Shown: piece after piece, positions 1-64,000 of the stretch | How positions within the stretch are numbered: the stretch's first letter is position 1 | Layout of the letters: every line of letters begins with the position of its first letter | From: Acinetobacter pittii | Lineage (GTDB): Bacteria; Pseudomonadota; Gammaproteobacteria; Pseudomonadales; Moraxellaceae | Reading direction: 5' to 3' | NCBI RefSeq assembly: GCF_034064985.1 | Contig: NZ_CP139249.1 | Span: 1,426,001 to 1,490,000 of the forward strand | Length of the DNA: 64,000 nucleotides | Made by a program: the position numbers and the translations under genes | The notes under the pieces: generated by a model | Database searches by the model: none | Told to the model about the DNA's origin: nothing | What the model saw: the letters and a program-made list of their open reading frames with translations, nothing else

Positions 1-535
1 CTAAAATACTGGCAGAAATACCGAGCACATCATCGGTCGGGTGATTGGGTTGTAAACGGGTAGAAAGATGTCCCTTTAAACCAATCGTGTTGCGAAACTG
101 GGTCACTACTTCACATTTGCTGGCGACATAAATTAAATCTTGATTGCGCATAATTTTGCTGACAGCAGCCACCATTTCTGGAGTTAAACCTGACGCTAAG
201 GCTTTTAAGCTTTGAGTAGTGGCTTCTTCTCCAAGTAACCAATTTCGAAAATCGCCTACCGTAAAGTGTGAAATAGGGGCAAAGGCTGCCAGATCATGTT
301 CATCAATAATTAGTCGTGTAATTTCATCAGTTTCATAATTGACTACAACTTCATTTAAAAAGGTTTTTAATGGCACATCGGCCAAAGTCATTTGTGCCGC
401 AACATGTTCGGTTGAATCTCTGGCCGCTACACCTGCTAATTCATCGCCAGAACGTAACGGCGTTGCTTTTGCCATCAAGGTCTTCAAGTCAGCAAAGTGA
501 TACTGTTGATTGGCGACAATATTGCGATAACTCAT
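1..535 (-). CDS. eutB: Ethanolamine ammonia-lyase large subunit (N-terminal part)
   Basis: This is the N-terminal part of the cobalamin-dependent lyase that splits ethanolamine into acetaldehyde and ammonia; the rest lies beyond the window edge. The translated segment begins MSYRNIVANQQYHF and carries stretches typical of EutB, such as ADVPLKTFLNE, DEHDLAAFAPISH and LSTRLQPNHPTDD. The ATG (complement of 533-535) starts 13 nt after the stop of the ethanolamine permease gene on the same strand, so the two are almost certainly co-transcribed, with eutC expected further downstream. No microcompartment shell gene is visible, which fits the simple exaC-eat-eutBC arrangement known in Pseudomonas. 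The gene is partial only because the window ends. Confidence 0.93.
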   Translation of the reverse strand, partial: MSYRNIVANQQYHFADLKTLMAKATPLRSGDELAGVAARDSTEHVAAQMTLADVPLKTFLNEVVVNYETDEITRLIIDEHDLAAFAPISHFTVGDFRNWLLGEEATTQSLKALASGLTPEMVAAVSKIMRNQDLIYVASKCEVVTQFRNTIGLKGHLSTRLQPNHPTDDVLGISASIL

Positions 536-548
536 AGTTGCATCCTTT

Positions 549-1985
549 TTATAGTTCTTGTTCTGCGGCTTTAATATTTGCAAACTCTTCTTCTGGTGTA
601 CCTTTCACTAAATGATAGCGGCTGTAGAGTAAAAAGTAAGCAATAAATACGACATAAATAGCGGCAGCAATAAACCAAACTTTTGGATTAACAACAAAGC
701 CTGCGACCACAGCAGCCACTGCTAGAACTAAGGCAATACTTGAAGTAACGATTCCTCCAGGAGTTTTATAAGGACGAGGCATGTCGGGTTTAGATAGGCG
801 TAGTTTGATGTGGGATAAAAGAATCAACACATAAGAAATAGTTGCACCAAAAACCGCGATTAAAATCAGTGAATCGCCTTCTTTGGTCAGTGAAAGCAAG
901 AACCCAATAATGCCCGGAATAATAATTGCGAGATAAGGGGCTTTATTTTTATTGGTTAAAGAGAGTGAAGTAGGTAAGTAACCAGCACGTGACAATGCAA
1001 AGATTTGACGGGAATAGGCATAGATAATTGAAAAGAAACTCGCGATTAAACCTGCTAAACCAACAAAGTTAACAAAAGTCGCAAGCCAAGTATTGATACC
1101 ATAAACTTTAACCAGAGCATCGACGAGGGGGGCGCCTGAGTTTTGCAAAGTACTTGCACCTGCTGCGCCTGCACCCAAGAATAAAATGAGCATGGCAAAC
1201 GCCGTTAAGATGAGCATTGCACCGATTAAACCGCGTGGGAGAGATTTTGCTGGATCTTTTGCTTCTTCGGCGGCTAATGGCACACCTTCAACTGCAAGGA
1301 AAAACCAGATTGCAAAAGGAACTGCGGCCCAGATGCCTAAATAGCCATGAGGTAGAAAACGACTTGCACCAGCTGCTGTGCCAACAGGAATATCTAATAG
1401 ATTTTGTGTATTAAAATGTGGAACCATTGCCACAATAAACACAACTAGAGCAACAGCTGCGACAAGTGTAATTGCGAACATAATTTTTAAGGCTTCGCCA
1501 GCACCTTTGAGATGTATGCCCATAAAAATGGCATAGCAGGCGAGGTAAATCATCCAGCCATTTATACCAAATAAAGATTCGCAATAACCGCCAATAAATA
1601 CGGCAATCGCCGCAGGGGCAATTGCGTATTCAATTAGAATGGCTGTTCCTGTTAAATAGCCCCCAAAAGGGCCAAAGGCAGCACGTGCAAAACTATAACC
1701 GCCGCCTGCTGTCGGCATCATGGTGGACATTTCTGACATAGAAAGACACAGGCACAGATACATGATTGCAGCGAGGGCAGTGGCAATAAACATGCCACCC
1801 CAACCACCTTGAGCAATACCGAAGTTCCAGCCAGCAAAATCACCCGATATCACATAAGCTACGCCTAAACCAATCAGGAGTAACCAACCAACCGTACCTT
1901 GTTTGAGTTGACGCTGAGCAAAATATTCTGCTGATGAGACTTCTGTGCTTGAAGAAATGACGGAAGCTGTTTCTGGTTGATTCAT
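549..1985 (-). CDS. eat: Ethanolamine permease, APC family
   Basis: A 478-residue inner-membrane amino acid/polyamine/organocation transporter that would import ethanolamine. About twelve hydrophobic segments fill the protein after a short soluble N-terminus. The motif GWLLLIGLGVAYVISGDFAG near residue 33 is typical of the ethanolamine permease branch. The start is supported by an AGGAG ribosome site about 7 nt upstream. It lies directly upstream of eutB (13-nt gap) and downstream of, but separated by a terminator from, the aldehyde dehydrogenase gene. Function rests on family resemblance and the eutB neighbour; substrate specificity is inferred. Confidence 0.9.
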   Translation of the reverse strand: MNQPETASVISSSTEVSSAEYFAQRQLKQGTVGWLLLIGLGVAYVISGDFAGWNFGIAQGGWGGMFIATALAAIMYLCLCLSMSEMSTMMPTAGGGYSFARAAFGPFGGYLTGTAILIEYAIAPAAIAVFIGGYCESLFGINGWMIYLACYAIFMGIHLKGAGEALKIMFAITLVAAVALVVFIVAMVPHFNTQNLLDIPVGTAAGASRFLPHGYLGIWAAVPFAIWFFLAVEGVPLAAEEAKDPAKSLPRGLIGAMLILTAFAMLILFLGAGAAGASTLQNSGAPLVDALVKVYGINTWLATFVNFVGLAGLIASFFSIIYAYSRQIFALSRAGYLPTSLSLTNKNKAPYLAIIIPGIIGFLLSLTKEGDSLILIAVFGATISYVLILLSHIKLRLSKPDMPRPYKTPGGIVTSSIALVLAVAAVVAGFVVNPKVWFIAAAIYVVFIAYFLLYSRYHLVKGTPEEEFANIKAAEQEL

Positions 1986-2111
1986 ACAATACTCCTGCGA
2001 GTGGGTTTGTATGAATCAATGCAAAAGCAATGCCTAAATGAAGCACTTCAGAGAGTAGATGGAGTTTTTTTATTCTAAATGATAAAAATTCAAGCTTAAC
2101 AATCGGAAATA

Positions 2112-2143
2112 AAGAAGCCAGCAATCTAAATTACTGGCTTCTT
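2112..2143 (-). terminator. Stem-loop terminator after the aldehyde dehydrogenase gene
   Basis: A perfect 10-bp inverted repeat, AAGAAGCCAG (2112-2121) with CTGGCTTCTT (2134-2143). Read leftwards it is followed by a T-rich run, so it should end the exaC-like transcript and separate it from eat-eutB. Confidence 0.7.
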
Positions 2144-2205
2144 ATATCATTAGTCATCTTACTTCTTTCTAGTGTTGATAGTTTGGTATCAACTTGGTGC
2201 GAAAC

Positions 2206-3717
2206 TTAGAAGAAGCCCATTGGTTTAGTTGAATAACTCACTAGCAAGTTTTTAGTTTGTTGATAATGATCTAACATCATCTTATGGTTTTCACGGCCAA
2301 TACCAGACTTCTTGTAGCCACCAAATGCAGCATGTGCAGGGTAGATGTTGTAGCAGTTTGTCCAAACACGGCCAGCTTCAATAGCACGACCCGCACGATA
2401 AGAAATGTGAGCTGAACGTGACCAAACACCTGCACCTAAACCATACATAGTGTCATTGGCAATTTTAATTGCATCGTCAAAGTCTTTGAACGTTGTTACA
2501 GCAAGTACAGGTCCAAAAATTTCTTCTTGGAAAACTTGCATGCCGTTGTGACCTTTAAAAATAGTTGGATCAACATAGTAACCATCGCCTACTTCTTTAC
2601 GGCCGCTACCGCCAAGTAAGAGCTCTGCACCTTCTTCACGACCTGTGTTAATACAACGTAAGATTTTCTCTTGTTGTTGCAAAGATGCTTGAGCACCAAT
2701 CATGGTTTCAGTATCAAGTGGATGACCAGTCTTAATACGTTTTACACGTTCGACAGCCATTTCCAAGAACTGATCAGCAATGCTTTCTTGTACTAAAGCA
2801 CGAGAAGGACAAGTACATACTTCACCTTGGTTTAAGGCAAACATGGCAAAACCTTCAAGCGTTTTTTCTAAGAAGTCATCTTCTTTATCCATGATGTCTT
2901 CAAAGAAAAGGTTCGGTGACTTACCGCCAAGTTCTAACGTAACTGGAATAATATTTTCAGTCGCATATTGCATCACCATTTGTCCAGTTTGAGTTGAACC
3001 TGTGAACGCGATTTTTGCAATACGTGGGTTTGTCGCTAACGGGCGGCCGACTTCTGAACCGAAACCATTAACGATATTCAGGACACCCGGCGGTAAAATG
3101 TCTTGGATGAGTTCAGCTACTAACAAAATACCTACCGGAGTTTGCTCAGCTGGTTTAATCACCACACAGTTACCCGCTGCTAAAGCTGGTGCAAGCTTCC
3201 ATGCTGCCATTAAAATCGGGAAGTTCCATGGAATAATTTGGCCAACTACACCTAGCGGTTCATGGAAATGGTAGGCAATCGTATCTTCATCAATTTCAGA
3301 GATGCCACCTTCTTGAGCACGAATACAACCTGCGAAATAACGGAAATGATCAATCGCAAGCGGAAGGTCAGCTGCTAAAGTTTCACGGACCGCTTTACCA
3401 TTATCCCAAGTTTCTGCAACAGCAAGCATTTCAAGATTTGCTTCTAAACGATCAGCAATTTTTAAAAGTATATTAGAACGTGTAGTCGGTGAAGATTTAT
3501 TCCATGAAGCTTTCGCTTTGTGTGCTGCATCTAGAGCGAGCTCAATATCTTCGGCACTAGAGCGTGGAATACGTGTAAAAGCTTTTCCGTCAACAGGAGA
3601 TACATTATCAAAATATGCACCCTTTATAGGTGCTACCCATTCACCGCCAATAAAATTTTCGTATTGTGATTTGAATTGAACTTTTGAGCCTGGTTGATTT
3701 GGATTGATATAGCGCAT
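2206..3717 (-). CDS. exaC: NAD-dependent acetaldehyde dehydrogenase (ExaC/AldB type)
   Basis: A cytosolic aldehyde dehydrogenase of 503 residues that would oxidise acetaldehyde from ethanolamine or ethanol to acetate. It has the usual order: N-terminal [12 protein letters not shown], the IIPWNFP segment, the catalytic Glu in [11 protein letters not shown], the catalytic Cys in [11 protein letters not shown], and the C-terminal [13 protein letters not shown] place the start at [11 protein letters not shown] because an AAGGAAT ribosome site lies 8 nt upstream; a 13-residue longer form lacks one. The gene is divergent from a regulator gene, and the intergene carries a direct-repeat motif shared with two other promoters. 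Pseudomonas exaC has the same partners, eat and eutBC. Confidence 0.9.
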
Positions 3718-3810
3718 ATAAATATTCCTTTGCTTTTTAGGACTAAAGACTAACAAGAACCCTGTCAGTAGGTACTTTCGTACTTTGTATAATTAGGATA
3801 TAAAGAAGAA

Positions 3811-3827
3811 GGTTGGAGAAAGGTTGG
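3811..3827 (-). promoter_or_regulatory. Direct-repeat operator candidate upstream of exaC
   Basis: On the minus strand this reads CCAACC-TTTCT-CCAACC, two 6-bp direct repeats with an 11-bp period (one helical turn). It sits about 95 bp upstream of the aldehyde dehydrogenase start and about 33 bp upstream of the divergent regulator. Related arrays occur at 6083-6099 and 7476-7492. Binding by the adjacent regulator is inference. Confidence 0.5.
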
Positions 3828-3859
3828 AATAGAAATGTGGATATATAAGGAATTTACAA

Positions 3860-5050
3860 ATGTTCACAAAAAAGGATTTATTGCAGCAACGGACGTTGAT
3901 TGATCAACTGCGCACGCAAAATAGTCTCTCTCCTCAAAACGCTGCCAAACTCGGCCAAAGTATTGCAAGCTCTTGGGAACGATCAGCTTCTGCTGCGATT
4001 CCTAAAGAGCGTTTTGCTGCTCCATTAGTCGAGAAAAAAACTGCCTCACAGAATGCTTTAGATCTGGCTTTAAGCCAATGTGCCGATGACTTGCGTCATA
4101 TTGCAGAGCAATCTTCAATGGTGATTGCTGTCGGTGATATCGGCAGTACCATTATCTGGACGGCACCAAGTGCTCAAATGCAAAGTGCTGCGGAGCGTGT
4201 ACATTTTGTGCAGGGTGGTCAGTGGCGTGAAGAATTTGTTGGTACGAATGCCTTGGCTTTATCTTTAAAAACTCAACAATCAAGCTGTGTTTTTTCAAAT
4301 GAACATTATATGGAATCGATTCATGATTGGGTTTGCTATGCCGCACCGATTATCGATCCATATTCAAAACAAACTCTGGGTGTCGTTGATTTGTCGACGA
4401 CTTGGAAGAACCATAATAGTTTAGGAATATTGGCTGCTGAACGTTGTGCATCCATTATTCAATCCGCTTTGCTAGAGCAGCAGCGTCAACAGTTACATAT
4501 TCGTGCATTTTCGACACCGCAAGTTAAATTTAACGGCAAAAGCTTGTTATTAACGCCCCGTCAAATTGAAATTTTGACGATATTGGCTTTATGTCCCCAT
4601 GGCTTAACTTTAGAGCATCTTTATCAGGCGCTCTACGGCGAACGTAAAGTCAGCATGGGTACACTGAAAGCTGAAATGTCTCAACTACGAGATATTTTAG
4701 GTGGTTTACTTGGTTCACGCCCATATCGTCTGCTTGTGCATGTTGAAGCCGATTTTTTACAAGCTGAACAAGCACTGGATGCGGGATATGCGGCTTCTGC
4801 TTTGCAGCTTTACACAGGCGTATTTCTGGCAAAAACTGAAAGTCCATTTTTATGCGCATGGCGTGACTGCCTTGAGTCACGCTTGAGCGATGCGATTTTT
4901 AAAACTCAAGAAACAGATTTATTACTTAAGCATTTAGCTCATTTCCCTGAAGCAATTGATGCGGTAGAACGCCTTATGGAGCTATTACCGAGTGAACATC
5001 CTGCGCATCAATTGCTGGTGAAATATATTGACTCACCTAAGCTCAGTTAA
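3860..5050 (+). CDS. GAF-type sensor regulator with C-terminal winged helix
   Basis: A 396-residue putative transcriptional regulator divergent from the aldehyde dehydrogenase gene. Residues about 20-190 resemble the N-terminal sensory region of AcoR/Fis-type activators: an AAKLGQSIASSWERS segment, then a GAF-like domain with QWREEFVGTNALALSL and a YSKQTLGVVDLS segment. No AAA+ sigma-54 domain follows. Instead, residues about 215-300 look like an OmpR/SARP-type winged helix (LLLTPRQIEILTIL, then TLKAEMSQLRDIL), and the tail has a BTAD-like Y-x-G-x-FL...W pattern. It probably responds to an aldehyde or alcohol and controls the neighbouring catabolic genes. The 3' end overlaps the convergent hydrolase by 4 nt. 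Confidence 0.75.
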   Translation: MFTKKDLLQQRTLIDQLRTQNSLSPQNAAKLGQSIASSWERSASAAIPKERFAAPLVEKKTASQNALDLALSQCADDLRHIAEQSSMVIAVGDIGSTIIWTAPSAQMQSAAERVHFVQGGQWREEFVGTNALALSLKTQQSSCVFSNEHYMESIHDWVCYAAPIIDPYSKQTLGVVDLSTTWKNHNSLGILAAERCASIIQSALLEQQRQQLHIRAFSTPQVKFNGKSLLLTPRQIEILTILALCPHGLTLEHLYQALYGERKVSMGTLKAEMSQLRDILGGLLGSRPYRLLVHVEADFLQAEQALDAGYAASALQLYTGVFLAKTESPFLCAWRDCLESRLSDAIFKTQETDLLLKHLAHFPEAIDAVERLMELLPSEHPAHQLLVKYIDSPKLS

Positions 5051-6015
5051 GTAATTTTTTGATCCAGCCACTGGAACAATTGTTGATAGACTTGTTTCCG
5101 TACTGGCTGGGCCGAAAGGACTAAGTCATGCAATCCATTGTGAATAGAGACAACCGAGACATCACCTTTAATTTTTTTACCATGTTTTTCAATGTCTTTA
5201 ACGTCTAAAATCACGTCACTTTGAGTTGCATCTGGTCCCCATTTTTTTGGGTTTTTAGTTTGATGCGAATGCATAATCAGTGCGGGAACGTTTAGTTTAA
5301 CCCCGCGGTGAATCTCTTTTTGTGCCGTATGAATTGCATGTACAAAGCTGAGTTGAACTGTAGGGGCAGAGGTTGGTTTCCAGTCAAGGTTAAACTCCCA
5401 TTCACCTTTGAGCTGCTTGTGAAGACTGGTAGTGTACCATTTGTTTAATTGGCTTGGGAATTTAACTTTTGGTAGATATTCTCCTACTCGACTGAGCATT
5501 GGAATACCAAACTTCTTTTCGACTAGACTTAAATTAAAGTCGTAAAACGGACTATTTGCCCATAGCGCTTTAATAAGAGGATGATCTGGATGATGAGCAG
5601 CATAAAGTGTTGCTGTCAAACCACCAGTTGAATGCCCTGCGAGTAAAACCTGAGTGTGTTGCTCTTTGCCAATAATCTCTAATGCTTGAGTAATTTCGGT
5701 GTCGTATTCTTTTAAATCAAGCACATTATAAAAAATTTGATGAGGCAGCTTTGAGCGGCCATATTTTCTTAAATCAAGTGCATAGAAGTCGTAACCATGA
5801 GCATTGAATTGCTCAGCCATTTCGGTTTGAAAGAAATAATCTAAAAAACCATGAATATATAGTACGGCTTTTTGAGTAGATTGAGCGGCTTTTTTACGCA
5901 CTAACGTGGCTACAACTTTCCCTTCATAATCATCAGGAAAACTAAGTGTGAGCTGTTCGTAACCCGTGCCTAAAATATCTGGAACATAAGTTTGATTAGC
6001 TAAAGATGTATTCAT
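5047..6015 (-). CDS. Alpha/beta hydrolase (lysophospholipase-like)
   Basis: A 322-residue soluble serine hydrolase of the alpha/beta fold. It shows an oxyanion-hole HGFLDYFFQ segment near residue 55, the nucleophile elbow LLAGHSTGGL near residue 146, and a late His in VSIHNGLHDL as the probable catalytic base. The LDLRKYGRS segment is typical of the monoacylglycerol lipase/lysophospholipase group. No signal peptide is seen. Its promoter carries the same direct-repeat motif as the aldehyde and alcohol dehydrogenase genes, suggesting co-regulation. The substrate is unknown. No strong ribosome site is visible before the chosen ATG. Confidence 0.75.
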   Translation of the reverse strand: MNTSLANQTYVPDILGTGYEQLTLSFPDDYEGKVVATLVRKKAAQSTQKAVLYIHGFLDYFFQTEMAEQFNAHGYDFYALDLRKYGRSKLPHQIFYNVLDLKEYDTEITQALEIIGKEQHTQVLLAGHSTGGLTATLYAAHHPDHPLIKALWANSPFYDFNLSLVEKKFGIPMLSRVGEYLPKVKFPSQLNKWYTTSLHKQLKGEWEFNLDWKPTSAPTVQLSFVHAIHTAQKEIHRGVKLNVPALIMHSHQTKNPKKWGPDATQSDVILDVKDIEKHGKKIKGDVSVVSIHNGLHDLVLSAQPVRKQVYQQLFQWLDQKIT

Positions 6016-6082
6016 TTTTATCGAGCTATTGTAATTAAGACATGCAGAGTATCCTTCAATGAAATGGGCGAATTGTCAATCA

Positions 6083-6099
6083 GGTTTGGAAAAGGTTGG
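6083..6099 (-). promoter_or_regulatory. Direct-repeat operator candidate upstream of the hydrolase
   Basis: On the minus strand this reads CCAACC-TTTTC-CAAACC, the same two-repeat, 11-bp-period arrangement as upstream of the aldehyde dehydrogenase gene. It lies about 70-85 bp upstream of the hydrolase start. Confidence 0.45.
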
Positions 6100-6118
6100 A
6101 GTATAGGTTCTAAAAAAA

Positions 6119-6185
6119 GGGAATACCGCTGGAGCTAAGTATTCCCCAAAAAAGTAAGTCAACGGTCGGAGGGATTTGACTTACT
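6119..6185 (-). terminator. Tandem terminators after the alcohol dehydrogenase gene
   Basis: There are two perfect inverted repeats: AGTAAGTCAA/TTGACTTACT (6153-6162 with 6176-6185) and GGGAATAC/GTATTCCC (6119-6126 with 6139-6146). Read leftwards, each is followed by a run of six or seven T. They separate the alcohol dehydrogenase transcript from the hydrolase gene, so the hydrolase needs its own promoter. Confidence 0.75.
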
Positions 6186-6210
6186 AGAGGGATATGCCAT
6201 TACATCAGTA

Positions 6211-7383
6211 TTAAAGTGCTGCTTTGAAAATCTCCACAACTTGTGCATGATTTGCTTTACGAGGGTTGGTGAGCATACATGCATCTTTTTGAGCATTATC
6301 TGCCATCACCGCAAGGTCTTCAATTTTTACCCCAAGCTCGGTTAAACCAGATGGAATACCAATTGATGAAGACAGTTTACGGATAGCATCAATTGCAGCA
6401 TACGCAGCTTCTGTTACGGTGAGACCTTGCGTATTTACACCCATTAATTCTGCGATTTTTGCATAGCGATCTGGGCAGGCAATTAAGTTAAATTCACAAA
6501 CATGTGGTAACAAGATTGCATTACATACGCCGTGAGGTAGGTTGTAGAAACCGCCTAACTGGTGCGCCATTGCGTGAACATAACCTAAAGATGCGTTGTT
6601 AAATGCCATGCCAGCCAAATATTGTGCATAGCTCATTGCATCACGTGCTTCGATGTTTTCACCATTTGCGACAGCAGGTTGTAACCATTGACTAATCATC
6701 GTAATCGCTTTTTCTGCACACGCATCAGTAATCGGGTTCGCCGCCGTAGAAACATATGCTTCAACTGCATGGGTTAATGCATCCATACCTGTTGCAGCGG
6801 TTAAACCTGCCGGTTTTGCAATCATGAGTTTCGGGTCATCGATCGCAATTAGTGGGGTACAACGCCAGTCAACAATCGCCATTTTTACGTGAGTATCGGT
6901 ATTGGTAATAATACAGAAACGAGTCATTTCAGATGCCGTACCAGCCGTTGTATTCACTGCAATCAATGGCGTCATCGGTACTTTACTTTTATCGATACCT
7001 TCGTAGTCGCGAATATGACCACCACCCGCAGTAACTAAGCCAATCCCTTTTGCACAGTCATGAGATGAACCGCCACCTAGAGAGACAATAAAGTCACAGC
7101 CATTTTCGTTATAGGCATTAACACCGTTGTGAACATTAATATCGGTTGGGTTAGGTTCAGCACCCGGGAAAATATGGCTTGCGACGCCTGCTTCTGTTAA
7201 ATAATTCGCGATAAGATCCGCAACACCAAATTTAAATAAGCCTTCATCGGTCACAATTAATGCTTTTTTTGCACCGAGGTTCTGCGCCTTTGTACCAATT
7301 TCTTTGGCACATCCTGGTCCAAAGAGTGATACACAAGGAATATAAAAACCGTTTGTTTGATCTGCAATATTTTTAAAAGCCAT
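6211..7383 (-). CDS. Iron-containing alcohol dehydrogenase (YiaY/ErcA type)
   Basis: A 390-residue group III alcohol dehydrogenase that would interconvert ethanol-like primary alcohols and aldehydes with NAD. It has the nucleotide-binding GGGSSHDCAKG near residue 97, NTTAGTASEMTRF, and the metal-binding stretch DALTHAVEAY...MAHQLGGFYNLPHG. I chose the start MAFKNIADQ because an AAGGAAT ribosome site precedes it; a 19-residue extension upstream lacks support. It resembles E. coli YiaY closely along its length. Its promoter shares the repeat motif seen upstream of the aldehyde dehydrogenase, so it probably feeds that enzyme. Confidence 0.88.
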   Translation of the reverse strand: MAFKNIADQTNGFYIPCVSLFGPGCAKEIGTKAQNLGAKKALIVTDEGLFKFGVADLIANYLTEAGVASHIFPGAEPNPTDINVHNGVNAYNENGCDFIVSLGGGSSHDCAKGIGLVTAGGGHIRDYEGIDKSKVPMTPLIAVNTTAGTASEMTRFCIITNTDTHVKMAIVDWRCTPLIAIDDPKLMIAKPAGLTAATGMDALTHAVEAYVSTAANPITDACAEKAITMISQWLQPAVANGENIEARDAMSYAQYLAGMAFNNASLGYVHAMAHQLGGFYNLPHGVCNAILLPHVCEFNLIACPDRYAKIAELMGVNTQGLTVTEAAYAAIDAIRKLSSSIGIPSGLTELGVKIEDLAVMADNAQKDACMLTNPRKANHAQVVEIFKAAL

Positions 7384-7471
7384 GGAGTGATTCCTTCTTC
7401 CATAAATCCATTGTTTGTTATTACAGGTGAGCCTCACCATGGGCTTAGTATTGTGATCTGAAGATTATTTT

Positions 7472-7492
7472 CCTACCTACCAAAAACCTACC
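7472..7492 (-). promoter_or_regulatory. Direct-repeat operator candidate upstream of the alcohol dehydrogenase
   Basis: The plus strand reads CCTACCTACC-AAAAA-CCTACC, so CCTACC occurs at 7472, 7476 and 7487. The 7476 and 7487 copies have the 11-bp period seen at the other two sites. Together the three arrays fit CCWACC-N5-CMWACC. It lies about 90-110 bp upstream of the start codon. Confidence 0.5.
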
Positions 7493-7613
7493 AAACATTA
7501 TTTGTTTATTAATTATTGATTTGTATATGCTTTTTAGAAAGTTTGGCACATTCATTTAATTTTTTCGGGAAAATCGTTAAGCTATGGGCTGTTGAAGATG
7601 TACATATGAGATT

Positions 7614-9326
7614 ATGAAACAGGAAACTGCGCTTAAACTGCTTAAAGCAGGTGAAAATGTCTTTTTAACCGGTTCGGCTGGTGCAGGGAAAACCTATACA
7701 CTTAATCAGTACATCCAATACCTAAAAGCACGTAAAGTGCCTGTGGCAATTACGGCCTCTACAGGTATTGCAGCAACACATATGAACGGTATGACCATTC
7801 ATACATGGGCTGGCATTGGCATTAAAGATCTGTTAACTGACGACGATCTAAAACGCATGAAAGAGCGTAAATATCTCAAGGAACACCTTGAAAATGCGCA
7901 AGTTCTTGTGATTGATGAAATCTCAATGCTACATGCGAAACAGCTTAATCTGGTCAATCAAGTTCTAAAATATTTTAAAGAAAGCGACGAAGCATTCGGT
8001 GGTATTCAAGTCATTGTGGCTGGAGATTTCTTCCAGTTGCCGCCTGTAGGACGTAATGGTGAAGCCAATCGCGACAAGTTCTGCTTTATGTCAGATGCAT
8101 GGGTCGAAGCTAAATTCCGCGTATGTTATTTAACAGAGCAGCACCGTCAAGACGATGAAATTCTGAACCAGATTTTAAATGCTATTCGTGCGCAAAATAT
8201 TCAACCCGATCATTTGCAAGCACTGCGTCAATCACGCGCGCATGATATTGGTGAGACCTTTACTCGTCTTTATACACACAATATGGATGTCGACAATATC
8301 AACTATCAGCACCTAAATGAAATTGATAATGAAGGGCATCAATTTAATGCCGTTTTAGACGGTAATGAAAAATTATTAGAAACTTTAAAGTCTTCAGTTC
8401 GTGCGCCAGAAGAACTCACACTTAAAAAGCATGCCAAAGTCATGTTTGTAAAAAATAACTTTGATATGGGCTATATCAACGGAAGTTTGGGTGAAGTCAT
8501 CGGCTTTGAGGAAGATGACGAAAATGGCTTACTGCCGAAAGTAAAACTGACTGATGGCACGACATTGTTGGTTGCGCCTGAGACGTGGTCAGTCGAAAAC
8601 GAAGCAGGCAAAGTGATTGCAAGTTTTCAGCAAATTCCACTTCGTTTAGCGTGGGCGATTACTATTCATAAAAGCCAAGGGATGACTTTAGAAGCCGCTG
8701 AAATTAACCTAATGAATACCTTCGAGAAAGGTCAGGGTTATGTTGCATTGTCGCGCTTAAAATCTTTAACTGGTCTAAAATTATTAGGTATCAACGAGCA
8801 AGCTTTAGAGTTAGACAGTTTAGCTGTCAAAGCCGATCGCCGTTTCCAAGAACTTTCAAAAGAGGCCGAAGACAACTTTGCAGATGTAGATTTAACGGCT
8901 CAGCATAAAGCGTTTATTCGTCACTGTGGTGGCACCTTGAATGAAACCGAGATTTCTCGTAATGAGAAGAAACTCGCAAAAGGTGGCAAGCAAAATTACG
9001 CTACGGCAACGCTAGACGAGACACGTGTCTTGTTTGAAGAAGGTTACGAGATTGAAGACATCGCGCACGAACGTGGTTTAACCCCAGCGACGATTATTAA
9101 TCACTTGGCTCGACTGCATAAAGAGCAAAAGCTAGATATTTCGGTTGCCCATCCGGGTGAAGAAGTGGTCGAAGAAATCCGAAAAATTTATAAAAAGCTG
9201 AAAAAGCGCCAAAATCCAGATCATTTTTCTGATGATGGTTCGATCAAACTCAGACCAATTGTTGAAGCAACCAGCCCTCGAATGGGATATGATCAGGTTC
9301 GATTAGCTTTATTATTTATTGAGTAA
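7614..9326 (+). CDS. PIF1/RecD-like superfamily 1 DNA helicase
   Basis: A 570-residue ATP-dependent helicase related to PIF1 and RecD2. The Walker A motif GSAGAGKT is at about residues 20-27, a TASTGIAATHM segment follows, Walker B VLVIDEISML lies near residue 100, and helicase motifs GDFFQLPPVG and LTEQHRQ come next. The C-terminal UvrD-like motif includes AWAITIHKSQGMTL and GYVALSRLKSL. The last 150 residues include a probable helix-turn-helix (YEIEDIAHERGLTPATIINHL), as in bacterial RQC/HRDC-like helix-turn-helix tails. The exact role in repair or replication is not evident from context. Confidence 0.85.
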   Translation: MKQETALKLLKAGENVFLTGSAGAGKTYTLNQYIQYLKARKVPVAITASTGIAATHMNGMTIHTWAGIGIKDLLTDDDLKRMKERKYLKEHLENAQVLVIDEISMLHAKQLNLVNQVLKYFKESDEAFGGIQVIVAGDFFQLPPVGRNGEANRDKFCFMSDAWVEAKFRVCYLTEQHRQDDEILNQILNAIRAQNIQPDHLQALRQSRAHDIGETFTRLYTHNMDVDNINYQHLNEIDNEGHQFNAVLDGNEKLLETLKSSVRAPEELTLKKHAKVMFVKNNFDMGYINGSLGEVIGFEEDDENGLLPKVKLTDGTTLLVAPETWSVENEAGKVIASFQQIPLRLAWAITIHKSQGMTLEAAEINLMNTFEKGQGYVALSRLKSLTGLKLLGINEQALELDSLAVKADRRFQELSKEAEDNFADVDLTAQHKAFIRHCGGTLNETEISRNEKKLAKGGKQNYATATLDETRVLFEEGYEIEDIAHERGLTPATIINHLARLHKEQKLDISVAHPGEEVVEEIRKIYKKLKKRQNPDHFSDDGSIKLRPIVEATSPRMGYDQVRLALLFIE

Positions 9327-9369
9327 AGTTTAATTAGCTTAATGACTTATTATATAAATTGAGGTGGCT

Positions 9370-9729
9370 ATGCCGCACGTTGTAGTTGATTATTCAGATA
9401 ACTTAACTGGACTAAATGCAAAACAATTACTTGAAGAAATTAATACCACACTAATTGAAACAGAGCTATTTAGTCCAGAAGACATTAAAAGTCGTGCGCG
9501 TAAAGATGAGGTTTTTCTGATTGGCTTAGGGGTTGATCAAGCCTATATTCATGTAAAGGCGTATATTTTGTCGGGAAGAACTGCCGAACAAAAACAACTT
9601 GTGGGTGAGCAATTGTTGACGGCACTCAGCAACAAAAAATATCTACAACCAGAGTTTAATAAAGAAATTCAATTGTGCGTTGAGCTTATCGATATGCCAA
9701 GAGAAGATTATTTTAAGCAATTTGTATAA
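9370..9729 (+). CDS. 5-carboxymethyl-2-hydroxymuconate isomerase-family protein
   Basis: A 119-residue tautomerase-superfamily protein. Pro follows the initiator Met (MPHVVVDYSDNL), so processing would expose the N-terminal proline that serves as the catalytic base in this superfamily. The start is ATG 9370 with GAGG just upstream; an in-frame GTG two codons earlier would bury the proline. No other homoprotocatechuate pathway gene is nearby, so the physiological substrate is unclear. The gene follows the helicase after a 43-nt gap and could be co-transcribed with it. Confidence 0.75.
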   Translation: MPHVVVDYSDNLTGLNAKQLLEEINTTLIETELFSPEDIKSRARKDEVFLIGLGVDQAYIHVKAYILSGRTAEQKQLVGEQLLTALSNKKYLQPEFNKEIQLCVELIDMPREDYFKQFV

Positions 9730-9846
9730 TTCTAAAAAAGCGCAATTTCGATCAAGAATAGAGATGAGCACTATGTAAAAGTAGTGCGTATTACTAACAT
9801 CTACTCACTTTTAAAATGAGTGCAAGTGACACAAGCCTAAATTAGG

Positions 9847-10674
9847 TTATGTCTGTAGATTTAAAAGTTTGATATCTGCATATTGCTCAATTAAGTTAGC
9901 ATCTAACATATGGATATAGTCCATAAAAATGGAACTAAAACTTCCCATAGTTTGTGCTTGATTTGCTGCCAGTTTACCTGCAATTGCAAAATGAACATGA
10001 GCTGAAAGAGCAGCAATGGTTGGCGTCGTCACAGCGCTATATGCTGCGATTAATGCACCTAAAGCGCAGCCTGTTGCTGTGATTTTGGGCTGTAAAGGGC
10101 TTCCACCGTTTACTTGAATAACGGTGTCTAATTCTTTAGATAAAATATAATCTGACTCACCTGAAATAGCGATACAGTCCGCATGTGCTAATAGTGCATA
10201 GGCTTGTTGATAGGCCTGATCACTGCTTAAAGTACTATCCACACCTTTAGATTGAACTTGGTTGCCTGCAAGTGTACTAATTTCTGAGGCATTACCACGA
10301 ATAATGCTTGGCTTGAACTGTAAAAGCTCGTCTGTCATTTGACTACGCCAAGCTAAAATTGGTCCATAGCCGACTGGATCAAGCACCCATGGAATGTTAT
10401 TAAGCTGTGCAGTCTTGGCAGAGATTTGCATGGCTTGCATTTGCTCTGAAGTTGGCGTACCCAAATTAATGCTTAAAGCTGAAGAAATCTTGGTAAAACT
10501 TTCTGCTTCATAAGGATTATCAATCATGGCAGGTGAAGCACCAGAAGCAAGTAAGACATTGGCTGTATAGTTGGCCGCGACGCTATTGGTAATGCATTGC
10601 ACAAGAGGCGTTTTTGCCTGCATGTTTTGCCAAGCGTCAATTACCTGCTCAATCAAAGTCGATGCTGATGTCAT
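9847..10674 (-). CDS. thiM: Hydroxyethylthiazole kinase
   Basis: A 275-residue ribokinase-fold enzyme of thiamine salvage that phosphorylates 4-methyl-5-(2-hydroxyethyl)thiazole. Diagnostic stretches are TPLVQCITNSVAANYTAN near residue 18, a GASPAM segment, WVLDPVGYG, IIRGNASEI, and the catalytic ATGCALGALIAA near residue 200. An AAGGAT ribosome site precedes the ATG. No thiD or thiE neighbour and no TPP-riboswitch-like leader is visible in the short upstream gap. Confidence 0.92.
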   Translation of the reverse strand: MTSASTLIEQVIDAWQNMQAKTPLVQCITNSVAANYTANVLLASGASPAMIDNPYEAESFTKISSALSINLGTPTSEQMQAMQISAKTAQLNNIPWVLDPVGYGPILAWRSQMTDELLQFKPSIIRGNASEISTLAGNQVQSKGVDSTLSSDQAYQQAYALLAHADCIAISGESDYILSKELDTVIQVNGGSPLQPKITATGCALGALIAAYSAVTTPTIAALSAHVHFAIAGKLAANQAQTMGSFSSIFMDYIHMLDANLIEQYADIKLLNLQT

Positions 10675-10709
10675 ATTATTATCCTTATTAAGCCAAAGTG
10701 ATTGTAGAT

Positions 10710-11867
10710 TTAGTGAGTAAAATAATGATCTTGATGTTTACATTTTTGGCAAATCAAAGAAACATAATCTGCTGCATCATAATCAACACTTAAATCGTTT
10801 GAACCACAATGCATACAACGTTTAACTGAATAAAAGTTTAATCGAGGTTCAATTTTTCGCCATGCTTTCCAGACAGGTTGTACAAAGATTTGTTCGTCGT
10901 AACCTAAGAAGCGGTTAAGTAAAATATAACTCATTTTACTGTAGGGAATATTGTGAGGACGAGGCAACATTGAGGTTTCCCACTTTTCAGCTAAGGCTCT
11001 CTCGCGATATTGCTCTAAGGTTTTCTTCAACAAATTGGTGTTAATAAATTTTTCATTACGCGGCTGTAGGGCTTTCTGTTTATAAAGATACTCGAGTGCG
11101 GTTTGAATTAAATAATAAATCTGCCCAATTGCTAATGAATCCATTAAGCGATAGCAAAAAGTTTGGAAATTAGAGCTTCCTGCAATTTGAATGCCCCAAG
11201 TTCGGCAATAGAACTGCATAAACTGAATAATCTCTTGATAGAGCACCTGAAAAAGTACGTCTTTTACTTCATCGGCACTACGAAACGGAATACCAAGACT
11301 TAAATTTTCATAAAACCAGTGGCGTAGTTGCTGAGCTACACTAAATAAACTTGGGTCACTATAACCGTCCAAGCGAATGTTTAAATAAAAGCACTGAGGT
11401 TCATCAGCTTGATCTTGGGCGTTTAAAATTCCATCTTTATGGAGTTGCTTAATCAGATAGTTTTGAAAAATCCAGTTTGGTGTAATGGACTGATATTTAA
11501 TTTGGTCCCAGTGAATGTATTCGTCATGAGCAACATCGTCACGTGCATAGTCATCAAGCAAGCTAAGCAAAAAAAGTTTATGTAAAAAACTGAGCTGTTC
11601 CAGACTACGTTGTGGTTGCTCTTTTGACTTAAACTGGCGTTGTTCTTGTAGGCGTGTTTGCTGTAAAAGCTTTTTCCGTTGTTTTGTGCATGTTTCACAA
11701 TGACAAGTCATTTTCGTATCTTTAAATACACGGTGCTGACAATGACTGCATTCATGAAACTGAATGTCTTGTTCAAATTGCTCGGCATCTACCCAGTACA
11801 TTGAAGCTTGGCAGAGAGGACAATGGCTACTTTCATCTAGCTGTTTCTGTAGAATTTGTAAGACCAT
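10710..11867 (-). CDS. Hypothetical zinc-ribbon protein
   Basis: A 385-residue protein I do not recognise. It is built like a double zinc-ribbon: CPLC (about residue 17) with CSHC, then CHCETC near residue 57, and a C-terminal CMHC...CQKC pair in the last 30 residues. The middle 250 residues look helical, with Gln- and aromatic-rich segments. I chose MVLQILQKQ as the start because GGAGC precedes it; a 15-residue longer reading frame begins without a good ribosome site. No signal peptide or membrane segment is apparent, so it is probably cytosolic. It lies 35 nt upstream of thiM on the same strand and may share its transcript. Confidence 0.7.
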   Translation of the reverse strand: MVLQILQKQLDESSHCPLCQASMYWVDAEQFEQDIQFHECSHCQHRVFKDTKMTCHCETCTKQRKKLLQQTRLQEQRQFKSKEQPQRSLEQLSFLHKLFLLSLLDDYARDDVAHDEYIHWDQIKYQSITPNWIFQNYLIKQLHKDGILNAQDQADEPQCFYLNIRLDGYSDPSLFSVAQQLRHWFYENLSLGIPFRSADEVKDVLFQVLYQEIIQFMQFYCRTWGIQIAGSSNFQTFCYRLMDSLAIGQIYYLIQTALEYLYKQKALQPRNEKFINTNLLKKTLEQYRERALAEKWETSMLPRPHNIPYSKMSYILLNRFLGYDEQIFVQPVWKAWRKIEPRLNFYSVKRCMHCGSNDLSVDYDAADYVSLICQKCKHQDHYFTH

Positions 11868-11961
11868 TTTGCTCCGAACGTTTAAAACTATCATGATTGA
11901 CTTATTATACACAGCCGCATTGCCGATAGCTGAGATTGTATTTTTGTTTGGTGCAAAAATA

Positions 11962-11997
11962 GAAAACCTAAAGTCTTTGTCTTAACTTTAGGTTTTC
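11962..11997 (-). terminator. Terminator for the 85-residue ORF
   Basis: A perfect 12-bp stem, GAAAACCTAAAG (11962-11973) with CTTTAGGTTTTC (11986-11997). On the minus strand it is followed by TATTTTTGC. It should end the transcript of the small gene at 12019-12276. Confidence 0.8.
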
Positions 11998-12018
11998 ATA
12001 AGGGGTTAAAATTTAAAA

Positions 12019-12276
12019 TTAAACAGGGCACGGCAAGCTCTCATCATTCTGTCCAAGCTTTTTGGCATTGATAAGTGCCTGCACTTTTTTACTTGGTAAT
12101 TTTACTTTACCTAAAGCATCATAAGTATTAACGATAGAGGTCACCTCCTGAGCTGTAATAGAAATACCTTCCGCAGATAAAAATACTGCGATCACATGGT
12201 GATCGAGTCCTGCTGCGTCTAGATCATGAATCGCTTTAATATTTTCTAAACGATGAAAATGTGCTTTTAATTCCAT
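12019..12276 (-). CDS. Small hypothetical protein, 85 residues
   Basis: Not recognised. It is a soluble small protein with a predicted helical N-terminus (MELKAHFHRLENIKAIHDLDAAGLDHH) and a Lys-rich C-terminal half. An AGAGGTG ribosome site lies close upstream of the ATG, and a strong terminator follows, so it appears to be an independent single-gene transcript. It faces away from pepN across a roughly 320-bp gap. Confidence 0.6.
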   Translation of the reverse strand: MELKAHFHRLENIKAIHDLDAAGLDHHVIAVFLSAEGISITAQEVTSIVNTYDALGKVKLPSKKVQALINAKKLGQNDESLPCPV

Positions 12277-12594
12277 ACTGACACCTCTTGTTCTGATTGA
12301 AATATTTATATTGGTGTATTAATGAAGGCAAGAACCATGCCCAAAATGTAAGCTGACTCTAAAAAATGTTAAAAGCTGAAGTTGTTTTATTTTTATTGTA
12401 TAGATTGATTATATAAGCAGCGATTATCGTAATTTTGGTCTAATCTGTGCTAATAAAAGACGATTCTAATTTGAAATGTATAAATGAAGTCCCATTAATT
12501 TTATAAAGGTAAACAAACACGGTATGTATGAATGTGTATGATCAAGTTCATAAAATTCGTACTACGGTTTCCGAAAAGTATATAAGGAATAAAG
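12277..12594. other. Divergent intergenic region upstream of pepN
   Basis: About 318 bp of AT-rich DNA between two divergent genes. It must hold both promoters. An AAGGAATAAAG ribosome site ends it on the pepN side. I see no ORF or strong inverted repeat. Confidence 0.5.
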
Positions 12595-15201
12595 ATGAAT
12601 ATTGCGGCACAGCCTCCAGTTCAGGCAGATCAAACAATTTATTTAAAAGATTATCAAAAACCTTCATTCTTGGTTGAATCCATTAATCTTGATATTCAAG
12701 TATATGACGACAAAACAATTGTTGATTCAACATTAGTCATGAAGCGTCAAACTGCTGGAGACTTGGTGTTATTGGGCCGTGATCTTGAGTTGCAATCTAT
12801 TCAGCTCAATGGTCAAGATCTTACTCCTGCACAATATTCACTCGATAGTGAACAACTGGTGATCACTGATGCACCAGATGAAGTCATTTTACAAACTCAA
12901 GTCATTATTCATCCTGAAACCAATACTCAGCTTGAAGGGTTATATAAAGCAGATGAGTTGTTTGTAACCCAGAATGAACCTGAAGGTTTCCGTAAAATCA
13001 CCTTCTATCCAGACCGTCCAGATGTACTTTCAGTCTTTACGACACGTGTAGAAGCAGACAGAAAATATCCGGTATTACTTGCCAATGGTAATTTACTTGA
13101 AACAGGTGAGGTAGGTGAAAACCGTCACTTTGCGATCTGGCAAGACCCGACTAAAAAACCAAGCTATTTGTTTGCTTGTGTCATTGGTGATTTAGCCGTT
13201 CTTAAAGACCGCTATACGACTTCGGAAGGGCGTGATGTTGCTTTAGAAATCTATGCAATCGAGAAAGACATTCCAAAATGCCATATTGCGATGGAAGCAT
13301 TAAAGCATTCTATGCGTTGGGATGAAGAACACTACGGCCGTGCGTATGACCTCGACAACTATATGATTGTTGCTGTTAGCCAGTTCAACATGGGTGCCAT
13401 GGAAAATAAAGGTTTAAATATCTTTAATACTTCATGTGTGCTTGCTGATGAAGAATACACAACGGACGCTGCAATTATGCGTGTGCAGTCTGTGATTGCC
13501 CATGAATATTTCCATAACTGGACAGGGAACCGTATTACTTGCCGTGACTGGTTCCAGCTATGCTTAAAAGAAGGTTTAACGGTTTTCCGTGACCAGTCTT
13601 TCTCTGAAGATTTACAATCTGCTGCGGTTCAACGTATTGATGATGTCGCTGTACTTAAATCGCATCAATTCCCTGAAGATGCTGGTCCATTGTCGCATCC
13701 ACCACGTCCAGATCACTTTGTAGAAATTAATAACTTCTACACAGCGACAGTCTATGAAAAAGGTGCGGAAATTAACCGCATGATGTCGACTTTGTTAGGC
13801 AAAGAAAAATACCGTCAAGGAACCGATGAATACTTCCGCCGTCATGATGGACAAGCCGTAACAGTAGAAGACTGGGTTGCTGCATTATCTGCAGGTTCAG
13901 GTGTCGATTTATCTGCATTTCTAACTTGGTACAACCAACCAGGTACGCCAAAGCTTGAAGCAAAAGGTGAGTACGATGCAGCAGCACAAACTTACCGTTT
14001 AAGCTTTAAACAAAGCCTAAAAGCACATCCGAAATATCCAAATTTAAAAGCTGTTCCAATTCCTGTGGCTTTAGCGCTATTTAATGCTAAAACAGGCGAG
14101 CAATATACATTGCACAGTGACAGCTTATTCGTAAATGATGTTAAAGATGGTGTGTACTTGTTTGATCAAGACGAAGCAACTATTGAATTCACAGGTGTGA
14201 CTGAGCAACCAGTTGTGTCATTGCTGCGTAATTTCTCTGCGCCTGTAAATCTTGTGTTTGACTATACTGATGCAGAATTGGCATTCTTAATTCAACACGA
14301 AACAAATGGTTTTAACCAGTGGCAAGCAACGCAAACCTTGCTTGAGCGTATTTTGCTAGAAGACCATTCTGCAGATGCGTACATTCAAGCTATTCAGAGC
14401 ACTTTGCCTGATTTGGTTGGTCGTGACCCGCTTTTAGCATCACGTTTGTTTGATGTACCAAGTGAAGGTTATTTGGGTAGTCGTATTGATCAGGACTACG
14501 CACCAGCCGATATTCATGTCAAACGTGAAGCCTTACTTAATCGTTTGGCACAAGAGTTAGGTTCATTCTGGAAAGATACTTACCTTACGCTTGACCCGGA
14601 CCTGCAAAAAGAATTCTCTTTAGCCATGGGTGTTCGTGCATTAAAAAATATCATGCTGATGATGATGGCGCGTCAAGGCGATCAAACTGCATTTGAATTA
14701 GCACATGTTCAATACCAAAACACAGGCAATATGTCTGAGCGTTTAGGTGCGTTACGTGTATTGGTTTGGCAAAATGCGCCTCAAGCTCAAGAAGCACTTG
14801 CTGATTTCTATGATCGCTTTAAAGATGAAGCCTTGTCTTTAGATCAGTGGTTTATGATTCAAGCTGCAAACCCAAATGCCACTACAGAAACAATTGAGTA
14901 TCTTACTCAACATCCAGACTATGATTTAACAACTCCAAATCGTATTCGTGCGGTAAGTGGTGGCTTGTCAAATAATCCAGAAAATACGTGGGGCTTTGGT
15001 GTAGCTCACTTTATTAACCTTGCACAATATCTAGATGAAAAGAACCCAATTTTAGGTTCGCGTCTATTACAGGTATTGTCACGTTGGTATACGCTTGCAG
15101 AACCTCAGCGCACTCAAGTGCAACAGGCTTTACAAGCGTTGCAACCTAAAGTGAAATCGAAAAACGTTTCTGAAACTTTAAATAGCATGCTGAGCATTTA
15201 A
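12595..15201 (+). CDS. pepN: Aminopeptidase N (M1 family)
   Basis: An 868-residue cytosolic zinc aminopeptidase that removes N-terminal residues from peptides. The substrate-binding MGAMENKGLN motif is at about residue 266, and the zinc site HEYFH with its downstream Glu (LKEGLTVFRDQ) is at about residues 303-330. The C-terminal half is the long helical domain typical of the E. coli-type enzyme, and the length matches that enzyme. It is a single-gene unit with a good ribosome site and a terminator immediately after it. Confidence 0.95.
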   Translation: MNIAAQPPVQADQTIYLKDYQKPSFLVESINLDIQVYDDKTIVDSTLVMKRQTAGDLVLLGRDLELQSIQLNGQDLTPAQYSLDSEQLVITDAPDEVILQTQVIIHPETNTQLEGLYKADELFVTQNEPEGFRKITFYPDRPDVLSVFTTRVEADRKYPVLLANGNLLETGEVGENRHFAIWQDPTKKPSYLFACVIGDLAVLKDRYTTSEGRDVALEIYAIEKDIPKCHIAMEALKHSMRWDEEHYGRAYDLDNYMIVAVSQFNMGAMENKGLNIFNTSCVLADEEYTTDAAIMRVQSVIAHEYFHNWTGNRITCRDWFQLCLKEGLTVFRDQSFSEDLQSAAVQRIDDVAVLKSHQFPEDAGPLSHPPRPDHFVEINNFYTATVYEKGAEINRMMSTLLGKEKYRQGTDEYFRRHDGQAVTVEDWVAALSAGSGVDLSAFLTWYNQPGTPKLEAKGEYDAAAQTYRLSFKQSLKAHPKYPNLKAVPIPVALALFNAKTGEQYTLHSDSLFVNDVKDGVYLFDQDEATIEFTGVTEQPVVSLLRNFSAPVNLVFDYTDAELAFLIQHETNGFNQWQATQTLLERILLEDHSADAYIQAIQSTLPDLVGRDPLLASRLFDVPSEGYLGSRIDQDYAPADIHVKREALLNRLAQELGSFWKDTYLTLDPDLQKEFSLAMGVRALKNIMLMMMARQGDQTAFELAHVQYQNTGNMSERLGALRVLVWQNAPQAQEALADFYDRFKDEALSLDQWFMIQAANPNATTETIEYLTQHPDYDLTTPNRIRAVSGGLSNNPENTWGFGVAHFINLAQYLDEKNPILGSRLLQVLSRWYTLAEPQRTQVQQALQALQPKVKSKNVSETLNSMLSI

Positions 15202-15216
15202 TTATTTAAACTTACT

Positions 15217-15246
15217 AAATAAAGGTCTCTAAAGAAGCCTTTATTT
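15217..15246 (+). terminator. Terminator after pepN
   Basis: A 9-bp stem, AAATAAAGG (15217-15225) with CCTTTATTT (15238-15246), leads directly into further T residues 16 nt after the pepN stop. Confidence 0.7.
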
Positions 15247-15788
15247 TTATATTTCTACATAGAAATATAGCAGTCAAAAATTAGCTTTATTGATGTTTCT
15301 TAGCTTTACAGTTTTTTTTAGTTTTCTTTTAGGTAAATTATAAGATTTAATGATTTATTTAAAATACATCTTTAAGTGAAGAGATAAAATAACCAATTAT
15401 TAGAATAATAAATTAAAAAATAGAATAATTGATTGTAAAAATAGTCTTGGGTTATAGGAAATTAAGCTAAATAGACTGACATATTTATTTAAATATTTTC
15501 CAATAAATTTTATGGTGATTTTATTAAGTTAAATAAAATCAATCATTTAATTTTTTAAATGTTATTGTATTGTTACTTAGAGCTAATTTGAGTAATTGTA
15601 TTTTATTAATTGAAATTCTAAATAAAAATGCTGTCATGCAGTTTAACTTTTTTTATGTATTATGACCAAAATAGGGTAAAAAATATAAGCTTTAAAAGAG
15701 CAGTCAAATTAAAAAAAGATTGTAATAGTAAGGGTTAATTTTTTTACATCTATTAATTCCAACAATTTAATGTAAAAAGGTTTAGACC
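15247..15788. promoter_or_regulatory. Long AT-rich leader region of the fimbrial operon
   Basis: About 540 bp without a gene, far richer in A and T than the flanking coding DNA. It contains repeated TTTAATT/AATTAAA-like tracts and is the only place for the fimbrial promoter. Such DNA is a likely target for H-NS-type silencing, but that is inference. No ORF is visible in it. Confidence 0.5.
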
Positions 15789-16319
15789 ATGAAAAAGACT
15801 TTTTATTATTTATCAGCAATTGCTGCAGGATTATTTTCTCTCAATACAGCAAATGCTGCTACAGCAACTGGAACATTAACTGTTAGAGCGACAGTGACAA
15901 ATAGCTGTGTTCTAAATACCTCAGCCACAGGCACCACTTCAAATGCGGTCTTAGACTTTGGAACATTAAGTTCAATTGCGAGCAATGTAGACGCAGATAC
16001 CACAACTACAGGTGGTACTCCAATCAGAGTACTTTGTAACAACACTGTGCCATGGACTTTATCATTTGATGGTGGTCAGAATGTTTTATCAACACAGCGC
16101 CGTATGATTGGTGGAGCAACCACTACAGAATACATTCCTTACAACCTTTTCTCTGACACAGGCCGGGCAACAGCAATCGGCATTGCAACAACTGCCTATA
16201 CTGGGACAGGGACTGGTAATGTTCAAACTGTAAATGTGTATGGTCGTATTCCTGCTGGGACGACTTTACCAAGTGCTGGCAGTTATTTAGATACTGTGAC
16301 AGTGACTGTAACTTATTAA
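15789..16319 (+). CDS. Fimbrial major subunit, spore coat U domain (CsuA/B-like)
   Basis: A 176-residue secreted pilin of the archaic chaperone-usher class. A Sec signal peptide ends at about NANA (residues 20-24). The mature part has the SCPU-type pattern: an early Cys in NSCVLN, LDFGTLSS, a second Cys in RVLCNN, RRMIGG...EYIPYNLF, VYGRIPAG, and a C-terminal beta strand ending VTVTY. It is the first gene of a four-gene operon, and the following stem-loop may favour its higher expression. Unlike the classical csu locus there is one such small subunit gene rather than three. Confidence 0.88.
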   Translation: MKKTFYYLSAIAAGLFSLNTANAATATGTLTVRATVTNSCVLNTSATGTTSNAVLDFGTLSSIASNVDADTTTTGGTPIRVLCNNTVPWTLSFDGGQNVLSTQRRMIGGATTTEYIPYNLFSDTGRATAIGIATTAYTGTGTGNVQTVNVYGRIPAGTTLPSAGSYLDTVTVTVTY

Positions 16320-16340
16320 TTTTAATAAATAAGAAATATT

Positions 16341-16363
16341 ATTAGCCCTTTAAAAGGGCTAAT
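16341..16363 (+). other. Intra-operon stem-loop after the pilin gene
   Basis: A perfect 10-bp stem, ATTAGCCCTT with AAGGGCTAAT, and a 3-nt loop. It is not followed by a T-run (next bases GCATTAAAAG), so it is better read as an mRNA 3'-end protector or partial attenuator than as a full terminator. It would give more pilin than chaperone or usher transcript. Confidence 0.6.
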
Positions 16364-16390
16364 GCATTAAAAGATTTATTTGGGCAAGTC

Positions 16391-17095
16391 ATGAAAAAAA
16401 ATATCTTTATTATTACGAGTTTATTCTTATCTTTATCTAGCGCTTTGAGTGCGGCTACAATCCGAATTTCACCTGTGAATGTTGAAATTTTGAGTAATCA
16501 AAATGCTTCTTCGATTAGTTTATTTAACCAGTCGAATGAAAGTACTGATTTACAGATTCGTGTGTTTGAATGGACTCAAAAGGATGGGCAAGATCAACTC
16601 ATCCCGACAGATGAGATCGCGATTAGCCCACCGTTTTTAAAATTAAAACCGAATGATTCTTATAATTTGCGTGTTGTCAGAATTAATCCGGCAGCGATTA
16701 CTGGTGAAAAAACCTATCGTATTATTATTGATGAGTTACCAAAACCCGCGGATAGCCGTAAAGCGGCTCAAGGAATAAATGTATTACTACGTTCGTCATT
16801 GCCTGTATTTGTAGTAGATAAAGACGCGATTACTAAACTGAATTGGAAAATTGATCTTAATCAGAAATCTCCTTCTTTAAATATTAGCAATATTGGAAAT
16901 CGACATGCGCTTTTAAATAATTTAACGCTTGTTGATACCACAGCAAATAAAAGTTATCCGATTCAAGTAAACACCGTGAATGGGTATATTCTTGGACAGC
17001 AGACACGAAATTATTCTATTCAGAATTTTACATATCAGCCAAATCATAAATACAGTGTATCTCTGACAGTTAATGGTAAGAAAACAACACTTTAA
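16391..17095 (+). CDS. Fimbrial periplasmic chaperone (CsuC-like)
   Basis: A 234-residue PapD-type chaperone. The signal peptide ends near SALSAA (residue about 22) and is followed by the first beta strand, TIRISPVNVEIL. Recognisable segments are SISLFNQSNESTDLQIRVFEW, the ISPPFLKLKPNDSYNLRVVR strand carrying subunit-binding residues, and TYRIIIDELP. It would hold pilin subunits in the periplasm and pass them to the usher, whose gene begins 10 nt downstream. Confidence 0.88.
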   Translation: MKKNIFIITSLFLSLSSALSAATIRISPVNVEILSNQNASSISLFNQSNESTDLQIRVFEWTQKDGQDQLIPTDEIAISPPFLKLKPNDSYNLRVVRINPAAITGEKTYRIIIDELPKPADSRKAAQGINVLLRSSLPVFVVDKDAITKLNWKIDLNQKSPSLNISNIGNRHALLNNLTLVDTTANKSYPIQVNTVNGYILGQQTRNYSIQNFTYQPNHKYSVSLTVNGKKTTL

Positions 17096-17104
17096 GAGGC
17101 TTAT

Positions 17105-19564
17105 ATGAAATACATTATAGGTGTCTTATGTGTTGCATATCTTCCTGCATATTCTTTTGCTGAGCAACTTCAAGATCATACGAACACAATAACTCCTCGT
17201 GTTCCAGATGCTATAAATAGCAATAATAAGTATGCGCAAGTGAAGGGTGATAGACAGGAACAAGATCTTAACTTTACTCAACTTTTTTTAAATATTTCTA
17301 TTAATACAAATGCTGCTGAAGACTTGGTAGCAGTAGGGCAGTCTAAGGATGGCAAATTGTATATCCGTGCCCGTGACTTAAAAGCTTTAAGACTAAAAAT
17401 GAATGAGCAGACTCCTGACAGTCAATGGGTGTGTATTAATGATCTAAAGGGAATTCAGTTTAAATATCTAGAGAATGAGCAGTCCCTAAATTTGCAAGTT
17501 CCGTCAAACATGTTGACGGGCTATGCAGTGGACTTAAATGGCCAGCAAATTACCAGCCCACATTTGCTTAAAATGAAACCCTTAAACGCGGCTATTCTCA
17601 ACTATAGCTTGTATAACAGCATAACCAATGACGAAAATACCTTTTCCGGTTCGGCTGAGGGGATTTTTAACAGTGCGATCGGTAACTTCTCTTCAGGCGT
17701 TTTATATAACGGCAGTAATGAAAATAGTTATAGCCATGAAAAATGGGTACGCCTAGAAAGTAAGTGGCAATATGTCGACCCTGAAAAGATCAGGATATAT
17801 ACCCTAGGGGATTTTATTTCTAACAGTCCGGATTGGGGGAGCAGTGTCCGTATGGCCGGTTTCCAGTGGTCGAGTGCCTACACACAGCGCGGTGATATTG
17901 TCACCTCTGCACTCCCACAATTCTCCGGTTCGGCTGCGCTTCCTTCAACTTTGGATTTATACGTCAACCAGCAAAAGATTTATTCAGGACTAGTGCCATC
18001 AGGCCCTTTTGATATTAAACAGCTTCCGTTTATTTCAGGAAATGAAGTCACCCTTGTGACCACCGATGCAACGGGTCAGCAGAGCATTACCAAAAAGCCT
18101 TACTATTTTTCATCCAAGATTCTGGCAAAAGGGATTAATGAGTTTTCTGTAGATGTCGGTGTTCCTCGTTATAACTATGGGCTTTATTCAAATGATTATG
18201 ATGATGCCACCTTTGCATCAGGTGCGATCCGATACGGTTATAGCAATTCACTGACTTTAAGCGGGGGCGTGGAAGCTTCAACAGATGGTCTGTCGAATCT
18301 CGGTACAGGATTTGCCAAGAATCTGTTTGGTTTTGGAGTGATTAATGCTGACATTGCAGCGAGCCAGTATAAAGATGAAAACGGCTATTCTGCCTTGTTG
18401 GGTTTAGAAGGGCGCATCAGTAAAAATATTTCATTTAACACCAGTTACCGCAAAGTATTTGATAACTATTTTGATCTTGCCCGTGTGTCTCAAGTCAGAT
18501 ATTTAAAAGATAACCAGATTAATGCCGAGTCACAAAACTATCTGAGCTACAGTGCACTGGCCGATGAGATTTTTAGGGCAGGGATTAACTACAACTTTTA
18601 CGCAGGCTATGGGGCTTATCTGGGATATAACCAGATCAAATATAGCGATAACTCTTATAAATTACTCTCTGCCAACTTAAGCGGAAGTCTTAATAAAAAC
18701 TGGGGTTTTTATACTTCTGCCTATAAAGATTATGAAAATAATAAAGACTATGGCGTTTACTTTGCGCTGCGGTATACACCGTCTAACAAACTCAATGCGA
18801 TCACAAGTGTATCTAATGAGAGTGGCAGACTGAGCTACCGTCAAGAAATATTTGGTTTATCGGAACCGAAAATCGGTTCATTTGGATGGGGTGGTTATGT
18901 TGAGCGAGATCAGGATGCACGTGAAAATAATGCCTCGATTTATACTTCTTACCGTGCCCGTGCTGCTTACCTGACAGGACGCTATAACCGATTTGGAGAT
19001 AACGATCAGGTTGCACTTTCAGCAACAGGTTCACTGGTTGCGGCAGCGGGACGTATATTTGCGGCCAATGAAATTGGAGAGGGTTATGCAGTTGTCACCA
19101 ATGCCGGACCGCAAAGCCAGATTTTAAATGGTGGGGTTAATTTAGGTTTTACCGATAAATCTGGAAGATTTCTAATTCCGAGCTTAATGCCGTATCAAGA
19201 GAACCATATTTATTTAGATCCGTCTTATCTTCCTTTAAATTGGAGCGTTAAAGCGACAGATCAAAAAACAGTGGTCGGCTATCGCCAAGGAACCCTAGTT
19301 GACTTTGGTGCTCATCAGGTTATTTCAGGATTAGTAAAACTTGTTGATCAAAACAATTCACCATTATTACCAGGTTATACGGTACGCATTAATGGGCAGC
19401 AGGATGGGGTTGTTGGCTATGACGGTGAAGTGTTTATTCAAAACTTATTAAAGCAAAACAAACTTGAAGTCGATCTTATGGATCATGGCACCTGCCAAGT
19501 TGACTTCACTTATAACAGTAATCAGTACTCAACTAAAAAATTGGGACCTTATATATGTCATTAA
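17105..19564 (+). CDS. Fimbrial outer-membrane usher (CsuD-like)
   Basis: An 819-residue usher that would form the outer-membrane pore for pilus assembly. After a signal peptide ending near SFA (residue about 19) come an N-terminal chaperone-binding domain, a long alternating-strand barrel region, a plug-like segment near residues 250-330 (PSTLDLYVNQQKIYSGLVPS), and C-terminal domains with SGLVKLVDQNNSPLLPGY. AAGAGG provides the ribosome site. Its last codons overlap the tip adhesin start by 10 nt, implying translational coupling. Confidence 0.9.
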   Translation: MKYIIGVLCVAYLPAYSFAEQLQDHTNTITPRVPDAINSNNKYAQVKGDRQEQDLNFTQLFLNISINTNAAEDLVAVGQSKDGKLYIRARDLKALRLKMNEQTPDSQWVCINDLKGIQFKYLENEQSLNLQVPSNMLTGYAVDLNGQQITSPHLLKMKPLNAAILNYSLYNSITNDENTFSGSAEGIFNSAIGNFSSGVLYNGSNENSYSHEKWVRLESKWQYVDPEKIRIYTLGDFISNSPDWGSSVRMAGFQWSSAYTQRGDIVTSALPQFSGSAALPSTLDLYVNQQKIYSGLVPSGPFDIKQLPFISGNEVTLVTTDATGQQSITKKPYYFSSKILAKGINEFSVDVGVPRYNYGLYSNDYDDATFASGAIRYGYSNSLTLSGGVEASTDGLSNLGTGFAKNLFGFGVINADIAASQYKDENGYSALLGLEGRISKNISFNTSYRKVFDNYFDLARVSQVRYLKDNQINAESQNYLSYSALADEIFRAGINYNFYAGYGAYLGYNQIKYSDNSYKLLSANLSGSLNKNWGFYTSAYKDYENNKDYGVYFALRYTPSNKLNAITSVSNESGRLSYRQEIFGLSEPKIGSFGWGGYVERDQDARENNASIYTSYRARAAYLTGRYNRFGDNDQVALSATGSLVAAAGRIFAANEIGEGYAVVTNAGPQSQILNGGVNLGFTDKSGRFLIPSLMPYQENHIYLDPSYLPLNWSVKATDQKTVVGYRQGTLVDFGAHQVISGLVKLVDQNNSPLLPGYTVRINGQQDGVVGYDGEVFIQNLLKQNKLEVDLMDHGTCQVDFTYNSNQYSTKKLGPYICH

Positions 19565-20574
19565 ATATTATGAATAAGGCTCAAATAGAGAGCTATAAAT
19601 TTTTCCCCTCATCTTTAAAATACTTTATAGGCATTTGCTTATTTTATCTCGTTTATGCATTTTTTAGTCCAGCTCAAGCTGCTTGCACGGTAAGTGGTAC
19701 CACAAATAGTACTTTTACCTATACAGCAGCAAATATTAATAATGATGCAACCGTAAACCTTTCAGGCACAATTACTTGCACAAATTTAGGACTTCCCCAG
19801 ATTTCTAATTTCATGTGTATGAAGACCGTATTTACAGGAGCAACCACTGCGAATAATAGTGTGACTTTACCATATACGGTAACTGCAACTGTAGGCGGGG
19901 CTGGCTCTTCCACTACCAACCAAACCTCCAATGTGTGGTATGGCCCAGTAGCAACAGTCGCATCAAATAATATTGTGAGCTACTCGGTAAATATAAAAGT
20001 TCCAGCCCGAACGGGGTCGCTTCTTGCTTATCCGAAAGGAACATATACGGCTTCGGTTCGGTTGTATTGGGATATGGATCTTTTGGGTTTATCTTGTGGT
20101 GATTTACTTGGTGGCTGGGATTCAGGCGATACATTGCTAACAGCAAACTTTGTGGTTCCAAGTCTGTGCCAATTAAACTCAACCTCAACTGTAGATTTCG
20201 GCAATATTAATGATATTGGCACGACTAAGCGTGATTACACAGCGCAAGGAGCCGTAAATTCGACCTGTAATTATGGAACGCCATATAGCATTTATTTAGG
20301 CGATGGCAATAACCGTATAGCTGGGAGCTTTAGGCGTATGACTAATAGTAATAATGAATTTATTCCCTATCAGCTATATAAAGATTCTAACTATAGTACG
20401 GTATGGGACGCTACAGGTGGTGTAATCAGTGTTGGGGGAGCAGGAGGAGTCTCGAAAACAGGAACAGGAAGCGCTCAAACGACTACAGTGTATGGAAAAA
20501 TTCCGCAAGGCACTGCCATCGCAAGTAGACCTGGCGTCTATTCTGATAGCGTTGTCGTTACGGTGACTTATTAA
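19555..20574 (+). CDS. Fimbrial tip adhesin (CsuE-like), two SCPU domains
   Basis: A 339-residue secreted protein. The hydrophobic signal (about residues 24-43) ends at SPAQA, unusually late, so an internal Met at residue 5 is also a possible start. An N-terminal domain from ACTVSGTTNSTF to about residue 200 is followed by a second SCPU domain (PSLCQLNSTSTVDFGNIND to VVVTVTY) resembling the major pilin. The length equals that of the known Csu tip subunit. It would cap the pilus and mediate adhesion or biofilm formation, by analogy with CsuE. Confidence 0.87.
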   Translation: MSLNIMNKAQIESYKFFPSSLKYFIGICLFYLVYAFFSPAQAACTVSGTTNSTFTYTAANINNDATVNLSGTITCTNLGLPQISNFMCMKTVFTGATTANNSVTLPYTVTATVGGAGSSTTNQTSNVWYGPVATVASNNIVSYSVNIKVPARTGSLLAYPKGTYTASVRLYWDMDLLGLSCGDLLGGWDSGDTLLTANFVVPSLCQLNSTSTVDFGNINDIGTTKRDYTAQGAVNSTCNYGTPYSIYLGDGNNRIAGSFRRMTNSNNEFIPYQLYKDSNYSTVWDATGGVISVGGAGGVSKTGTGSAQTTTVYGKIPQGTAIASRPGVYSDSVVVTVTY

Positions 20575-20592
20575 TCTTTCAAATTTATATGA

Positions 20593-20617
20593 GGAGCTCT
20601 TTTTATAGCAGAGCTCC
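20593..20617 (+). terminator. Stem-loop after the fimbrial operon
   Basis: An 8-bp stem, GGAGCTCT (20593-20600) with AGAGCTCC (20610-20617), 18 nt after the adhesin stop. The following sequence is only moderately T-rich. Confidence 0.5.
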
Positions 20618-20800
20618 CTATAATTCAAAGTATATTGCTTAAAAATTGTTAAGATATAAATAATAAAAATCAAATAATTCTTAGCTTTCGGAACTTATTC
20701 GTCATCAAAAACAGTTTGACTTAAAAAAGTATTCTGTATATTTATTGATTAGTTCTAAAAAAGAACTAGATAAAAGGCAATTAAAAATAAAGGTGAATAA

Positions 20801-21487
20801 ATGTCGAATATTATTTTGCATCAATGGGAAATTTCTCCATTCTGTCAAAAAATTTCAAGGGCTTTAAGATTCAAGGGAATTCCATTTGACACAGTTAACT
20901 ACAATGGCATTCTTGGAGCGAAAGTTCCTCTGCTAAGTAAGGTAGGTAAAGTACCTGTCATTGATCATAACGGACAAAGGATTCAAGACAGCACTCGAAT
21001 TGCTCGGTATCTGGATGAAGCCTTTCCAGACACACCTCGACTTTACCCCGAAGATCCAAATCAAAAAGCTCTTGCCGAACTTTGGGAAGACTGGGCGGAT
21101 GAATCTCTTTATTTTTATGAAGTCTATTTACGCGTCAATGACCCTGAAGCTCTAAAAGAAGCCATCAGTATCAGCAGTATTGGTCGTCCGGCCTATGAAA
21201 AGCCAATGGTAAAAGGTTTTATTTTAGCCGAGTTAAAAACGCAGCTTTTCTTTCAAGGCTTAGGACGTATGAAAGCTGAAAATGTTGAAGAAGAATTTAT
21301 ACGACATCTCGACCGTATTGAACAGGTTTTATCACAAAGTGAATGGTTAGTTGGAAACAGCCAAACCATTGCAGATATTGCCGTGGTTGCTCAACTCGGT
21401 GAAGTGGTTCGGACAAGTAAAAAGTTTGGCAAAGAAATTTTGAATCGACCGTTTATTGCATTATGGTATAAAAAACAAACAGGATGA
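20801..21487 (+). CDS. Glutathione S-transferase family protein
   Basis: A 228-residue two-domain protein. The thioredoxin-like N-terminus has HQWEISPFCQKISRALRFKGI with Ser/Cys at the usual active position, then KVPVIDHNGQRIQDSTRIARYLDE, where the VP and the glutathione-contacting DS are typical. The helical C-terminal domain starts near residue 85. AAGGTG precedes the ATG. The SDR gene follows 7 nt later, so the two are surely co-transcribed. The substrate is unknown. Confidence 0.85.
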   Translation: MSNIILHQWEISPFCQKISRALRFKGIPFDTVNYNGILGAKVPLLSKVGKVPVIDHNGQRIQDSTRIARYLDEAFPDTPRLYPEDPNQKALAELWEDWADESLYFYEVYLRVNDPEALKEAISISSIGRPAYEKPMVKGFILAELKTQLFFQGLGRMKAENVEEEFIRHLDRIEQVLSQSEWLVGNSQTIADIAVVAQLGEVVRTSKKFGKEILNRPFIALWYKKQTG

Positions 21488-21494
21488 AACGTCT

Positions 21495-22256
21495 ATGACA
21501 TCAGCAACACTAGATAAAACACAAGATTGTGCGGTTGTTATTGGCGTCGGGGCATCACAGGGGATTGGTGCAGCGGTGTGTCGTCTGTTCGCCAAAGAAG
21601 GCTTAAAAGTTTATGTTGCTGGGCGTACTTTTCAGAAAATTGAAGCAGTGGCTGCCCAAATCCATTCCAATGGTGGAGATGCTGTAGCGTTTCGTTTAGA
21701 TGCAGAAGATATACACCAAGTACAAGCCTTATTTGACACCATTACTAGTCAAAATGAGCGCATTACAGCTGTAATTCATAATGTGGGAGGGAATATTCCT
21801 TCCATCTTTTTACGCAGTCCATTGTCGTTTTTTACTCAAATGTGGCAATCCACTTTTTTATCGGCCTATTTAGTTTCTCAAAGCTGTCTAAAAATCTTTA
21901 AAGATCAAAATTACGGTACGCTTATTTTTACTGGAGCGAGTGCATCTCTACGCGGCAAACCTTTTTTCGCAGCTTTTACGATGGGAAAATCTGCCTTAAG
22001 AGCTTATGCCTTAAATCTAGCCCAAATCTATAAGTCACAAGGCATCCATATTGCTCATGTGATTATTGATGGCATGGTCGATGGCGATAGAGTGAATAAA
22101 GCATTATTTGGTCTGGGGCGGTTAGCTCGTCTTACGCGTGGCACTGGCGGACTTAATATTGATGCAATTGCAGAAAATTATTGGATGCTTTACCAACAAA
22201 CACCGAAGCTCTGGACACATGAGTTGGATTTACGCCCTTATCAAGAAAAATTTTGA
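21495..22256 (+). CDS. SDR-family protein lacking the catalytic Tyr
   Basis: A 253-residue Rossmann-fold protein. The nucleotide motif GVGASQGIG is near residue 17, and the NVGG segment replaces the usual NNAG. The canonical YxxxK active site reads FTMGK (Phe in place of Tyr), while the downstream VIIDGMVDG segment matches a known atypical SDR subgroup. It may bind a nucleotide without normal dehydrogenase chemistry. I chose the start MTSATLDK (GGATGA upstream); a 13-residue longer form would overlap the GST gene. Confidence 0.8.
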   Translation: MTSATLDKTQDCAVVIGVGASQGIGAAVCRLFAKEGLKVYVAGRTFQKIEAVAAQIHSNGGDAVAFRLDAEDIHQVQALFDTITSQNERITAVIHNVGGNIPSIFLRSPLSFFTQMWQSTFLSAYLVSQSCLKIFKDQNYGTLIFTGASASLRGKPFFAAFTMGKSALRAYALNLAQIYKSQGIHIAHVIIDGMVDGDRVNKALFGLGRLARLTRGTGGLNIDAIAENYWMLYQQTPKLWTHELDLRPYQEKF

Positions 22257-22265
22257 GAGATTAAA

Positions 22266-22949
22266 ATGCTAAAAAAAATATTCCAAAAATTTCAAAAAAA
22301 GCAGGGCTGTGTTGTAGTGGCTGGTCATGACCTACAACTGATTGAGCGTGATTTTGTAATTCTAGATAAAAACGCACATTTTCCATTACATCTTTATCAA
22401 GTTGCGCATGATTCAGCTGCGCAAAAGATAAAAATTCATTCTATAAATGATGGCGTGACAGCAGTACATTTAAATTTAGTGAATGCAGATCACTTAAAAT
22501 GCTTATTGCGTTATATTTCAAAACACGGGCATACCATTGAACTCTGTGTATTTCAGCCGAGTTTTTCATCTTCGCCCAATATCGAAGCTTTATCTTTAGA
22601 AGAGATTAAACACAGTTGGCAGACCACAGGTTTAAGTGCAGTAAGTGTTGCTCAAGCTGTGATTAAGCCTATGCTTAAACAACAGCGGGGCACCCTTATT
22701 TTTCTTGGCGCACCCTCTAATCACTCGACCCATTACGATGTGTTAAGCCAAAGCATGTTTGCTAGCATTCGAGCTTTATCGCAGTCATTAGCCAAAGAGT
22801 TTCAGCCTAAAGGTATTCATGTTGCTTATTGCATGGTTGAAAAATGGGAGGGGCAAAATCAGCACTTTACCTCATCTCTCAAACAAGTATGCCAACACAT
22901 CTATCAGCAACCTGATTCGGCATGGAGCCAAGAACTCAGCCTATCTTGA
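22266..22949 (+). CDS. Degenerate SDR-like protein
   Basis: A 227-residue protein whose C-terminal half follows the SDR pattern (TTGLSAVSVAQAVIKPML, GTLIFLGAPS, ALSQSLAKEFQPKGIHVAYC). Its N-terminus lacks a Gly-rich nucleotide motif, and the YxxxK position is replaced around YDVLSQSMF. It lies 9 nt after the preceding SDR gene with a GAGAG ribosome site. It is most likely a non-catalytic partner or paralogue of its neighbour. The reading frame is intact, so it is not a simple pseudogene. Confidence 0.7.
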   Translation: MLKKIFQKFQKKQGCVVVAGHDLQLIERDFVILDKNAHFPLHLYQVAHDSAAQKIKIHSINDGVTAVHLNLVNADHLKCLLRYISKHGHTIELCVFQPSFSSSPNIEALSLEEIKHSWQTTGLSAVSVAQAVIKPMLKQQRGTLIFLGAPSNHSTHYDVLSQSMFASIRALSQSLAKEFQPKGIHVAYCMVEKWEGQNQHFTSSLKQVCQHIYQQPDSAWSQELSLS

Positions 22950-23026
22950 AGTTTTACTTTTACATGTTGTTAAAATACAGTACTGATCTGGAATGATGAT
23001 ATAACAATAATTTCGGTAGGTTTTAA

Positions 23027-23584
23027 ATGGTGAATATAAAGAGTTTTCAACGAGCTGTTCAAGTAGCGTCGACCTTGGCAGCTTTTATGTGTTTTCCTCC
23101 ACTCGCTCAAGCTTCACAATACACTCAAACTGCTCGTTTAGTTAACGAATGCTTATCTTATATGAAGGATGTCGCAGGTTATAAAGCAGAGCAGCATTTA
23201 CCTATCGAAGATTTAACTCAAGAAAAGAAAGTTCTCGATCAATCGCTTTCTGAAGCTGAATCTTTTGGCTTAAATAGCGAAACGGTAAAGCCATTTATTA
23301 TGACGCAAATGAATGTTGCCAAGGCCATTCAATACCGTTATCGGGCTGATTGGTTGTCGAGTCCAGAAAGCAATTGGAAGCCACAAGATTTAGCAGAAGT
23401 ACGATTAAAAATTAGTTCTCTAAACACTGAACTTCTAAAAAATATTGCCGTTGAACTTAAGAGAAATAACAACAAAGCGCCTCATGGCTGTAGCTATATG
23501 TGGCCTGTTCAGCATCCTCAACTTAAAGAAGCCGACAAAAAAGCTTTATGTGAGACATTAAATAAAATCAAGTTAAGAGAATGA
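23027..23584 (+). CDS. Exported hypothetical protein
   Basis: A 185-residue protein with a Sec-type signal peptide (about residues 1-29, ending PLAQAS). The mature part is helical and charged and has two Cys residues near the C-terminus (HGCSYMW, KALCETL) plus one early (NECLSYM). I do not recognise the family. It lies 77 nt after the SDR-like gene on the same strand. Confidence 0.65.
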   Translation: MVNIKSFQRAVQVASTLAAFMCFPPLAQASQYTQTARLVNECLSYMKDVAGYKAEQHLPIEDLTQEKKVLDQSLSEAESFGLNSETVKPFIMTQMNVAKAIQYRYRADWLSSPESNWKPQDLAEVRLKISSLNTELLKNIAVELKRNNNKAPHGCSYMWPVQHPQLKEADKKALCETLNKIKLRE

Positions 23585-23624
23585 AAAACAATAATTATTT
23601 AACTGTTTTCTAGCCAATACCACA

Positions 23625-23653
23625 TTGACACCCAAAATCTCTCCGATTATCCT
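23625..23653 (+). promoter_or_regulatory. Promoter of the C4-like RNA unit
   Basis: A perfect -35 box TTGACA (23625-23630), a 17-bp spacer and a -10 box TATCCT (23648-23653). Transcription should begin near 23660, right at the first hairpin of the RNA. Confidence 0.55.
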
Positions 23654-23659
23654 TTGCCT

Positions 23660-23830
23660 GCTGGCCACATTGCCAGTCGGTTTTAGCAGACCGTTTTCAT
23701 CTAGATCATCAAAAGAGCAATTTTTTGGTGTCGAACTCGTTCGTCTCCCTTCGTAGCGGTAGGACGGAGGAGGGACGCCTTCGGGCGTGCCGGTTCCTAG
23801 ATGACTGGTCTGCTAACCCTTCTTCGTTCT
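23660..23830 (+). ncRNA. Structured RNA, C4 antisense RNA-like
   Basis: Much more GC-rich and folded than its surroundings. A 5' hairpin CTGGC/GCCAG (23661-23676) comes first. A long closing stem pairs TTAGCAGACC (23683-23692) with GGTCTGCTAA (23807-23816) and continues as TCATCTAG (23697-23704) with CTAGATGA (23797-23804). Inside is ACGCC-TTCG-GGCGT (23775-23788), a classic UUCG tetraloop. The 3' arm TCCTAGATGA (23795-23804) is exactly complementary to the ribosome site of the small ORF at 23890. The layout resembles phage P1/P7 C4 RNA; homology to that family is my inference and was not searched. Confidence 0.65.
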
Positions 23831-23872
23831 GCCACCATAATCATTTAGCAGTGATTTGGTAGAACTTCTATT

Positions 23873-23889
23873 TCATCTAGGAGTCCGCT
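23873..23889 (+). promoter_or_regulatory. Ribosome site complementary to the upstream RNA
   Basis: TCATCTAGGA (23873-23882) contains the AGGAG Shine-Dalgarno core for the ATG at 23890. It is the exact reverse complement of TCCTAGATGA at 23795-23804 in the structured RNA, so pairing would hide the ribosome site. Confidence 0.6.
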
Positions 23890-23979
23890 ATGCATACTAT
23901 TTTTTCTTTATTGGCCTCTGCCAAAATCTCTCTATTCATCCCATATAAACAGTCTTTAAAACGGTTTAATCGACTCTAG
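23890..23979 (+). CDS. 29-residue hydrophobic/basic peptide
   Basis: A short ORF with a strong AGGAG ribosome site 7 nt upstream. The peptide starts MHTIFSLLASAKISLFIPY and ends in a basic tail with three Lys/Arg residues in the last ten. That pattern recalls small membrane peptides and type I toxins. It lies between the C4-like RNA and a terminator, in the same transcript. By analogy with P1 c4-icd it could be the regulated product. Existence is inferred from context; the peptide family is not recognised. Confidence 0.45.
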   Translation: MHTIFSLLASAKISLFIPYKQSLKRFNRL

Positions 23980-24040
23980 GTTTTCTACATCTTAAGAATC
24001 GTTACGACTAAAAAATCATAGCAACAATAAACCTGAGATA

Positions 24041-24070
24041 GGCGAGCACACCATTATTTGTGCCGTTTTT
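24041..24070 (+). terminator. Terminator of the C4-like unit
   Basis: GCACA (24046-24050) pairs with TGTGC (24059-24063), with flanking GGC/GCC-like extension, followed by CGTTTTT. It closes a transcript of about 410 nt that starts near 23660. Confidence 0.5.
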
Positions 24071-24158
24071 GCATGCATGTTTTTAGCGCTCAATTTAAGA
24101 GTGACGGCATTTCTATCTCATTTACTTACAACAAAAAATTATTTTAAACGGTATAAAA

Positions 24159-24710
24159 ATGCCAAATTTAGAAGCATCATTTAGAGCACTTCGCGTGCTA
24201 CATGCGGCAAGAGATTTGTTTAATCAATATGGGTTTTACATCGGGATTGACCGAATTATTGAAGAAGCCAAAATTCCCAAAGCCACTTTTTATAACTATT
24301 TTCACTCCAAAGAAAGGCTTATTCAGATGAGCTTAACTTTTCAAACAGATGCATTAAAACATGAGGTGTTTTCAATTATTCATTCGTACCGTGAACTCAT
24401 GGCCTTCGATAAACTTAAGAAAATTTACTTTTTACATGCAAACTTAGAAGGCTTTTATCGGCTGCCATTTAAAGCCATTTTTGAAATTGAAAAGCTTTAT
24501 CCTGCGGCCTATAAAATCGTGATTGACTACCGGAACTGGTTTATTAAAGAAATTCATAAACTGCTTTTAACTATAAAAGTTAACGCTACAGTTGAAGATG
24601 CCTACATGTTTTTATTTGTGATTGATGGGGCAATGGTCCAGCTTTTAAGTGCGAATAGTACTGATGAAAGAGATAAATTATTAGAATATTTTATGTCGAC
24701 GCTCGCTTAA
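24159..24710 (+). CDS. TetR-family transcriptional regulator
   Basis: A 183-residue DNA-binding protein. The N-terminal helix-turn-helix spans about residues 12-55 (AARDLFNQYGFYIGIDRIIEEAKIPKATFYNYFHSKERLI), the standard TetR arrangement. The C-terminal ligand domain is helical and specific. No divergent target gene is evident; the preceding gap is the C4-like unit. The regulated gene and ligand are unknown. Confidence 0.82.
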   Translation: MPNLEASFRALRVLHAARDLFNQYGFYIGIDRIIEEAKIPKATFYNYFHSKERLIQMSLTFQTDALKHEVFSIIHSYRELMAFDKLKKIYFLHANLEGFYRLPFKAIFEIEKLYPAAYKIVIDYRNWFIKEIHKLLLTIKVNATVEDAYMFLFVIDGAMVQLLSANSTDERDKLLEYFMSTLA

Positions 24711-24742
24711 ATTGATCCATATTCTAGTGTTTAACTTATGAA

Positions 24743-24764
24743 AAAGCCCTCCAAAGAGGGCTTT
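24743..24764. terminator. Terminator between convergent genes
   Basis: A perfect 9-bp stem, AAAGCCCTC with GAGGGCTTT, and a 4-nt CAAA loop. It lies between the TetR gene and the convergent exported protein and is suited to both directions. Confidence 0.75.
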
Positions 24765-24768
24765 GAAT

Positions 24769-25209
24769 TTATCTAAAATTAGATTTATCTAAAATTTTAT
24801 AGACTTTTTCTCTATAGGCATCATTAGAAATTACCCCTTTATCTCGCTGTTGTTTGAGCGATCTAAATTGTTGGTCACGAATTTCTCTTTGAATACCTAC
24901 ATTATCATGATTTCTAAGGTAGTAAAGACTGCGTTCATGAGCACTCATATTCACTGTGTTATCAGTAAACGAAGTAGGCTCGGTTTCTTTTTCTTGATAT
25001 TGTTTTGCGATTTCAAAAAAATCTACATTTTGTTGTTCATTCAGCTTACTCTCTTGAGAGTTTGCGTTCACTTCAAGCATGCTTTTATGCTGATTAAATT
25101 TAGGGCGGTTATATTCTTGTTTCGTTTGAAAGGTGTTTGTTTCAGCAAATACGGAAGAAGGAAAAAGCCCAATATTTAAAAATAAAAAAGTTAATAAAAA
25201 TCTATTCAT
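24769..25209 (-). CDS. Exported hypothetical protein with SHOCT-like tail
   Basis: A 146-residue protein. It has an N-terminal signal peptide (MNRFLLTFLFLNIGLFPSSVFA), a Gln/Asn/Lys-rich linker, and a C-terminal helix pair (FRSLKQQRDKGVISNDAYR) with the L-x-D-K-G-x-I-x-x-x-x-Y/F pattern of SHOCT-like domains. The start at 25209 is chosen because it gives the signal peptide directly; the ribosome site is weak. No function can be assigned. Confidence 0.6.
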   Translation of the reverse strand: MNRFLLTFLFLNIGLFPSSVFAETNTFQTKQEYNRPKFNQHKSMLEVNANSQESKLNEQQNVDFFEIAKQYQEKETEPTSFTDNTVNMSAHERSLYYLRNHDNVGIQREIRDQQFRSLKQQRDKGVISNDAYREKVYKILDKSNFR

Positions 25210-25558
25210 TTCTTTGGAAGTCCAATTGAAATTGAGTAAATCACTGTATTGTAACATTAAAATTTGGAATTTTGGGGCCGTTTTTTAGACCAAATGATCA
25301 ATTGGTAAATAACCAAGGGATAATAGTGCTGTATATAAAGCGCTATTGATGACTTCAGATAGATATTGAGATTAAAATCAAAAAAACTTTTAATCAAAGT
25401 GCTTCTCTATTATCTAATTTAATATTTATATATCAATAATTTATTTTTTTAAAAGAATTGTAAGTGCTTAATTGTTAAGTAAATCTAAACTATTCTGGTG
25501 TGACAATCATTATCTAATTTGTTAGATTTTTTGGTTTTTATAAAAGTGGGCGGAATTT
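25210..25558. other. Divergent AT-rich intergenic region
   Basis: About 350 bp, strongly AT-rich, between divergent genes. It must contain both promoters. No ORF, RNA-like fold or long inverted repeat was seen. Confidence 0.4.
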
Positions 25559-25789
25559 ATGAAGACATTTTTAATTATTTCTTTACTAGGTTTTGGGCTA
25601 GTTGGTTGTGCCTCATCAACATATAACTCTCAAGAAAATTATTTGAATAAACCTCCAATAGTTCCAGAGAATAAAGCTTTTAATAGTTTTAAAACAACAG
25701 AACATGGAATTTTTACTGATCAAGATGTCTATAATATAAATATATCAGAAAATTCGAATCTAAATTTCCGTTATGAAGTTCCTTTTTAA
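25559..25789 (+). CDS. Small lipoprotein, 76 residues
   Basis: An N-terminal lipoprotein signal with lipobox LVGC (Cys at residue 17) is followed by a Ser/Asn-rich mature part. The family is not recognised. It is followed within 150 bp by a second lipoprotein gene on the same strand. It probably resides in the outer membrane or periplasm. Confidence 0.65.
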   Translation: MKTFLIISLLGFGLVGCASSTYNSQENYLNKPPIVPENKAFNSFKTTEHGIFTDQDVYNINISENSNLNFRYEVPF

Positions 25790-25938
25790 AGAATAATAAA
25801 ATATTAACTAAAAAAGGGCGGAGCAAAGGTGGCTTAACACCTTTGCTGATTCAAGATAATGAATAATAGACATCATCTTTAGGTGGTTTTTTAAATTTTA
25901 AACTGTTAAATTTTAGTTATTGAAAAAAGGTACTTTAT

Positions 25939-26313
25939 ATGAAAAATTTCACTATTATTACTTCTTTATTTTTATTAGTTGGGTGTACTACTGGCTATAA
26001 ACAGGCTGCTCCAGTTCAAGTGACTGATACTAAGATTACTTCAGAAGCTGAGAAATATAAAAAACAATATCAAAAGAAAATTTATAAAATATGGGATATT
26101 CCAAAGTCTTCTACAGGCATGAGTGCAAGTGTAAAAGTCTTTTTAACAGATAGTGGCGAAATTGAGCAAATTATCTTTTTAGATAAAGAGGAGCAAAAAT
26201 TTAAAACAAGTATTGAGAAAGCGATATGGCGTGCAAGTCCATTTGTTTTACCTTCTAATCCTGATGCAAGAAAGCAAGCAAGAAAATTCAATATGAAATT
26301 TCAAGCAAAATAA
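25939..26313 (+). CDS. Lipoprotein with TonB/TolA C-terminal-like domain
   Basis: A 124-residue protein with lipobox LLVGC (Cys at residue 16). Residues about 45-124 (YKIWDIPKSSTGMSASVKVFLTDSGEIEQIIF and KAIWRASPFVLPSN) match the cell-envelope integrity/TolA C-terminal fold: W near the start, SVKVFL strands, then an A-x-x-A-SPF-x-LP ending. Small Acinetobacter proteins with this domain are common. The envelope role is inferred. No TonB-ExbBD genes are adjacent. Confidence 0.7.
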   Translation: MKNFTIITSLFLLVGCTTGYKQAAPVQVTDTKITSEAEKYKKQYQKKIYKIWDIPKSSTGMSASVKVFLTDSGEIEQIIFLDKEEQKFKTSIEKAIWRASPFVLPSNPDARKQARKFNMKFQAK

Positions 26314-26615
26314 ATGGGTTATGCTCAAACACTAAGAGCATATTATAATTTTTGAGAGAAATTATATCTGCTCTTGGGTTCTTTATAGTATTGATATATC
26401 AGGGTTTAGCTGTATTGAAGTGATCTTTAAGAGCTAAATTCAAAAGTAGAAAGCTAACATTTCAGTGTAGTTATAAAATAAGACATTTTATTTATAAATT
26501 AAAAAAATATAAAAATTAATTACATTACTATCAAAAGGTAACATAAACAAAACTTTAAAAGAGTAAAAAATCATTATAAAAAATAAGTAAATCCATAAAA
26601 GTATCTAGAAAAAAT
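26314..26615. other. AT-rich gap
   Basis: About 300 bp with no supported gene. Nothing stands out apart from AT-rich runs before the next ORF. Confidence 0.4.
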
Positions 26616-26885
26616 ATGAGTGAAGTAATGAAATCCTATAATGAGAGTAAAGCTACCAGAGTTGTAGCGTGGTGCATAATTTTATTTGGAATTGTTTTAG
26701 GAATAGCCTTTATTTTGTCATATGGGCAAGTAGAAACAAGAAATGATAATTTAGATATTATTCAAATATGGTCCACAGAAATGGTCACTATAGGTTTTTT
26801 TATTATATTTAATGGACTGTTGTTTGGTTATTTACTTCTAAAAATTAGTAGTATTTTAAATCATCTAGAAAATAATAAAAATTAA
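26616..26885 (+). CDS. Small membrane protein, 89 residues
   Basis: Two hydrophobic segments (about residues 16-38 and 52-76) flank a short polar loop, and the ends are charged. This is a probable inner-membrane protein. The family is not recognised. An alternative start is the Met four codons in. Base composition is as AT-rich as the surrounding accessory tract. Confidence 0.55.
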   Translation: MSEVMKSYNESKATRVVAWCIILFGIVLGIAFILSYGQVETRNDNLDIIQIWSTEMVTIGFFIIFNGLLFGYLLLKISSILNHLENNKN

Positions 26886-27191
26886 TAAATTTTATTGAAT
26901 ATAATTTATTATAAGATTTCTTTTATATTTTAAATAGGAAAGGTAAGCTTTAATTTAAATTATTAATAATTTATAGCAAATATTGAAAGAAAATTTTTCA
27001 AAAAAGACTTTTTATATAAGAATTAATGTGATTTATTTCGCATTTTATTGTTGATTGTGTGATTGATTTTAATGTTAACTTGCAAAGTACCTATACTTTT
27101 TACATTCGCTTTATGAGTTTTACCCTATATTACATAAAAAAATAATAGATTAAAAAAATATATGAATATATTCATAAGAAGATAGGAGGTT
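26886..27191. other. AT-rich gap before the 152-residue ORF
   Basis: About 300 bp with no ORF of note. It ends in an AGGAGG ribosome site for the next gene. Confidence 0.4.
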
Positions 27192-27194
27192 ATG

Positions 27195-27653
27195 ATGCCA
27201 AAATATCTAGCTATAGCGGATAAGGTTTATAAAAAAATTAAAAATGACAACTTGTTTTCTGATGACATGATAGAGAACTTAAATTGTTTAGTCGGTCTTA
27301 TTCGTAATACCATAAAAGGGACTGAATTTAAATTAAAGTATAACTTTATTAATTTTGAAGACTGTTTAACCAAGCCTACTGAGCAATGCTCAGTAAAAAT
27401 TGATTTTAGTATTATACCTAAATTTGAAAATGAAGGGGAATTTATTTTATGGTTAGCGGGATTTATTGAAAGGATTACTGAAGGTGGAAAACCTAAATTT
27501 CCGCCAATTTCACAGTTAGTGCCTCAAGGTTTTAGCCTAGGAAGTGAAAGTATTCCAGTAACTACTTTACCTGATAAAGAGGAAAATGCAGAAATGATTA
27601 TTAACTATTTTAAATCAGATGATTACCTTAAAAATAATAAATTACCCTCTTAA
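27195..27653 (+). CDS. Hypothetical protein, 152 residues
   Basis: A soluble acidic protein that I do not recognise. Two adjacent ATGs (27192 and 27195) follow a near-perfect AGGAGG; the second gives the better spacing. No signal peptide or membrane segment is present. A clear terminator follows 18 nt after the stop. It lies upstream of a short acidic ORF and a lysozyme gene, but a terminator separates them. Confidence 0.6.
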   Translation: MPKYLAIADKVYKKIKNDNLFSDDMIENLNCLVGLIRNTIKGTEFKLKYNFINFEDCLTKPTEQCSVKIDFSIIPKFENEGEFILWLAGFIERITEGGKPKFPPISQLVPQGFSLGSESIPVTTLPDKEENAEMIINYFKSDDYLKNNKLPS

Positions 27654-27670
27654 AAATATGTAAAATTTAT

Positions 27671-27692
27671 AAACCGCCTTTTATGGCGGTTT
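27671..27692 (+). terminator. Rho-independent terminator
   Basis: An 8-bp stem, AAACCGCC (27671-27678) with GGCGGTTT (27685-27692), runs straight into a further five T. Confidence 0.85.
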
Positions 27693-27808
27693 TTTTAAGC
27701 AAATGTATCTTAAAGTGTCTGTTACACAAATGGTGAATGTTTAGGGTTGAATGTATCTTTCAATTATTTAAGCATGGAATAACACAAGTTAAGTAAAGGA
27801 TAAATTTC

Positions 27809-28009
27809 ATGATTGATGAAGAAAAACCCTTAAATTTTGACGATGATGAAGAACCTCTTGATTTTGCAGATGAAGAATTTATCGATGATAAAAAAGAGGA
27901 TGAGTTATATAACAGCATTACTAAAGATGGCTCTAGTGTCGATCCAGCCGATGATGGTGAACGGCATATTCGACCTGAAGATGGTGATCCGATAGAAGTT
28001 GAAGAATAA
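27809..28009 (+). CDS. Small, highly acidic protein, 66 residues
   Basis: More than a third of the residues are Asp or Glu (for example FDDDEEPLDFADEEFIDDKKED). It is probably disordered. An AAGGA ribosome site and a terminator just after the stop support a real gene. A DNA-mimic or chaperone-like role is possible but speculative. Confidence 0.55.
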   Translation: MIDEEKPLNFDDDEEPLDFADEEFIDDKKEDELYNSITKDGSSVDPADDGERHIRPEDGDPIEVEE

Positions 28010-28015
28010 TCTATA

Positions 28016-28033
28016 GCCCAATTCATATTGGGC
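28016..28033 (+). terminator. Terminator after the acidic ORF
   Basis: A perfect 7-bp stem, GCCCAAT with ATTGGGC, and a TCAT loop, followed by ATTTTAATTTTT. Confidence 0.7.
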
Positions 28034-28176
28034 ATTTTAATTTTTAGAGTATTTTAAACAAATATTAATACTAGATATTGTTCTACCATTAATGACTTAA
28101 AAATTGAGAGTTAAGCATTGAGACTAGAGTTGTGCGGCTATATCTTTTTAGAAAACGTAAGATGATTGGGAATTAA

Positions 28177-28749
28177 ATGCAAAAAATATTGGATTATCTT
28201 CGCAAGTTTTTTACTGCCATGTCTCGGTCAAGTGATGCTAATAATAGTCTCATTGCTACAGCAACTGATAATGGCACTGAAGAAGTTGGTTTCGCCGTTG
28301 ATGAGATGTCTGTTAGTCAGGAAGGGGTAAACCATATTTGTAATTTTGAAGGATTAAGACTTAATGCTTATGATGATGGAGTAGGTGTGTGGAGTATCGG
28401 TTATGGCACAACCAAATACCCAAATGGTTCGAGCGTTCAAAAAGGTGACACATGTACTCTTGAGCAGGCCAAAGCATATATGCAGCATGATTTAAAAATT
28501 TTTGAACGTGCAGTCAATGGTGCTGTAAAAGTTCCTTTAAAGCAAAATCAATTCGATGCATTAGTCTCTCTAACATATAACATTGGGACGGGTGCTTTTA
28601 AAAACTCGACCTTACTAAAAAAATTAAATTCAGGTAATTACAAAGAGGCTGCAAATCAGTTTGATGTATGGGTAAATGCAGCAGGTAAGCGTTTACCGGG
28701 GTTGGTGAGACGGCGTGCCATGGAAAAGAAATTATTTCTAACTTCATAA
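28177..28749 (+). CDS. GH24 phage-type lysozyme (endolysin)
   Basis: A 190-residue muramidase. After a 50-residue low-complexity N-terminus, the catalytic domain begins SQEGVNHICNFEGLRLNAYDD. The Glu in NFEGL, Asp in YDDGVG and Thr in GYGTT give the T4-lysozyme E-D-T triad. The C-terminal ALVSLTYNIGTGAFKNSTLL and GLVRRRAMEKKLF segments are typical. No SAR or Sec signal is evident, so export would need a holin or another route. Holin and spanin genes are absent nearby, which suggests a prophage remnant or a domesticated lysozyme. Confidence 0.85.
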   Translation: MQKILDYLRKFFTAMSRSSDANNSLIATATDNGTEEVGFAVDEMSVSQEGVNHICNFEGLRLNAYDDGVGVWSIGYGTTKYPNGSSVQKGDTCTLEQAKAYMQHDLKIFERAVNGAVKVPLKQNQFDALVSLTYNIGTGAFKNSTLLKKLNSGNYKEAANQFDVWVNAAGKRLPGLVRRRAMEKKLFLTS

Positions 28750-28804
28750 ATTTTTTATAGGGTTTATATCAAAAAAGCTATTCCAGTCTTTATATAAAAT
28801 TAGG

Positions 28805-28930
28805 CATAAAAAAGCCTGATGCTACGAATCAGGCTTCAGTATTCATCGACAATAGGAGTTGATGAACAAGACCAATCTAACAGACCTGCTCAGTAAAGGC
28901 AAACCGAGGCTTGAATTGCTGAGTCAGATA
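28805..28930 (-). ncRNA. Candidate small RNA A (minus strand)
   Basis: Read on the minus strand, a GTTCATC...GATGAAT hairpin (plus strand 28842-28847 with 28861-28866) is followed by an AAGCCTGAT/ATCAGGCTT stem (28812-28820 with 28828-28836) and a T6 run. That is a compact hairpin-plus-terminator layout. The 5' end is uncertain. Candidate B just upstream has the same layout. A 32-codon ORF on the plus strand overlaps it and is the competing interpretation. Confidence 0.4.
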
Positions 28931-28956
28931 AAAGTAATTTTTCCAAATTATACGCA

Positions 28957-29037
28957 TTAAAAAAGCCCTTGCTCGAAAGCAAAGGGCTTAGTCATTCATT
29001 GATCTACCAATGAACTATATAAGGCTCATCTCATACT
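28957..29037 (-). ncRNA. Candidate small RNA B (minus strand)
   Basis: On the minus strand, a TATACT -10-like box (plus 29044-29049) would start an RNA of about 80 nt. It contains a TTCATTG/CAATGAA hairpin (plus 28995-29001 with 29008-29014) and then a terminator stem AAGCCCTT/AAGGGCTT (28963-28970 with 28982-28989) ending in T6. Sequence and order parallel candidate A. The -35 box is poor. Confidence 0.45.
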
Positions 29038-29315
29038 AAGGACAGTATAACTGAATTTAAGGAAGCAGAGAAGAAAACCTTTAAATGGTTTTCTTATTCT
29101 ATTTGTACTTAATTTATTGAGGCATATAGCAAGTTACATCAATAGTAAACCAAGACACAAAACTTGCACTTTGCATTTTTAAGGGTGTGGTATTTGTGTG
29201 TAGGCCCCGATTAGATTGGCTTTGAGAAGTAAAAATAGTGGTCTTTAAGTAATTCAAATAACGTTTGGAATGAACATTTTGAAGAATCAGGGCGGATGTA
29301 AGCAAGGAAGTAAAT

Positions 29316-29558
29316 ATGAATTTGATTAGATTAGAAGAACTCTCATTGATGAGTAATGCGGTTTTGACACCTCAATTAAACAAATGGCCATGCATACAAT
29401 CAACAAATTTAGAAGATACTGATTGTCAGAAGCATAGAGACAGTTTTTCCGAACAATCTGATAAAAAATTTCATAAAGAATGGCGAAAACAACAAAAGAA
29501 AATACTTAAAAATATTCCGAGTAATGCTGTATTACTCAGTATGAAAGACTCTATTTAG
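29316..29558 (+). CDS. Hypothetical protein, 80 residues
   Basis: A charged, Lys/Gln-rich small protein with an AAGGAAG ribosome site before the ATG. The C-terminal half looks like a basic helix (KKFHKEWRKQQKKILKNIP). No family is recognised. It lies upstream of a phage head-morphogenesis-like gene after a 184-bp gap. It could be a phage remnant or an orphan protein. Confidence 0.4.
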   Translation: MNLIRLEELSLMSNAVLTPQLNKWPCIQSTNLEDTDCQKHRDSFSEQSDKKFHKEWRKQQKKILKNIPSNAVLLSMKDSI

Positions 29559-29742
29559 TCTAGACATTAGATAATTTTATAAAGACATAAATTACAAGGA
29601 TAAGCTGTTAGCTAAATAACTTTACGTAGGTACACTTGTTAGTCATAACTTATTCTAGAGATATTAATAATAAGCAAATTACATAAGGTAAGACAAACAA
29701 ATAGAAAATAATAAAAAGGGCAATTCTGTAGAGGTAATTTTT

Positions 29743-30849
29743 ATGGTTAATCTTCACCAAAAATCACTTTTTGATGTTCTAACTCAACATCAGGCTTATC
29801 TATATCGAGCATCTTCAAGATCGGTCAATGAACTTCTTAATTTATTTAATTCCGAAACAGTTAACATGCTTACTAAACTAAGTAACCTGTTAGATGAGCT
29901 AAGTGAAAAGGAAAAAACCGCATTGGCGGGTGGGCTTTACTCAACAGCCACATTAAAAGAGATACGTGCACTGATTTCTCAGTGGTTTAATACCACTAAC
30001 GATGTTCTCATGGATACTTTTACCATCTCTGCTGTGGCATTGGCCGTCTATGAAGCCAGATATATGTCAAAAATTTTTGGTGGTAGACATAAAGAGTTAA
30101 AAGGCGAACAGCTGTATAAAGCTGCGAAACGTGTTCCTTTAGCAGGTGGAGCATTGGTAGATGAGTTGCTCTTGAAAATTGTTGAGGTGGCGCGTCAACG
30201 TGTCGAGTATGCAATTCGGGATAGCCTTAATACTGGAGCCACAAATCAACAAATTATTCAAAGGATTCACGGCACTAAACGCCTTAAATATGAAGATGGA
30301 CTATTAAATAGCACAAAGGCGGATATTGAACGAACTGTACGTACAATTCGAAGCCATATATCCAATCAGGCCTATTTAAATAGCTATAAACAGTTAAAGT
30401 TTGAATATGTCAGATTTGTAAGTGTCCTTGATGGAAGAACATCCAAAGTATGTGCTGCACTTGATAGCAGTGTCTGGACCATCAATGATCCTACAAAGAA
30501 AGTTCCCCCTCTACATCCTCATTGCCGTAGTATTTTAATTCCAACACATGAAGATGGTCAGCTCATTGGCAGCCGAGCTTTCATTATGGATGAAAGAAAA
30601 TTTAAGGATATTCCTAAGATTGAACGTGAACAATTAACTGGTCAATTAGATGCAAATACATCTTTTAAAGAATTTTTTAAACTAACAGACGATTTCTTTC
30701 AAAAAGAGTGGCTAGGACCTAAAAGGTATCAACTATATAAAGAAGGGGAATTCGACTTTGATAAGTTTTTTGATCCAGAAGGGCGGTTATATACACTTGA
30801 GGAACTTAAAGAACTGGATGAGCGGGCCTTTAAAATATTGGGATTGTGA
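29743..30849 (+). CDS. Phage head-morphogenesis (MuF/SPP1 gp7-like) protein
   Basis: A 368-residue protein with a helical N-terminal 200 residues and a MuF-type core near residues 220-265: FVRFVSVLDGRTSKVCAAL-like strands, then PPLHPHCRSILIP with the characteristic HPHC cluster. The tail RYQLYKEGEFDFDKFFDPEGR is common in phage minor head proteins. No portal, terminase or capsid gene is adjacent, so it looks like an isolated prophage fragment or a domesticated gene. A polymorphic-toxin role is possible but no toxin domain is visible. Confidence 0.75.
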   Translation: MVNLHQKSLFDVLTQHQAYLYRASSRSVNELLNLFNSETVNMLTKLSNLLDELSEKEKTALAGGLYSTATLKEIRALISQWFNTTNDVLMDTFTISAVALAVYEARYMSKIFGGRHKELKGEQLYKAAKRVPLAGGALVDELLLKIVEVARQRVEYAIRDSLNTGATNQQIIQRIHGTKRLKYEDGLLNSTKADIERTVRTIRSHISNQAYLNSYKQLKFEYVRFVSVLDGRTSKVCAALDSSVWTINDPTKKVPPLHPHCRSILIPTHEDGQLIGSRAFIMDERKFKDIPKIEREQLTGQLDANTSFKEFFKLTDDFFQKEWLGPKRYQLYKEGEFDFDKFFDPEGRLYTLEELKELDERAFKILGL

Positions 30850-31011
30850 GATAGAGCAGCAGTATTTGAAATCGGTTTTTTATCTTAAATAATTTTTTTG
30901 GTTTTAACTAAATATACACACTTAAACAATTAGTTGAAAAAAGTTTCCATAATCTTGTCAGATAGCATGTTAAGTTTTTCTCAATCATAAAAATTTAAAA
31001 AGGATGAGAAT

Positions 31012-31275
31012 ATGAAATTTTCCTACCAAGATCTTAATGGAAATAATGTTGAAGTGGAATGTGAAAGTTATATACATATTCCATCAGGAACGGCTGTAAA
31101 ATCTACAGAAGCCGGCAATTATCATATTACTGAAAATTTTAGCTTCTATAAAAAAATAGAAGCTGATTCTGTACCCATCTATCGATTTGCTATTGATCGC
31201 AATTCTAATGTGTTTAACAGTGATGAACTTCCAGCACTCGCTCAAATCGGCAAAGATTGGAAAACTTTAGACTAG
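31012..31275 (+). CDS. Hypothetical protein, 87 residues
   Basis: A small soluble protein rich in beta-prone segments (MKFSYQDLNGNNVEVECES). The AAGGATGAG ribosome site is good. No family is recognised. It follows the phage-like gene by 160 bp and is followed by a stem-loop (CCCTC...GAGGG, about 31291-31305) shared with the convergent transporter. Confidence 0.5.
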   Translation: MKFSYQDLNGNNVEVECESYIHIPSGTAVKSTEAGNYHITENFSFYKKIEADSVPIYRFAIDRNSNVFNSDELPALAQIGKDWKTLD

Positions 31276-31330
31276 TTTTCAATCCTTCTAAAGCCCTCAC
31301 CCGAGGGTTTTAGACTAAATTTTAAATGAA

Positions 31331-32185
31331 TTATTTCTTTTTAAATACAAGCATTAAGCCTATTAAAATTGCCATCATTCCAATTAAACCCGCAAGTGGT
31401 AACTTATTTTTCAAAATTAGAAAATCTAAAATTGCAGTAACCACAGGGACTAAATAAAACAAGCTGGTAACATTTACAATATTGCCCTGACTTAGAAGTC
31501 GGTAAAGTAAAAGTTGAGCAACTACAGAAATTAAAATTCCAAGAAATAACACCGAAATAATGAGTTGTGAATTCCACGTTATTTCAAAATGTTCAAACGG
31601 AACTATAAATAAGCAAACGACAAGACTGACTACATATTGGAGTGGTAAGACATCTGTTGGAGCTTGTTGAATATTTTTTTGCATGATGGCCCCAAAAGTG
31701 ATACAGATCAGTGCTGCTAAAGCAAAGAATATTCCGATTGGAGCGATAAAAGACATAGTCAGGCTTTTCCACACTAAAAGGATGAGTCCGGCTAAAGCAA
31801 TGAATAGACCTAATAATCTCTCTTTTTGTAAATTCTTTTCTAAAAGACAAAGTGTCAAGATTGGCTGTATTCCCATGATTGTGGCCATTAAACCAGGGGT
31901 GACTCCGTGAGCCATGGCTTTAAAATAACAAATTGAATAACCTGCAATAATGAGGAGTCCAGTTAATAAAACTTGCTTTCGAGTTCCACGCTTAGGTAAA
32001 AGTCTTTTTCTAAAAATAGCAATTAACAACAGAACAAACAAAGCTGTGGCAAAGCGCAGAATTAATAATGCTATAGGTGAGGCACTGTCGAGTCCCCATC
32101 GAGTAAAAATCGCAGCACTTCCCCAAAGTAAAACGAAAGTGGATGTCGCACTTTGTGACGCAAGCATCTGTTTATTTAGGCGCAT
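31331..32185 (-). CDS. EamA-family drug/metabolite transporter
   Basis: A 284-residue inner-membrane protein with about ten hydrophobic segments arranged as two EamA repeats (first around WGSAAIFTRWGLDSASP, second around ICITFGAIMQKN). A very strong GGAGGAGG ribosome site precedes the start. Such proteins export amino acids or metabolites; the substrate cannot be read from the sequence. It is divergent from a LysR regulator gene, which may control it. Confidence 0.83.
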   Translation of the reverse strand: MRLNKQMLASQSATSTFVLLWGSAAIFTRWGLDSASPIALLILRFATALFVLLLIAIFRKRLLPKRGTRKQVLLTGLLIIAGYSICYFKAMAHGVTPGLMATIMGIQPILTLCLLEKNLQKERLLGLFIALAGLILLVWKSLTMSFIAPIGIFFALAALICITFGAIMQKNIQQAPTDVLPLQYVVSLVVCLFIVPFEHFEITWNSQLIISVLFLGILISVVAQLLLYRLLSQGNIVNVTSLFYLVPVVTAILDFLILKNKLPLAGLIGMMAILIGLMLVFKKK

Positions 32186-32382
32186 AAAACCTCCTCCTAG
32201 TGCGTAATATCTAAGAAATACGAAGTGATAAAATTGTTGGTAAGGACAGTGATTAAAGGTTTATTTAGTCATTAAGCAATTCATGGATAACTTCTTCTAA
32301 TTTCAGTATGAGAGAGACAACAAATAAAGAAAAGCGCATAATTCTTTTATATACTATTTGAAAATCGAATAGATAAATCCTA

Positions 32383-33252
32383 ATGAATTTAAAAAACCTA
32401 CAGATCGATTGGTTAAAGTGTTTTGTCACCGTAGTAGATACAGGCTCACTATCGAATGCAGCACCTGAGTTATACCGTTCACAGTCTGCGGTTAGCATGC
32501 AACTAAAAAAACTTGAAGAAGCGTTACATTGCCAACTTTTAATACGAACACATCGACAAATTGAATTAACGTCGCAAGGACAGCTACTTCTAGGTTATGC
32601 ACGTCGTATTCTTGACTTGCATGCAGAAGCCCAAATGGCATTTCACGGAGATGAGCTGAAAGGGCGTATACGCCTTGGGGTGCCCGATGATTATGCAGCG
32701 AAATATTTAACACCCGTACTGAAGCGGTTTGCACCACGTTACGGAGGAGTTGAAATCGAGTTAATCTGTGAGCAATCTACTTCGTTAATACCGCGGGTAG
32801 AAAGTGGGGATATAGACTTGGCATTAATTTCAAGAGATAACGCTCGTCAAGGCACACTTTTATTTCATGAACCGATGGTGTGGGTAGGCTCTCCACAGTT
32901 TGAGCTTTGGCGAGAAGACCCACTTCCAATTGCAGTTTATGAAAGTACCAGTCAAGCCAAAAAGAGTGCGATTAATTCCTTGGCATTACAAGGACGCCGT
33001 TATCGTGTGGTATATAACAGTTCAAGCTTAGCAGGCCAAATTGCAGCAGTTGAAAGTGGTTTAGCAATTGCCGTGTTCACACAGTGTAGTGCACCTGAGC
33101 ATTTAACGATATTGGGGGCCGATCATGGCCTTGGACCTTTAGAACCGATGGAAGCCGCTGTCTATCGCAGTAGGGCATCTTTAGAGTCAAAAGCTGTAGA
33201 TCACTTATATGACTTACTCATCAAAACGCTGAGGCATTCGGTTAATGTTTGA
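32383..33252 (+). CDS. LysR-family transcriptional regulator
   Basis: A 289-residue LysR-type protein. The winged helix-turn-helix covers about residues 8-65 (WLKCFVTVVDTGSLSNAAPELYRSQSAVSMQLKKLEEAL), and the periplasmic-binding-like effector domain starts at about residue 90 (GRIRLGVPDDYAAKYLTPVL). It is divergent from the EamA transporter across a roughly 200-bp gap, suggesting control of that gene. The effector is unknown. Confidence 0.88.
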   Translation: MNLKNLQIDWLKCFVTVVDTGSLSNAAPELYRSQSAVSMQLKKLEEALHCQLLIRTHRQIELTSQGQLLLGYARRILDLHAEAQMAFHGDELKGRIRLGVPDDYAAKYLTPVLKRFAPRYGGVEIELICEQSTSLIPRVESGDIDLALISRDNARQGTLLFHEPMVWVGSPQFELWREDPLPIAVYESTSQAKKSAINSLALQGRRYRVVYNSSSLAGQIAAVESGLAIAVFTQCSAPEHLTILGADHGLGPLEPMEAAVYRSRASLESKAVDHLYDLLIKTLRHSVNV

Positions 33253-33435
33253 TTTTAACATTTTGGGGAACTACTTATATTTGTTTGGACATTTTGTTTT
33301 TAAATTTAAGTTAGGACTAAATAGCTTTACATTTTTGCGTTAAATCTACAAAAAAGCCTAGAAACCTATGCTGATCGTAAAACTAATAAAAAGTATTTAT
33401 TAACTCATTAATCTAAACAATTCATGAGGTGAAAC

Positions 33436-33567
33436 ATGACAAAAATTATAGCATCCTTAGGTTTAGCTGCTTTTATTGCTTTAAGTGTGAGCGCTTGCCA
33501 AGGTGAAAACGATACAAATCAGCAAGATAAAACCACGACTCCTCATTCAATGGATAAGGATTCGTAA
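33436..33567 (+). CDS. Tiny lipoprotein, 43 residues
   Basis: Begins MTKIIASLGLAAFIALSVSAC, a lipoprotein signal with Cys at residue 21, then a short polar Gln/Asp/Thr-rich tail. A GAGGTG ribosome site precedes it and a terminator (AAGCCCATC/GATGGG, 33581-33603) follows with a T7 run. The small size resembles entericidin-like envelope lipoproteins, but sequence identity to them is not claimed. Confidence 0.6.
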   Translation: MTKIIASLGLAAFIALSVSACQGENDTNQQDKTTTPHSMDKDS

Positions 33568-33839
33568 CCTCGTTAAAACTCTAAAGCCCATCGTAAGATG
33601 GGTTTTTTTATATCTTTTATTCTTGTCCTAAAGTGTGATTTGTAACTCAAAAAATTTATTTTTAATGGCGCTGTTCAAAATATGTTGACTAGTACACTTG
33701 GTTTTAAATATATTTAAATTCGAAACTCATTATTTTAAATAGAACTCTATATTTAAAATAACTTGTTTAAATATCATCAGTTCGGAAATTTAACCTTTAA
33801 ATTTGATTATAAAAATATAAATGAATCAAGGAGGTGGGT

Positions 33840-34127
33840 ATGGATGCTAAATTTCACTCTGAAAATGATTATGGTTTTATTTTAAATATATTGAACCATT
33901 ATGTCGTGATAAAAAAGTCAGTAAAAGATGACTATTATCCTTATGATTCATTCGGTTATCTTCTTGCTCTTTATCAGCCGCTAAAAGTCTATATTCCTCA
34001 GCTTCCACACCCGAAAATTTATATTGAGATTGGTGGCATTTCCTATGACAGAGTAATTGTTATGCAAACAGAAGACGAGAAAGAAGCCATGAATATTTTA
34101 ATGGAATTAGAACAGCTTGTTGTTTAA
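33840..34127 (+). CDS. Hypothetical protein, 95 residues
   Basis: ATG 33840 follows AAGGAGGTG, an almost perfect ribosome site; an in-frame GTG lies inside that site and is rejected. The protein is aromatic-rich and soluble (ENDYGFILNILNHYVVIKKS). No family is recognised. Confidence 0.55.
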   Translation: MDAKFHSENDYGFILNILNHYVVIKKSVKDDYYPYDSFGYLLALYQPLKVYIPQLPHPKIYIEIGGISYDRVIVMQTEDEKEAMNILMELEQLVV

Positions 34128-34147
34128 AAATTAATTGATTTTTTTAT

Positions 34148-34193
34148 GTGTTCAATTTACTTATGGAAACTTTTTCTTGAGTAAATTGGACAC
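34148..34193. repeat. 14-bp inverted repeat between small genes
   Basis: GTGTTCAATTTACT (34148-34161) pairs with AGTAAATTGGACAC (34180-34193), with one G-U wobble. No T-run follows on either strand, so it is not a typical terminator. It could be an mRNA fold or a protein-binding site upstream of the YgiW-type gene. Confidence 0.6.
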
Positions 34194-34368
34194 AAAAGCT
34201 TAAGTGAAAATAGTTTTAACCCGAGAACTCATAAAATTATTCTATATTTTAATTTATATTGTTTTAAACAAAGCCTTTAATAAGATACAAAAAACCACAA
34301 AAGCTAGGTCTATAACTTTAAAAGAATTTGTTTATATATCTAAGACTATTATAAAACAGGTAATTGTA

Positions 34369-34731
34369 ATGAAAAAAATACTTTTAACAGCATTGGCTGG
34401 ATGTGCTTTATTAGGTAGTAATGCTGTGATGGCTAAACCAGATGCTGCTTTATTAAAAGAAGCGACAAAAAATGTAGTCACAGTATCTAAAATCAAAACT
34501 TTGGCTGATGAAGCTGGGGTAACTTTAACAGGGACTATTGTAAAGCATATTGCTGGTGATCATTTTGAGCTCAAAGATGCAACCGGTTCAATCATAATTG
34601 ATATCGACGATGACTTATGGAAGCCTCTACAGTTAAAAGCAGGGGATAAAGTCCGTGTGGTTGGAGAGGTAGATAAGCATAGAATTAAACCTACCGATAT
34701 TGAAGTTTTTCAGATTGAGCGAGTTAAATAA
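34369..34731 (+). CDS. YgiW/YdeI-family stress-tolerance OB-fold protein
   Basis: A 120-residue periplasmic protein. The signal peptide ends near AVMA (residue about 23). The mature domain is a bacterial OB-fold (VTLTGTIVKHIAGDHFELKDATGSIIIDIDDDLW and KVRVVGEVDKH). Relatives are linked to cationic-peptide, peroxide or metal stress. I chose ATG 34369 because it gives the signal peptide; an in-frame extension of 55 codons upstream has no ribosome site and looks non-coding. A terminator follows at about 34772-34801. Confidence 0.85.
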   Translation: MKKILLTALAGCALLGSNAVMAKPDAALLKEATKNVVTVSKIKTLADEAGVTLTGTIVKHIAGDHFELKDATGSIIIDIDDDLWKPLQLKAGDKVRVVGEVDKHRIKPTDIEVFQIERVK

Positions 34732-34821
34732 AACAATTTAATTTGCATAAATCGTGTTCAAATTAATTAAAAAGAAAACTCCTACTTTTAGGAGTTTTCT
34801 TTTAAAGACAATAACTTTCTA

Positions 34822-35328
34822 TTATTTTGTCGCGTTAAACGCCTCATGGTATGTGACATTCGCTTTTGGAATATTGCCGGAAAAAGTTAGAGCTTGAAAA
34901 TACTCACTCGGTACATCAGGCAAGATCAGCTCAGGATAATTTTTAAAACCAAATCGGCTGTAATAGTTGGGATCTCCTAATAAAACACATCCTTTTGCAC
35001 CTAAGTTTTTTAATTTTTCTAATGATTTATTCATCAGAAGAGTACCAATACCCAGCCCCTGTTTATTTGGATGAACGGAAATAGGGCCTAAACCGTACCA
35101 CCCCGTTTCTCCTGAACTTATTTGAACTGGAGAAATAGCCACATGTCCAACAATAGCGCTATCTTCAGTCGCAACTAGGGAGACTGTAAGTTGTCCGTGA
35201 GTTCTTAGACTATTAACAATAAAATGTTCGGTATGACTCGTATGCTCAGCATTTTGAAAAGCTGCTTTGGTTAGTTTTTCTATTGCTTCAATATCTTTGT
35301 CTTGCTCATCACGAGTAATAATATTCAT
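34822..35328 (-). CDS. GNAT-family N-acetyltransferase
   Basis: A 168-residue enzyme with the acetyl-CoA-binding signature LGPISVHPNKQGLGIGTLLM (motif A, Q-x-x-G-x-G) at about residue 80, followed by GAKGCVLLGDPNYYSRFGF, the stretch typical of YhbS-type members. It would transfer an acetyl group to an unidentified amine or protein. It is convergent with the YgiW-type gene and separated from it by a terminator. Confidence 0.82.
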   Translation of the reverse strand: MNIITRDEQDKDIEAIEKLTKAAFQNAEHTSHTEHFIVNSLRTHGQLTVSLVATEDSAIVGHVAISPVQISSGETGWYGLGPISVHPNKQGLGIGTLLMNKSLEKLKNLGAKGCVLLGDPNYYSRFGFKNYPELILPDVPSEYFQALTFSGNIPKANVTYHEAFNATK

Positions 35329-35710
35329 TAAAAATTCTTCCAGATTTGATGATTAGCTATAGGGTTTAACAGTTAGACCAGTTCGCTTCAGTGGTTTTTG
35401 TCGAAATATCTATGAAGGAAAATTAAATATCTAGCTAAATTCTAATTTAAATAATTCAGTCACGATAGCTAACCTATATAGCCTACTTATTTTTATTTAT
35501 TTTACCATTCGTTAAATTACTTTTAATTTTACTTATGTCATTCGTCAGAAAAATTAGATAACTATTTCATATAATTAATTGGATATATTGATAGATTTAT
35601 CTAAATTAAGATTGTTTAAAAAATATACTGATTGATAAAAAAGGCAACTTGGCTATATTCCATACATATATTGCAAAAGCAGCAATATATATTTCTAGGA
35701 TGGAATAAAA
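35329..35710. other. Intergenic region before the OmpW-family gene
   Basis: About 380 bp of AT-rich DNA between divergent genes. The right end holds the OmpW-type promoter and 5' hairpin described separately. The left part must hold the acetyltransferase promoter but shows no clear motif. Confidence 0.4.
35632..35690 (+). promoter_or_regulatory. Promoter and 5' hairpin of the OmpW-family gene
   Basis: -35 TTGATA (35632-35637), a 16-bp spacer, -10 TATATT (35654-35659). Transcription would start near 35665, exactly where a perfect 9-bp hairpin begins (ATATATTGC 35666-35674 with GCAATATAT 35682-35690). The mRNA would thus carry a stem-loop at its extreme 5' end, just before the ribosome site, as in long-lived outer-membrane protein mRNAs. 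Confidence 0.55.
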
Positions 35711-36823
35711 ATGAAAAAAAGAGTAATAAAAATAGCAATATTGAGCTCATTATCTGTAATCACAAGCATGAGTTATGCGCAGGAATTTAAAAGATTCTCT
35801 GTGTCTGCTGGTTGGGTACATGTAATGCCACAAGGTAAAGCTAATCCGTTTAATATTAATACCGCTGTTAAAAATGGAACCACAGCTAAAGTCGGTACTA
35901 TTTCAACAACAAGCTTTTTAAACTCGGTTGATCCTAACGCCACAGAAGTAGACTTAGGAGGAGAAGTCTTTAATCAAAAGGAGTTTCTAGAGCTAGCTTT
36001 AAAAGATGAGTACATGAGGGAGATTATTCTTGATGAGAACGGTAATATTAAGCCTGAAGTTTCTGGTATAGCGACGGTTCAAGGAATCGAAAACTGGCAA
36101 CAGAATGATGCAGGGCTTGAGGTTGATGATGTAGATACATTGGGATTAACCTTTAACTATTATTTGAATGATAATGTATCTTTACAATTTATTGGCGGAA
36201 TTCCACCTAAAGTTGATGTTAAAGGCAAAGGCGAAATATTAGCGCCATTAAGCGGAGTCGCAATGTCTCCTAATGACTTGGTAAAATACCTTTTCCCTAA
36301 TGGGATTACTTTAGGCCAAGCAATCCCGATTACCAACTTAGGAAATAAATCTAAAGCTGCAACTATTCGAGCATGGACGCCAACGATAGAAGCACAATAT
36401 CAGTTTGGCAAAAGCGGGGTAAATAAGTTTAGACCATACATTGGAGCGGGCATAATGTATGCCCATTTTAATGATATTAAACTTAATGATGGAATTCACT
36501 CTGATCTAGTCTCTGCAGGTCATATGATTCAAAATGTCTTAGATGGCAAAGCAGGCGCGGCTTTAGACCGAAAAGAGTCGAGTGGAAAAATGGTGGTTAA
36601 TGTCGATACAGATGACGCAATAGCTCCTATTTTTACTGCTGGTTTTACCTATGATTTTAATGATTCATGGTACACGGTTGCTTCTGTATCTTATGCGAAA
36701 CTAAACAACAAAGCACAAATTGATGTAGTCAATCAAAATACGGGTACTCGCTTAATACATGCGACAACAAAAGTTGATATTGATCCGTTGATTACCTATT
36801 TAGGGGTAGGATATCGATTCTAA
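35711..36823 (+). CDS. Large OmpW-family outer-membrane protein
   Basis: A 370-residue predicted eight-stranded barrel. A signal peptide ends near SYAQ (residue about 23). OmpW-like segments are FSVSAGWVHVMPQG, VDTLGLTFNYYLNDNVSLQFIGGIPPKVD, RPYIGAGIMYAHFND and the final LITYLGVGYRF with C-terminal Phe. Typical OmpW is about 210 residues; this one carries extra sequence of about 80 residues between the first and second strands and about 50 in a later loop. It probably passes hydrophobic solutes across the outer membrane; the larger loops may confer other binding. Confidence 0.82.
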   Translation: MKKRVIKIAILSSLSVITSMSYAQEFKRFSVSAGWVHVMPQGKANPFNINTAVKNGTTAKVGTISTTSFLNSVDPNATEVDLGGEVFNQKEFLELALKDEYMREIILDENGNIKPEVSGIATVQGIENWQQNDAGLEVDDVDTLGLTFNYYLNDNVSLQFIGGIPPKVDVKGKGEILAPLSGVAMSPNDLVKYLFPNGITLGQAIPITNLGNKSKAATIRAWTPTIEAQYQFGKSGVNKFRPYIGAGIMYAHFNDIKLNDGIHSDLVSAGHMIQNVLDGKAGAALDRKESSGKMVVNVDTDDAIAPIFTAGFTYDFNDSWYTVASVSYAKLNNKAQIDVVNQNTGTRLIHATTKVDIDPLITYLGVGYRF

Positions 36824-36832
36824 GTTATAAAA

Positions 36833-36875
36833 AAGGTATCTCAGAATTAATAATATTAAGTTTTTGAGATACCTT
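36833..36875 (+). terminator. Terminator after the OmpW-family gene
   Basis: A perfect 11-bp stem, AAGGTATCTCA (36833-36843) with TGAGATACCTT (36865-36875), 10 nt after the stop. Confidence 0.65.
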
Positions 36876-36987
36876 ACTTGTTACTATTTATAAAAAACAA
36901 CTATTACTTATTAAACTCATACATAAAGTAAAATTCTATAAAACTATTTTTAATATAATAATTTAAAAATATTTTGAGGGATGGAAA

Positions 36988-37416
36988 TTGAAAAAAATCA
37001 TTAAAACTTTATTCTTAACAACATTAATCTCAACGACTTCATTTACTATTTATGCAAAAAACATTGAACAAAAAGTTAATTTTTTACAAGGTTCACCGCA
37101 TACTAATTTAACTGGAAAATTTCAGGGTTACGATGATGTACGATATAGAATTTATGCAAAAAAAGGTCAAATTTTAAAATTTGATATTAATAGCCTTGGT
37201 AATTTAGCCTACCTTAATATTTTTGCACCCGGAACAAAGCCCGGTAAAGATAAAGCATTTTTGATTGGCTCAACAGTAGGTTTTAAAGGAGAGCTAATTT
37301 TACCAGCCGATGGTGATTATATTATTCAAGTTTATCAAATGCGTAATAGTGCTCGTAAAAATAAAACTGTGAAATATAATTTAGACCTTGAACTCTTAAA
37401 TAAAGTAAAAAAATAA
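36988..37416 (+). CDS. PliG-like g-type lysozyme inhibitor (YcgK family)
   Basis: A 142-residue periplasmic protein. The signal peptide ends near IYA (residue about 23). The mature part shares with E. coli YcgK/PliG, as I recall it, the FQGYDDVRYRIYAKKGQ stretch, LPADGDYIIQVYQMRNSARKNK and the final KYNLDLEL. PliG protects peptidoglycan from g-type lysozyme. The start codon is TTG with GAGGG upstream; no in-frame ATG fits. The call rests on remembered family sequence. Confidence 0.7.
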   Translation: MKKIIKTLFLTTLISTTSFTIYAKNIEQKVNFLQGSPHTNLTGKFQGYDDVRYRIYAKKGQILKFDINSLGNLAYLNIFAPGTKPGKDKAFLIGSTVGFKGELILPADGDYIIQVYQMRNSARKNKTVKYNLDLELLNKVKK

Positions 37417-37425
37417 GAATTGATA

Positions 37426-37461
37426 AAATTTACTAGCTCTCAAATGAGAACTAGTAAATTT
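37426..37461. terminator. Bidirectional terminator
   Basis: A perfect 11-bp stem, AAATTTACTAG with CTAGTAAATTT, between the convergent lysozyme-inhibitor and ABC-F genes. Confidence 0.7.
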
Positions 37462-37479
37462 GCAAAATAGTCTGAAAAG

Positions 37480-39066
37480 TTATTGGGTTAATGTAAATGA
37501 CTCCCTTATACCGCAATTTTCTACAAACAGTGGATCGTGTGAAATGAGTAATACAGCACCCTCATAACTCTGAATTGCATGAGCGAGTAACTCCCTAGAT
37601 TCAATATCTAAGTGATTTTCGGGTTCATCTAATAACAGAAGTTCAGGTGTAGGTTTTATCTGACTAAGGGCCAATAAAGCTACTTTTAGTTTTTCCCCAC
37701 CACTTAGCTGAGACAGTAGTTGTGTACCTTTATCACCGCGGATTCGGAGTTGACCTAATAAATTCCGCCACTCGACTTCTGAAAGTTCATTATTCAGTTG
37801 AGTTAGATTGTTAATCACAGTCATCTCATCACATAAAAAGCTAAAGTTTTGGTCCAGATAAAAGCACTCTACAAATAAGTGAATGCTTTCACATGGCTGC
37901 TTGTTCTGTTCATAAATTGCTTTAAGCAAAGTTGACTTTCCAATTCCATTTTGTCCAGTTATGTGAATTTTTTGAGCAGCTTGTACTGCTAGATTAATGG
38001 GTTTTTGAGTTCCCTGAGTCAGTTTAAGTTTTTTAATACGAAGAATTTCACCTGATTTCTTCTGAAAAGTTGGGAACACAAACTGTTGAGGTTTGACAGT
38101 TTCAAGAAGCATTTTCTTGTCTTTTAATTCATTTTGACTGTTCGAAATCTGTCGTTGATGTTGAGTCTGTATAGCGGCAATACTTTGGCCTGCTTGCTCC
38201 TTTTTAAAGTCGAGCAAAATTTTGGCTTGAGAATTTGATTCTCTTAATTTATTACCAGCCCGCTCACGTTTTTGAGCTTTCATTAATACATCATGCTGCT
38301 TTTGCTTCATGTGTTTAACTTCACGTTGGTTTTGTTGAATAGATTGCTCTAGAGCAGCAATATTGGTTTGATATTGTTCATAAAATTTTTCATAGTTTCC
38401 TGTGGTGTGCTGTAGTCCATGTTCATTTAAATGATAAATATGGTCTACTTCATTTAATAAAGTCCGATCATGGCTAATAATCAGTCCACCTGTTGGGTGT
38501 TTTTTCAAATGACGAATTAACCATTGCCTAGATTCCTGATCTAGATGATTGCTAGGCTCATCAAGTAATAGATAGTGATCTGATTTTAAAAATAAACAGC
38601 TTAAAGCCAACTTGGTTTTTTGGCCTTCACTTAAATTTTTAACTGGGAAATATAAATCTGTTGGTAGACCAGCTGACTCTAAGAGGTTGTTCCATAAAGT
38701 GGGTAGGTCCCATTTACCTTCCAATAAATCATAATCTTCAAAGCTAGCATCACCTTGTTCAACTCTTTTAAAAGCCTGATAAATATCTAAGATATCTAAG
38801 GCTTCGGCAATGGTCAGCGCTGCTAAACGATGTAATTGAGGTAAATACGCATGCTTTACATGCCAAGATATTTGCCCAGAAATAAAAATTGAATCTGCTG
38901 CAAGTGTCTCATTTAATATTTGCATAAGCAAAGATTTACCTTGGCCATTACGACCAATTAGAGCAGATAGCTGATTCGATTCAAGACTAAAATTTAGATG
39001 CTTAAACATTACCTTTGAAGGGAACTCTAAGGTAATTTGCGATATTACACATGCCTGCTGAGTCAT
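37480..39066 (-). CDS. ABC-F family ATPase
   Basis: A 528-residue soluble protein with two ATP-binding cassettes and no membrane segment, the hallmark of ABC-F ribosome-associated factors. Domain 1 has GRNGQGKS (about residue 37), signature LSEGQK and LLLDEPSNHLD. A coiled-coil linker (about residues 235-310, rich in Lys and Gln) follows. Domain 2 has GQNGIGKS, LSGGEK and LLLLDEPENHLD. It may be a translation factor or a target-protection resistance protein; the sequence does not decide which. I chose MTQQACV as the start because GAGG lies upstream; a four-residue longer form is less likely. Confidence 0.85.
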   Translation of the reverse strand: MTQQACVISQITLEFPSKVMFKHLNFSLESNQLSALIGRNGQGKSLLMQILNETLAADSIFISGQISWHVKHAYLPQLHRLAALTIAEALDILDIYQAFKRVEQGDASFEDYDLLEGKWDLPTLWNNLLESAGLPTDLYFPVKNLSEGQKTKLALSCLFLKSDHYLLLDEPSNHLDQESRQWLIRHLKKHPTGGLIISHDRTLLNEVDHIYHLNEHGLQHTTGNYEKFYEQYQTNIAALEQSIQQNQREVKHMKQKQHDVLMKAQKRERAGNKLRESNSQAKILLDFKKEQAGQSIAAIQTQHQRQISNSQNELKDKKMLLETVKPQQFVFPTFQKKSGEILRIKKLKLTQGTQKPINLAVQAAQKIHITGQNGIGKSTLLKAIYEQNKQPCESIHLFVECFYLDQNFSFLCDEMTVINNLTQLNNELSEVEWRNLLGQLRIRGDKGTQLLSQLSGGEKLKVALLALSQIKPTPELLLLDEPENHLDIESRELLAHAIQSYEGAVLLISHDPLFVENCGIRESFTLTQ

Positions 39067-39288
39067 AAAAAACCTCATAAATACAGGATGTACAAAATAG
39101 GATAATGATAATTTTTAATAGAGACGGTAAATCACAAAAATAGTCTATTTTGCACATCAAAGAAAGAAAAAATTGATGAGAAAAAAGACTTACTTCATTG
39201 GCGTGACTCACGAAATTTGAGGGAATAATGAACTATTCTATAGCGATTTTAGGTCAGTGTAAAATTTCTAGAAGTTATTCTGTTAAAA

Positions 39289-39314
39289 AACCCAATCATT
39301 AGATTGGGCTTTTG
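39289..39314 (-). terminator. Terminator after the universal stress protein gene
   Basis: CCCAATC/GATTGGG stem (about 39292-39308). Read leftwards it is followed by TTTTT. It ends the stress-protein transcript just after the stop. Confidence 0.65.
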
Positions 39315-39327
39315 TCCTTCTAGAGAT

Positions 39328-39771
39328 TTACTCTTTTACGACTAAAACTTGAATTTTAGTGCTATTTAAAACATCTTGAGCAAAACTGCCTAAAATTAGT
39401 TTTTGGAAGCCTTTACGACCATGTGAACCAATCACAATCAAATCAGAACCTAAGTCTTCTACAGCTTTCAAAATACCATCCGAAGAAATTTCACCCTGGA
39501 TGATTTGAGTCTCAGCATCAATACCTTCTTCTGCACATAAAGCTTTTACTTTAGCGAGGGTCTTTTCTGCATTGGCACGAGCTTCAACAAAATAATCTTT
39601 TACAACAGGTGAGATGTAATAAAAATCTACGCCACTAAAAGGGTCTACCGCAACTAAACTAATGGCAGTCAATTTACTACCAAATGCCTTTGCAATGTGA
39701 GCAGCCTGTCTAGCTGCTGCTAAAGAAATTTCAGAACCATCTACTGGTACAATAATATGTTGATAATTCAT
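39328..39771 (-). CDS. Universal stress protein (UspA family)
   Basis: A 147-residue single-domain Usp. It begins YQHIIVPVDGSEISLAAARQA and contains the ATP-binding pattern GSHGRKGFQKLILGS near residue 117 (G-x2-G-x9-G-S). Such proteins aid survival in starvation or oxidative stress. It is a single-gene unit. Confidence 0.9.
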   Translation of the reverse strand: MNYQHIIVPVDGSEISLAAARQAAHIAKAFGSKLTAISLVAVDPFSGVDFYYISPVVKDYFVEARANAEKTLAKVKALCAEEGIDAETQIIQGEISSDGILKAVEDLGSDLIVIGSHGRKGFQKLILGSFAQDVLNSTKIQVLVVKE

Positions 39772-40060
39772 GATGTTATTCCTCTTATTTACAGTTGTTA
39801 TATGTATGAAGCTTTTATTAATTAAAGATTAACATATTTCATTCTTTGGAGACATCTATTCAATTGAAAGTAATTGAAATTAAATAAAAATTATATAAAT
39901 CATTATTTTAATTTAATATTTTGGTTTGCTGTAAACGGGGGGGACATACTACAGAAGTAAATCTTTAATAATTACATGAAATTACAAAAAATTACTATTC
40001 ATATTTCTGTCACATAGAACCCGTATAACAAAATAGTAAATTTAGGGGAGAGAAAGGAAG
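39772..40060. other. Intergenic region with a G7 tract
   Basis: About 290 bp, AT-rich apart from seven consecutive G residues at 39937-39943. No ORF or RNA fold is visible. It holds the divergent promoters; GAAAGGAAG just before 40061 is the next ribosome site. Confidence 0.4.
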
Positions 40061-40288
40061 ATGGCAGATTTAACAGCAAAGAAAGTAAATAAGCTCATTG
40101 AAGAGTTTCGTCAAACAGGTAAAGAACCCCAAAAATTAATCATTGGCTACAAAACTTATGCCAGACTTATGACTGAAGATAAATTTGCAGAAAAAGTTAT
40201 TCCTTCACTTGAAGATTCAAAAGAACGTTTATATAAAAATCTAAAAATTAAACTTGTAACTGAAAAACATTATTTTGAAATTAGCTAA
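40061..40288 (+). CDS. Hypothetical protein, 75 residues
   Basis: A basic, soluble small protein (MADLTAKKVNKLIEEFRQTG) with a strong ribosome site. No family is recognised. The pattern KLIIGYKTYARLMTEDKF resembles short phage- or island-associated proteins, but that is only an impression. Confidence 0.55.
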   Translation: MADLTAKKVNKLIEEFRQTGKEPQKLIIGYKTYARLMTEDKFAEKVIPSLEDSKERLYKNLKIKLVTEKHYFEIS

Positions 40289-40463
40289 AAATTATGTGAT
40301 ATACATCACTAGTTATTAAAGTAAAGTAACACTAAATAAGTTTAATAACATGATTATTGTATGATGATACAAATTAATAGTGTAACCAACATTTGAAAAC
40401 AGCAATCGTTTATAAACTCGATAGAATAAATTGCTTTTATTTTAAGTAGTGGAATAAATTGAA

Positions 40464-40637
40464 ATGCCAACATTTAGTGTAATTATATTCTATATTTTAT
40501 CTATATTAGGTGCCATAGCTGTTATTTATGGAGTAATCAATTTAAGTGTCTTTTTAATTATTATTGGATTGGGTCTATTATTTGCAGCATTATTATTAAA
40601 AAAAGAATTTAAATTAGATATTTTATTTTGGAAATAA
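40464..40637 (+). CDS. Small two-helix membrane protein, 57 residues
   Basis: The product is almost entirely two hydrophobic helices (MPTFSVIIFYILSILGAIAV and VFLIIIGLGLLFAALLL) with a Lys-rich end. A terminator-like AACTGACA/TGTCAGTT stem with TTTT follows at 40694-40716. The ribosome site is weak. The family is not recognised. Confidence 0.5.
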   Translation: MPTFSVIIFYILSILGAIAVIYGVINLSVFLIIIGLGLLFAALLLKKEFKLDILFWK

Positions 40638-40693
40638 ATATTATATTTATTTTTAATTTAATTTTCTTAGACTAGAAAAAAGTATTTCAATAT

Positions 40694-40716
40694 AACTGAC
40701 ATAAAAAGTGTCAGTT
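40694..40716 (+). terminator. Terminator after the 57-residue ORF
   Basis: A perfect 8-bp stem, AACTGACA (40694-40701) with TGTCAGTT (40709-40716), continues into TT. Confidence 0.6.
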
Positions 40717-40885
40717 TTAAAATATTAAATTAAGTTTTATTTTGATCAAAATAATTACAATAAAATATAAAAGTAGAAAAGATTAAATTTATTTAAGTAT
40801 TTAAAAATAAAAAAGTTTCCTTTAGGATAAAAGTAAAATTGTAAGAACGTTTTAATCTATTAAACAATAACAAAGTGAGGTGAGC

Positions 40886-41329
40886 ATGTCTTATAAGTAT
40901 GAGTATGCAGGGTTCTGGTTAAGATTTGGTGCAATGATTATTGATAGTCTGATTCTTTTTTTAGCAATTATTCCAGCTGCATGGATTTTTTATCGGGGAG
41001 ATTACGACTTAGTATTTGCTACTGGCTTAAGTAGTCAGCCACAAAATTACTTGTTCGATCTTATTGTGAACTATGCATTTCCTTTCTTGTATTCAGTTTT
41101 ATGTTGGTTGTATTTTGCGGGTACACCTGGCAAACGTTTAATGCGATTAAAAGTTTTAGATGAAAAAACAGGCAATAAGATCACAGTCATGCAAAGCATT
41201 ATTCGCTATATTGGCTACATTCCATCAATTTTAGTGTTTGGCATAGGCCTTTTCTGGGTGGCATTTGATGCTAAAAAACAAGGTTGGCATGACAAAATGG
41301 CAAAAACAGTCGTAGTCAGAGAGCTATAA
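40886..41329 (+). CDS. RDD-family membrane protein
   Basis: A 147-residue protein with three hydrophobic segments. The N-terminal GFWLRFGAMIIDSLILF carries the R-x-x-A/G...D pattern that names the family, and the C-terminal WHDKMAKTVVV is also typical. I chose ATG 40886 with GAGGTG upstream; a GTG two codons earlier lies in that ribosome site. RDD proteins may be transporters or Na+/H+ antiporter-like; function here is unknown. Confidence 0.82.
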   Translation: MSYKYEYAGFWLRFGAMIIDSLILFLAIIPAAWIFYRGDYDLVFATGLSSQPQNYLFDLIVNYAFPFLYSVLCWLYFAGTPGKRLMRLKVLDEKTGNKITVMQSIIRYIGYIPSILVFGIGLFWVAFDAKKQGWHDKMAKTVVVREL

Positions 41330-41340
41330 GAATTATGGCA

Positions 41341-41382
41341 AAAGCGTTCATAGCATTGAAAATAGGAGACTATGAACGCTTT
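41341..41382. terminator. Bidirectional terminator
   Basis: A perfect 13-bp stem, AAAGCGTTCATAG (41341-41353) with CTATGAACGCTTT (41370-41382), between the convergent RDD and BenE genes, followed by TTATT on the plus strand. Confidence 0.8.
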
Positions 41383-41385
41383 TTA

Positions 41386-42561
41386 TTAGTTTCTTTTAGT
41401 TTTAAATTTAAGTATTACAAATACAATAATACCGACAATTAGGCCCCAAAATGCTGAACCAATACCGAAAAATTGAATACCCGAAGCACTACATAAAAAC
41501 GTAAATAATGCAGCTTCACGTTCTTCAACTTGAGCAAAGGCAATTGCTACGTTGTGGCTAATCGTACCAAGTAAAGCAATGCCTGCCAAAGCTACAATAA
41601 AAATGTGAGGAAATGACATCAATAAACTTGTGAGTGTTGCAGCAAACAAACCCATTAATATGTAGAAAAAACCACAGCTCATGCCCGCAATATAGCGTTT
41701 GCTTGGGTCAGGATGAACTTGGTCGTCTAAGCTTACCGCGGCACTAATTGCAGCAATATTTACGGTGTAACAACCAAAAGGGGCAAGCAAAGCTTGAGTT
41801 AAACCTGTCCAGCCAATGAGTTGGTTAACGTGTGGTTTATAGCCATAGCTTTTAATCATGGCAATTCCCGGTAAATATTGCGAGGCCATATTAATCACAA
41901 ACAGTGGTAAAGCTAAGCCCAACAGTGCTGACCAATTAAAGTCTGGACTAATCCAAACAGGTTTTGCTAAAGACCACTGAAGTGTAGGCATATGAAATTC
42001 TAAAAAAACGGGGCAGAGGGCAATCCCTGCAATTGCGGTAAATACAATGCTGTAACGCGGCCACAATTTTTTTGTAATGACATAAATGCTAAGTAAGGAC
42101 AAAATAAATGCCCAATCATTTTGTAAACTTGCGAAAAGTGATATACCAAATTTGAGTAAGACTCCTGCAAGCATGGCACTGGTTAAGCTTTGAGGAATAT
42201 ATGACAAAGCTTTTTGAAAAATACCTGAAAAGCCTAAAATAGCAGTGAGTAAACCACCAACTAAAAAAGCACCAATCGCTTCATTTAAACTATATCCACT
42301 GCCTGTTGCCATAATTAAAGCAAGACCAGCGGTTGACCAAGAAGTCGCTACGGGATATTTAAATTTCCAAGAAAGAATGAGTCCCGATAAGCCAATTCCT
42401 AGACCTAAGGCCCAAAACCAAGAGGTAATTTGTTCAGGTGAAGCACCTAAAATTTGAGCCGCTTGAATAACTAAAACGGCCGAAACACTAATACCGATTA
42501 AAAAGGTAATAAAGCCAGCAAATACTGCCGGAATTGAAAAATCTTGAAGAATCTTTTGCAT
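41386..42561 (-). CDS. benE: BenE-family benzoate/H+ symporter
   Basis: A 391-residue inner-membrane transporter with about twelve hydrophobic segments. BenE-type segments are IPAVFAGFITFLIGISVSAV at the start, APFGCYTVNIAAISAAVSLD near residue 270 and the DPSKRYIAG loop. No benzoate dioxygenase genes are adjacent, so the substrate could differ. The neighbouring divergent Lrp-type regulator may control it. Confidence 0.85.
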   Translation of the reverse strand: MQKILQDFSIPAVFAGFITFLIGISVSAVLVIQAAQILGASPEQITSWFWALGLGIGLSGLILSWKFKYPVATSWSTAGLALIMATGSGYSLNEAIGAFLVGGLLTAILGFSGIFQKALSYIPQSLTSAMLAGVLLKFGISLFASLQNDWAFILSLLSIYVITKKLWPRYSIVFTAIAGIALCPVFLEFHMPTLQWSLAKPVWISPDFNWSALLGLALPLFVINMASQYLPGIAMIKSYGYKPHVNQLIGWTGLTQALLAPFGCYTVNIAAISAAVSLDDQVHPDPSKRYIAGMSCGFFYILMGLFAATLTSLLMSFPHIFIVALAGIALLGTISHNVAIAFAQVEEREAALFTFLCSASGIQFFGIGSAFWGLIVGIIVFVILKFKTKRN

Positions 42562-42747
42562 AATACGTGTTCTAAATCCAAGAAAAGTTTATAGGCTTCT
42601 GCCATGGCTTCCAGTTGGGGTGAATTTAACAATTTTTTTTAAGAAGGTGCTTTCTATTTTGAGTCTAAAAAAGAAATAATATTTTTAAAATATTGAATAA
42701 TGCTATTATTTATTTCATAACTAATAATTAATTTGGGATATTATTTT

Positions 42748-43221
42748 ATGGAAGAGCAAGCTGAAAATTTGACGCCACTTGAACTGAAAATTATGCGTGC
42801 TTTACAAGAAAATGGACGTTTAAGTAATGCTGAGTTGGCAAAACTTGTGGGCATTAGTACATCATCTTGTTGGAATCATACTCAGCGCCTTTTTAAGATT
42901 GGGGCCATCTTGGATGTTCGTGCTCGGATCAATCCCAATACCGTTCAACGAGGTACTGTGGTGTTAGTCGGTGTAGTTTTGGATCGTTCAACCCCTGATA
43001 GCTTTCAAGCATTTGAACAAGCTTCGGGTGATTTGGAAAATGTTTTAGAATGTTATCTGGTGGCAGGGGAAGTCGACTATTTTCTAAAAATTCGTGTTAA
43101 AGATTTAGCTGCGTTTAATCGATTTCATAGTGAAAAGATTATTGCTTTACCCGGAGTAAGACAAGTCCGAACGTTTTTTGTTCTCAATGAAGTTAAAACA
43201 GATGGCATGTTGGCATTTTAG
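42748..43221 (+). CDS. Lrp/AsnC-family transcriptional regulator
   Basis: A 157-residue regulator. The N-terminal helix-turn-helix (LELKIMRALQENGRLSNAELAKLVGISTSSCWNHTQRL) is at about residues 9-48 and is followed by the RAM ligand domain (about residues 68-145). ATG 42748 follows GGGA. It is divergent from benE and convergent with a LysE exporter gene, so it may respond to an amino acid and control either one. Confidence 0.88.
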   Translation: MEEQAENLTPLELKIMRALQENGRLSNAELAKLVGISTSSCWNHTQRLFKIGAILDVRARINPNTVQRGTVVLVGVVLDRSTPDSFQAFEQASGDLENVLECYLVAGEVDYFLKIRVKDLAAFNRFHSEKIIALPGVRQVRTFFVLNEVKTDGMLAF

Positions 43222-43272
43222 GAGCTCATCATGTTTTAACCTTCTAATGCAAAACTTATAAAGTCAAAATGA

Positions 43273-43923
43273 TTAAATCGTTGAGGTTGCTAGTTTTAAA
43301 CCAAACCCAAAAAATAGAATTCCTACTAGAAAGATTCCGCTCGCTGCAATTTTATGGTTCTCTTTAAAAAATGCTGAAAGTTTAATTCCAGAGAAGATTA
43401 ATGCAGTTAAATAACTAAAGCTAATGATCTGTAAAATAACCGCTAAAATTAAAAAGCTTAAAGCTGGGTAGGCATAGTCGGGTTCAACAAACTGAACAAA
43501 GAAAGAGAGGAAAAATAAAATCGCTTTAGGGTTGAGTAAACTGATACTAAGTGCTGTTTTATAAGGATGAATTTTATCTAAAGCGGGTAAATCGGCCATT
43601 TCTGGTTGAGTTTGATTACGTTGTTTCCAGCGTTGAATACTGCCTTGTAACAGTTTAAAGCCTAAGTAAGAAAGATAAAGTGCACCTGTTAATTTAAGAA
43701 TAACAAATACCCATGGAAATGCTTTAAGTAAAGACGCAGCACCAAGCACTGTACACAGCATTAAAATAAGGTCACCGGTGAAAATACCGAATGCACCCAT
43801 ATATCCGGTTTTAATGCCGTAACGTGAAGCAATTGACATCACATAAAGAGAATTGGGTCCGGGCAATAACACAATTAGGAATGTACCAATAATATATGTT
43901 GTTAAATCTGTTATGCCGAACAC
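43273..43923 (-). CDS. LysE/RhtB-family amino acid exporter
   Basis: A 216-residue inner-membrane protein with about six hydrophobic segments. The family signature LLPGPNSLYVMSIASRYGIKTG is at about residue 18, and NPKAILFFLSFF near residue 130 is also characteristic. It would export an amino acid or homoserine lactone. The start ATG lies close to a terminator of the upstream transaldolase gene, so it has its own promoter. Confidence 0.87.
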   Translation of the reverse strand: MFGITDLTTYIIGTFLIVLLPGPNSLYVMSIASRYGIKTGYMGAFGIFTGDLILMLCTVLGAASLLKAFPWVFVILKLTGALYLSYLGFKLLQGSIQRWKQRNQTQPEMADLPALDKIHPYKTALSISLLNPKAILFFLSFFVQFVEPDYAYPALSFLILAVILQIISFSYLTALIFSGIKLSAFFKENHKIAASGIFLVGILFFGFGLKLATSTI

Positions 43924-43940
43924 GAGAAACCCAATAAAAA

Positions 43941-43971
43941 ACCGATTTTTGTCATGATAACAAAAATCGGT
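43941..43971 (-). terminator. Terminator after transaldolase
   Basis: A perfect 12-bp stem, ACCGATTTTTGT (43941-43952) with ACAAAAATCGGT (43960-43971). Read leftwards it is followed by TTTTTATTGG. Confidence 0.8.
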
Positions 43972-43996
43972 GATTTTGTATGAAAAGTGCAGTTTT

Positions 43997-44986
43997 TTAA
44001 GATTTTATTTCCGCATCAATTCCAAAAGACTGACGTAACAAAAGGCTTAATTGGTCACGTGCTTTGATAAAGCCATCAACACCGCCTTGTAAAAGCTGGA
44101 ATGCCATTAAGTCATGGTTAAGTTCATCTTTAAAACTTTGTTCATCTTGAGCTGGTCGAACAATCGCTTCTGCTTGTTTTGCTTGAGAGGCATCAAGTGC
44201 CGCATCAACTGTACGCGTATCTTGCTCAAGCTGCGTTAGTAAGCTTGGCGAGATGGTTAGCAAATCACATCCAGCTAGACCAAGTACTTGGTCGATGCTA
44301 CGGAAGCTTGCGCCCATCACTTGAGTTGGAATGTTTTGTTGTTTGTAATAGGTATAGATTTTCTTAACTGAAACCACACCTGGATCTTTTTCGATAGGGT
44401 AAGCGTCTACAACTTCAGCTTTTTTGTACCAATCTAAGATACGGCCTACAAACGGCGAAATTAAAGTTACTTTTGCATCTGCACATGCTTGAGCTTGATG
44501 TAAACCGAAAAGGAGGGTGAGGTTACAAGCAATACCTTCAGCCTCTAACACTTTAGCAGCTTGAATCCCTTCCCAAGTCGAAGCAATTTTAATCAGAATA
44601 CGTGACTGATCAATCCCATAACCTTTATAAAGTTCACATAATTCATGTGCTTTTTGAATGGTTGCTTCAGTGTCATATGAAAGAGCAGCATCAACTTCTG
44701 TTGAAACTCGGCCTTCAATCAGTTTTAAAATTTCTACACCAAATTTTACGGTTAAAATATCAATGGTTCTTTCGATTAACTCATCGTTGCTATAGCCTTC
44801 TTCTTTGGCTTGATAATAAGCATCTTCAATGAGCTCTTTACTTTCTGGTTGTTCTGCTGCTGCCGTAATCAATGAAGGATTAGTCGTCGCGTCTAATGGA
44901 CGGAATTTACGAATTGCATCAAGGTCACTACTGTCGGCAACAACGGTCGTTAATGTTTTTAATTGGTCAAGTGCTGTATGAGTCAT
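43997..44986 (-). CDS. tal: Transaldolase
   Basis: A 329-residue cytosolic enzyme of the non-oxidative pentose phosphate pathway that moves a dihydroxyacetone unit between sugar phosphates. Diagnostic segments are DATTNPSLI near residue 30, GRVSTEVDA near residue 92 and ILIKIASTWEGI near residue 130, which holds the Schiff-base Lys. The GASFRSIDQV and GCDLLTISP segments are also typical. Length matches the TalB class. Confidence 0.95.
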   Translation of the reverse strand: MTHTALDQLKTLTTVVADSSDLDAIRKFRPLDATTNPSLITAAAEQPESKELIEDAYYQAKEEGYSNDELIERTIDILTVKFGVEILKLIEGRVSTEVDAALSYDTEATIQKAHELCELYKGYGIDQSRILIKIASTWEGIQAAKVLEAEGIACNLTLLFGLHQAQACADAKVTLISPFVGRILDWYKKAEVVDAYPIEKDPGVVSVKKIYTYYKQQNIPTQVMGASFRSIDQVLGLAGCDLLTISPSLLTQLEQDTRTVDAALDASQAKQAEAIVRPAQDEQSFKDELNHDLMAFQLLQGGVDGFIKARDQLSLLLRQSFGIDAEIKS

Positions 44987-45116
44987 TGATATTCAACATC
45001 TTCAGTAATAAATCTTATGTTTTCTTTATAGCACAAAGTCTATTCATGCTGTCGATATATCAATTGTTATATTTCAAAGAAAAACGTTTAGGTTCTGCAT
45101 CTAAATTGAAATAATT

Positions 45117-46010
45117 TTAAGGCACCTGTTGCATTCTTTGCGTACGGATATATTCAATGAGATATCTAGCAGCGGCACCAAGTTCACTTTCCCGGCTCCA
45201 AACCAAGTCAACATAATATTCAAAGCGTGGAGTGAAATCTAATAAATCCAATACCTTAAGTTTATTTTTTAATTCTGGGTTTTCTTTAAACATTTCTTGA
45301 GGAAGAACCCCCCAACCCAAATTACGCAAAATCATTAAGCAAGCAGAGTGATGGTTGTCTGTACGCCAGTAATGTTTCGAAAAAAGCAATTCTGGCTTTA
45401 AAGTTTCATCTCGGCTTGCAACTACAATTTGTCGTGTAGTGAGAATCTGTTCATAAGAAACCTGATTTTGGCTTGCTAGGGGATGGTTATTTGAAATAAC
45501 CGGAATTAGAGCCTCACGTTTAAGTTCTACAAATTGTTCTCTGTTATCTAGATGCTCGCGTTCAAACATCAGTGCAAGTTGGGCAGACCCGTCTAATAAC
45601 ATTTGGAGTGCATCTTCTTGAGGGGCAGACACAATATTAATTTGTAGGTCTGGAAAACGGCTCTCTAGAAGACAAATATAGTCTGTCCAATTGGTGTGTA
45701 AAAGTTCAGACACAATCACAATAGTTAAATTAGCTTCCAAACCTGTACTTAACGCGTGGGCATGCTGTTTCCACTGGTTCATCTCAATCAAAAGCTGAGA
45801 AGTCTTTTCATATAACACCCGTGCTTCGTCAGTGGGGATGGGTTCACGGCCTTTACGGTCAAATAAAGTTAAGTCCAGATCAATTTCTAAGTTGGCAATA
45901 GACATACTTACAGCCGAAGGAACTTTGCCAAGTTTACGGGCTGCTGCAGAAAAAGAGCCAGTTTCAATCACGGCCTGAAACATGAGTAGTTGTTCTTGAT
46001 TAATATTCAT
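45117..46010 (-). CDS. aceR: LysR-type activator of AceI
   Basis: A 297-residue LysR regulator. The helix-turn-helix spans about residues 6-60 (MFQAVIETGSFSAAARKLGKVPSAVSMSIANLEI) and the effector domain follows from about residue 92. It is divergent from aceI with 90 bp between the start codons, the arrangement known for AceR/AceI in A. baumannii. AceR activates aceI in response to chlorhexidine; by synteny and length this is its orthologue. Confidence 0.85.
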   Translation of the reverse strand: MNINQEQLLMFQAVIETGSFSAAARKLGKVPSAVSMSIANLEIDLDLTLFDRKGREPIPTDEARVLYEKTSQLLIEMNQWKQHAHALSTGLEANLTIVIVSELLHTNWTDYICLLESRFPDLQINIVSAPQEDALQMLLDGSAQLALMFEREHLDNREQFVELKREALIPVISNNHPLASQNQVSYEQILTTRQIVVASRDETLKPELLFSKHYWRTDNHHSACLMILRNLGWGVLPQEMFKENPELKNKLKVLDLLDFTPRFEYYVDLVWSRESELGAAARYLIEYIRTQRMQQVP

Positions 46011-46100
46011 CTGTCAAAAAAATTGAAAGAACCTGATTGGATTAATCAATATTATAAAAATAAAATGCACATTATCCAAGTTATTATTGAGTATTTAAAA

Positions 46101-46535
46101 ATGTTGATTTCCAAGAGAAGACTCATTCATGCAATCAGTTATGAAGGAATTTTATTGGTCATCATTGCGATTGCATTAAGTTTTATTTTTAACATGCCGA
46201 TGGAAGTGACCGGTACACTCGGTGTGTTTATGGCAGTGGTTTCAGTTTTCTGGAATATGATTTTTAACCACTATTTCGAAAAAGTAGAGCATAAATATAA
46301 TTGGGAAAGAACGATCCCTGTACGGATTTTACATGCGATTGGTTTTGAAGGTGGTTTGCTGATTGCGACTGTACCAATGATCGCCTATATGATGCAGATG
46401 AGTGTTATTGATGCATTTATTTTAGATATTGGCTTAACCTTATGTATTTTGGTTTATACCTTTATTTTCCAGTGGTGCTATGACCATATTGAAGGTAAGT
46501 TTTTCCCCGATGCTAAAGCTGCATCACTTCATTAA
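46101..46535 (+). CDS. aceI: PACE-family biocide/polyamine efflux protein AceI
   Basis: A 144-residue inner-membrane proton-coupled efflux protein with four transmembrane helices in two tandem repeats. The functionally essential Glu15 lies in HAISYEGILL, and the second repeat repeats the pattern in HAIGFEGGLL near residue 87. The WNMIFNHYFEK segment is a PACE signature. ATG 46101 gives the exact family length; a 37-codon upstream extension overlaps the aceR promoter and is rejected. It exports chlorhexidine and short diamines in the characterised homologue. Confidence 0.92.
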   Translation: MLISKRRLIHAISYEGILLVIIAIALSFIFNMPMEVTGTLGVFMAVVSVFWNMIFNHYFEKVEHKYNWERTIPVRILHAIGFEGGLLIATVPMIAYMMQMSVIDAFILDIGLTLCILVYTFIFQWCYDHIEGKFFPDAKAASLH

Positions 46536-46553
46536 GTGAATCTATTGAAATGA

Positions 46554-46581
46554 AATAAGCACCCAAATGGGTGCTTATTTT
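46554..46581. terminator. Bidirectional terminator
   Basis: A perfect 12-bp stem, AAATAAGCACCC (46554-46565) with GGGTGCTTATTT (46570-46581), between aceI and the convergent thiolase gene. Confidence 0.85.
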
Positions 46582-46599
46582 GTTAGTTCATTATAGAAA

Positions 46600-48168
46600 T
46601 TATTTTTCTACAATCGCAACCACACCTTCACCGCCTGCTGTACAGATCGAGATTAATGCGCGGCCTGAACCTTTTTGATTAATCAATTTAGCAGCAGTTG
46701 CCAAGATACGACCACCAGTTGCAGCAAATGGGTGGCCTGCACCTAAAGATGAACCATTTACGTTCAGTTTAGAACGGTCAATTGAACCCAAAGGTGCATC
46801 TAAACCAAGACGTTCTTTACAGAATTTTTCATCTTCCCAAGCTTTCAAAGTAGATAACACTTGAGATGCGAATGCTTCATGGATTTCGTAGAAATCGAAG
46901 TCTTGAAGTTTAAGGTTTGCACGCTTAAGCATACGAGGTACTGCATAAGCAGGAGCCATTAACAAACCTTCTTTAGGACCGCTCTTACCAATGAAGTCAA
47001 CAGCTGCTGTTTCAGAGAAAGAAAGGTAAGCTAAAACTTCATGACCGTTTTCTTTTGCCCATTCTTCAGAAGCAAGCAATACAACAGAAGCGCCATCAGT
47101 TAACGGAGTTGAGTTACCCGCTGTCATTGTTGCAGTTTCGCCTTTACCGAAAACTGGTTTTAACTTAGCAAGTTTTTCAACTGTGCTGTCTGCACGTAAG
47201 TTGTTGTCACGGTTAAGACCTAAGAATGGAGTCATTAAGTCGTCAAAGAAACCACGCTCATAAGCAGCAGCAAGTTTTTGATGACTGCTAGCAGCTAACT
47301 CATCTTGTGCTTCGCGAGTGATACCCCATTCTAAAGCAGTGATTGCTTGGTGCTCACCCATTGAAAGGCCAGTACGTGGTTCACCGTTACTTGGTGCATC
47401 AAGAAGCTTTTTAAAATCAATTTTTGTTAAAGCTTTCAGGCGGTCTTTACCAGTTTTAGCTACATTGAGCTCAAGTAAAACTTTACGTAAACCATCGCCT
47501 ACAGCGATCGGAGCATCAGAAGTGGTATCTACACCACCTGCAATACCTACGTCAATTTGACCAAGTGCAATTTTGTTTGCAACAACAAAAGCTGCTTGTA
47601 AACCTGTACCACAAGCAATTTGAATGTCATAAGCAGGAGTTTCAGGAGCAAGATCTGTGCTCAATACAACTTCACGAGTCATATTAAAGTCACGGCTATG
47701 TTTTAAAACAGCACCCGCAACGACTTCACCAATACGCTTACCTTGTAAATTAAAGCGCTCAACCAAACCGTTTAATGCTGCTGTCAGCATGTCAGAATTA
47801 GACGCTTTAAAATAAGCAGTATTTGAACGTGCAAATGGAATACGGTTACCACCAATAATTGCAACGCGGCGAACAGTGTTTTGGCTCATGGTTTTATCCT
47901 GTTGAACAGAAGTTTTGGTTTTTGTTGCTTTTGGTTCTGCAGCTACATTTGAAGATGTAGAAGTAGTTGCTGTGGCGGCGCTCTTAGTACGAGGGCTACG
48001 TGCAGGTGCAGTCGTTGAACGAGTACGTGTCGTTTTTGGAGTATTAGTTGCTGCTTTAGGCGTAGTGCTGTTACGCTTAGCCGTGTTAGAAGCCGGCTTT
48101 GATGTATTTGACACTTTTTCCTGAGCAGAATTTTCGACTGCTGGATTTTCTTGAGTTGGTTTGCTCAT
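46600..48168 (-). CDS. Acetyl-CoA acyltransferase (FadI-like) with long disordered N-terminus
   Basis: A 522-residue thiolase. The catalytic core begins near residue 94 (MSQNTVRRVAIIGGNRIPFA). The acyl-accepting Cys is in IQIACGTGLQAA, and the second active site is NGSSLGAGHPFAATGGR plus ICTAGGEG. Residues 1-93 are low-complexity Ser/Thr/Ala/Lys/Pro, absent from ordinary thiolases. A second ATG with AGGAT upstream at 47889 could start a normal-length form. It is divergent from a FabG-MaoC cluster, suggesting joint roles in acyl-CoA turnover. Confidence 0.88.
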   Translation of the reverse strand: MSKPTQENPAVENSAQEKVSNTSKPASNTAKRNSTTPKAATNTPKTTRTRSTTAPARSPRTKSAATATTSTSSNVAAEPKATKTKTSVQQDKTMSQNTVRRVAIIGGNRIPFARSNTAYFKASNSDMLTAALNGLVERFNLQGKRIGEVVAGAVLKHSRDFNMTREVVLSTDLAPETPAYDIQIACGTGLQAAFVVANKIALGQIDVGIAGGVDTTSDAPIAVGDGLRKVLLELNVAKTGKDRLKALTKIDFKKLLDAPSNGEPRTGLSMGEHQAITALEWGITREAQDELAASSHQKLAAAYERGFFDDLMTPFLGLNRDNNLRADSTVEKLAKLKPVFGKGETATMTAGNSTPLTDGASVVLLASEEWAKENGHEVLAYLSFSETAAVDFIGKSGPKEGLLMAPAYAVPRMLKRANLKLQDFDFYEIHEAFASQVLSTLKAWEDEKFCKERLGLDAPLGSIDRSKLNVNGSSLGAGHPFAATGGRILATAAKLINQKGSGRALISICTAGGEGVVAIVEK

Positions 48169-48403
48169 AAGGCTTTTCCAAGCATATTAACGATATTCTT
48201 ATAAGCTACCTTAACACAATTCAAATAGACCTGTATTGACTAGAATGACATTGTAGATAGCATTCAGGTCAAGACATCCAAAGATGAAGTCAAGTATGAT
48301 TTGGAGTAACTCTAATGAACGACTGCTTTCATATTGTTTCTATCCATCTCATAACATAATGAAGCCTGTCGTAGAAAATTCATTTCTTTGAGAGATAATA
48401 ATC

Positions 48404-49795
48404 ATGACTGATCAATACCAAGCATTTACACAATCTCCTATTGGTAAATTCGTTGTTAAAAATCTGGGTTTACCATCGCCGGTTGTATTAGAGCGTTTTG
48501 AAAGTGCTCAGCCAGTAGTGAATGGTGCAGTATTGGTTGGTGCAGCGCCGTCAAGTGTATTGTCTGGTGCGATTGCACAAGTACTTAGCAATATTCATGC
48601 AGATAGCTATGTAGGCAATAATGTTGCTTTACAACAAGAAGCTGCAAAAGTTGGTTTAAATTTACGTCCATTCAATGCGGGCGATAAAGAATCAAAATTC
48701 AAAGCAGTTGTATTTGATGCCTCTGGTATTCAAAACTCAGAACAGTTAAACGAACTTTATAAATTCTTTAATCCGATTGCACGTCAAGTTGCGACTTCTG
48801 GTCGGGTGATTGTTATTGGTACAACACCTGAAACTGCAAAAACTGTAAAACAAGCGATTGCTCAGCGTGCACTTGAAGGCTTTATCAAATCTGTAGGTAA
48901 AGAATTTAAAAAGGGTATTACTGCTCAAGTTGTTTATGTTGATGAAGGTGCTGCTGCAAACCTTGAATCAACTTTACGTTTCTTGCTTTCTCCGCGTTCG
49001 GCTTATGTTTCTGGTCAAGTGATTCGTGTATCTAAAGCAGATGTAGTTGATGTTGATTGGGCAAAACCGCTTGCTGGCAAAACTGCGTTGGTAACAGGTG
49101 CGAGCCGTGGTATTGGTGAGGCAATTGCACATGTGTTGGCACGTGACGGCGCGCATGTTATTTGTTTAGATGTACCTCAACAACAAGCTGATCTTGACCG
49201 TGTAGCGGCTGATATTGGCGGTTCTACATTGGCAATTGACATTACTGCTGCTGATGCGGGGGAAAAAATTAAAGCTGCTGCGGCAAAACAAGGCGGTTTA
49301 GATATTATCGTTCATAACGCGGGTATTACACGTGACAAAACTTTGGCAAATATGAAGCCTGAGCTTTGGGACTTGGTAATTAACATTAACTTATCTGCTG
49401 CTGAACGCGTAAATGACTACTTGTTAGAAAATGATGGTCTAAATGCAAATGGCCGCATTGTTTGTGTATCATCAATTAGTGGTATTGCTGGTAACCTTGG
49501 TCAAACAAACTATGCTGCATCGAAAGCAGGTGTAATTGGCCTAGTGAAATTTACTGCGCCTATTCTAAAAAATGGTATTACCATCAACGCGGTAGCACCT
49601 GGTTTTATTGAAACTCAAATGACTGCGGCAATTCCATTTGCGATTCGTGAAGCTGGCCGCCGTATGAACTCAATGCAACAAGGTGGTTTACCTGTTGATG
49701 TAGCAGAAACAATTGCATGGTTTGCATCAACTGCTTCTACAGGCGTAAACGGCAACGTTGTACGAGTGTGTGGTCAAAGCTTGTTGGGCGCTTAA
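48404..49795 (+). CDS. High-molecular-weight 3-oxoacyl reductase (FabG4-like)
   Basis: A 463-residue protein of two Rossmann-type halves. The C-terminal half (from about residue 225) is a normal SDR: TGASRGIGE, HNAGITRDKTLANM, SSISGIAGNLGQTNYAASKAGV with the YxxxK pair, and the FIETQM segment. The N-terminal 210 residues resemble a degenerate SDR-like domain without a good Gly motif, as in FabG4. It probably reduces 3-oxoacyl-CoA or -ACP in a pathway with the neighbouring thiolase and MaoC protein. Confidence 0.87.
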   Translation: MTDQYQAFTQSPIGKFVVKNLGLPSPVVLERFESAQPVVNGAVLVGAAPSSVLSGAIAQVLSNIHADSYVGNNVALQQEAAKVGLNLRPFNAGDKESKFKAVVFDASGIQNSEQLNELYKFFNPIARQVATSGRVIVIGTTPETAKTVKQAIAQRALEGFIKSVGKEFKKGITAQVVYVDEGAAANLESTLRFLLSPRSAYVSGQVIRVSKADVVDVDWAKPLAGKTALVTGASRGIGEAIAHVLARDGAHVICLDVPQQQADLDRVAADIGGSTLAIDITAADAGEKIKAAAAKQGGLDIIVHNAGITRDKTLANMKPELWDLVININLSAAERVNDYLLENDGLNANGRIVCVSSISGIAGNLGQTNYAASKAGVIGLVKFTAPILKNGITINAVAPGFIETQMTAAIPFAIREAGRRMNSMQQGGLPVDVAETIAWFASTASTGVNGNVVRVCGQSLLGA

Positions 49796-49812
49796 GCACT
49801 TTTAGCTAAATA

Positions 49813-49836
49813 GGGGTGCTTGTGCATCCCTTTTTT
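49813..49836 (+). terminator. Stem-loop between fabG-like and maoC-like genes
   Basis: GGGGTGC (49813-49819) with GCATCCC (49824-49830), one G-U pair, followed by six T. It could reduce read-through into the MaoC gene. Confidence 0.65.
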
Positions 49837-49869
49837 ATTCAAGAATCTATAAATTATAAAAGGTTAGGT

Positions 49870-50724
49870 ATGAATACTCGTCATTTTAGCCAGCTACCAA
49901 AAGCGGCATTGGCTTATCCAAAAGTAGTGCAAGGTTTAATTTTTAAAAAACCGAAAGGCCCAAAAATATTACCGCAAGTTGAATATGTGGTAGATACCCT
50001 AGAAATTGATCAAAACCATCTCAAAGCTTATAACGAAGTATGTGGCTTTCAAAATAATGGTTTTGTACCCGCAATTTATTTGGCTGTGCTTTCTCAAAGC
50101 TTGCAAATGCACATGATGACAGCAGAAGCATTTCCATTTCCAATTTTAGGTTTAGTGCATATCCGTAATCAGATTAAACAGACCAGACCAATTGGTGTAA
50201 CTGAAAAACTCACTTTGTCATGCAAATTTGGGGAACTAAAACCGCATGATAAAGGTGTTCAGTTTGACTTTATTACCACCGCTAAAGTTGGCAATGAAGT
50301 GGTGATGGAAGGCTTAACGACTTATTTATCTCGTCAAAAAGTTGAGAAAAGAGTGGGTGAGAAAGCTAAAGAAGAACAAGCACCAGCTTATGTTCCAAAG
50401 GCAGAGTGGGATATTTTAGAAAACACTGGTCGCCGTTATGCGAAAGTGTCTGGTGATTTTAACTTAATTCATATTCATGCCATTACTGCAAAAGCATTTG
50501 GCTTTAAACAAGCCATTGCGCATGGTATGTGGAGTAAAGCTAAAGCACTAGCGAACCTCGAATTACCAAATGCTTATGAAGCAGATGTGTGGTTTAAGCT
50601 GCCAATGTTCTTACCGTCAAAAGTTGAGTTTTTAACTGCAAATGCAGATAAAAAGACTGATTTCTTGATTCGTAATGCCAAATCACAAAAACCGCATGTT
50701 GCAGGAACTGTAAAAGCATTATAA
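49870..50724 (+). CDS. MaoC-family (R)-hydroxyacyl dehydratase
   Basis: A 284-residue hot-dog-fold protein. The C-terminal MaoC domain has SGDFNLIHIHAITAKAFGFKQAIAHGMW, with the Asp, Asn and His expected of hydratase 2. The N-terminal half is a second hot-dog-like domain. AGGTTAGGT precedes ATG 49870; a longer frame from 49816 starts inside the terminator and is rejected. It would dehydrate 3-hydroxyacyl-CoA after the upstream reductase. Confidence 0.85.
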   Translation: MNTRHFSQLPKAALAYPKVVQGLIFKKPKGPKILPQVEYVVDTLEIDQNHLKAYNEVCGFQNNGFVPAIYLAVLSQSLQMHMMTAEAFPFPILGLVHIRNQIKQTRPIGVTEKLTLSCKFGELKPHDKGVQFDFITTAKVGNEVVMEGLTTYLSRQKVEKRVGEKAKEEQAPAYVPKAEWDILENTGRRYAKVSGDFNLIHIHAITAKAFGFKQAIAHGMWSKAKALANLELPNAYEADVWFKLPMFLPSKVEFLTANADKKTDFLIRNAKSQKPHVAGTVKAL

Positions 50725-50731
50725 AAATAGC

Positions 50732-50759
50732 AGCAGCCTGAACAGAGGTTTGGGCTGCT
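50732..50759 (+). terminator. Terminator after the MaoC gene
   Basis: A 7-bp stem, AGCAGCC (50732-50738) with GGCTGCT (50753-50759), followed by TTT. Confidence 0.65.
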
Positions 50760-50795
50760 TTTGAGCAAAATAACAAAAAATGCAAGGAACTTCAT

Positions 50796-52055
50796 GTGAT
50801 TAAAGAAATTTTACTGGCCGATACCCATAACTATCACGGTATTTTAGATGAACGTTTTATTGATTTAGCTCACCAGTTCAGCCGTCTTCAAGATGCTAGA
50901 ACAGGACAAGGTGGAGCTGCTTTAGCGGTTTATTTTAGAGGCCAAAAAGTTGTAGATATCTACACCGGTCTTCAATCACAAAATGAAGCTTGGCAACCTG
51001 ATACCTTGGCTGTTTGCTACTCTACGGGTAAAGGTGTACTTGCAACTTTAGCGCATATTTTAGTAAGTGAAGGTTTTTTAGAATACGACAAACCGATTGC
51101 GACCTATTGGCCTGAGTTTGCTCAAAATGGAAAAGAGCAAATGACATTGCGTCATGTACTTAGCCATCAAAGCGGTATGTTTGATGTGCGAAATATCATC
51201 GAAAGTGCGCGAGAAATGCTTGACTGGTCACATATGTTAGATGTGGTCGCGGCGACTAAGCCAAGGTTCCTTGCAGGAGAGGGCAATGCTTATCAAGCTT
51301 TAACATTTGGTTGGCTTGTCGGTGGTGTACTTGAAAAAGCAACTGGTCAATCTTTAGATCAGCTCATGCAAAAATATCTCGTTGAACCGTTAAAGTTAGA
51401 TGGGGCATATTTTGGGACGCCTGCAAATGAGTTGGATCGTGTAGCACGTTTAATTATTCAACCAAAACCAGAAAAACCAGCGTCTACTCAAGTTGAAAAA
51501 CCTAAAAAGCCACAGACGCGCAAGAGTTCACTCTCTGAAAAAATGATTACTTGGACTGGACAAGACCCTCAAGATTTTCAAGATGCTATGATTCCAAAAG
51601 GAATGAAACATTTTAGTTTCTTTAGTGACGAAGGATTACAAGCTGTTATTCCAGCGGCGAACGGCACGTTTACTGCAAATAGTCTTGCTAAAATTTATGC
51701 GATGCTGGCAAATCAAGGTGAATGGGATGGGCAGCAATTGATTCGCCCAGAAGTATTTAAAGAGCTTAGTAGCATTCAAAGTTATGCACGTGATCGTGTC
51801 ATGCCAATTCCGATGAATTGGCGTTTAGGCTATCACCGTATTATTACTATGGGTAAACGCGCTAAAAATGGCTTTGGACATATTGGTTACAATGGTTCAG
51901 GAGCGTGGTGTGATCCTGAGCGTGACCTCAGCTTTGCTTATACGCATAACTTCCAAATTGGTTCAATCACAGGCGATTATCGTTTGTGGGGGCTGACTCA
52001 AGAAACTTTACGTTGTACAGACCAAATTTTAAAAGGCCGTAAAGGCTGGTTCTAA
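50796..52055 (+). CDS. Serine hydrolase of the beta-lactamase/EstB type
   Basis: A 419-residue class C beta-lactamase-fold esterase. The nucleophile motif S-x-x-K is YSTGKGV near residue 79. HVLSHQSGMFDV and the late HIGYNGSGAW follow, the last matching the KTG-like third motif as HxG. A Lys/Pro-rich insert (about residues 224-250) sits mid-protein. It starts at GTG 50796 after AAGGAAC. It is probably an esterase or lipase acting on acyl esters rather than a resistance enzyme. Confidence 0.83.
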   Translation: MIKEILLADTHNYHGILDERFIDLAHQFSRLQDARTGQGGAALAVYFRGQKVVDIYTGLQSQNEAWQPDTLAVCYSTGKGVLATLAHILVSEGFLEYDKPIATYWPEFAQNGKEQMTLRHVLSHQSGMFDVRNIIESAREMLDWSHMLDVVAATKPRFLAGEGNAYQALTFGWLVGGVLEKATGQSLDQLMQKYLVEPLKLDGAYFGTPANELDRVARLIIQPKPEKPASTQVEKPKKPQTRKSSLSEKMITWTGQDPQDFQDAMIPKGMKHFSFFSDEGLQAVIPAANGTFTANSLAKIYAMLANQGEWDGQQLIRPEVFKELSSIQSYARDRVMPIPMNWRLGYHRIITMGKRAKNGFGHIGYNGSGAWCDPERDLSFAYTHNFQIGSITGDYRLWGLTQETLRCTDQILKGRKGWF

Positions 52056-52069
52056 TTTTAGTATTTTAA

Positions 52070-52096
52070 AGCTGGTATTTTTAAGCAATGCCAGCT
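52070..52096. terminator. Stem-loop between convergent genes
   Basis: AGCTGGTAT (52070-52078) with ATGCCAGCT (52088-52096), one G-U pair, between the hydrolase and TetR genes. Confidence 0.6.
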
Positions 52097-52102
52097 AAAC
52101 AC

Positions 52103-52681
52103 TTATAATAATTCTAGGCGAATAATCGCTTCGGTATGGCGCTTAAAGTCTTCTTCAGCTAAACCTTGTAATCCAAGTTGATAAATACCTTCTAAGCCGC
52201 AAACAAAGGCAATGAGTCGCCATGCAATGTCTGTGGAATTTGATCTGTTTTTAAATTCGCCTTCTTTTTGACCGCATTCAATCGATTGCACAATAGCTTG
52301 ATGCCAACTTTGCATGGCAAGGTTATAAGCCTTTTGTATTTCTGTATCTTGTTCAATTAAGAGTTCAGCTTCATTCCATAAACGTAAGTAGGGCTGAAGT
52401 CTGTCGATATTTTCTGCACCTAATAAGATGAACAGTCTTTGAAATTGGCTGGTTGTTTGAAGAGTTTGTTCAATTTCATCGAGCTGTTCCATCAGCTTTA
52501 AAAAAGCTTCAGCTTTTAAATGAGATGCCGAAGAAAAGTGGTGGTGAACTTGTCCGGTAGAGGTTTGTGCTTCTGTTGCGATTCTACGTACCGTCATGGC
52601 AGTAAAACCTTCAGCCAAAGCAACTTGCATGGCAGCTTGCAGAATCATTTCTCTGCGTTGATCGCGATTAAGATAGGCCAT
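52103..52681 (-). CDS. TetR-family repressor of the adjacent efflux pump (SmvR-like)
   Basis: A 192-residue TetR regulator. The helix-turn-helix (about residues 9-52) reads MILQAAMQVALAEGFTAMTVRRIATEAQTSTGQVHHHFSS. It is divergent from the SmvA-type pump gene, with two palindromes in the 120-bp intergene, one on the pump -35 box. By analogy with SmvR of enterobacteria it likely represses the pump until a cationic biocide binds. Orthology is inferred from arrangement. Confidence 0.82.
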   Translation of the reverse strand: MAYLNRDQRREMILQAAMQVALAEGFTAMTVRRIATEAQTSTGQVHHHFSSASHLKAEAFLKLMEQLDEIEQTLQTTSQFQRLFILLGAENIDRLQPYLRLWNEAELLIEQDTEIQKAYNLAMQSWHQAIVQSIECGQKEGEFKNRSNSTDIAWRLIAFVCGLEGIYQLGLQGLAEEDFKRHTEAIIRLELL

Positions 52682-52729
52682 GTTTTTTCACCTGACTGAA
52701 TTCGACACAAATTACATTAAAACTAAAAG

Positions 52730-52791
52730 TTGGACAAGTGTCCAATTGTGTATATAATAACCATGATTTGAACACATGTCCAAGTTTTGGA
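52730..52791 (+). promoter_or_regulatory. Efflux-pump promoter with palindromic operators
   Basis: -35 TTGGAC (52730-52735), a 17-bp spacer, -10 TATAAT (52753-52758). The -35 box is the left arm of a perfect palindrome TTGGAC-AAGT-GTCCAA (52730-52745). A second palindrome, TCCAA-GTT-TTGGA (52779-52791), lies just after the start of transcription. The half-site TGTCCAA occurs at 52739 and 52777. A TetR dimer bound here would block RNA polymerase. Confidence 0.7.
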
Positions 52792-52805
52792 TATTGAAGA
52801 GCGTT

Positions 52806-54284
52806 ATGCAAAAAAAATGGTTAATCCTGACAATTATCGTCCTTATTTATTTACCAGTTACGATTGATGCAACGGTGATGCATGTTGCAACACCATCTTT
52901 AAGTGCAGCATTGAATTTAACTGCCAATCAGCTTTTATGGGTTATTGATATTTATTCGCTGATTATGGCGGGTTTGATTTTGCCGATGGGTGCACTCGGT
53001 GATCGTATTGGCTTTAAAAAATTATTATTTATTGGAACTGCAATTTTTGGAGTCGGTTCCTTAGCTGCGGCTTTTTCTCCAACAGCTTACGCTTTAATTG
53101 CTTCTCGCGCAGTTTTAGGGCTAGGGGCAGCTATGCTTATTCCAGCCACTTTATCCGGCATTCGTAATGCCTTTACCGAAGAAAAGCAGAGAAATTTTGC
53201 ACTGGGTCTTTGGTCTACAGTGGGTGGTGGTGGAGCAGCTTTTGGTCCATTAGTCGGTGGATTTGTACTAGAACATTTTCATTGGGGAGCTGTATTCCTT
53301 ATCAATATCCCGATTATTTTAGTGGTTCTGGTTATGATTGTAATGATCATTCCTAAACAACAAGAGAAGACTGATCAGCCAATTAATTTAGGACAAGCTT
53401 TAATCTTGGTTGTAGCCATTTTAAGCCTGATCTATTCAATCAAATCGGCGATGTATAACTTCTCGGTACTTACAGTCGTGATGTTTGTAATTGGTATAAG
53501 TACTTTAATCCACTTCATTCGAAGCCAAAAAAGAAGTACGACGCCAATGATTGATCTGGAATTATTTAAACATCAAGTGATTTCTACCAGCATTGTCATG
53601 GCTGTTGTTTCCATGATTGCTTTGGTTGGTTTTGAATTACTTTTGTCTCAAGAATTGCAGTTTGTACATGGTTTTTCTCCATTACAGGCAGCCATGTTTA
53701 TTATTCCATTCATGATTGCGATTAGTTTAGGTGGTCCATTAGCCGGAATTTGCTTGAATAAGTGGGGACTTAGACTTGTATCTACTGTTGGTATTTTAAT
53801 AAGTGGATTTAGTCTATGGGGACTTGCCCAGCTCAACTTTTCAACCGACCACTTTTTAGCATGGACTTGTATGGTCTTTTTAGGCTTTAGCATTGAGATT
53901 GCCTTACTGGCTTCAACTGCTGCGATTATGTCATCCGTTCCACCACAAAAAGCAAGTGCAGCAGGTGCGATTGAAGGTATGGCCTATGAGCTGGGTGCTG
54001 GTTTAGGTATCGCTATTTTCGGGTTAATGTTGTCTTGGTTTTATAGCCGCTCAATTATTTTACCAGCAGAGCTTCCATCGAACTTAATTGAAAAAGCGAG
54101 TATCTCGATTGGTGAAACCATGCAATTAGCTTCTAACCTTGAAAGCCCTTTGGGAGGGCAATTGATTGCAGTTGCTCAGCAAGCTTTTAGCTATGCGCAT
54201 AGTTGGGTGCTTACAATCTCCGCCATTTGTTTCTTCCTTTTAACTGTATTTGTCTGGTTTAGTTTTCCGAAGAAAGTAAATTAA
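52806..54284 (+). CDS. smvA: SmvA-type MFS biocide efflux pump
   Basis: A 492-residue DHA2-family proton antiporter with 14 predicted membrane helices. It closely follows SmvA: WLILTIIVLIYLPVTIDATVMHVATP at the start, DIYSLIMAGLILPMGALGDRIGFKKLL, WGAVFLINIPIILVVL and ELLLSQELQFVHGFSP. SmvA exports methyl viologen, acriflavine, chlorhexidine and other cations. I chose ATG 52806 because it matches family length and follows GAAGAG; an upstream in-frame ATG at 52776 sits almost at the transcription start. Confidence 0.87.
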   Translation: MQKKWLILTIIVLIYLPVTIDATVMHVATPSLSAALNLTANQLLWVIDIYSLIMAGLILPMGALGDRIGFKKLLFIGTAIFGVGSLAAAFSPTAYALIASRAVLGLGAAMLIPATLSGIRNAFTEEKQRNFALGLWSTVGGGGAAFGPLVGGFVLEHFHWGAVFLINIPIILVVLVMIVMIIPKQQEKTDQPINLGQALILVVAILSLIYSIKSAMYNFSVLTVVMFVIGISTLIHFIRSQKRSTTPMIDLELFKHQVISTSIVMAVVSMIALVGFELLLSQELQFVHGFSPLQAAMFIIPFMIAISLGGPLAGICLNKWGLRLVSTVGILISGFSLWGLAQLNFSTDHFLAWTCMVFLGFSIEIALLASTAAIMSSVPPQKASAAGAIEGMAYELGAGLGIAIFGLMLSWFYSRSIILPAELPSNLIEKASISIGETMQLASNLESPLGGQLIAVAQQAFSYAHSWVLTISAICFFLLTVFVWFSFPKKVN

Positions 54285-54301
54285 TATTTTTCACAGTATT
54301 T

Positions 54302-54336
54302 AAAGTTTCGGTAGAAAACTTTTTCTTCGAAACTTT
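54302..54336 (+). terminator. Terminator after the efflux pump
   Basis: A perfect 9-bp stem, AAAGTTTCG (54302-54310) with CGAAACTTT (54328-54336), 18 nt after the stop. Confidence 0.65.
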
Positions 54337-54457
54337 AAAATTCACTGATAGTCCAGACAAATGATGTAGTTCGCAGTTTATCTGTACGGATATGAGCTTT
54401 ATGCGTTCACACTCTTTTAAAAACAAAGTATGCTTATGCCTGTAACAAGGAGCATAC

Positions 54458-56545
54458 ATGTATCAAGTACTTGCTAGAAAATACCGTCCACGTAATTTCA
54501 ATGAGTTAGTGGGACAAAACCATGTTTCTCGTGCATTAAGTAGTGCATTGGAACGCGGTCGTCTTCACCATGCTTATTTATTTACAGGAACGCGTGGTGT
54601 AGGTAAAACTACAATTGCACGTATTTTAGCCAAGTGTTTGAACTGTGAAACAGGTGTGACTTCTACGCCATGTGAAGTTTGTGCCACTTGTAAGGCGGTA
54701 AATGAAGGCCGCTTTATTGACCTAATCGAAATCGATGCTGCTTCAAGAACAAAAGTAGAAGATACGCGTGAACTTTTAGACAACGTTCCTTATGCGCCAA
54801 CGCAAGGTCGTTTTAAAGTTTACTTGATTGACGAAGTACATATGCTATCGACGCATTCTTTTAATGCGTTACTAAAAACACTAGAAGAACCACCAGAACA
54901 CGTTAAATTTCTGTTTGCAACGACAGACCCACAAAAGCTACCGATTACGGTTATTTCACGGTGTTTGCAATTTACTCTAAGACCTTTAGCTGTCGATGAA
55001 ATTACCAAGCATCTTGGCGCTATTCTTGAAAAAGAACAGATTGCTGCTGACCAAGATGCAATCTGGCAAATTGCTGAATCTGCACAAGGCTCTTTACGTG
55101 ATGCATTATCTTTAACTGACCAAGCCATTGCTTATGGACAGGGTGCGGTACATCACCAAGATGTTAAAGAAATGCTTGGCTTGATTGACCGCACCATTAT
55201 TTATGATTTGATTTTAGCGATTCATCAGAACCAACGTGAAAAAGTCAGTCAGCTTTTATTGCAATTTAGACATCAAGCGCTAGATGTTTCACTGGTGCTG
55301 GATCAGTTGATTTCGACATTGCATGAATTGGCAATTTTGCAATATCTGCCTGATTTGAGTTTGAAATATAGCGATGAAATCAATCGCAAAATCATGCAGC
55401 TGTCTAAGCTGATTTCTGCTCAAGATTTACAGCTTTATTACCAAATTGCATGTAAAGGTCGTTCAGACTTGCAACTTGCCGTAACGCAAGAGCAAGGTTT
55501 TGAAATGTGTGTTTTACGCTTATTGGCATTCCGTCCTTTAGCACCAAATGAAATTTTAGTATCAGAGCCTGTTCAACAAAATGAACAAGCAGTGGTGAAT
55601 CACCAAGTCCAGCAACAAGTTCAAGAGATTACTCCAGTAAATACAGTTCAACCTGTTGAAGTTATTAACCAGCCCGCTATGGTTGAACCTGAACCTGAAC
55701 CTGAACCTGAACCTGAACCTGAACCTGAACCTGAACCTGAACCTGAACCTGAACCTGAACCTGAACCTCAGTCTAATCAGGATTTAATGGTATTTGACCC
55801 AAATCATCATGAGTTGATTGGACTTGAGTCAGCTTCTGTTCAAGAAACAATTAGTGTTCTGGAAGAAGATTTCATTCCTGTACAAGAACAAAAGTTAGTA
55901 CAAGTGCAGGCAGAAACACAAACTAAAAATATTGAACCTGAACCGGCTTTCACTGCTGAATCTATGGGTTTATTTGAAACGCCTAACGCTGAATTTTCGC
56001 TGGCCCAAGATACGCCTAATCTTGCTTCTGAACCTGTTATTGAGCAGCAAACATTGGTGCAGGCTGAAGTTGTTGAAACAGTTACCGTTGTAAAAGAGCC
56101 TAGTGCAACTGATTACGGCCATTTGATGCCTCAAGATATCTTGAAGCTTTCTCCTCAAGTTTTGGAAGGTGAGTGGACACTCGAAAAGTGGGAATATTGG
56201 TTTAGAAATAGTCAGCTTTCTCCAGCCGTCCAAGAACTTGCGCAGCATGGTGTGATGACTGGTGAAATTGGCGGCAATACTATTTTCCATATTCCTCAGG
56301 AATATGAAAATATGCTGACCCAATTACAACAAGGCCTTATTGATGCATTAAATGAGCAATGGCCGAATACTCAATTTACAGTTGAATATGGTGCTTTGAA
56401 TACATCTACTCCCTATACCATTCAAAGTGCACGTAAAGAAAAAGCCTTTCATAGAGCAGCTGAGCTATTACAGCAACAGCCAGTGATTAAGAGTCTCATA
56501 GAGACTTTTGATGGCAAACTACAAAATATTCAATTAAAACCTTAA
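54458..56545 (+). CDS. dnaX: DNA polymerase III subunit tau/gamma
   Basis: A 695-residue clamp-loader ATPase of the replisome. Walker A GTRGVGKT is near residue 45, the zinc-binding CNCETGV...CEVCATC follows, then Walker B VYLIDEVHML and the SRC motif in VISRCLQF. Domain III ends near residue 370. A long acidic linker contains 14 consecutive Glu-Pro pairs encoded by a tandem GAACCT repeat, and the C-terminal 100 residues are the tau-type domain. AAGGAG lies upstream. No convincing frameshift signal for a short gamma form was identified. Confidence 0.95.
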   Translation: MYQVLARKYRPRNFNELVGQNHVSRALSSALERGRLHHAYLFTGTRGVGKTTIARILAKCLNCETGVTSTPCEVCATCKAVNEGRFIDLIEIDAASRTKVEDTRELLDNVPYAPTQGRFKVYLIDEVHMLSTHSFNALLKTLEEPPEHVKFLFATTDPQKLPITVISRCLQFTLRPLAVDEITKHLGAILEKEQIAADQDAIWQIAESAQGSLRDALSLTDQAIAYGQGAVHHQDVKEMLGLIDRTIIYDLILAIHQNQREKVSQLLLQFRHQALDVSLVLDQLISTLHELAILQYLPDLSLKYSDEINRKIMQLSKLISAQDLQLYYQIACKGRSDLQLAVTQEQGFEMCVLRLLAFRPLAPNEILVSEPVQQNEQAVVNHQVQQQVQEITPVNTVQPVEVINQPAMVEPEPEPEPEPEPEPEPEPEPEPEPEPEPQSNQDLMVFDPNHHELIGLESASVQETISVLEEDFIPVQEQKLVQVQAETQTKNIEPEPAFTAESMGLFETPNAEFSLAQDTPNLASEPVIEQQTLVQAEVVETVTVVKEPSATDYGHLMPQDILKLSPQVLEGEWTLEKWEYWFRNSQLSPAVQELAQHGVMTGEIGGNTIFHIPQEYENMLTQLQQGLIDALNEQWPNTQFTVEYGALNTSTPYTIQSARKEKAFHRAAELLQQQPVIKSLIETFDGKLQNIQLKP
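55685..55768 (+). repeat. Tandem GAACCT repeat inside dnaX (14 copies)
   Basis: Fourteen uninterrupted copies of GAACCT (84 nt) encode a (Glu-Pro)14 stretch in the DnaX linker. The perfect nucleotide repetition, without silent drift, points to recent expansion by slippage. Copy changes stay in frame. Confidence 0.97.
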
Positions 56546-56690
56546 ATTTATCTGATTTTTGATCTGGTGCAGAATATGAAAATAATAGACTTTTCATATT
56601 TTTCACTGGATTGAAATATTTGGGTCATGTCACTGTCATTGTACTTTTCTATGTTAGCCATTTTAGATTTTAAATGGACTATATATCGTC

Positions 56691-56843
56691 ATGAAAAGGC
56701 AATGCACTGGAATAAATAGTTTTAAATATTCATATTTTTTATTAATCGGCGCGATTCTGCTGAGTGGTTGTAACGACTCGGCAAATGATAATTCAAATAC
56801 ACCAGATACAGGTAAAAAGCCTGTAATGCGCTGTGCTCCATAA
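56691..56843 (+). CDS. Tiny lipoprotein, 50 residues
   Basis: MKRQCTGINSFKYSYFLLIG opens a lipoprotein signal with lipobox LLSGC (Cys at residue 25). The short mature tail is Asn/Asp/Lys-rich and ends MRCAP. It ends 26 nt before the phospholipase C gene, so co-transcription is likely. No strong ribosome site is seen. The family is not recognised. Confidence 0.5.
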   Translation: MKRQCTGINSFKYSYFLLIGAILLSGCNDSANDNSNTPDTGKKPVMRCAP

Positions 56844-56869
56844 ACTTAAATAATAAAAAGAACCTAATC

Positions 56870-59098
56870 ATGATTACACGTCGTAAATTTTTAAATTACT
56901 CTTTAAATATGGGGTTTGGTGCTGCGGCATTGGCAGCGTTCCCATCTAGTATTCAAAAAGCTTTAGCAATTCCTGCAAATAATAAAACTGGAACCATTCA
57001 GGATGTCGAGCACGTTATTATTTTAATGCAGGAAAACCGATCTTTTGACCATTACTTCGGAACATTAAAAGGTGTTCGAGGGTTTGCTGATCGTTTTACG
57101 ATTCCTTTGCCAAGTGGCCGGCGTGTTTGGGAGCAGCTTAGAAGTAATGGGCAAGTTCTAACGCCTTTTCACTTAGATGGTACAGCCAATAATGCACAGC
57201 GTGCAGATGGTACGCCTCACACATGGGATGACAGTCAGCTGGCTTGGGACAATGGGCGTATGGCGCACTGGCCAACCCACAAAACTGATATATCTATGGG
57301 TTATTTTAAAGAAAAAGAAATTCCATATCAGTTTGCGCTTGCGAATGCTTTTACGATTTGTGATGCCTACCATTGCTCTATGCATACTGGAACAGATGCA
57401 AACCGCTCTTTTCATTTAACGGGTACAAATGGGGTGACACCGACCAAGCGTTCATTTGTAAACAATGAGTGGGACTGGATTGATGGTAACCCAGCAACGG
57501 CAGACCGTGGTTATACATGGAAAACTTATGCCGAACGCTTAGAAGAAGCAGGGGTAAACTGGATTTGTTATCAAAATATGCCAGATGAGTGGGGTGATAA
57601 CATGCTTGGTGCATTTCGTTCGTTTAGAAAGGCCAACATTGCATCTGGCTATCCTGTTTCAAGCGGTGGAGAGCCGAATAAACCGTATGCCGATACGGGT
57701 CAAAAACTACCGTATAAAGCCTATGATGCGGCTACTGATAATGCCAAAAATCCACTCTATAAAGGCATTGCAAATACGCTACCAGGTAATAAACCAGAAG
57801 AGTATCTCGACGCTTTTAAAAGAGACATTCGTGAAGGGAAGTTACCTCAAGTTTCTTGGATTAACGCGCCATCGATATACTGCGAACATCCAGACCCTTC
57901 AAGCCCGGTTCAAGGAGCTTGGTTTATTCAAGAAATTATTGATGCATTAACTGCTGTACCAGAGGTGTGGAGTAAAACGGCTCTGCTCATCAACTTTGAT
58001 GAAAATGATGGTTACTTTGACCATATGCCATCGCCATCAGCACCATCTCGACTCAAAAACGGCCAGTACGCAGGTAAATCGACATTAAGCAGTGTTGATA
58101 TGCAGGATGAATATTTTGATCATGCTGCACCTGAGGGGAGTCATTCACAGCCTACACCTGATGGACGAGTTTATGGCCCGGGTCCTCGTGTTCCGTTATA
58201 TGTGATTTCCCCATGGAGCCGTGGTGGTTGGGTCAACTCACAAGTTTTTGATCATACTTCCGTGCTCATGTTTTTAGAAAAACGTTTTGGAGTAAAAGAG
58301 CCGAATATCAGTCCATACCGCCGTGCAGTGTGTGGTGATTTAACTAGTGCATTTAACTTTAAAACACCAAATGCAGATGTTTTACCGCAGCTGAATGGTA
58401 AACAAACACGTTTACAGGCTGATGAGTTAAGAGAAAATCAAGAAGCTTTACCAGCTGTGCCTGTACCCACGGATACAAAGTTACCGATTCAGCAAAGTGG
58501 TATACGTCTTTCACGTGCGTTACCTTACGAGTTGCATACCAGTGCACGCTGTAAAGCGGATGGCAAAGTGCAATTAATATTCTCTAATACAGGTACGCAA
58601 GCTGCGGTTTTTCATGTTTATGACAAACTCAACTTAGACCGTATTCCAAAGCGTTATATTGTCGAGCCGAATAAAACTTTAGATGATGAATGGGATGCTT
58701 TAAAAGATAACTTGGGTCGTTATGACCTATGGGTACTTGGTCCAAATGGCTATCATCGTCATTTCAAAGGGGATACTCAACGTATTGTTGATAGTGGCGT
58801 TAAACCTGAAATTCGAGTGTGCTATGACATTGCCAATGGTGATGTTTATGTCGAACTTATGAATGATGGTACTAAGGATGCGATCTTGACGGTAAAACCG
58901 TGTGCATATCGACAAGATGCGCCGTTACAACTTACCGTAAAAGCGGGACAGGTTGTTAAGCAGCATTGGGCTTTAGCTGATGTAGGGCATTGGTATGATT
59001 TTGAAGTTACGAGCCAGAGTGATCCGTATTATTACCGACGTTTTGCGGGCCGAGTTGAAACGGGTGAAGACTCTTTTAGTGATCCTGCAATGATGTAA
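56870..59098 (+). CDS. plc: Phosphocholine-specific phospholipase C
   Basis: A 742-residue exported enzyme that hydrolyses phosphatidylcholine or sphingomyelin. The N-terminal Tat signal reads TRRKFLNY, then a hydrophobic stretch to ALA at about residue 33. The catalytic acid-phosphatase-like core begins HVIILMQENRSFDHYFG, and the C-terminal region carries two small beta domains (from about residue 540). It lies in the haemolytic PLC family; Acinetobacter carries two such genes, and which one this is cannot be decided here. Confidence 0.92.
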   Translation: MITRRKFLNYSLNMGFGAAALAAFPSSIQKALAIPANNKTGTIQDVEHVIILMQENRSFDHYFGTLKGVRGFADRFTIPLPSGRRVWEQLRSNGQVLTPFHLDGTANNAQRADGTPHTWDDSQLAWDNGRMAHWPTHKTDISMGYFKEKEIPYQFALANAFTICDAYHCSMHTGTDANRSFHLTGTNGVTPTKRSFVNNEWDWIDGNPATADRGYTWKTYAERLEEAGVNWICYQNMPDEWGDNMLGAFRSFRKANIASGYPVSSGGEPNKPYADTGQKLPYKAYDAATDNAKNPLYKGIANTLPGNKPEEYLDAFKRDIREGKLPQVSWINAPSIYCEHPDPSSPVQGAWFIQEIIDALTAVPEVWSKTALLINFDENDGYFDHMPSPSAPSRLKNGQYAGKSTLSSVDMQDEYFDHAAPEGSHSQPTPDGRVYGPGPRVPLYVISPWSRGGWVNSQVFDHTSVLMFLEKRFGVKEPNISPYRRAVCGDLTSAFNFKTPNADVLPQLNGKQTRLQADELRENQEALPAVPVPTDTKLPIQQSGIRLSRALPYELHTSARCKADGKVQLIFSNTGTQAAVFHVYDKLNLDRIPKRYIVEPNKTLDDEWDALKDNLGRYDLWVLGPNGYHRHFKGDTQRIVDSGVKPEIRVCYDIANGDVYVELMNDGTKDAILTVKPCAYRQDAPLQLTVKAGQVVKQHWALADVGHWYDFEVTSQSDPYYYRRFAGRVETGEDSFSDPAMM

Positions 59099-59105
59099 GT
59101 TTAGG

Positions 59106-59142
59106 TGGGGCAAAAGAACAAATTAATTTTCTTTTTGCCCCA
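59106..59142. terminator. Bidirectional terminator
   Basis: A perfect 10-bp stem, TGGGGCAAAA (59106-59115) with TTTTGCCCCA (59133-59142), and TTTTTT after it, between plc and the convergent thioesterase gene. Confidence 0.85.
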
Positions 59143-59146
59143 TTTT

Positions 59147-59584
59147 TTATAATAAATAAGTTTTTAAAGCTTCACGAACTGACTCAGAAATTGGCACAGT
59201 CTTACGCGTTTCGCGATCAACAAATACATGTACAAAATGTCCTTGAGCTGAGGCTTGGTCTTGACCTTGTTTAAAGATCGCCAATTCATAACGTAGTGAA
59301 GTCGTACCGATTTTACCAATCGCAACACCTACTTGAATAATTTCAGGAAATGACAACTCTTGTAAAAAGCTACATGCTGAATCAACCACTAACCCGATTG
59401 ATTTTGCTTCATGAATATCAAAACCTGTTTTTTGAATCAGTAAAACATTGGCTGCTGTATCAAAATAGCTATAGTAGGTCACATTATTTACATGACCGTA
59501 AATATCGTTATCCGCCCAGCGAGTTTGAATATCTAAAAAGAATTTAAATTGATCGCGGGTTTTTAAAACGGGTTTAGTCATCAA
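59147..59584 (-). CDS. Acyl-CoA thioesterase (4HBT family)
   Basis: A 145-residue hot-dog-fold thioesterase. The signature RWADNDIYGHVNNVTYYSYFDTA near residue 22 has the Asp and His-Val-Asn-Asn pattern of the 4-hydroxybenzoyl-CoA/YbgC group. It would hydrolyse acyl-CoA. Its ATG overlaps the stop of the upstream iron alcohol dehydrogenase by 4 nt, so the two are translationally coupled. Confidence 0.87.
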   Translation of the reverse strand: MMTKPVLKTRDQFKFFLDIQTRWADNDIYGHVNNVTYYSYFDTAANVLLIQKTGFDIHEAKSIGLVVDSACSFLQELSFPEIIQVGVAIGKIGTTSLRYELAIFKQGQDQASAQGHFVHVFVDRETRKTVPISESVREALKTYLL

Positions 59585-60744
59585 TGAATCGCCTGATAAA
59601 TTGCCAAAGCAGCGGCTTCTGTCATGTCACGTGGGTTATTTTGTAGTAAGCGGGTTTGCAACATGGCATCTTGAGCAAGTCTAGGTAAGCTAGACTCATC
59701 AATACCCAGATCTCTAAGTTTTAAAGTCAAACCACTACGGTCTAAATGGTTCTGCATATGGTCAATAAACAGATCACATAGACCATCGGTGCTGCCATTA
59801 CTATATGGATCTAACCATTGCATAAGCTCTGCATAATATTGTTTAGCATGTGGTGCATTAAATTTTAATACTTCAACCAATACTAAGGCATTGGTGTGAC
59901 CATGCGAAAGATGAAAATGTCCACCCAGTGGATAAGCTAAAGCATGTACCGCAGCAACGGGCGAGTTTGCAAATGCCTGACCTGCAAGCATTGAGCCGAA
60001 CAGCATATTTTGCCTTGCTTCCAAATCATTGCCGTTCTTAAGAACTTTCGGTAAGTTATGATTTAGTAGCTTGAGTGCATGTTTGGCTAAAATATCGGTA
60101 TAAATATTTTTCTTATGTTTAGAGGTGTATGCCTCAATGGCATGCACCATCGCATCAATACCTGTCGCAGCAGTAATATGGGCTGGAAGGTTTTGAGTAA
60201 AGGTTGCATCAAGAATTGCTGTGTCGGCATACAGTACTGGAGAGACAATACCCATTTTTGTTGTTTCACCAGTAGTCACAATTGAGATTGGCGTTACTTC
60301 TGAGCCAGTACCAGCCGTAGTGGGAATTAAAATAAGCGGAAGGCGAGTTGTAGTGACCTGGTTTAAACCATACATCTCTTGCAAATGTTGAGTTTGGTTG
60401 GGGTGTGCGAGTAAAGCAATAACTTTTGCAACGTCCAAAGAGCTACCACCACCAAAACCAATAATGACATCGACATTTTGCTGTTTTGCATAATTGGCTG
60501 CATGTAGTACTACTTGTTCAGGCGGATCAGCTTGCACATCAGCATAGATGACATATTCAATATTGAGCGTATCTAAAATTTGAAGGATGGGACGGTGTAA
60601 TTGATTTTTAATCATGCCTGCATCGGTGACTAGCAATAACTTACGGTAAGCTTTTGACGACAAAACATTTTGTAATTCTTGTATAGAGCCTAAGCCAGAG
60701 ATGATATTTGGAACGGTTTGAAATTGAAAATGGCTCATATACAT
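59581..60744 (-). CDS. Iron-containing alcohol dehydrogenase, second paralogue
   Basis: A 387-residue group III dehydrogenase. The nucleotide-binding GFGGGSSLDVAKV is near residue 90, PTTAGTGSEVTPISI near residue 138, and metal ligands lie in DAMVHAIEAY and HFHLSHGHTNAL. It differs clearly from the YiaY-type gene at 6211. The start is ATG 60744 with AAGGAA 4 nt upstream; a longer form starts without a ribosome site. Coupled translation with a thioesterase suggests a shared alcohol/acid pathway. Its promoter lacks the CCWACC repeats. Confidence 0.85.
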   Translation of the reverse strand: MYMSHFQFQTVPNIISGLGSIQELQNVLSSKAYRKLLLVTDAGMIKNQLHRPILQILDTLNIEYVIYADVQADPPEQVVLHAANYAKQQNVDVIIGFGGGSSLDVAKVIALLAHPNQTQHLQEMYGLNQVTTTRLPLILIPTTAGTGSEVTPISIVTTGETTKMGIVSPVLYADTAILDATFTQNLPAHITAATGIDAMVHAIEAYTSKHKKNIYTDILAKHALKLLNHNLPKVLKNGNDLEARQNMLFGSMLAGQAFANSPVAAVHALAYPLGGHFHLSHGHTNALVLVEVLKFNAPHAKQYYAELMQWLDPYSNGSTDGLCDLFIDHMQNHLDRSGLTLKLRDLGIDESSLPRLAQDAMLQTRLLQNNPRDMTEAAALAIYQAIH

Positions 60745-60765
60745 TATTTCCTTATTTTTGAACAT

Positions 60766-61049
60766 TATTGTTGAATGGCTCTATAAGATTCAATCTCTAA
60801 ATAAGTTAGCATAAGAAACTTTAAAATAAAGTAGTTCTGACGTGACTATACTTTTCTTAAGCCTTGTGCTACCCATAGATAAATACTTTTTTGCAATGTT
60901 GGGTCCGACATGTAAGTGAGGATTACCAAAATATTTAAACCCTCGTCGAAAAGTGGGCTTTTTGTTATTTATAGTGTTCTGTAGATTTTCTGGAAAGCTT
61001 CTAATTTATATAATGCCTTAACAATTTATAATTTTATCGGTTCTAAAAA
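60766..61049. other. Divergent intergenic region
   Basis: About 280 bp holding the promoters of the alcohol dehydrogenase and the YcgJ-family gene. No ORF or repeat of note was seen beyond an imperfect hairpin around 60940-60970. Confidence 0.4.
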
Positions 61050-61409
61050 GTGAAAATTTCTAAAACTTTTCTTAGTATTATGGGATGTACGTGTTTGATG
61101 CTTAGCTCGGCAGCAATCGCGAAAACCAGCTCTAGTGTATATTCGCCTACAAAAGGTGTAATTTGTGATAAATATATTTGTGCTGACAAAAAAGGTGTAT
61201 CTAAAAAACTTACAGCTAAATACTTAGGCACTTATAAAGCGAATAAAGCCTTCTCTCAAGGTGATTTTGATACTTCAGCGTTTACGCTCTCAAATGGTGT
61301 GTTCTGTGATACTAAAACGAAACTATGCCATGTCGATCGATACTTTGAGAATGGGCATCTCAGTAAAATTGATAGAACTATGACAGATAAACTTTTCAAA
61401 AATAAATGA
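61050..61409 (+). CDS. YcgJ-family exported protein
   Basis: A 119-residue periplasmic protein. The GTG start is followed by a signal peptide to about residue 24 (SSAAIAKTS). The mature part has paired Cys residues (VICDKYICADKKGVS and VFCDTKTKLCHVDRYF) and a SPTKGV motif, as in E. coli YcgJ. No function is established for the family. In E. coli ycgJ neighbours ycgK; here the YcgK/PliG-like gene is 24 kb away. Confidence 0.7.
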   Translation: MKISKTFLSIMGCTCLMLSSAAIAKTSSSVYSPTKGVICDKYICADKKGVSKKLTAKYLGTYKANKAFSQGDFDTSAFTLSNGVFCDTKTKLCHVDRYFENGHLSKIDRTMTDKLFKNK

Positions 61410-61441
61410 TTTTTCTATTGCAGAAATGAGGTAAATATCTC

Positions 61442-61516
61442 TGATAGATGAGTCTATCAAAGTAAAATTAAATCGCAAAAGACCCCGCTAACTATCGACT
61501 AATGGCGGGGTTTTTT
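61442..61516 (+). terminator. Hairpin plus strong terminator after the YcgJ-family gene
   Basis: A perfect TGATAGA/TCTATCA hairpin (61442-61459, TGAG loop) precedes a CCCCGC/GCGGGG stem (61483-61488 with 61505-61510) and a T6 run. The extra hairpin leaves open that a small RNA ends here. Confidence 0.65.
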
Positions 61517-61540
61517 ATTATTAAGTATTTCTGTAATATC
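61512..61540 (+). repeat. 29-bp direct repeat, left copy
   Basis: TTTTTATTATTAAGTATTTC and the next nine bases match 61937-61965 at 27 of 29 positions (differences at positions 9 and 26). The copies bracket the small ORF at 61699. Confidence 0.75.
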
Positions 61541-61698
61541 AATTTAATAGTATAGGGTGAAAAAATACTAAATGATCAGGGGTAATAATTAATAAGGGAG
61601 AGTTTAGTTTTCGGTAGGATCTTTTCTGATTGGGAAGGGAAAAAAGATCTTTTTATTATTAAGAAAAAACATAATTTTTAGGTGGAATTTAAATAGTG

Positions 61699-61929
61699 AT
61701 GTACACAATTAGATATGTTCATCGGAACAACACTTACTATATTGCTTCGAACAATAAAGGAAATTTTATTATTCTTGAGTCACTTGATTCAGAGTTTCGT
61801 ATGGGCCATCAAATTTCATATGATGGTGAAAAAGTATTTAATCTGACACTAAACGATGAAACAGATGCAGTCATTAAACTGGAGAGTAACGAAAAAGGCG
61901 CATATGAGTACTTACATTCAGTTAAGTAA
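61699..61929 (+). CDS. Hypothetical protein, 76 residues
   Basis: A small soluble protein (MYTIRYVHRNNTYYIASNNK) with alternating beta-prone and charged segments. GGTGGA lies upstream; GTG 61696 is an alternative start. No family is recognised. It lies between two nearly identical 29-bp direct repeats, which suggests the segment was inserted or duplicated as a unit. Confidence 0.5.
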   Translation: MYTIRYVHRNNTYYIASNNKGNFIILESLDSEFRMGHQISYDGEKVFNLTLNDETDAVIKLESNEKGAYEYLHSVK

Positions 61930-61936
61930 ATAAGCT

Positions 61937-61965
61937 TTTTTATTCTTAAGTATTTCTGTAAGATC
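61937..61965 (+). repeat. 29-bp direct repeat, right copy
   Basis: Right-hand partner of the repeat at 61512-61540, starting 8 nt after the stop of the enclosed ORF. Confidence 0.75.
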
Positions 61966-62025
61966 CCCGAGTTGCTTTAAACAACAATAAACCTGAATGA
62001 TCAGCGCAAAAGTCATAAGGGGAAA

Positions 62026-62054
62026 GCCTACTTGAAAGAGTAGGCTTTTTTTAT
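62026..62054 (+). terminator. Terminator downstream of the repeat-flanked segment
   Basis: AAGCCTACT pairs with AGTAGGCTT across a short loop and is followed by T6. The preceding 60 nt contain TCCCC (61964-61968) and AGGGGA, which could pair at long range; a small RNA is possible but unproven. Confidence 0.65.
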
Positions 62055-62300
62055 ATTGTGTCTCGTGTTCTTTGAAATGGCTGAGTCATAAGAAAGAACA
62101 AAGACCAAATAGTTTATCGACTGATTTATCAACTTTTAATCTATTGATAAACATTATTTTCCTTTTCAACCCATGTGAGTTTTGACAAAATGCAACAAGT
62201 CACAATGGTCAATGCGGTTGTCACAAATTTATACTTTGTTAAGATTTTGCATGCCCCCAATTTATTTTTATTTAATTCAAAAGTTTGGATGTAATTTCTA
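62055..62300. other. Intergenic region before the phosphatase gene
   Basis: About 245 bp with no supported gene. GGATG near its end serves as the ribosome site for the phosphatase gene. Confidence 0.4.
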
Positions 62301-62795
62301 ATGGAAACACAATATAAGGTGTTATGTGTCTGTTTAGGAAATATTTGCCGTTCTCCCACGGCTGAGGTGGTTTTCAGACATTATTGTGATGCTCATCAAC
62401 TCAGTGTTATTGTCGATTCAGCTGGAACCAGTAATTATCATCCAAATAAAGCGCCTGATCAGCGCAGTCAGTTGCATGCTAAAAAAAGAGGCTATGACTT
62501 ATCGTCTTTACGAGCAAGACAGCTTTCAACTCAAGACTTTTTAGAGTTTGATTTGATTTTAGCAATGGATCATCAAAATTTTGAAGATATTCATGTAGTA
62601 CTGCAAAGAGCAGTCTCACAATTTGGCGCTCATCAAATTCGTGCAAAAGTAGCTTTAATGAGTGAGCATGATCCTGAATATCCACAACAAGCGTTGCCAG
62701 ATCCTTATTATGGCGGTGCGGATGGCTTTGAGCGTGTACTCAATCAATGTGAGTCTAGTAGTTTGGCGTGGGTTAATATTTTAAAAAACAATTGA
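62301..62795 (+). CDS. Low-molecular-weight protein-tyrosine phosphatase
   Basis: A 164-residue phosphatase. The P-loop VCLGNICRSP (C-x5-R) is at about residues 10-19 and the general-acid Asp is in LPDPYYGG near residue 135. Homologues include Ptp partners of Wzc-type kinases; no capsule gene is in view. It directly precedes murB, whose longer reading frame begins at the very next base, so the two are probably co-transcribed. Confidence 0.9.
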   Translation: METQYKVLCVCLGNICRSPTAEVVFRHYCDAHQLSVIVDSAGTSNYHPNKAPDQRSQLHAKKRGYDLSSLRARQLSTQDFLEFDLILAMDHQNFEDIHVVLQRAVSQFGAHQIRAKVALMSEHDPEYPQQALPDPYYGGADGFERVLNQCESSSLAWVNILKNN

Positions 62796-63857
<1,062 letters not shown>

Positions 63858-63861
63858 TTTT

Positions 63862-64000
63862 ATGCCAAAAGTACACTTAATGGTACGTTTAGTCCAAGTA
63901 GTCACCGTACTATTTGTGCTATTAGGCTGTTTCGTGGTTTTTTTATATTCGCCGTTTTATTCAAAACTTATTGTAGCTGGCCTTAACTATTTTGTTCCTG
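63862..64000 (+). CDS. Membrane protein, N-terminal part
   Basis: The first 46 residues of a protein cut by the window end. Two hydrophobic stretches (about residues 7-30 and 35-46) suggest a signal anchor or multi-spanning protein. It starts 4 nt after the murB stop and is probably co-transcribed. The family cannot be decided from this fragment. Confidence 0.6.
   Translation, partial: MPKVHLMVRLVQVVTVLFVLLGCFVVFLYSPFYSKLIVAGLNYFVP

What the first reader, a model, noticed from the sequence alone, without database searches (positions are those of the whole stretch)
23625..24070. Self-contained C4-like RNA unit that appears to silence a tiny hydrophobic peptide
Seen directly: a TTGACA-17-TATCCT promoter, a GC-rich folded RNA, an AGGAG-led 29-codon ORF and a terminator, all within about 450 bp. 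The arm TCCTAGATGA at 23795-23804 can pair either with TCATCTAG at 23697-23704 inside the RNA or, perfectly over 10 bp, with TCATCTAGGA at 23873-23882, the ribosome site of the ORF. Phage P1/P7 C4 RNA works this way on icd/ant. Here no antirepressor gene follows; the product is a hydrophobic peptide with a basic tail. Inference: a chromosomal, single-transcript antisense switch guarding a toxin-like peptide, possibly a type I toxin-antitoxin variant.
Basis: partly seen in the sequence, partly recalled or inferred. Interest (0 to 1): 0.82.

Follow-up and report, generated by a model that had tools for sequence, protein, structure and literature searches.

The report
Phage-type RNA switch guarding TetR gene
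The stretch is a C4-type antisense RNA switch, known from phage P1, that in some Acinetobacter chromosomes occurs about twenty times, mostly in front of regulator or lipoprotein genes and often with its own matched lock and key, and it probably helps keep off the TetR regulators that drive opaque-to-translucent colony switching.

Summary
The toxin-antitoxin reading does not hold: the ORF looks like a leader (9-49 codons outside prophage-type loci, differing by downstream gene) before a TetR-type gene (24159-24710). The own genome has 20 C4 copies; 13 of its 14 close TetR paralogues lie directly behind one.

In 119 non-redundant loci the first C4 loop matches its own ribosome site in 69, with 34 inner loop sequences; 0 of 5000 permutations reach the observed pairing. 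In 67 of the 69 the second loop matches too. That is covariation of a cis switch.

C4-like RNAs of A. baumannii are known (Weiss 2016); I found no statement of their cis target. All 12 published TTTR loci (11 switch regulators, one pseudogene) can be matched in order to published C4 positions; by position the window's TetR corresponds to ABUW_1645.

Against: 8 of 13 own TetR units lack the ribosome-site match, and no expression data exist for this species.

The parts
23625..23653 (+). sigma-70 type promoter: TTGACA, 17 nt, TATCCT
   Evidence: sequence; 10 of 12 consensus positions, though the number of such sites in the stretch is not above chance; the hexamers line up in most of the 20 own copies
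23661..23676 (+). leader hairpin CTGGC..GCCAG with loop CACATT, the 'Region 1' hairpin of Weiss 2016
   Evidence: sequence; part of the sub-threshold c4-a1b1 match 23647-23697; Weiss describes a 6-7 nt stem-loop with loop CACAUU or CUACAUU
23683..23692 (+). upstream site a1 (P1 naming), TTAGCAGACC, complement of the second C4 loop
   Evidence: sequence; in P1 the annotated a1 is the TTGACAG element at 48255-48261
23697..23704 (+). upstream site b1 (P1 naming), TCATCTAG, complement of the first C4 loop
   Evidence: 8 of 8 pairs
23752..23839 (+). C4 antisense RNA; expected mature RNA about 23758 (GGT, a GGW processing site) to 23836, an estimate
   Evidence: Rfam RF01695 65.8 bits; fold z -5.1; GGW processing start described for A. 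baumannii homologues
23795..23804 (+). first, ribosome-site-facing C4 loop, TCCTAGATGA (partner of b1/b2 in the P1 annotation; named 'a' in my scripts)
   Evidence: pairs with 23697-23704 and with 23873-23882; such loops match their own ribosome site in 69 of 119 non-redundant loci
23807..23816 (+). second C4 loop, GGTCTGCTAA (partner of a1/a2 in the P1 annotation; named 'b' in my scripts)
   Evidence: 7-nt core matches its own downstream site in 67 of the 69 loci with a matching first loop; four different cores
23826..23834 (+). 3' strand of the C4 closing stem, GTTCTGCCA, which can pair instead with 23857-23865
   Evidence: alternative helix with a pairing score of at least 7 in 124 of 135 non-redundant loci; own above permuted, 0 of 2000
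23845..23851 (+). downstream site a2 (P1 naming), TTAGCAG
   Evidence: pairs with the second loop; counterpart annotated in P1 at 48423-48429
23857..23865 (+). TGGTAGAAC, partner of 23826-23834 in the alternative helix
23873..23882 (+). downstream site b2 (P1 naming), TCATCTAGGA, overlapping the ribosome site of the leader ORF
   Evidence: 10 of 10 pairs with 23795-23804; the combined target occurs once in the own genome
23890..23979 (+). leader ORF, 29 codons, MHTIFSLLASAKISLFIPYKQSLKRFNRL
   Evidence: sequence; no Pfam or PHROGs family
24046..24071 (+). terminator-like hairpin GCACA..TGTGC and T-rich tail between leader ORF and TetR gene: putative attenuator
   Evidence: terminator-like hairpins, not all at the same place, in 41 of 65 leader-TetR gaps against about 3.5 in base-shuffled gaps
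24159..24710 (+). TetR-family regulator, 183 aa, the presumed output of the switch
   Evidence: Pfam PF00440 40.8 bits, cut-off 24; 13 of 14 close own-genome paralogues lie directly behind a C4 copy

Best explanation
The unit is one operon: promoter, C4 antisense RNA, short leader ORF, attenuator-like hairpin, TetR gene. A C4 RNA cut out of the transcript pairs through its two loops with the same locus's two downstream sites. The first loop covers the ribosome site of the leader ORF; the second grips a site about 25 nt upstream. The leader is then not translated, transcription stops before the TetR gene, and the gene stays off. If C4 is scarce or caught up (for example by its own upstream sites), the leader is translated and the TetR gene is read. 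The peptide itself probably matters little; its translation is the signal.

Shown here: the RNA family, the pairing and its covariation at both sites over many loci, the position of the TetR gene, frequent terminator-like hairpins before it, and that the unit is one of 20 in this genome. Inferred: processing, repression, premature termination and the direction of control in this species. Inferred from published positions and synteny: the TetR gene is the counterpart of ABUW_1645, a TTTR of the A. baumannii opaque/translucent switch.
For: C4 match far above cut-off. Loop-to-ribosome-site pairing: own mean 7.17 against permuted 4.85 +/- 0.10 paired units, 0 of 5000 permutations reach it. Scores of 7 or more occur in 69 of 119 own pairs against 970 of 13842 mismatched pairs; 36 loop strings, 34 when the stem letters are trimmed. 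The second loop's 7-nt core is the exact reverse complement of a word in its own downstream region in 67 of those 69, over four core sequences. The same layout is annotated in phage P1: C4, a1/b1, a2/b2, icd, ant1. Thirteen of 14 close TetR paralogues sit behind a C4 in the own genome and 14 of 15 in A. baumannii NZ_CP064203. Terminator-like hairpins occur in 41 of 65 leader-TetR gaps. C4-like RNAs of A. baumannii AB5075 are transcribed and show RNase P-like processing (Weiss 2016, PMC5320573, section 16 read). The 12 TTTR locus numbers (Perez-Varela 2022, PMC9802203) can be assigned in order to C4 loci of Weiss Table 1, each within 60 kb of its expected place; 0 of 100000 random placements allow this. 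The window site is syntenic with NZ_CP064203 near 1.108 Mb.
Against: Of the 13 own-genome C4-TetR units only five (L001, L006, L007, L010, L019) keep the ribosome-site match, and L006's TetR has an in-frame stop; over all loci 50 of 119 fall below 7. No trans target was found for the one unmatched loop type searched, in four genomes. My prediction that the four TTTRs which flip in AB5075 would be those with the match is not met: by my reading of the order of loci, the ABUW_1959 and ABUW_3353 counterparts in NZ_CP064203 (L190, L184) lack a two-site match, and the ABUW_2818 counterpart is uncertain. Published plasmid copies of three TTTRs with their native promoters raised switching 4- to 9-fold, which a repressor RNA made in trans from the same clone does not obviously predict. 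A 2024 paper proposes that vesicle DNA and RecA promote the switch (passage), a route without C4. Leader codons show no third-position excess, so translation rests on ribosome site and start codon alone. In the window the hairpin is short (5 pairs) with a broken T tract, and only 14 of 28 matched-class gaps have such a hairpin. The TTTR identity rests on positions and synteny, not on AB5075 protein sequences. No transcript data exist for this organism.
Confidence: 0.72

Rival explanations
1. Trans-acting C4 RNAs: the chromosomal C4 copies are independent small RNAs that silence other mRNAs, of incoming phages or of the host, as Weiss 2016 proposed.
For: Loops are highly diverse; many TetR units keep only the upstream sites and no ribosome-site match; a satellite-like prophage in the same genome carries a C4 of its own (L002).
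Against: Matched ribosome sites in cis in 69 of 119 loci. For the window's loops the only own-genome place with both sites is in cis. For the unmatched loop GAGTTATTA only the units' own sequences were found in four genomes.
Confidence: 0.13
2. Type I toxin-antitoxin unit: the 29-codon hydrophobic peptide is a toxin and C4 its antitoxin.
For: The peptide has a hydrophobic stretch and a basic tail.
Against: Leader ORFs at the same place differ in length and sequence: 9-49 codons outside prophage-type loci, 18 codons in 33 of 37 unmatched TetR units, 9-49 in lipoprotein-type units; codon positions vary about alike; a regulator gene follows.
Confidence: 0.04
3. Decayed phage immunity modules: duplicated relics kept by recombination, without present function.
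For: 8 of 13 own TetR units have no ribosome-site match; L020 is a weak C4 (49.6 bits) next to L001 that my rules could not parse; L006's TetR has an in-frame stop.
Against: 34 inner loop sequences, each matching its own target, with the second site matching in 67 of 69; AB5075 homologues are expressed and processed; the TTTR family is functional in AB5075.
Confidence: 0.06
4. The leader ORF and the hairpin form a conventional attenuator that senses translation or another input, and the C4 RNA only tunes it or has lost its part in the unmatched class.
For: The ribosome site can be closed by a local helix in both classes (ACTTC/GGAGT here, AACTCC/GGAGTT in the unmatched class; read from the alignment); terminator-like hairpins are commoner in the unmatched class, 27 of 37 against 14 of 28.
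Against: The matched class co-varies with C4 at two sites, which a C4-independent attenuator would not need.
Confidence: 0.14

Closest known systems
Phage P1/P7 C4-icd-ant immunity operon (Rfam RF01695, RF03163)
   Same: Promoter, upstream sites a1/b1, C4 RNA, sites a2/b2 before a first ORF, regulator gene downstream; the P1 record annotates each of these.
   Different: The first ORF is a 29-codon leader separated by 179 nt from a TetR gene, not a 73-codon icd overlapping ant1. The unit is chromosomal and one of 20 in the genome, with different loops. An alternative helix of the C4 3' strand is present in 124 of 135 Acinetobacter loci, but only 5 contiguous pairs were found in P1.
Acinetobacter baumannii Group 1 sRNAs (Weiss et al. 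2016)
   Same: Same RNA family, similar number (21 in AB5075 against 20 here), same Region 1 hairpin and GGW processing site.
   Different: Weiss treats them as free sRNAs with unknown targets. The passages and sections I read do not mention a cis target, a leader ORF or TetR genes. Their supplementary Table S1 lists neighbouring genes; I could not read it.
TTTR family of A. baumannii (Perez-Varela et al. 2022)
   Same: A TetR paralogue family of 12 members in AB5075, one a pseudogene; a region between transcription start and coding region long enough to probe by qRT-PCR; on/off state seen in transcriptional fusions.
   Different: No C4 or antisense RNA is named in the main text (0 hits); the activation mechanism is left open in the parts read. 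A different small RNA, SrvS, is the one they describe.
C4 of satellite-like prophages in Acinetobacter (such as L002, L055, L057, L059, L066, L086, L089)
   Same: C4 with both downstream sites matched, on the ribosome site of a first ORF.
   Different: In L055, L057, L059, L066, L086 and L089 the first ORF (100-131 codons) overlaps by 4 nt a longer gene that runs off the fetched stretch after 353-383 codons; in L002 a 38-codon ORF comes first. The L055 piece has a DUF3987 match and the L002 piece a DUF927 match; no antirepressor or TetR was seen there.

Membership tests
C4 antisense RNA (RF01695) | covariance model score above the gathering score | tested here: met
   65.8 against 45 bits
C4 antisense RNA (RF01695) | two loops complementary to two sites at the ribosome site of a downstream ORF | tested here: met
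   10 and 7 contiguous pairs in the window; covariation over 119 non-redundant loci, 69 of them matched
C4 antisense RNA (RF01695) | processing of a longer transcript to a ~77-nt RNA by RNase P | not testable with these tools
   described for homologues from read coverage in AB5075 (Weiss 2016); GGT present at 23758 here
c4-a1b1 target (RF03163) | score above gathering cut-off | tested here: not met
   32.5 against 46.7 bits, E 1.5e-5; 12 own-genome matches at E up to 1, none above cut-off, and at that threshold 9 of 14 control genomes also ring
P1-type immunity operon (c4-icd-ant) | an antirepressor gene downstream | tested here: not met
   TetR_N family gene instead
Type I toxin-antitoxin | a conserved small hydrophobic toxin under antisense control | tested here: not met
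   peptides differ in length and sequence between homologous units
TTTR regulators of the A. baumannii switch | membership of the AB5075 paralogue family (shared HTH) | tested here: inconclusive
   positional agreement for 12 of 12 loci and synteny of the site with another A. baumannii strain; AB5075 proteins not available here
TTTR regulators of the A. baumannii switch | overexpression turns opaque cells translucent | not tested
   published for 11 AB5075 members

The most novel reading that the evidence does not exclude
Some Acinetobacter run a bank of about twenty parallel, separately addressed C4 switches in one cell. Each has a two-part address (ribosome-site loop plus second loop), so that units sharing much of one loop differ in the other (L007 and L019 here, L175 and L179 in A. 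baumannii). Because the C4 closing stem and the helix before the ribosome site share a strand, each transcript must become either a repressor RNA or a readable TetR message. This self-repressing choice, rather than a DNA change, is what makes the TTTR regulators flip at random between off and on.
Probability: 0.27. Interest if true: 0.9.

Novelty: new variant of a known kind. Interest (0 to 1): 0.74.

Why it matters
C4-like RNAs in A. baumannii have been in print since 2016 with no known target in what I read, and the random activation of the TTTR regulators that drives colony switching was published in 2022 without a settled mechanism; [quoted passage not shown] Joining the two gives a concrete, base-pair-level mechanism testable with reporters: each regulator sits behind an antisense RNA switch. 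It would also show a phage immunity device taken over and multiplied as a bank of host gene switches with a two-part pairing code.

Tried and rejected
Stolen-immunity idea (chromosomal C4s target phage messages): not supported. The phage collection held relatives of the window's unit in 26 records, all Acinetobacter; the 20 listed are all 'Acinetobacter phage MD-2021a', which look like bacterial contigs, as do the 30 records with the TetR protein. The prophage C4 L002 found no match there. Two pattern searches found no trans targets.

Prediction that the four flipping TTTRs are those with the ribosome-site match: not met.

SrvS as a C4 decoy: the 300-nt stretch before aadB on p1AB5075 binds C4 leaders no better than shuffled sequence (z 0 to +2.2) in the 13 of 19 loci done before the script timed out; not repeated.

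Coding signature of the leader peptide: none.

TTTR numbers against C4 positions: a naive test (one gene per 1.017 kb, nearest locus) was reached by 2 of 200000 random placements but 2633 of 200000 circular shifts, and put two pairs of TTTRs on the same locus. The ordered test (18 positions, the four neighbouring RNAs at 3.224 Mb taken as one, offsets up to 60 kb) was reached by 0 of 100000 random placements and 125 of 20000 circular shifts, which I take to be mainly small shifts that keep the match.

Fimbrial-operon synteny as a second proof of ABUW_1645 identity: not usable, because the operon was not found at this site in NZ_CP064203.

Rows dropped: of 149 C4 loci, 9 could not be parsed (L020, L056, L062, L092, L118, L127, L134, L149, L163), L060 was a false parse, and L095 and L165 had no ribosome site by my rule; 137 remained, plus 19 of 19 from NZ_CP064203. 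The 149 come from the top of a list that was cut, so weak C4s are under-sampled.

Full report
What was claimed and what is there. All of it is there at the stated coordinates. Rfam places a C4 antisense RNA at 23752-23839 with 65.8 bits (cut-off 45, E 9.4e-12) and its companion target family at 23647-23697 with 32.5 bits, below that family's cut-off. The C4 core folds far better than shuffles (z -5.1). The promoter match is good, but the number of such matches in the stretch is not above chance (5 against 3.6 +/- 2.0); its support is its alignment in most own copies.

Names. In the P1 record the sites nearest the ribosome site are b1 and b2, and the upstream ones a1 and a2. My scripts used the letters the other way round; here I speak of the first (ribosome-site) loop and the second loop.

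Layout. Upstream sites 23683-23692 and 23697-23704; C4 loops 23795-23804 and 23807-23816; downstream sites 23845-23851 and 23873-23882; leader ORF 23890-23979; hairpin with T-rich tail 24046-24071; TetR-family gene 24159-24710. P1 has the same order: a1, b1, C4, a2, b2, icd, ant1.

Copies. The own genome (3.89 Mb, unnamed; its closest named relatives for the TetR protein are A. pittii and A. lactucae) has 20 C4 matches, all above the cut-off. It has 14 close TetR paralogues (44-100 percent identical); 13 lie directly behind a C4 copy. Five further copies (L003, L005, L008, L012, L013) precede a small lipoprotein-like gene, L002 lies in a satellite-like prophage, and L020 is a weak copy next to L001. 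In the genus sample 50 of 59 genomes, the own one included, have C4; six besides the own one carry 20-24 copies, the others 0-8. In the order sample 11 of 76 have it, the own genome included; apart from the own genome none has more than 6. In A. baumannii NZ_CP064203, a chromosome-sized record filed as a plasmid, there are 19 C4 matches and 15 close TetR genes, 14 of them behind a C4.

Covariation. I fetched 149 C4 loci (20 own, 29 from the search, 100 by region) and 19 from NZ_CP064203. After the losses listed under Tried and rejected, 156 loci, 119 of them non-redundant, were compared. Scores count 1 for a standard and 0.5 for a G-T pair in an unbroken run. The first loop pairs with its own ribosome site better than with those of other loci: mean 7.17 against 4.85 +/- 0.10, 0 of 5000 permutations. 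With the GGA left out the result stands (5.47 against 4.05, 0 of 5000). Scores of 7 or more: 69 of 119 own, 970 of 13842 mismatched. In those 69 the second loop's 7-nt core is the exact reverse complement of a word in its own downstream region in 67; four cores occur (CTGCTAA 29 of 31, CTGTCAA 29 of 29, CGACCAA 6 of 6, CGGCCAA 3 of 3). 36 different first-loop strings take part, 34 when stem letters are trimmed, with 39 different paired target words. The loci are related, so these are not 69 independent events.

A third conserved pairing. The 3' strand of the C4 closing stem (GTTCTGCCA here) can pair with a segment just before the ribosome site (TGGTAGAAC here). A score of at least 7 is found in 124 of 135 non-redundant loci; own mean 8.49 against permuted 6.57, 0 of 2000, with changes on both sides (TGGCAGAAC, TGGTGAAAC, TGGTAAGACT and others). 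It shares a strand with the C4 stem, so one transcript cannot form both. In P1 only 5 contiguous pairs were found. Its role is inference: it may end the C4 RNA, or shape the target.

The leader peptide. In the 28 TetR units scored as matched it has 27-31 codons, with one of 18; in the 37 unmatched ones 18 (33 units), 19 (2) or 9 (2); in 33 lipoprotein-type units 9-49; in 13 prophage-type units 38 or 96-185. Among TetR-unit leaders of the same length, mean differences per codon position are 8.2, 7.6 and 9.7 (17 distinct, 30 codons, matched) and 3.2, 2.5 and 2.4 (32 distinct, 18 codons, unmatched): little sign that the amino acids matter. I therefore read the ORF as a leader whose translation, not product, is controlled. 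For icd the P1 record says 'apparently required for expression of ant'. That in P1 the block works through Rho-dependent termination is recalled, not read here.

Between leader and TetR. A terminator-like hairpin is found in 14 of 28 matched and 27 of 37 unmatched units, against 1.6 and 1.9 on average in shuffles that keep only base composition; the hairpins are not all the same one. In the window it is short (5 pairs) and its T tract is broken.

The unmatched half. Eight own-genome TetR units and four of five own lipoprotein-type units score below 7 at the ribosome site; the fifth, L005, reaches 8.0 with G-T pairs but has no matching second site. They keep upstream sites that mirror their loops in nearly all cases, and the TetR ones have a ribosome site that a local helix could close. 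For one such loop (GAGTTATTA) a search of four genomes for a bipartite target found only the units' own sequences. What these C4s do is open; it is the main weakness of a single model.

Link to known biology. Weiss et al. 2016 (PMC5320573; sections 11, 16 and 17 read, other passages by search) describe 21 'Group 1' C4-like RNAs in AB5075, expressed and apparently cut at a GGW site, with unknown targets; they suggest incoming phages or host mRNAs. Perez-Varela et al. 2022 (PMC9802203; Results parts 1-3 of 4 and Discussion read) describe 11 TetR-type regulators and a pseudogene; expression of the 11 turns opaque cells translucent, and four of them (ABUW_1645, 1959, 2818, 3353) are activated at random. 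The main text has no hit for 'antisense' or 'C4 antisense'. I set the locus numbers of these 12 genes against the positions of the Group 1 RNAs. An ordered one-to-one assignment within 60 kb exists for all 12, with offsets from -49.5 to +18.4 kb; 0 of 100000 random placements allow it; of 20000 circular shifts 125 reach it, which I take to be mainly small shifts. The window site (GST, two SDR genes, chorismate mutase, C4, TetR) corresponds to NZ_CP064203 near 1.108 Mb (82 percent DNA identity over 2.6 kb; TetR 77 percent identical), where about 1.9 kb of extra sequence lies between chorismate mutase and C4. By the order and strands of C4 loci, which I compared by eye, that is the ABUWs029/ABUW_1645 site. 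This is inference by position; AB5075 proteins were not available to me.

Results that do not fit. The four flipping TTTRs are not, by position, the ones with the ribosome-site match. Plasmid copies of three TTTRs with native promoters raised switching 4- to 9-fold. SrvS, the small RNA known to raise switching, shows no better than chance pairing to C4 leaders in 13 of 19 loci. A 2024 paper ties switching to vesicle DNA and RecA.

Print check. Searches of the held library for 'Acinetobacter' with 'C4 antisense RNA' (7 papers), 'C4-like', TTTR with sRNA and translucent, ABUW_1645 with small RNA terms (only 20 of 2,416 listed) and 'C4 antisense RNA' with TetR (8 of 10 listed) showed no paper that joins C4 RNAs to these regulators or names their cis target. 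Two A. baumannii RNA interactome papers have no hit for 'C4 antisense'. Subscription papers and supplementary tables were not seen, so this is not proof.

Verdict. Observation confirmed; interpretation partly right. C4 membership is firm. The cis switch is well supported by covariation. That the TetR gene is its output is likely. The toxin reading is unlikely. The tie to colony switching is strong by position and testable at once.

Noticed in passing
L002 (own genome C1 2918215-2921303): A satellite-like prophage carries a C4 with both sites matched before a short ORF and a gene piece with a DUF927 match; a BRO-N-like gene and an AlpA-like gene (labels are my reading of the sequences) lie upstream. 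In L055, L057, L059, L066, L086 and L089 the C4-controlled ORF overlaps a longer gene by 4 nt; the L055 piece has a DUF3987 match.
   Followed up: partly
L001 and L020 (own genome C1 1291170-1291578): Two C4 copies in tandem, the first weak (49.6 bits) and not parsed by my rules.
   Followed up: no
L003, L005, L008, L012, L013 and 29 loci of other genomes: A second large group of C4 units (34 of 139 loci) precedes lipoprotein-like genes of 84-109 codons; the one member searched has no Pfam match.
   Followed up: partly
window 23580-23594 and L001, L009, L012, L016 (L017 with one mismatch): A motif AATGAAAAACAATAA lies 30 bp before the -35 box here and at a similar place in several copies; it could be a regulator site or an old unit border.
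   Followed up: no
window 23678-23697: The upstream site a1 lies in a hairpin CGGTTTTAGCAGACCG followed by TTTT, itself terminator-like.
   Followed up: no
window 15789-20574: Four genes that look like a chaperone-usher fimbrial operon end 3.6 kb before the TetR gene; none was found in 16 kb at the matching site of A. baumannii NZ_CP064203.
   Followed up: partly
window 26600-30850: Genes that look like a prophage remnant, such as a lysozyme-like protein (28177-28749) and a head-morphogenesis-like protein (29743-30849); labels are my reading of the sequences.
   Followed up: no
phage collection records CAKLQF02/CAKLQH02 ('Acinetobacter phage MD-2021a'): Contigs of up to 378 kb filed as phage carry C4-TetR units like the chromosomal ones; they look like mislabelled bacterial DNA.
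   Followed up: no
plasmid collection records NZ_CP064203.1, NZ_CP104448.1, NZ_CP077849.1: Chromosome-sized A. baumannii records filed as plasmids.
   Followed up: no
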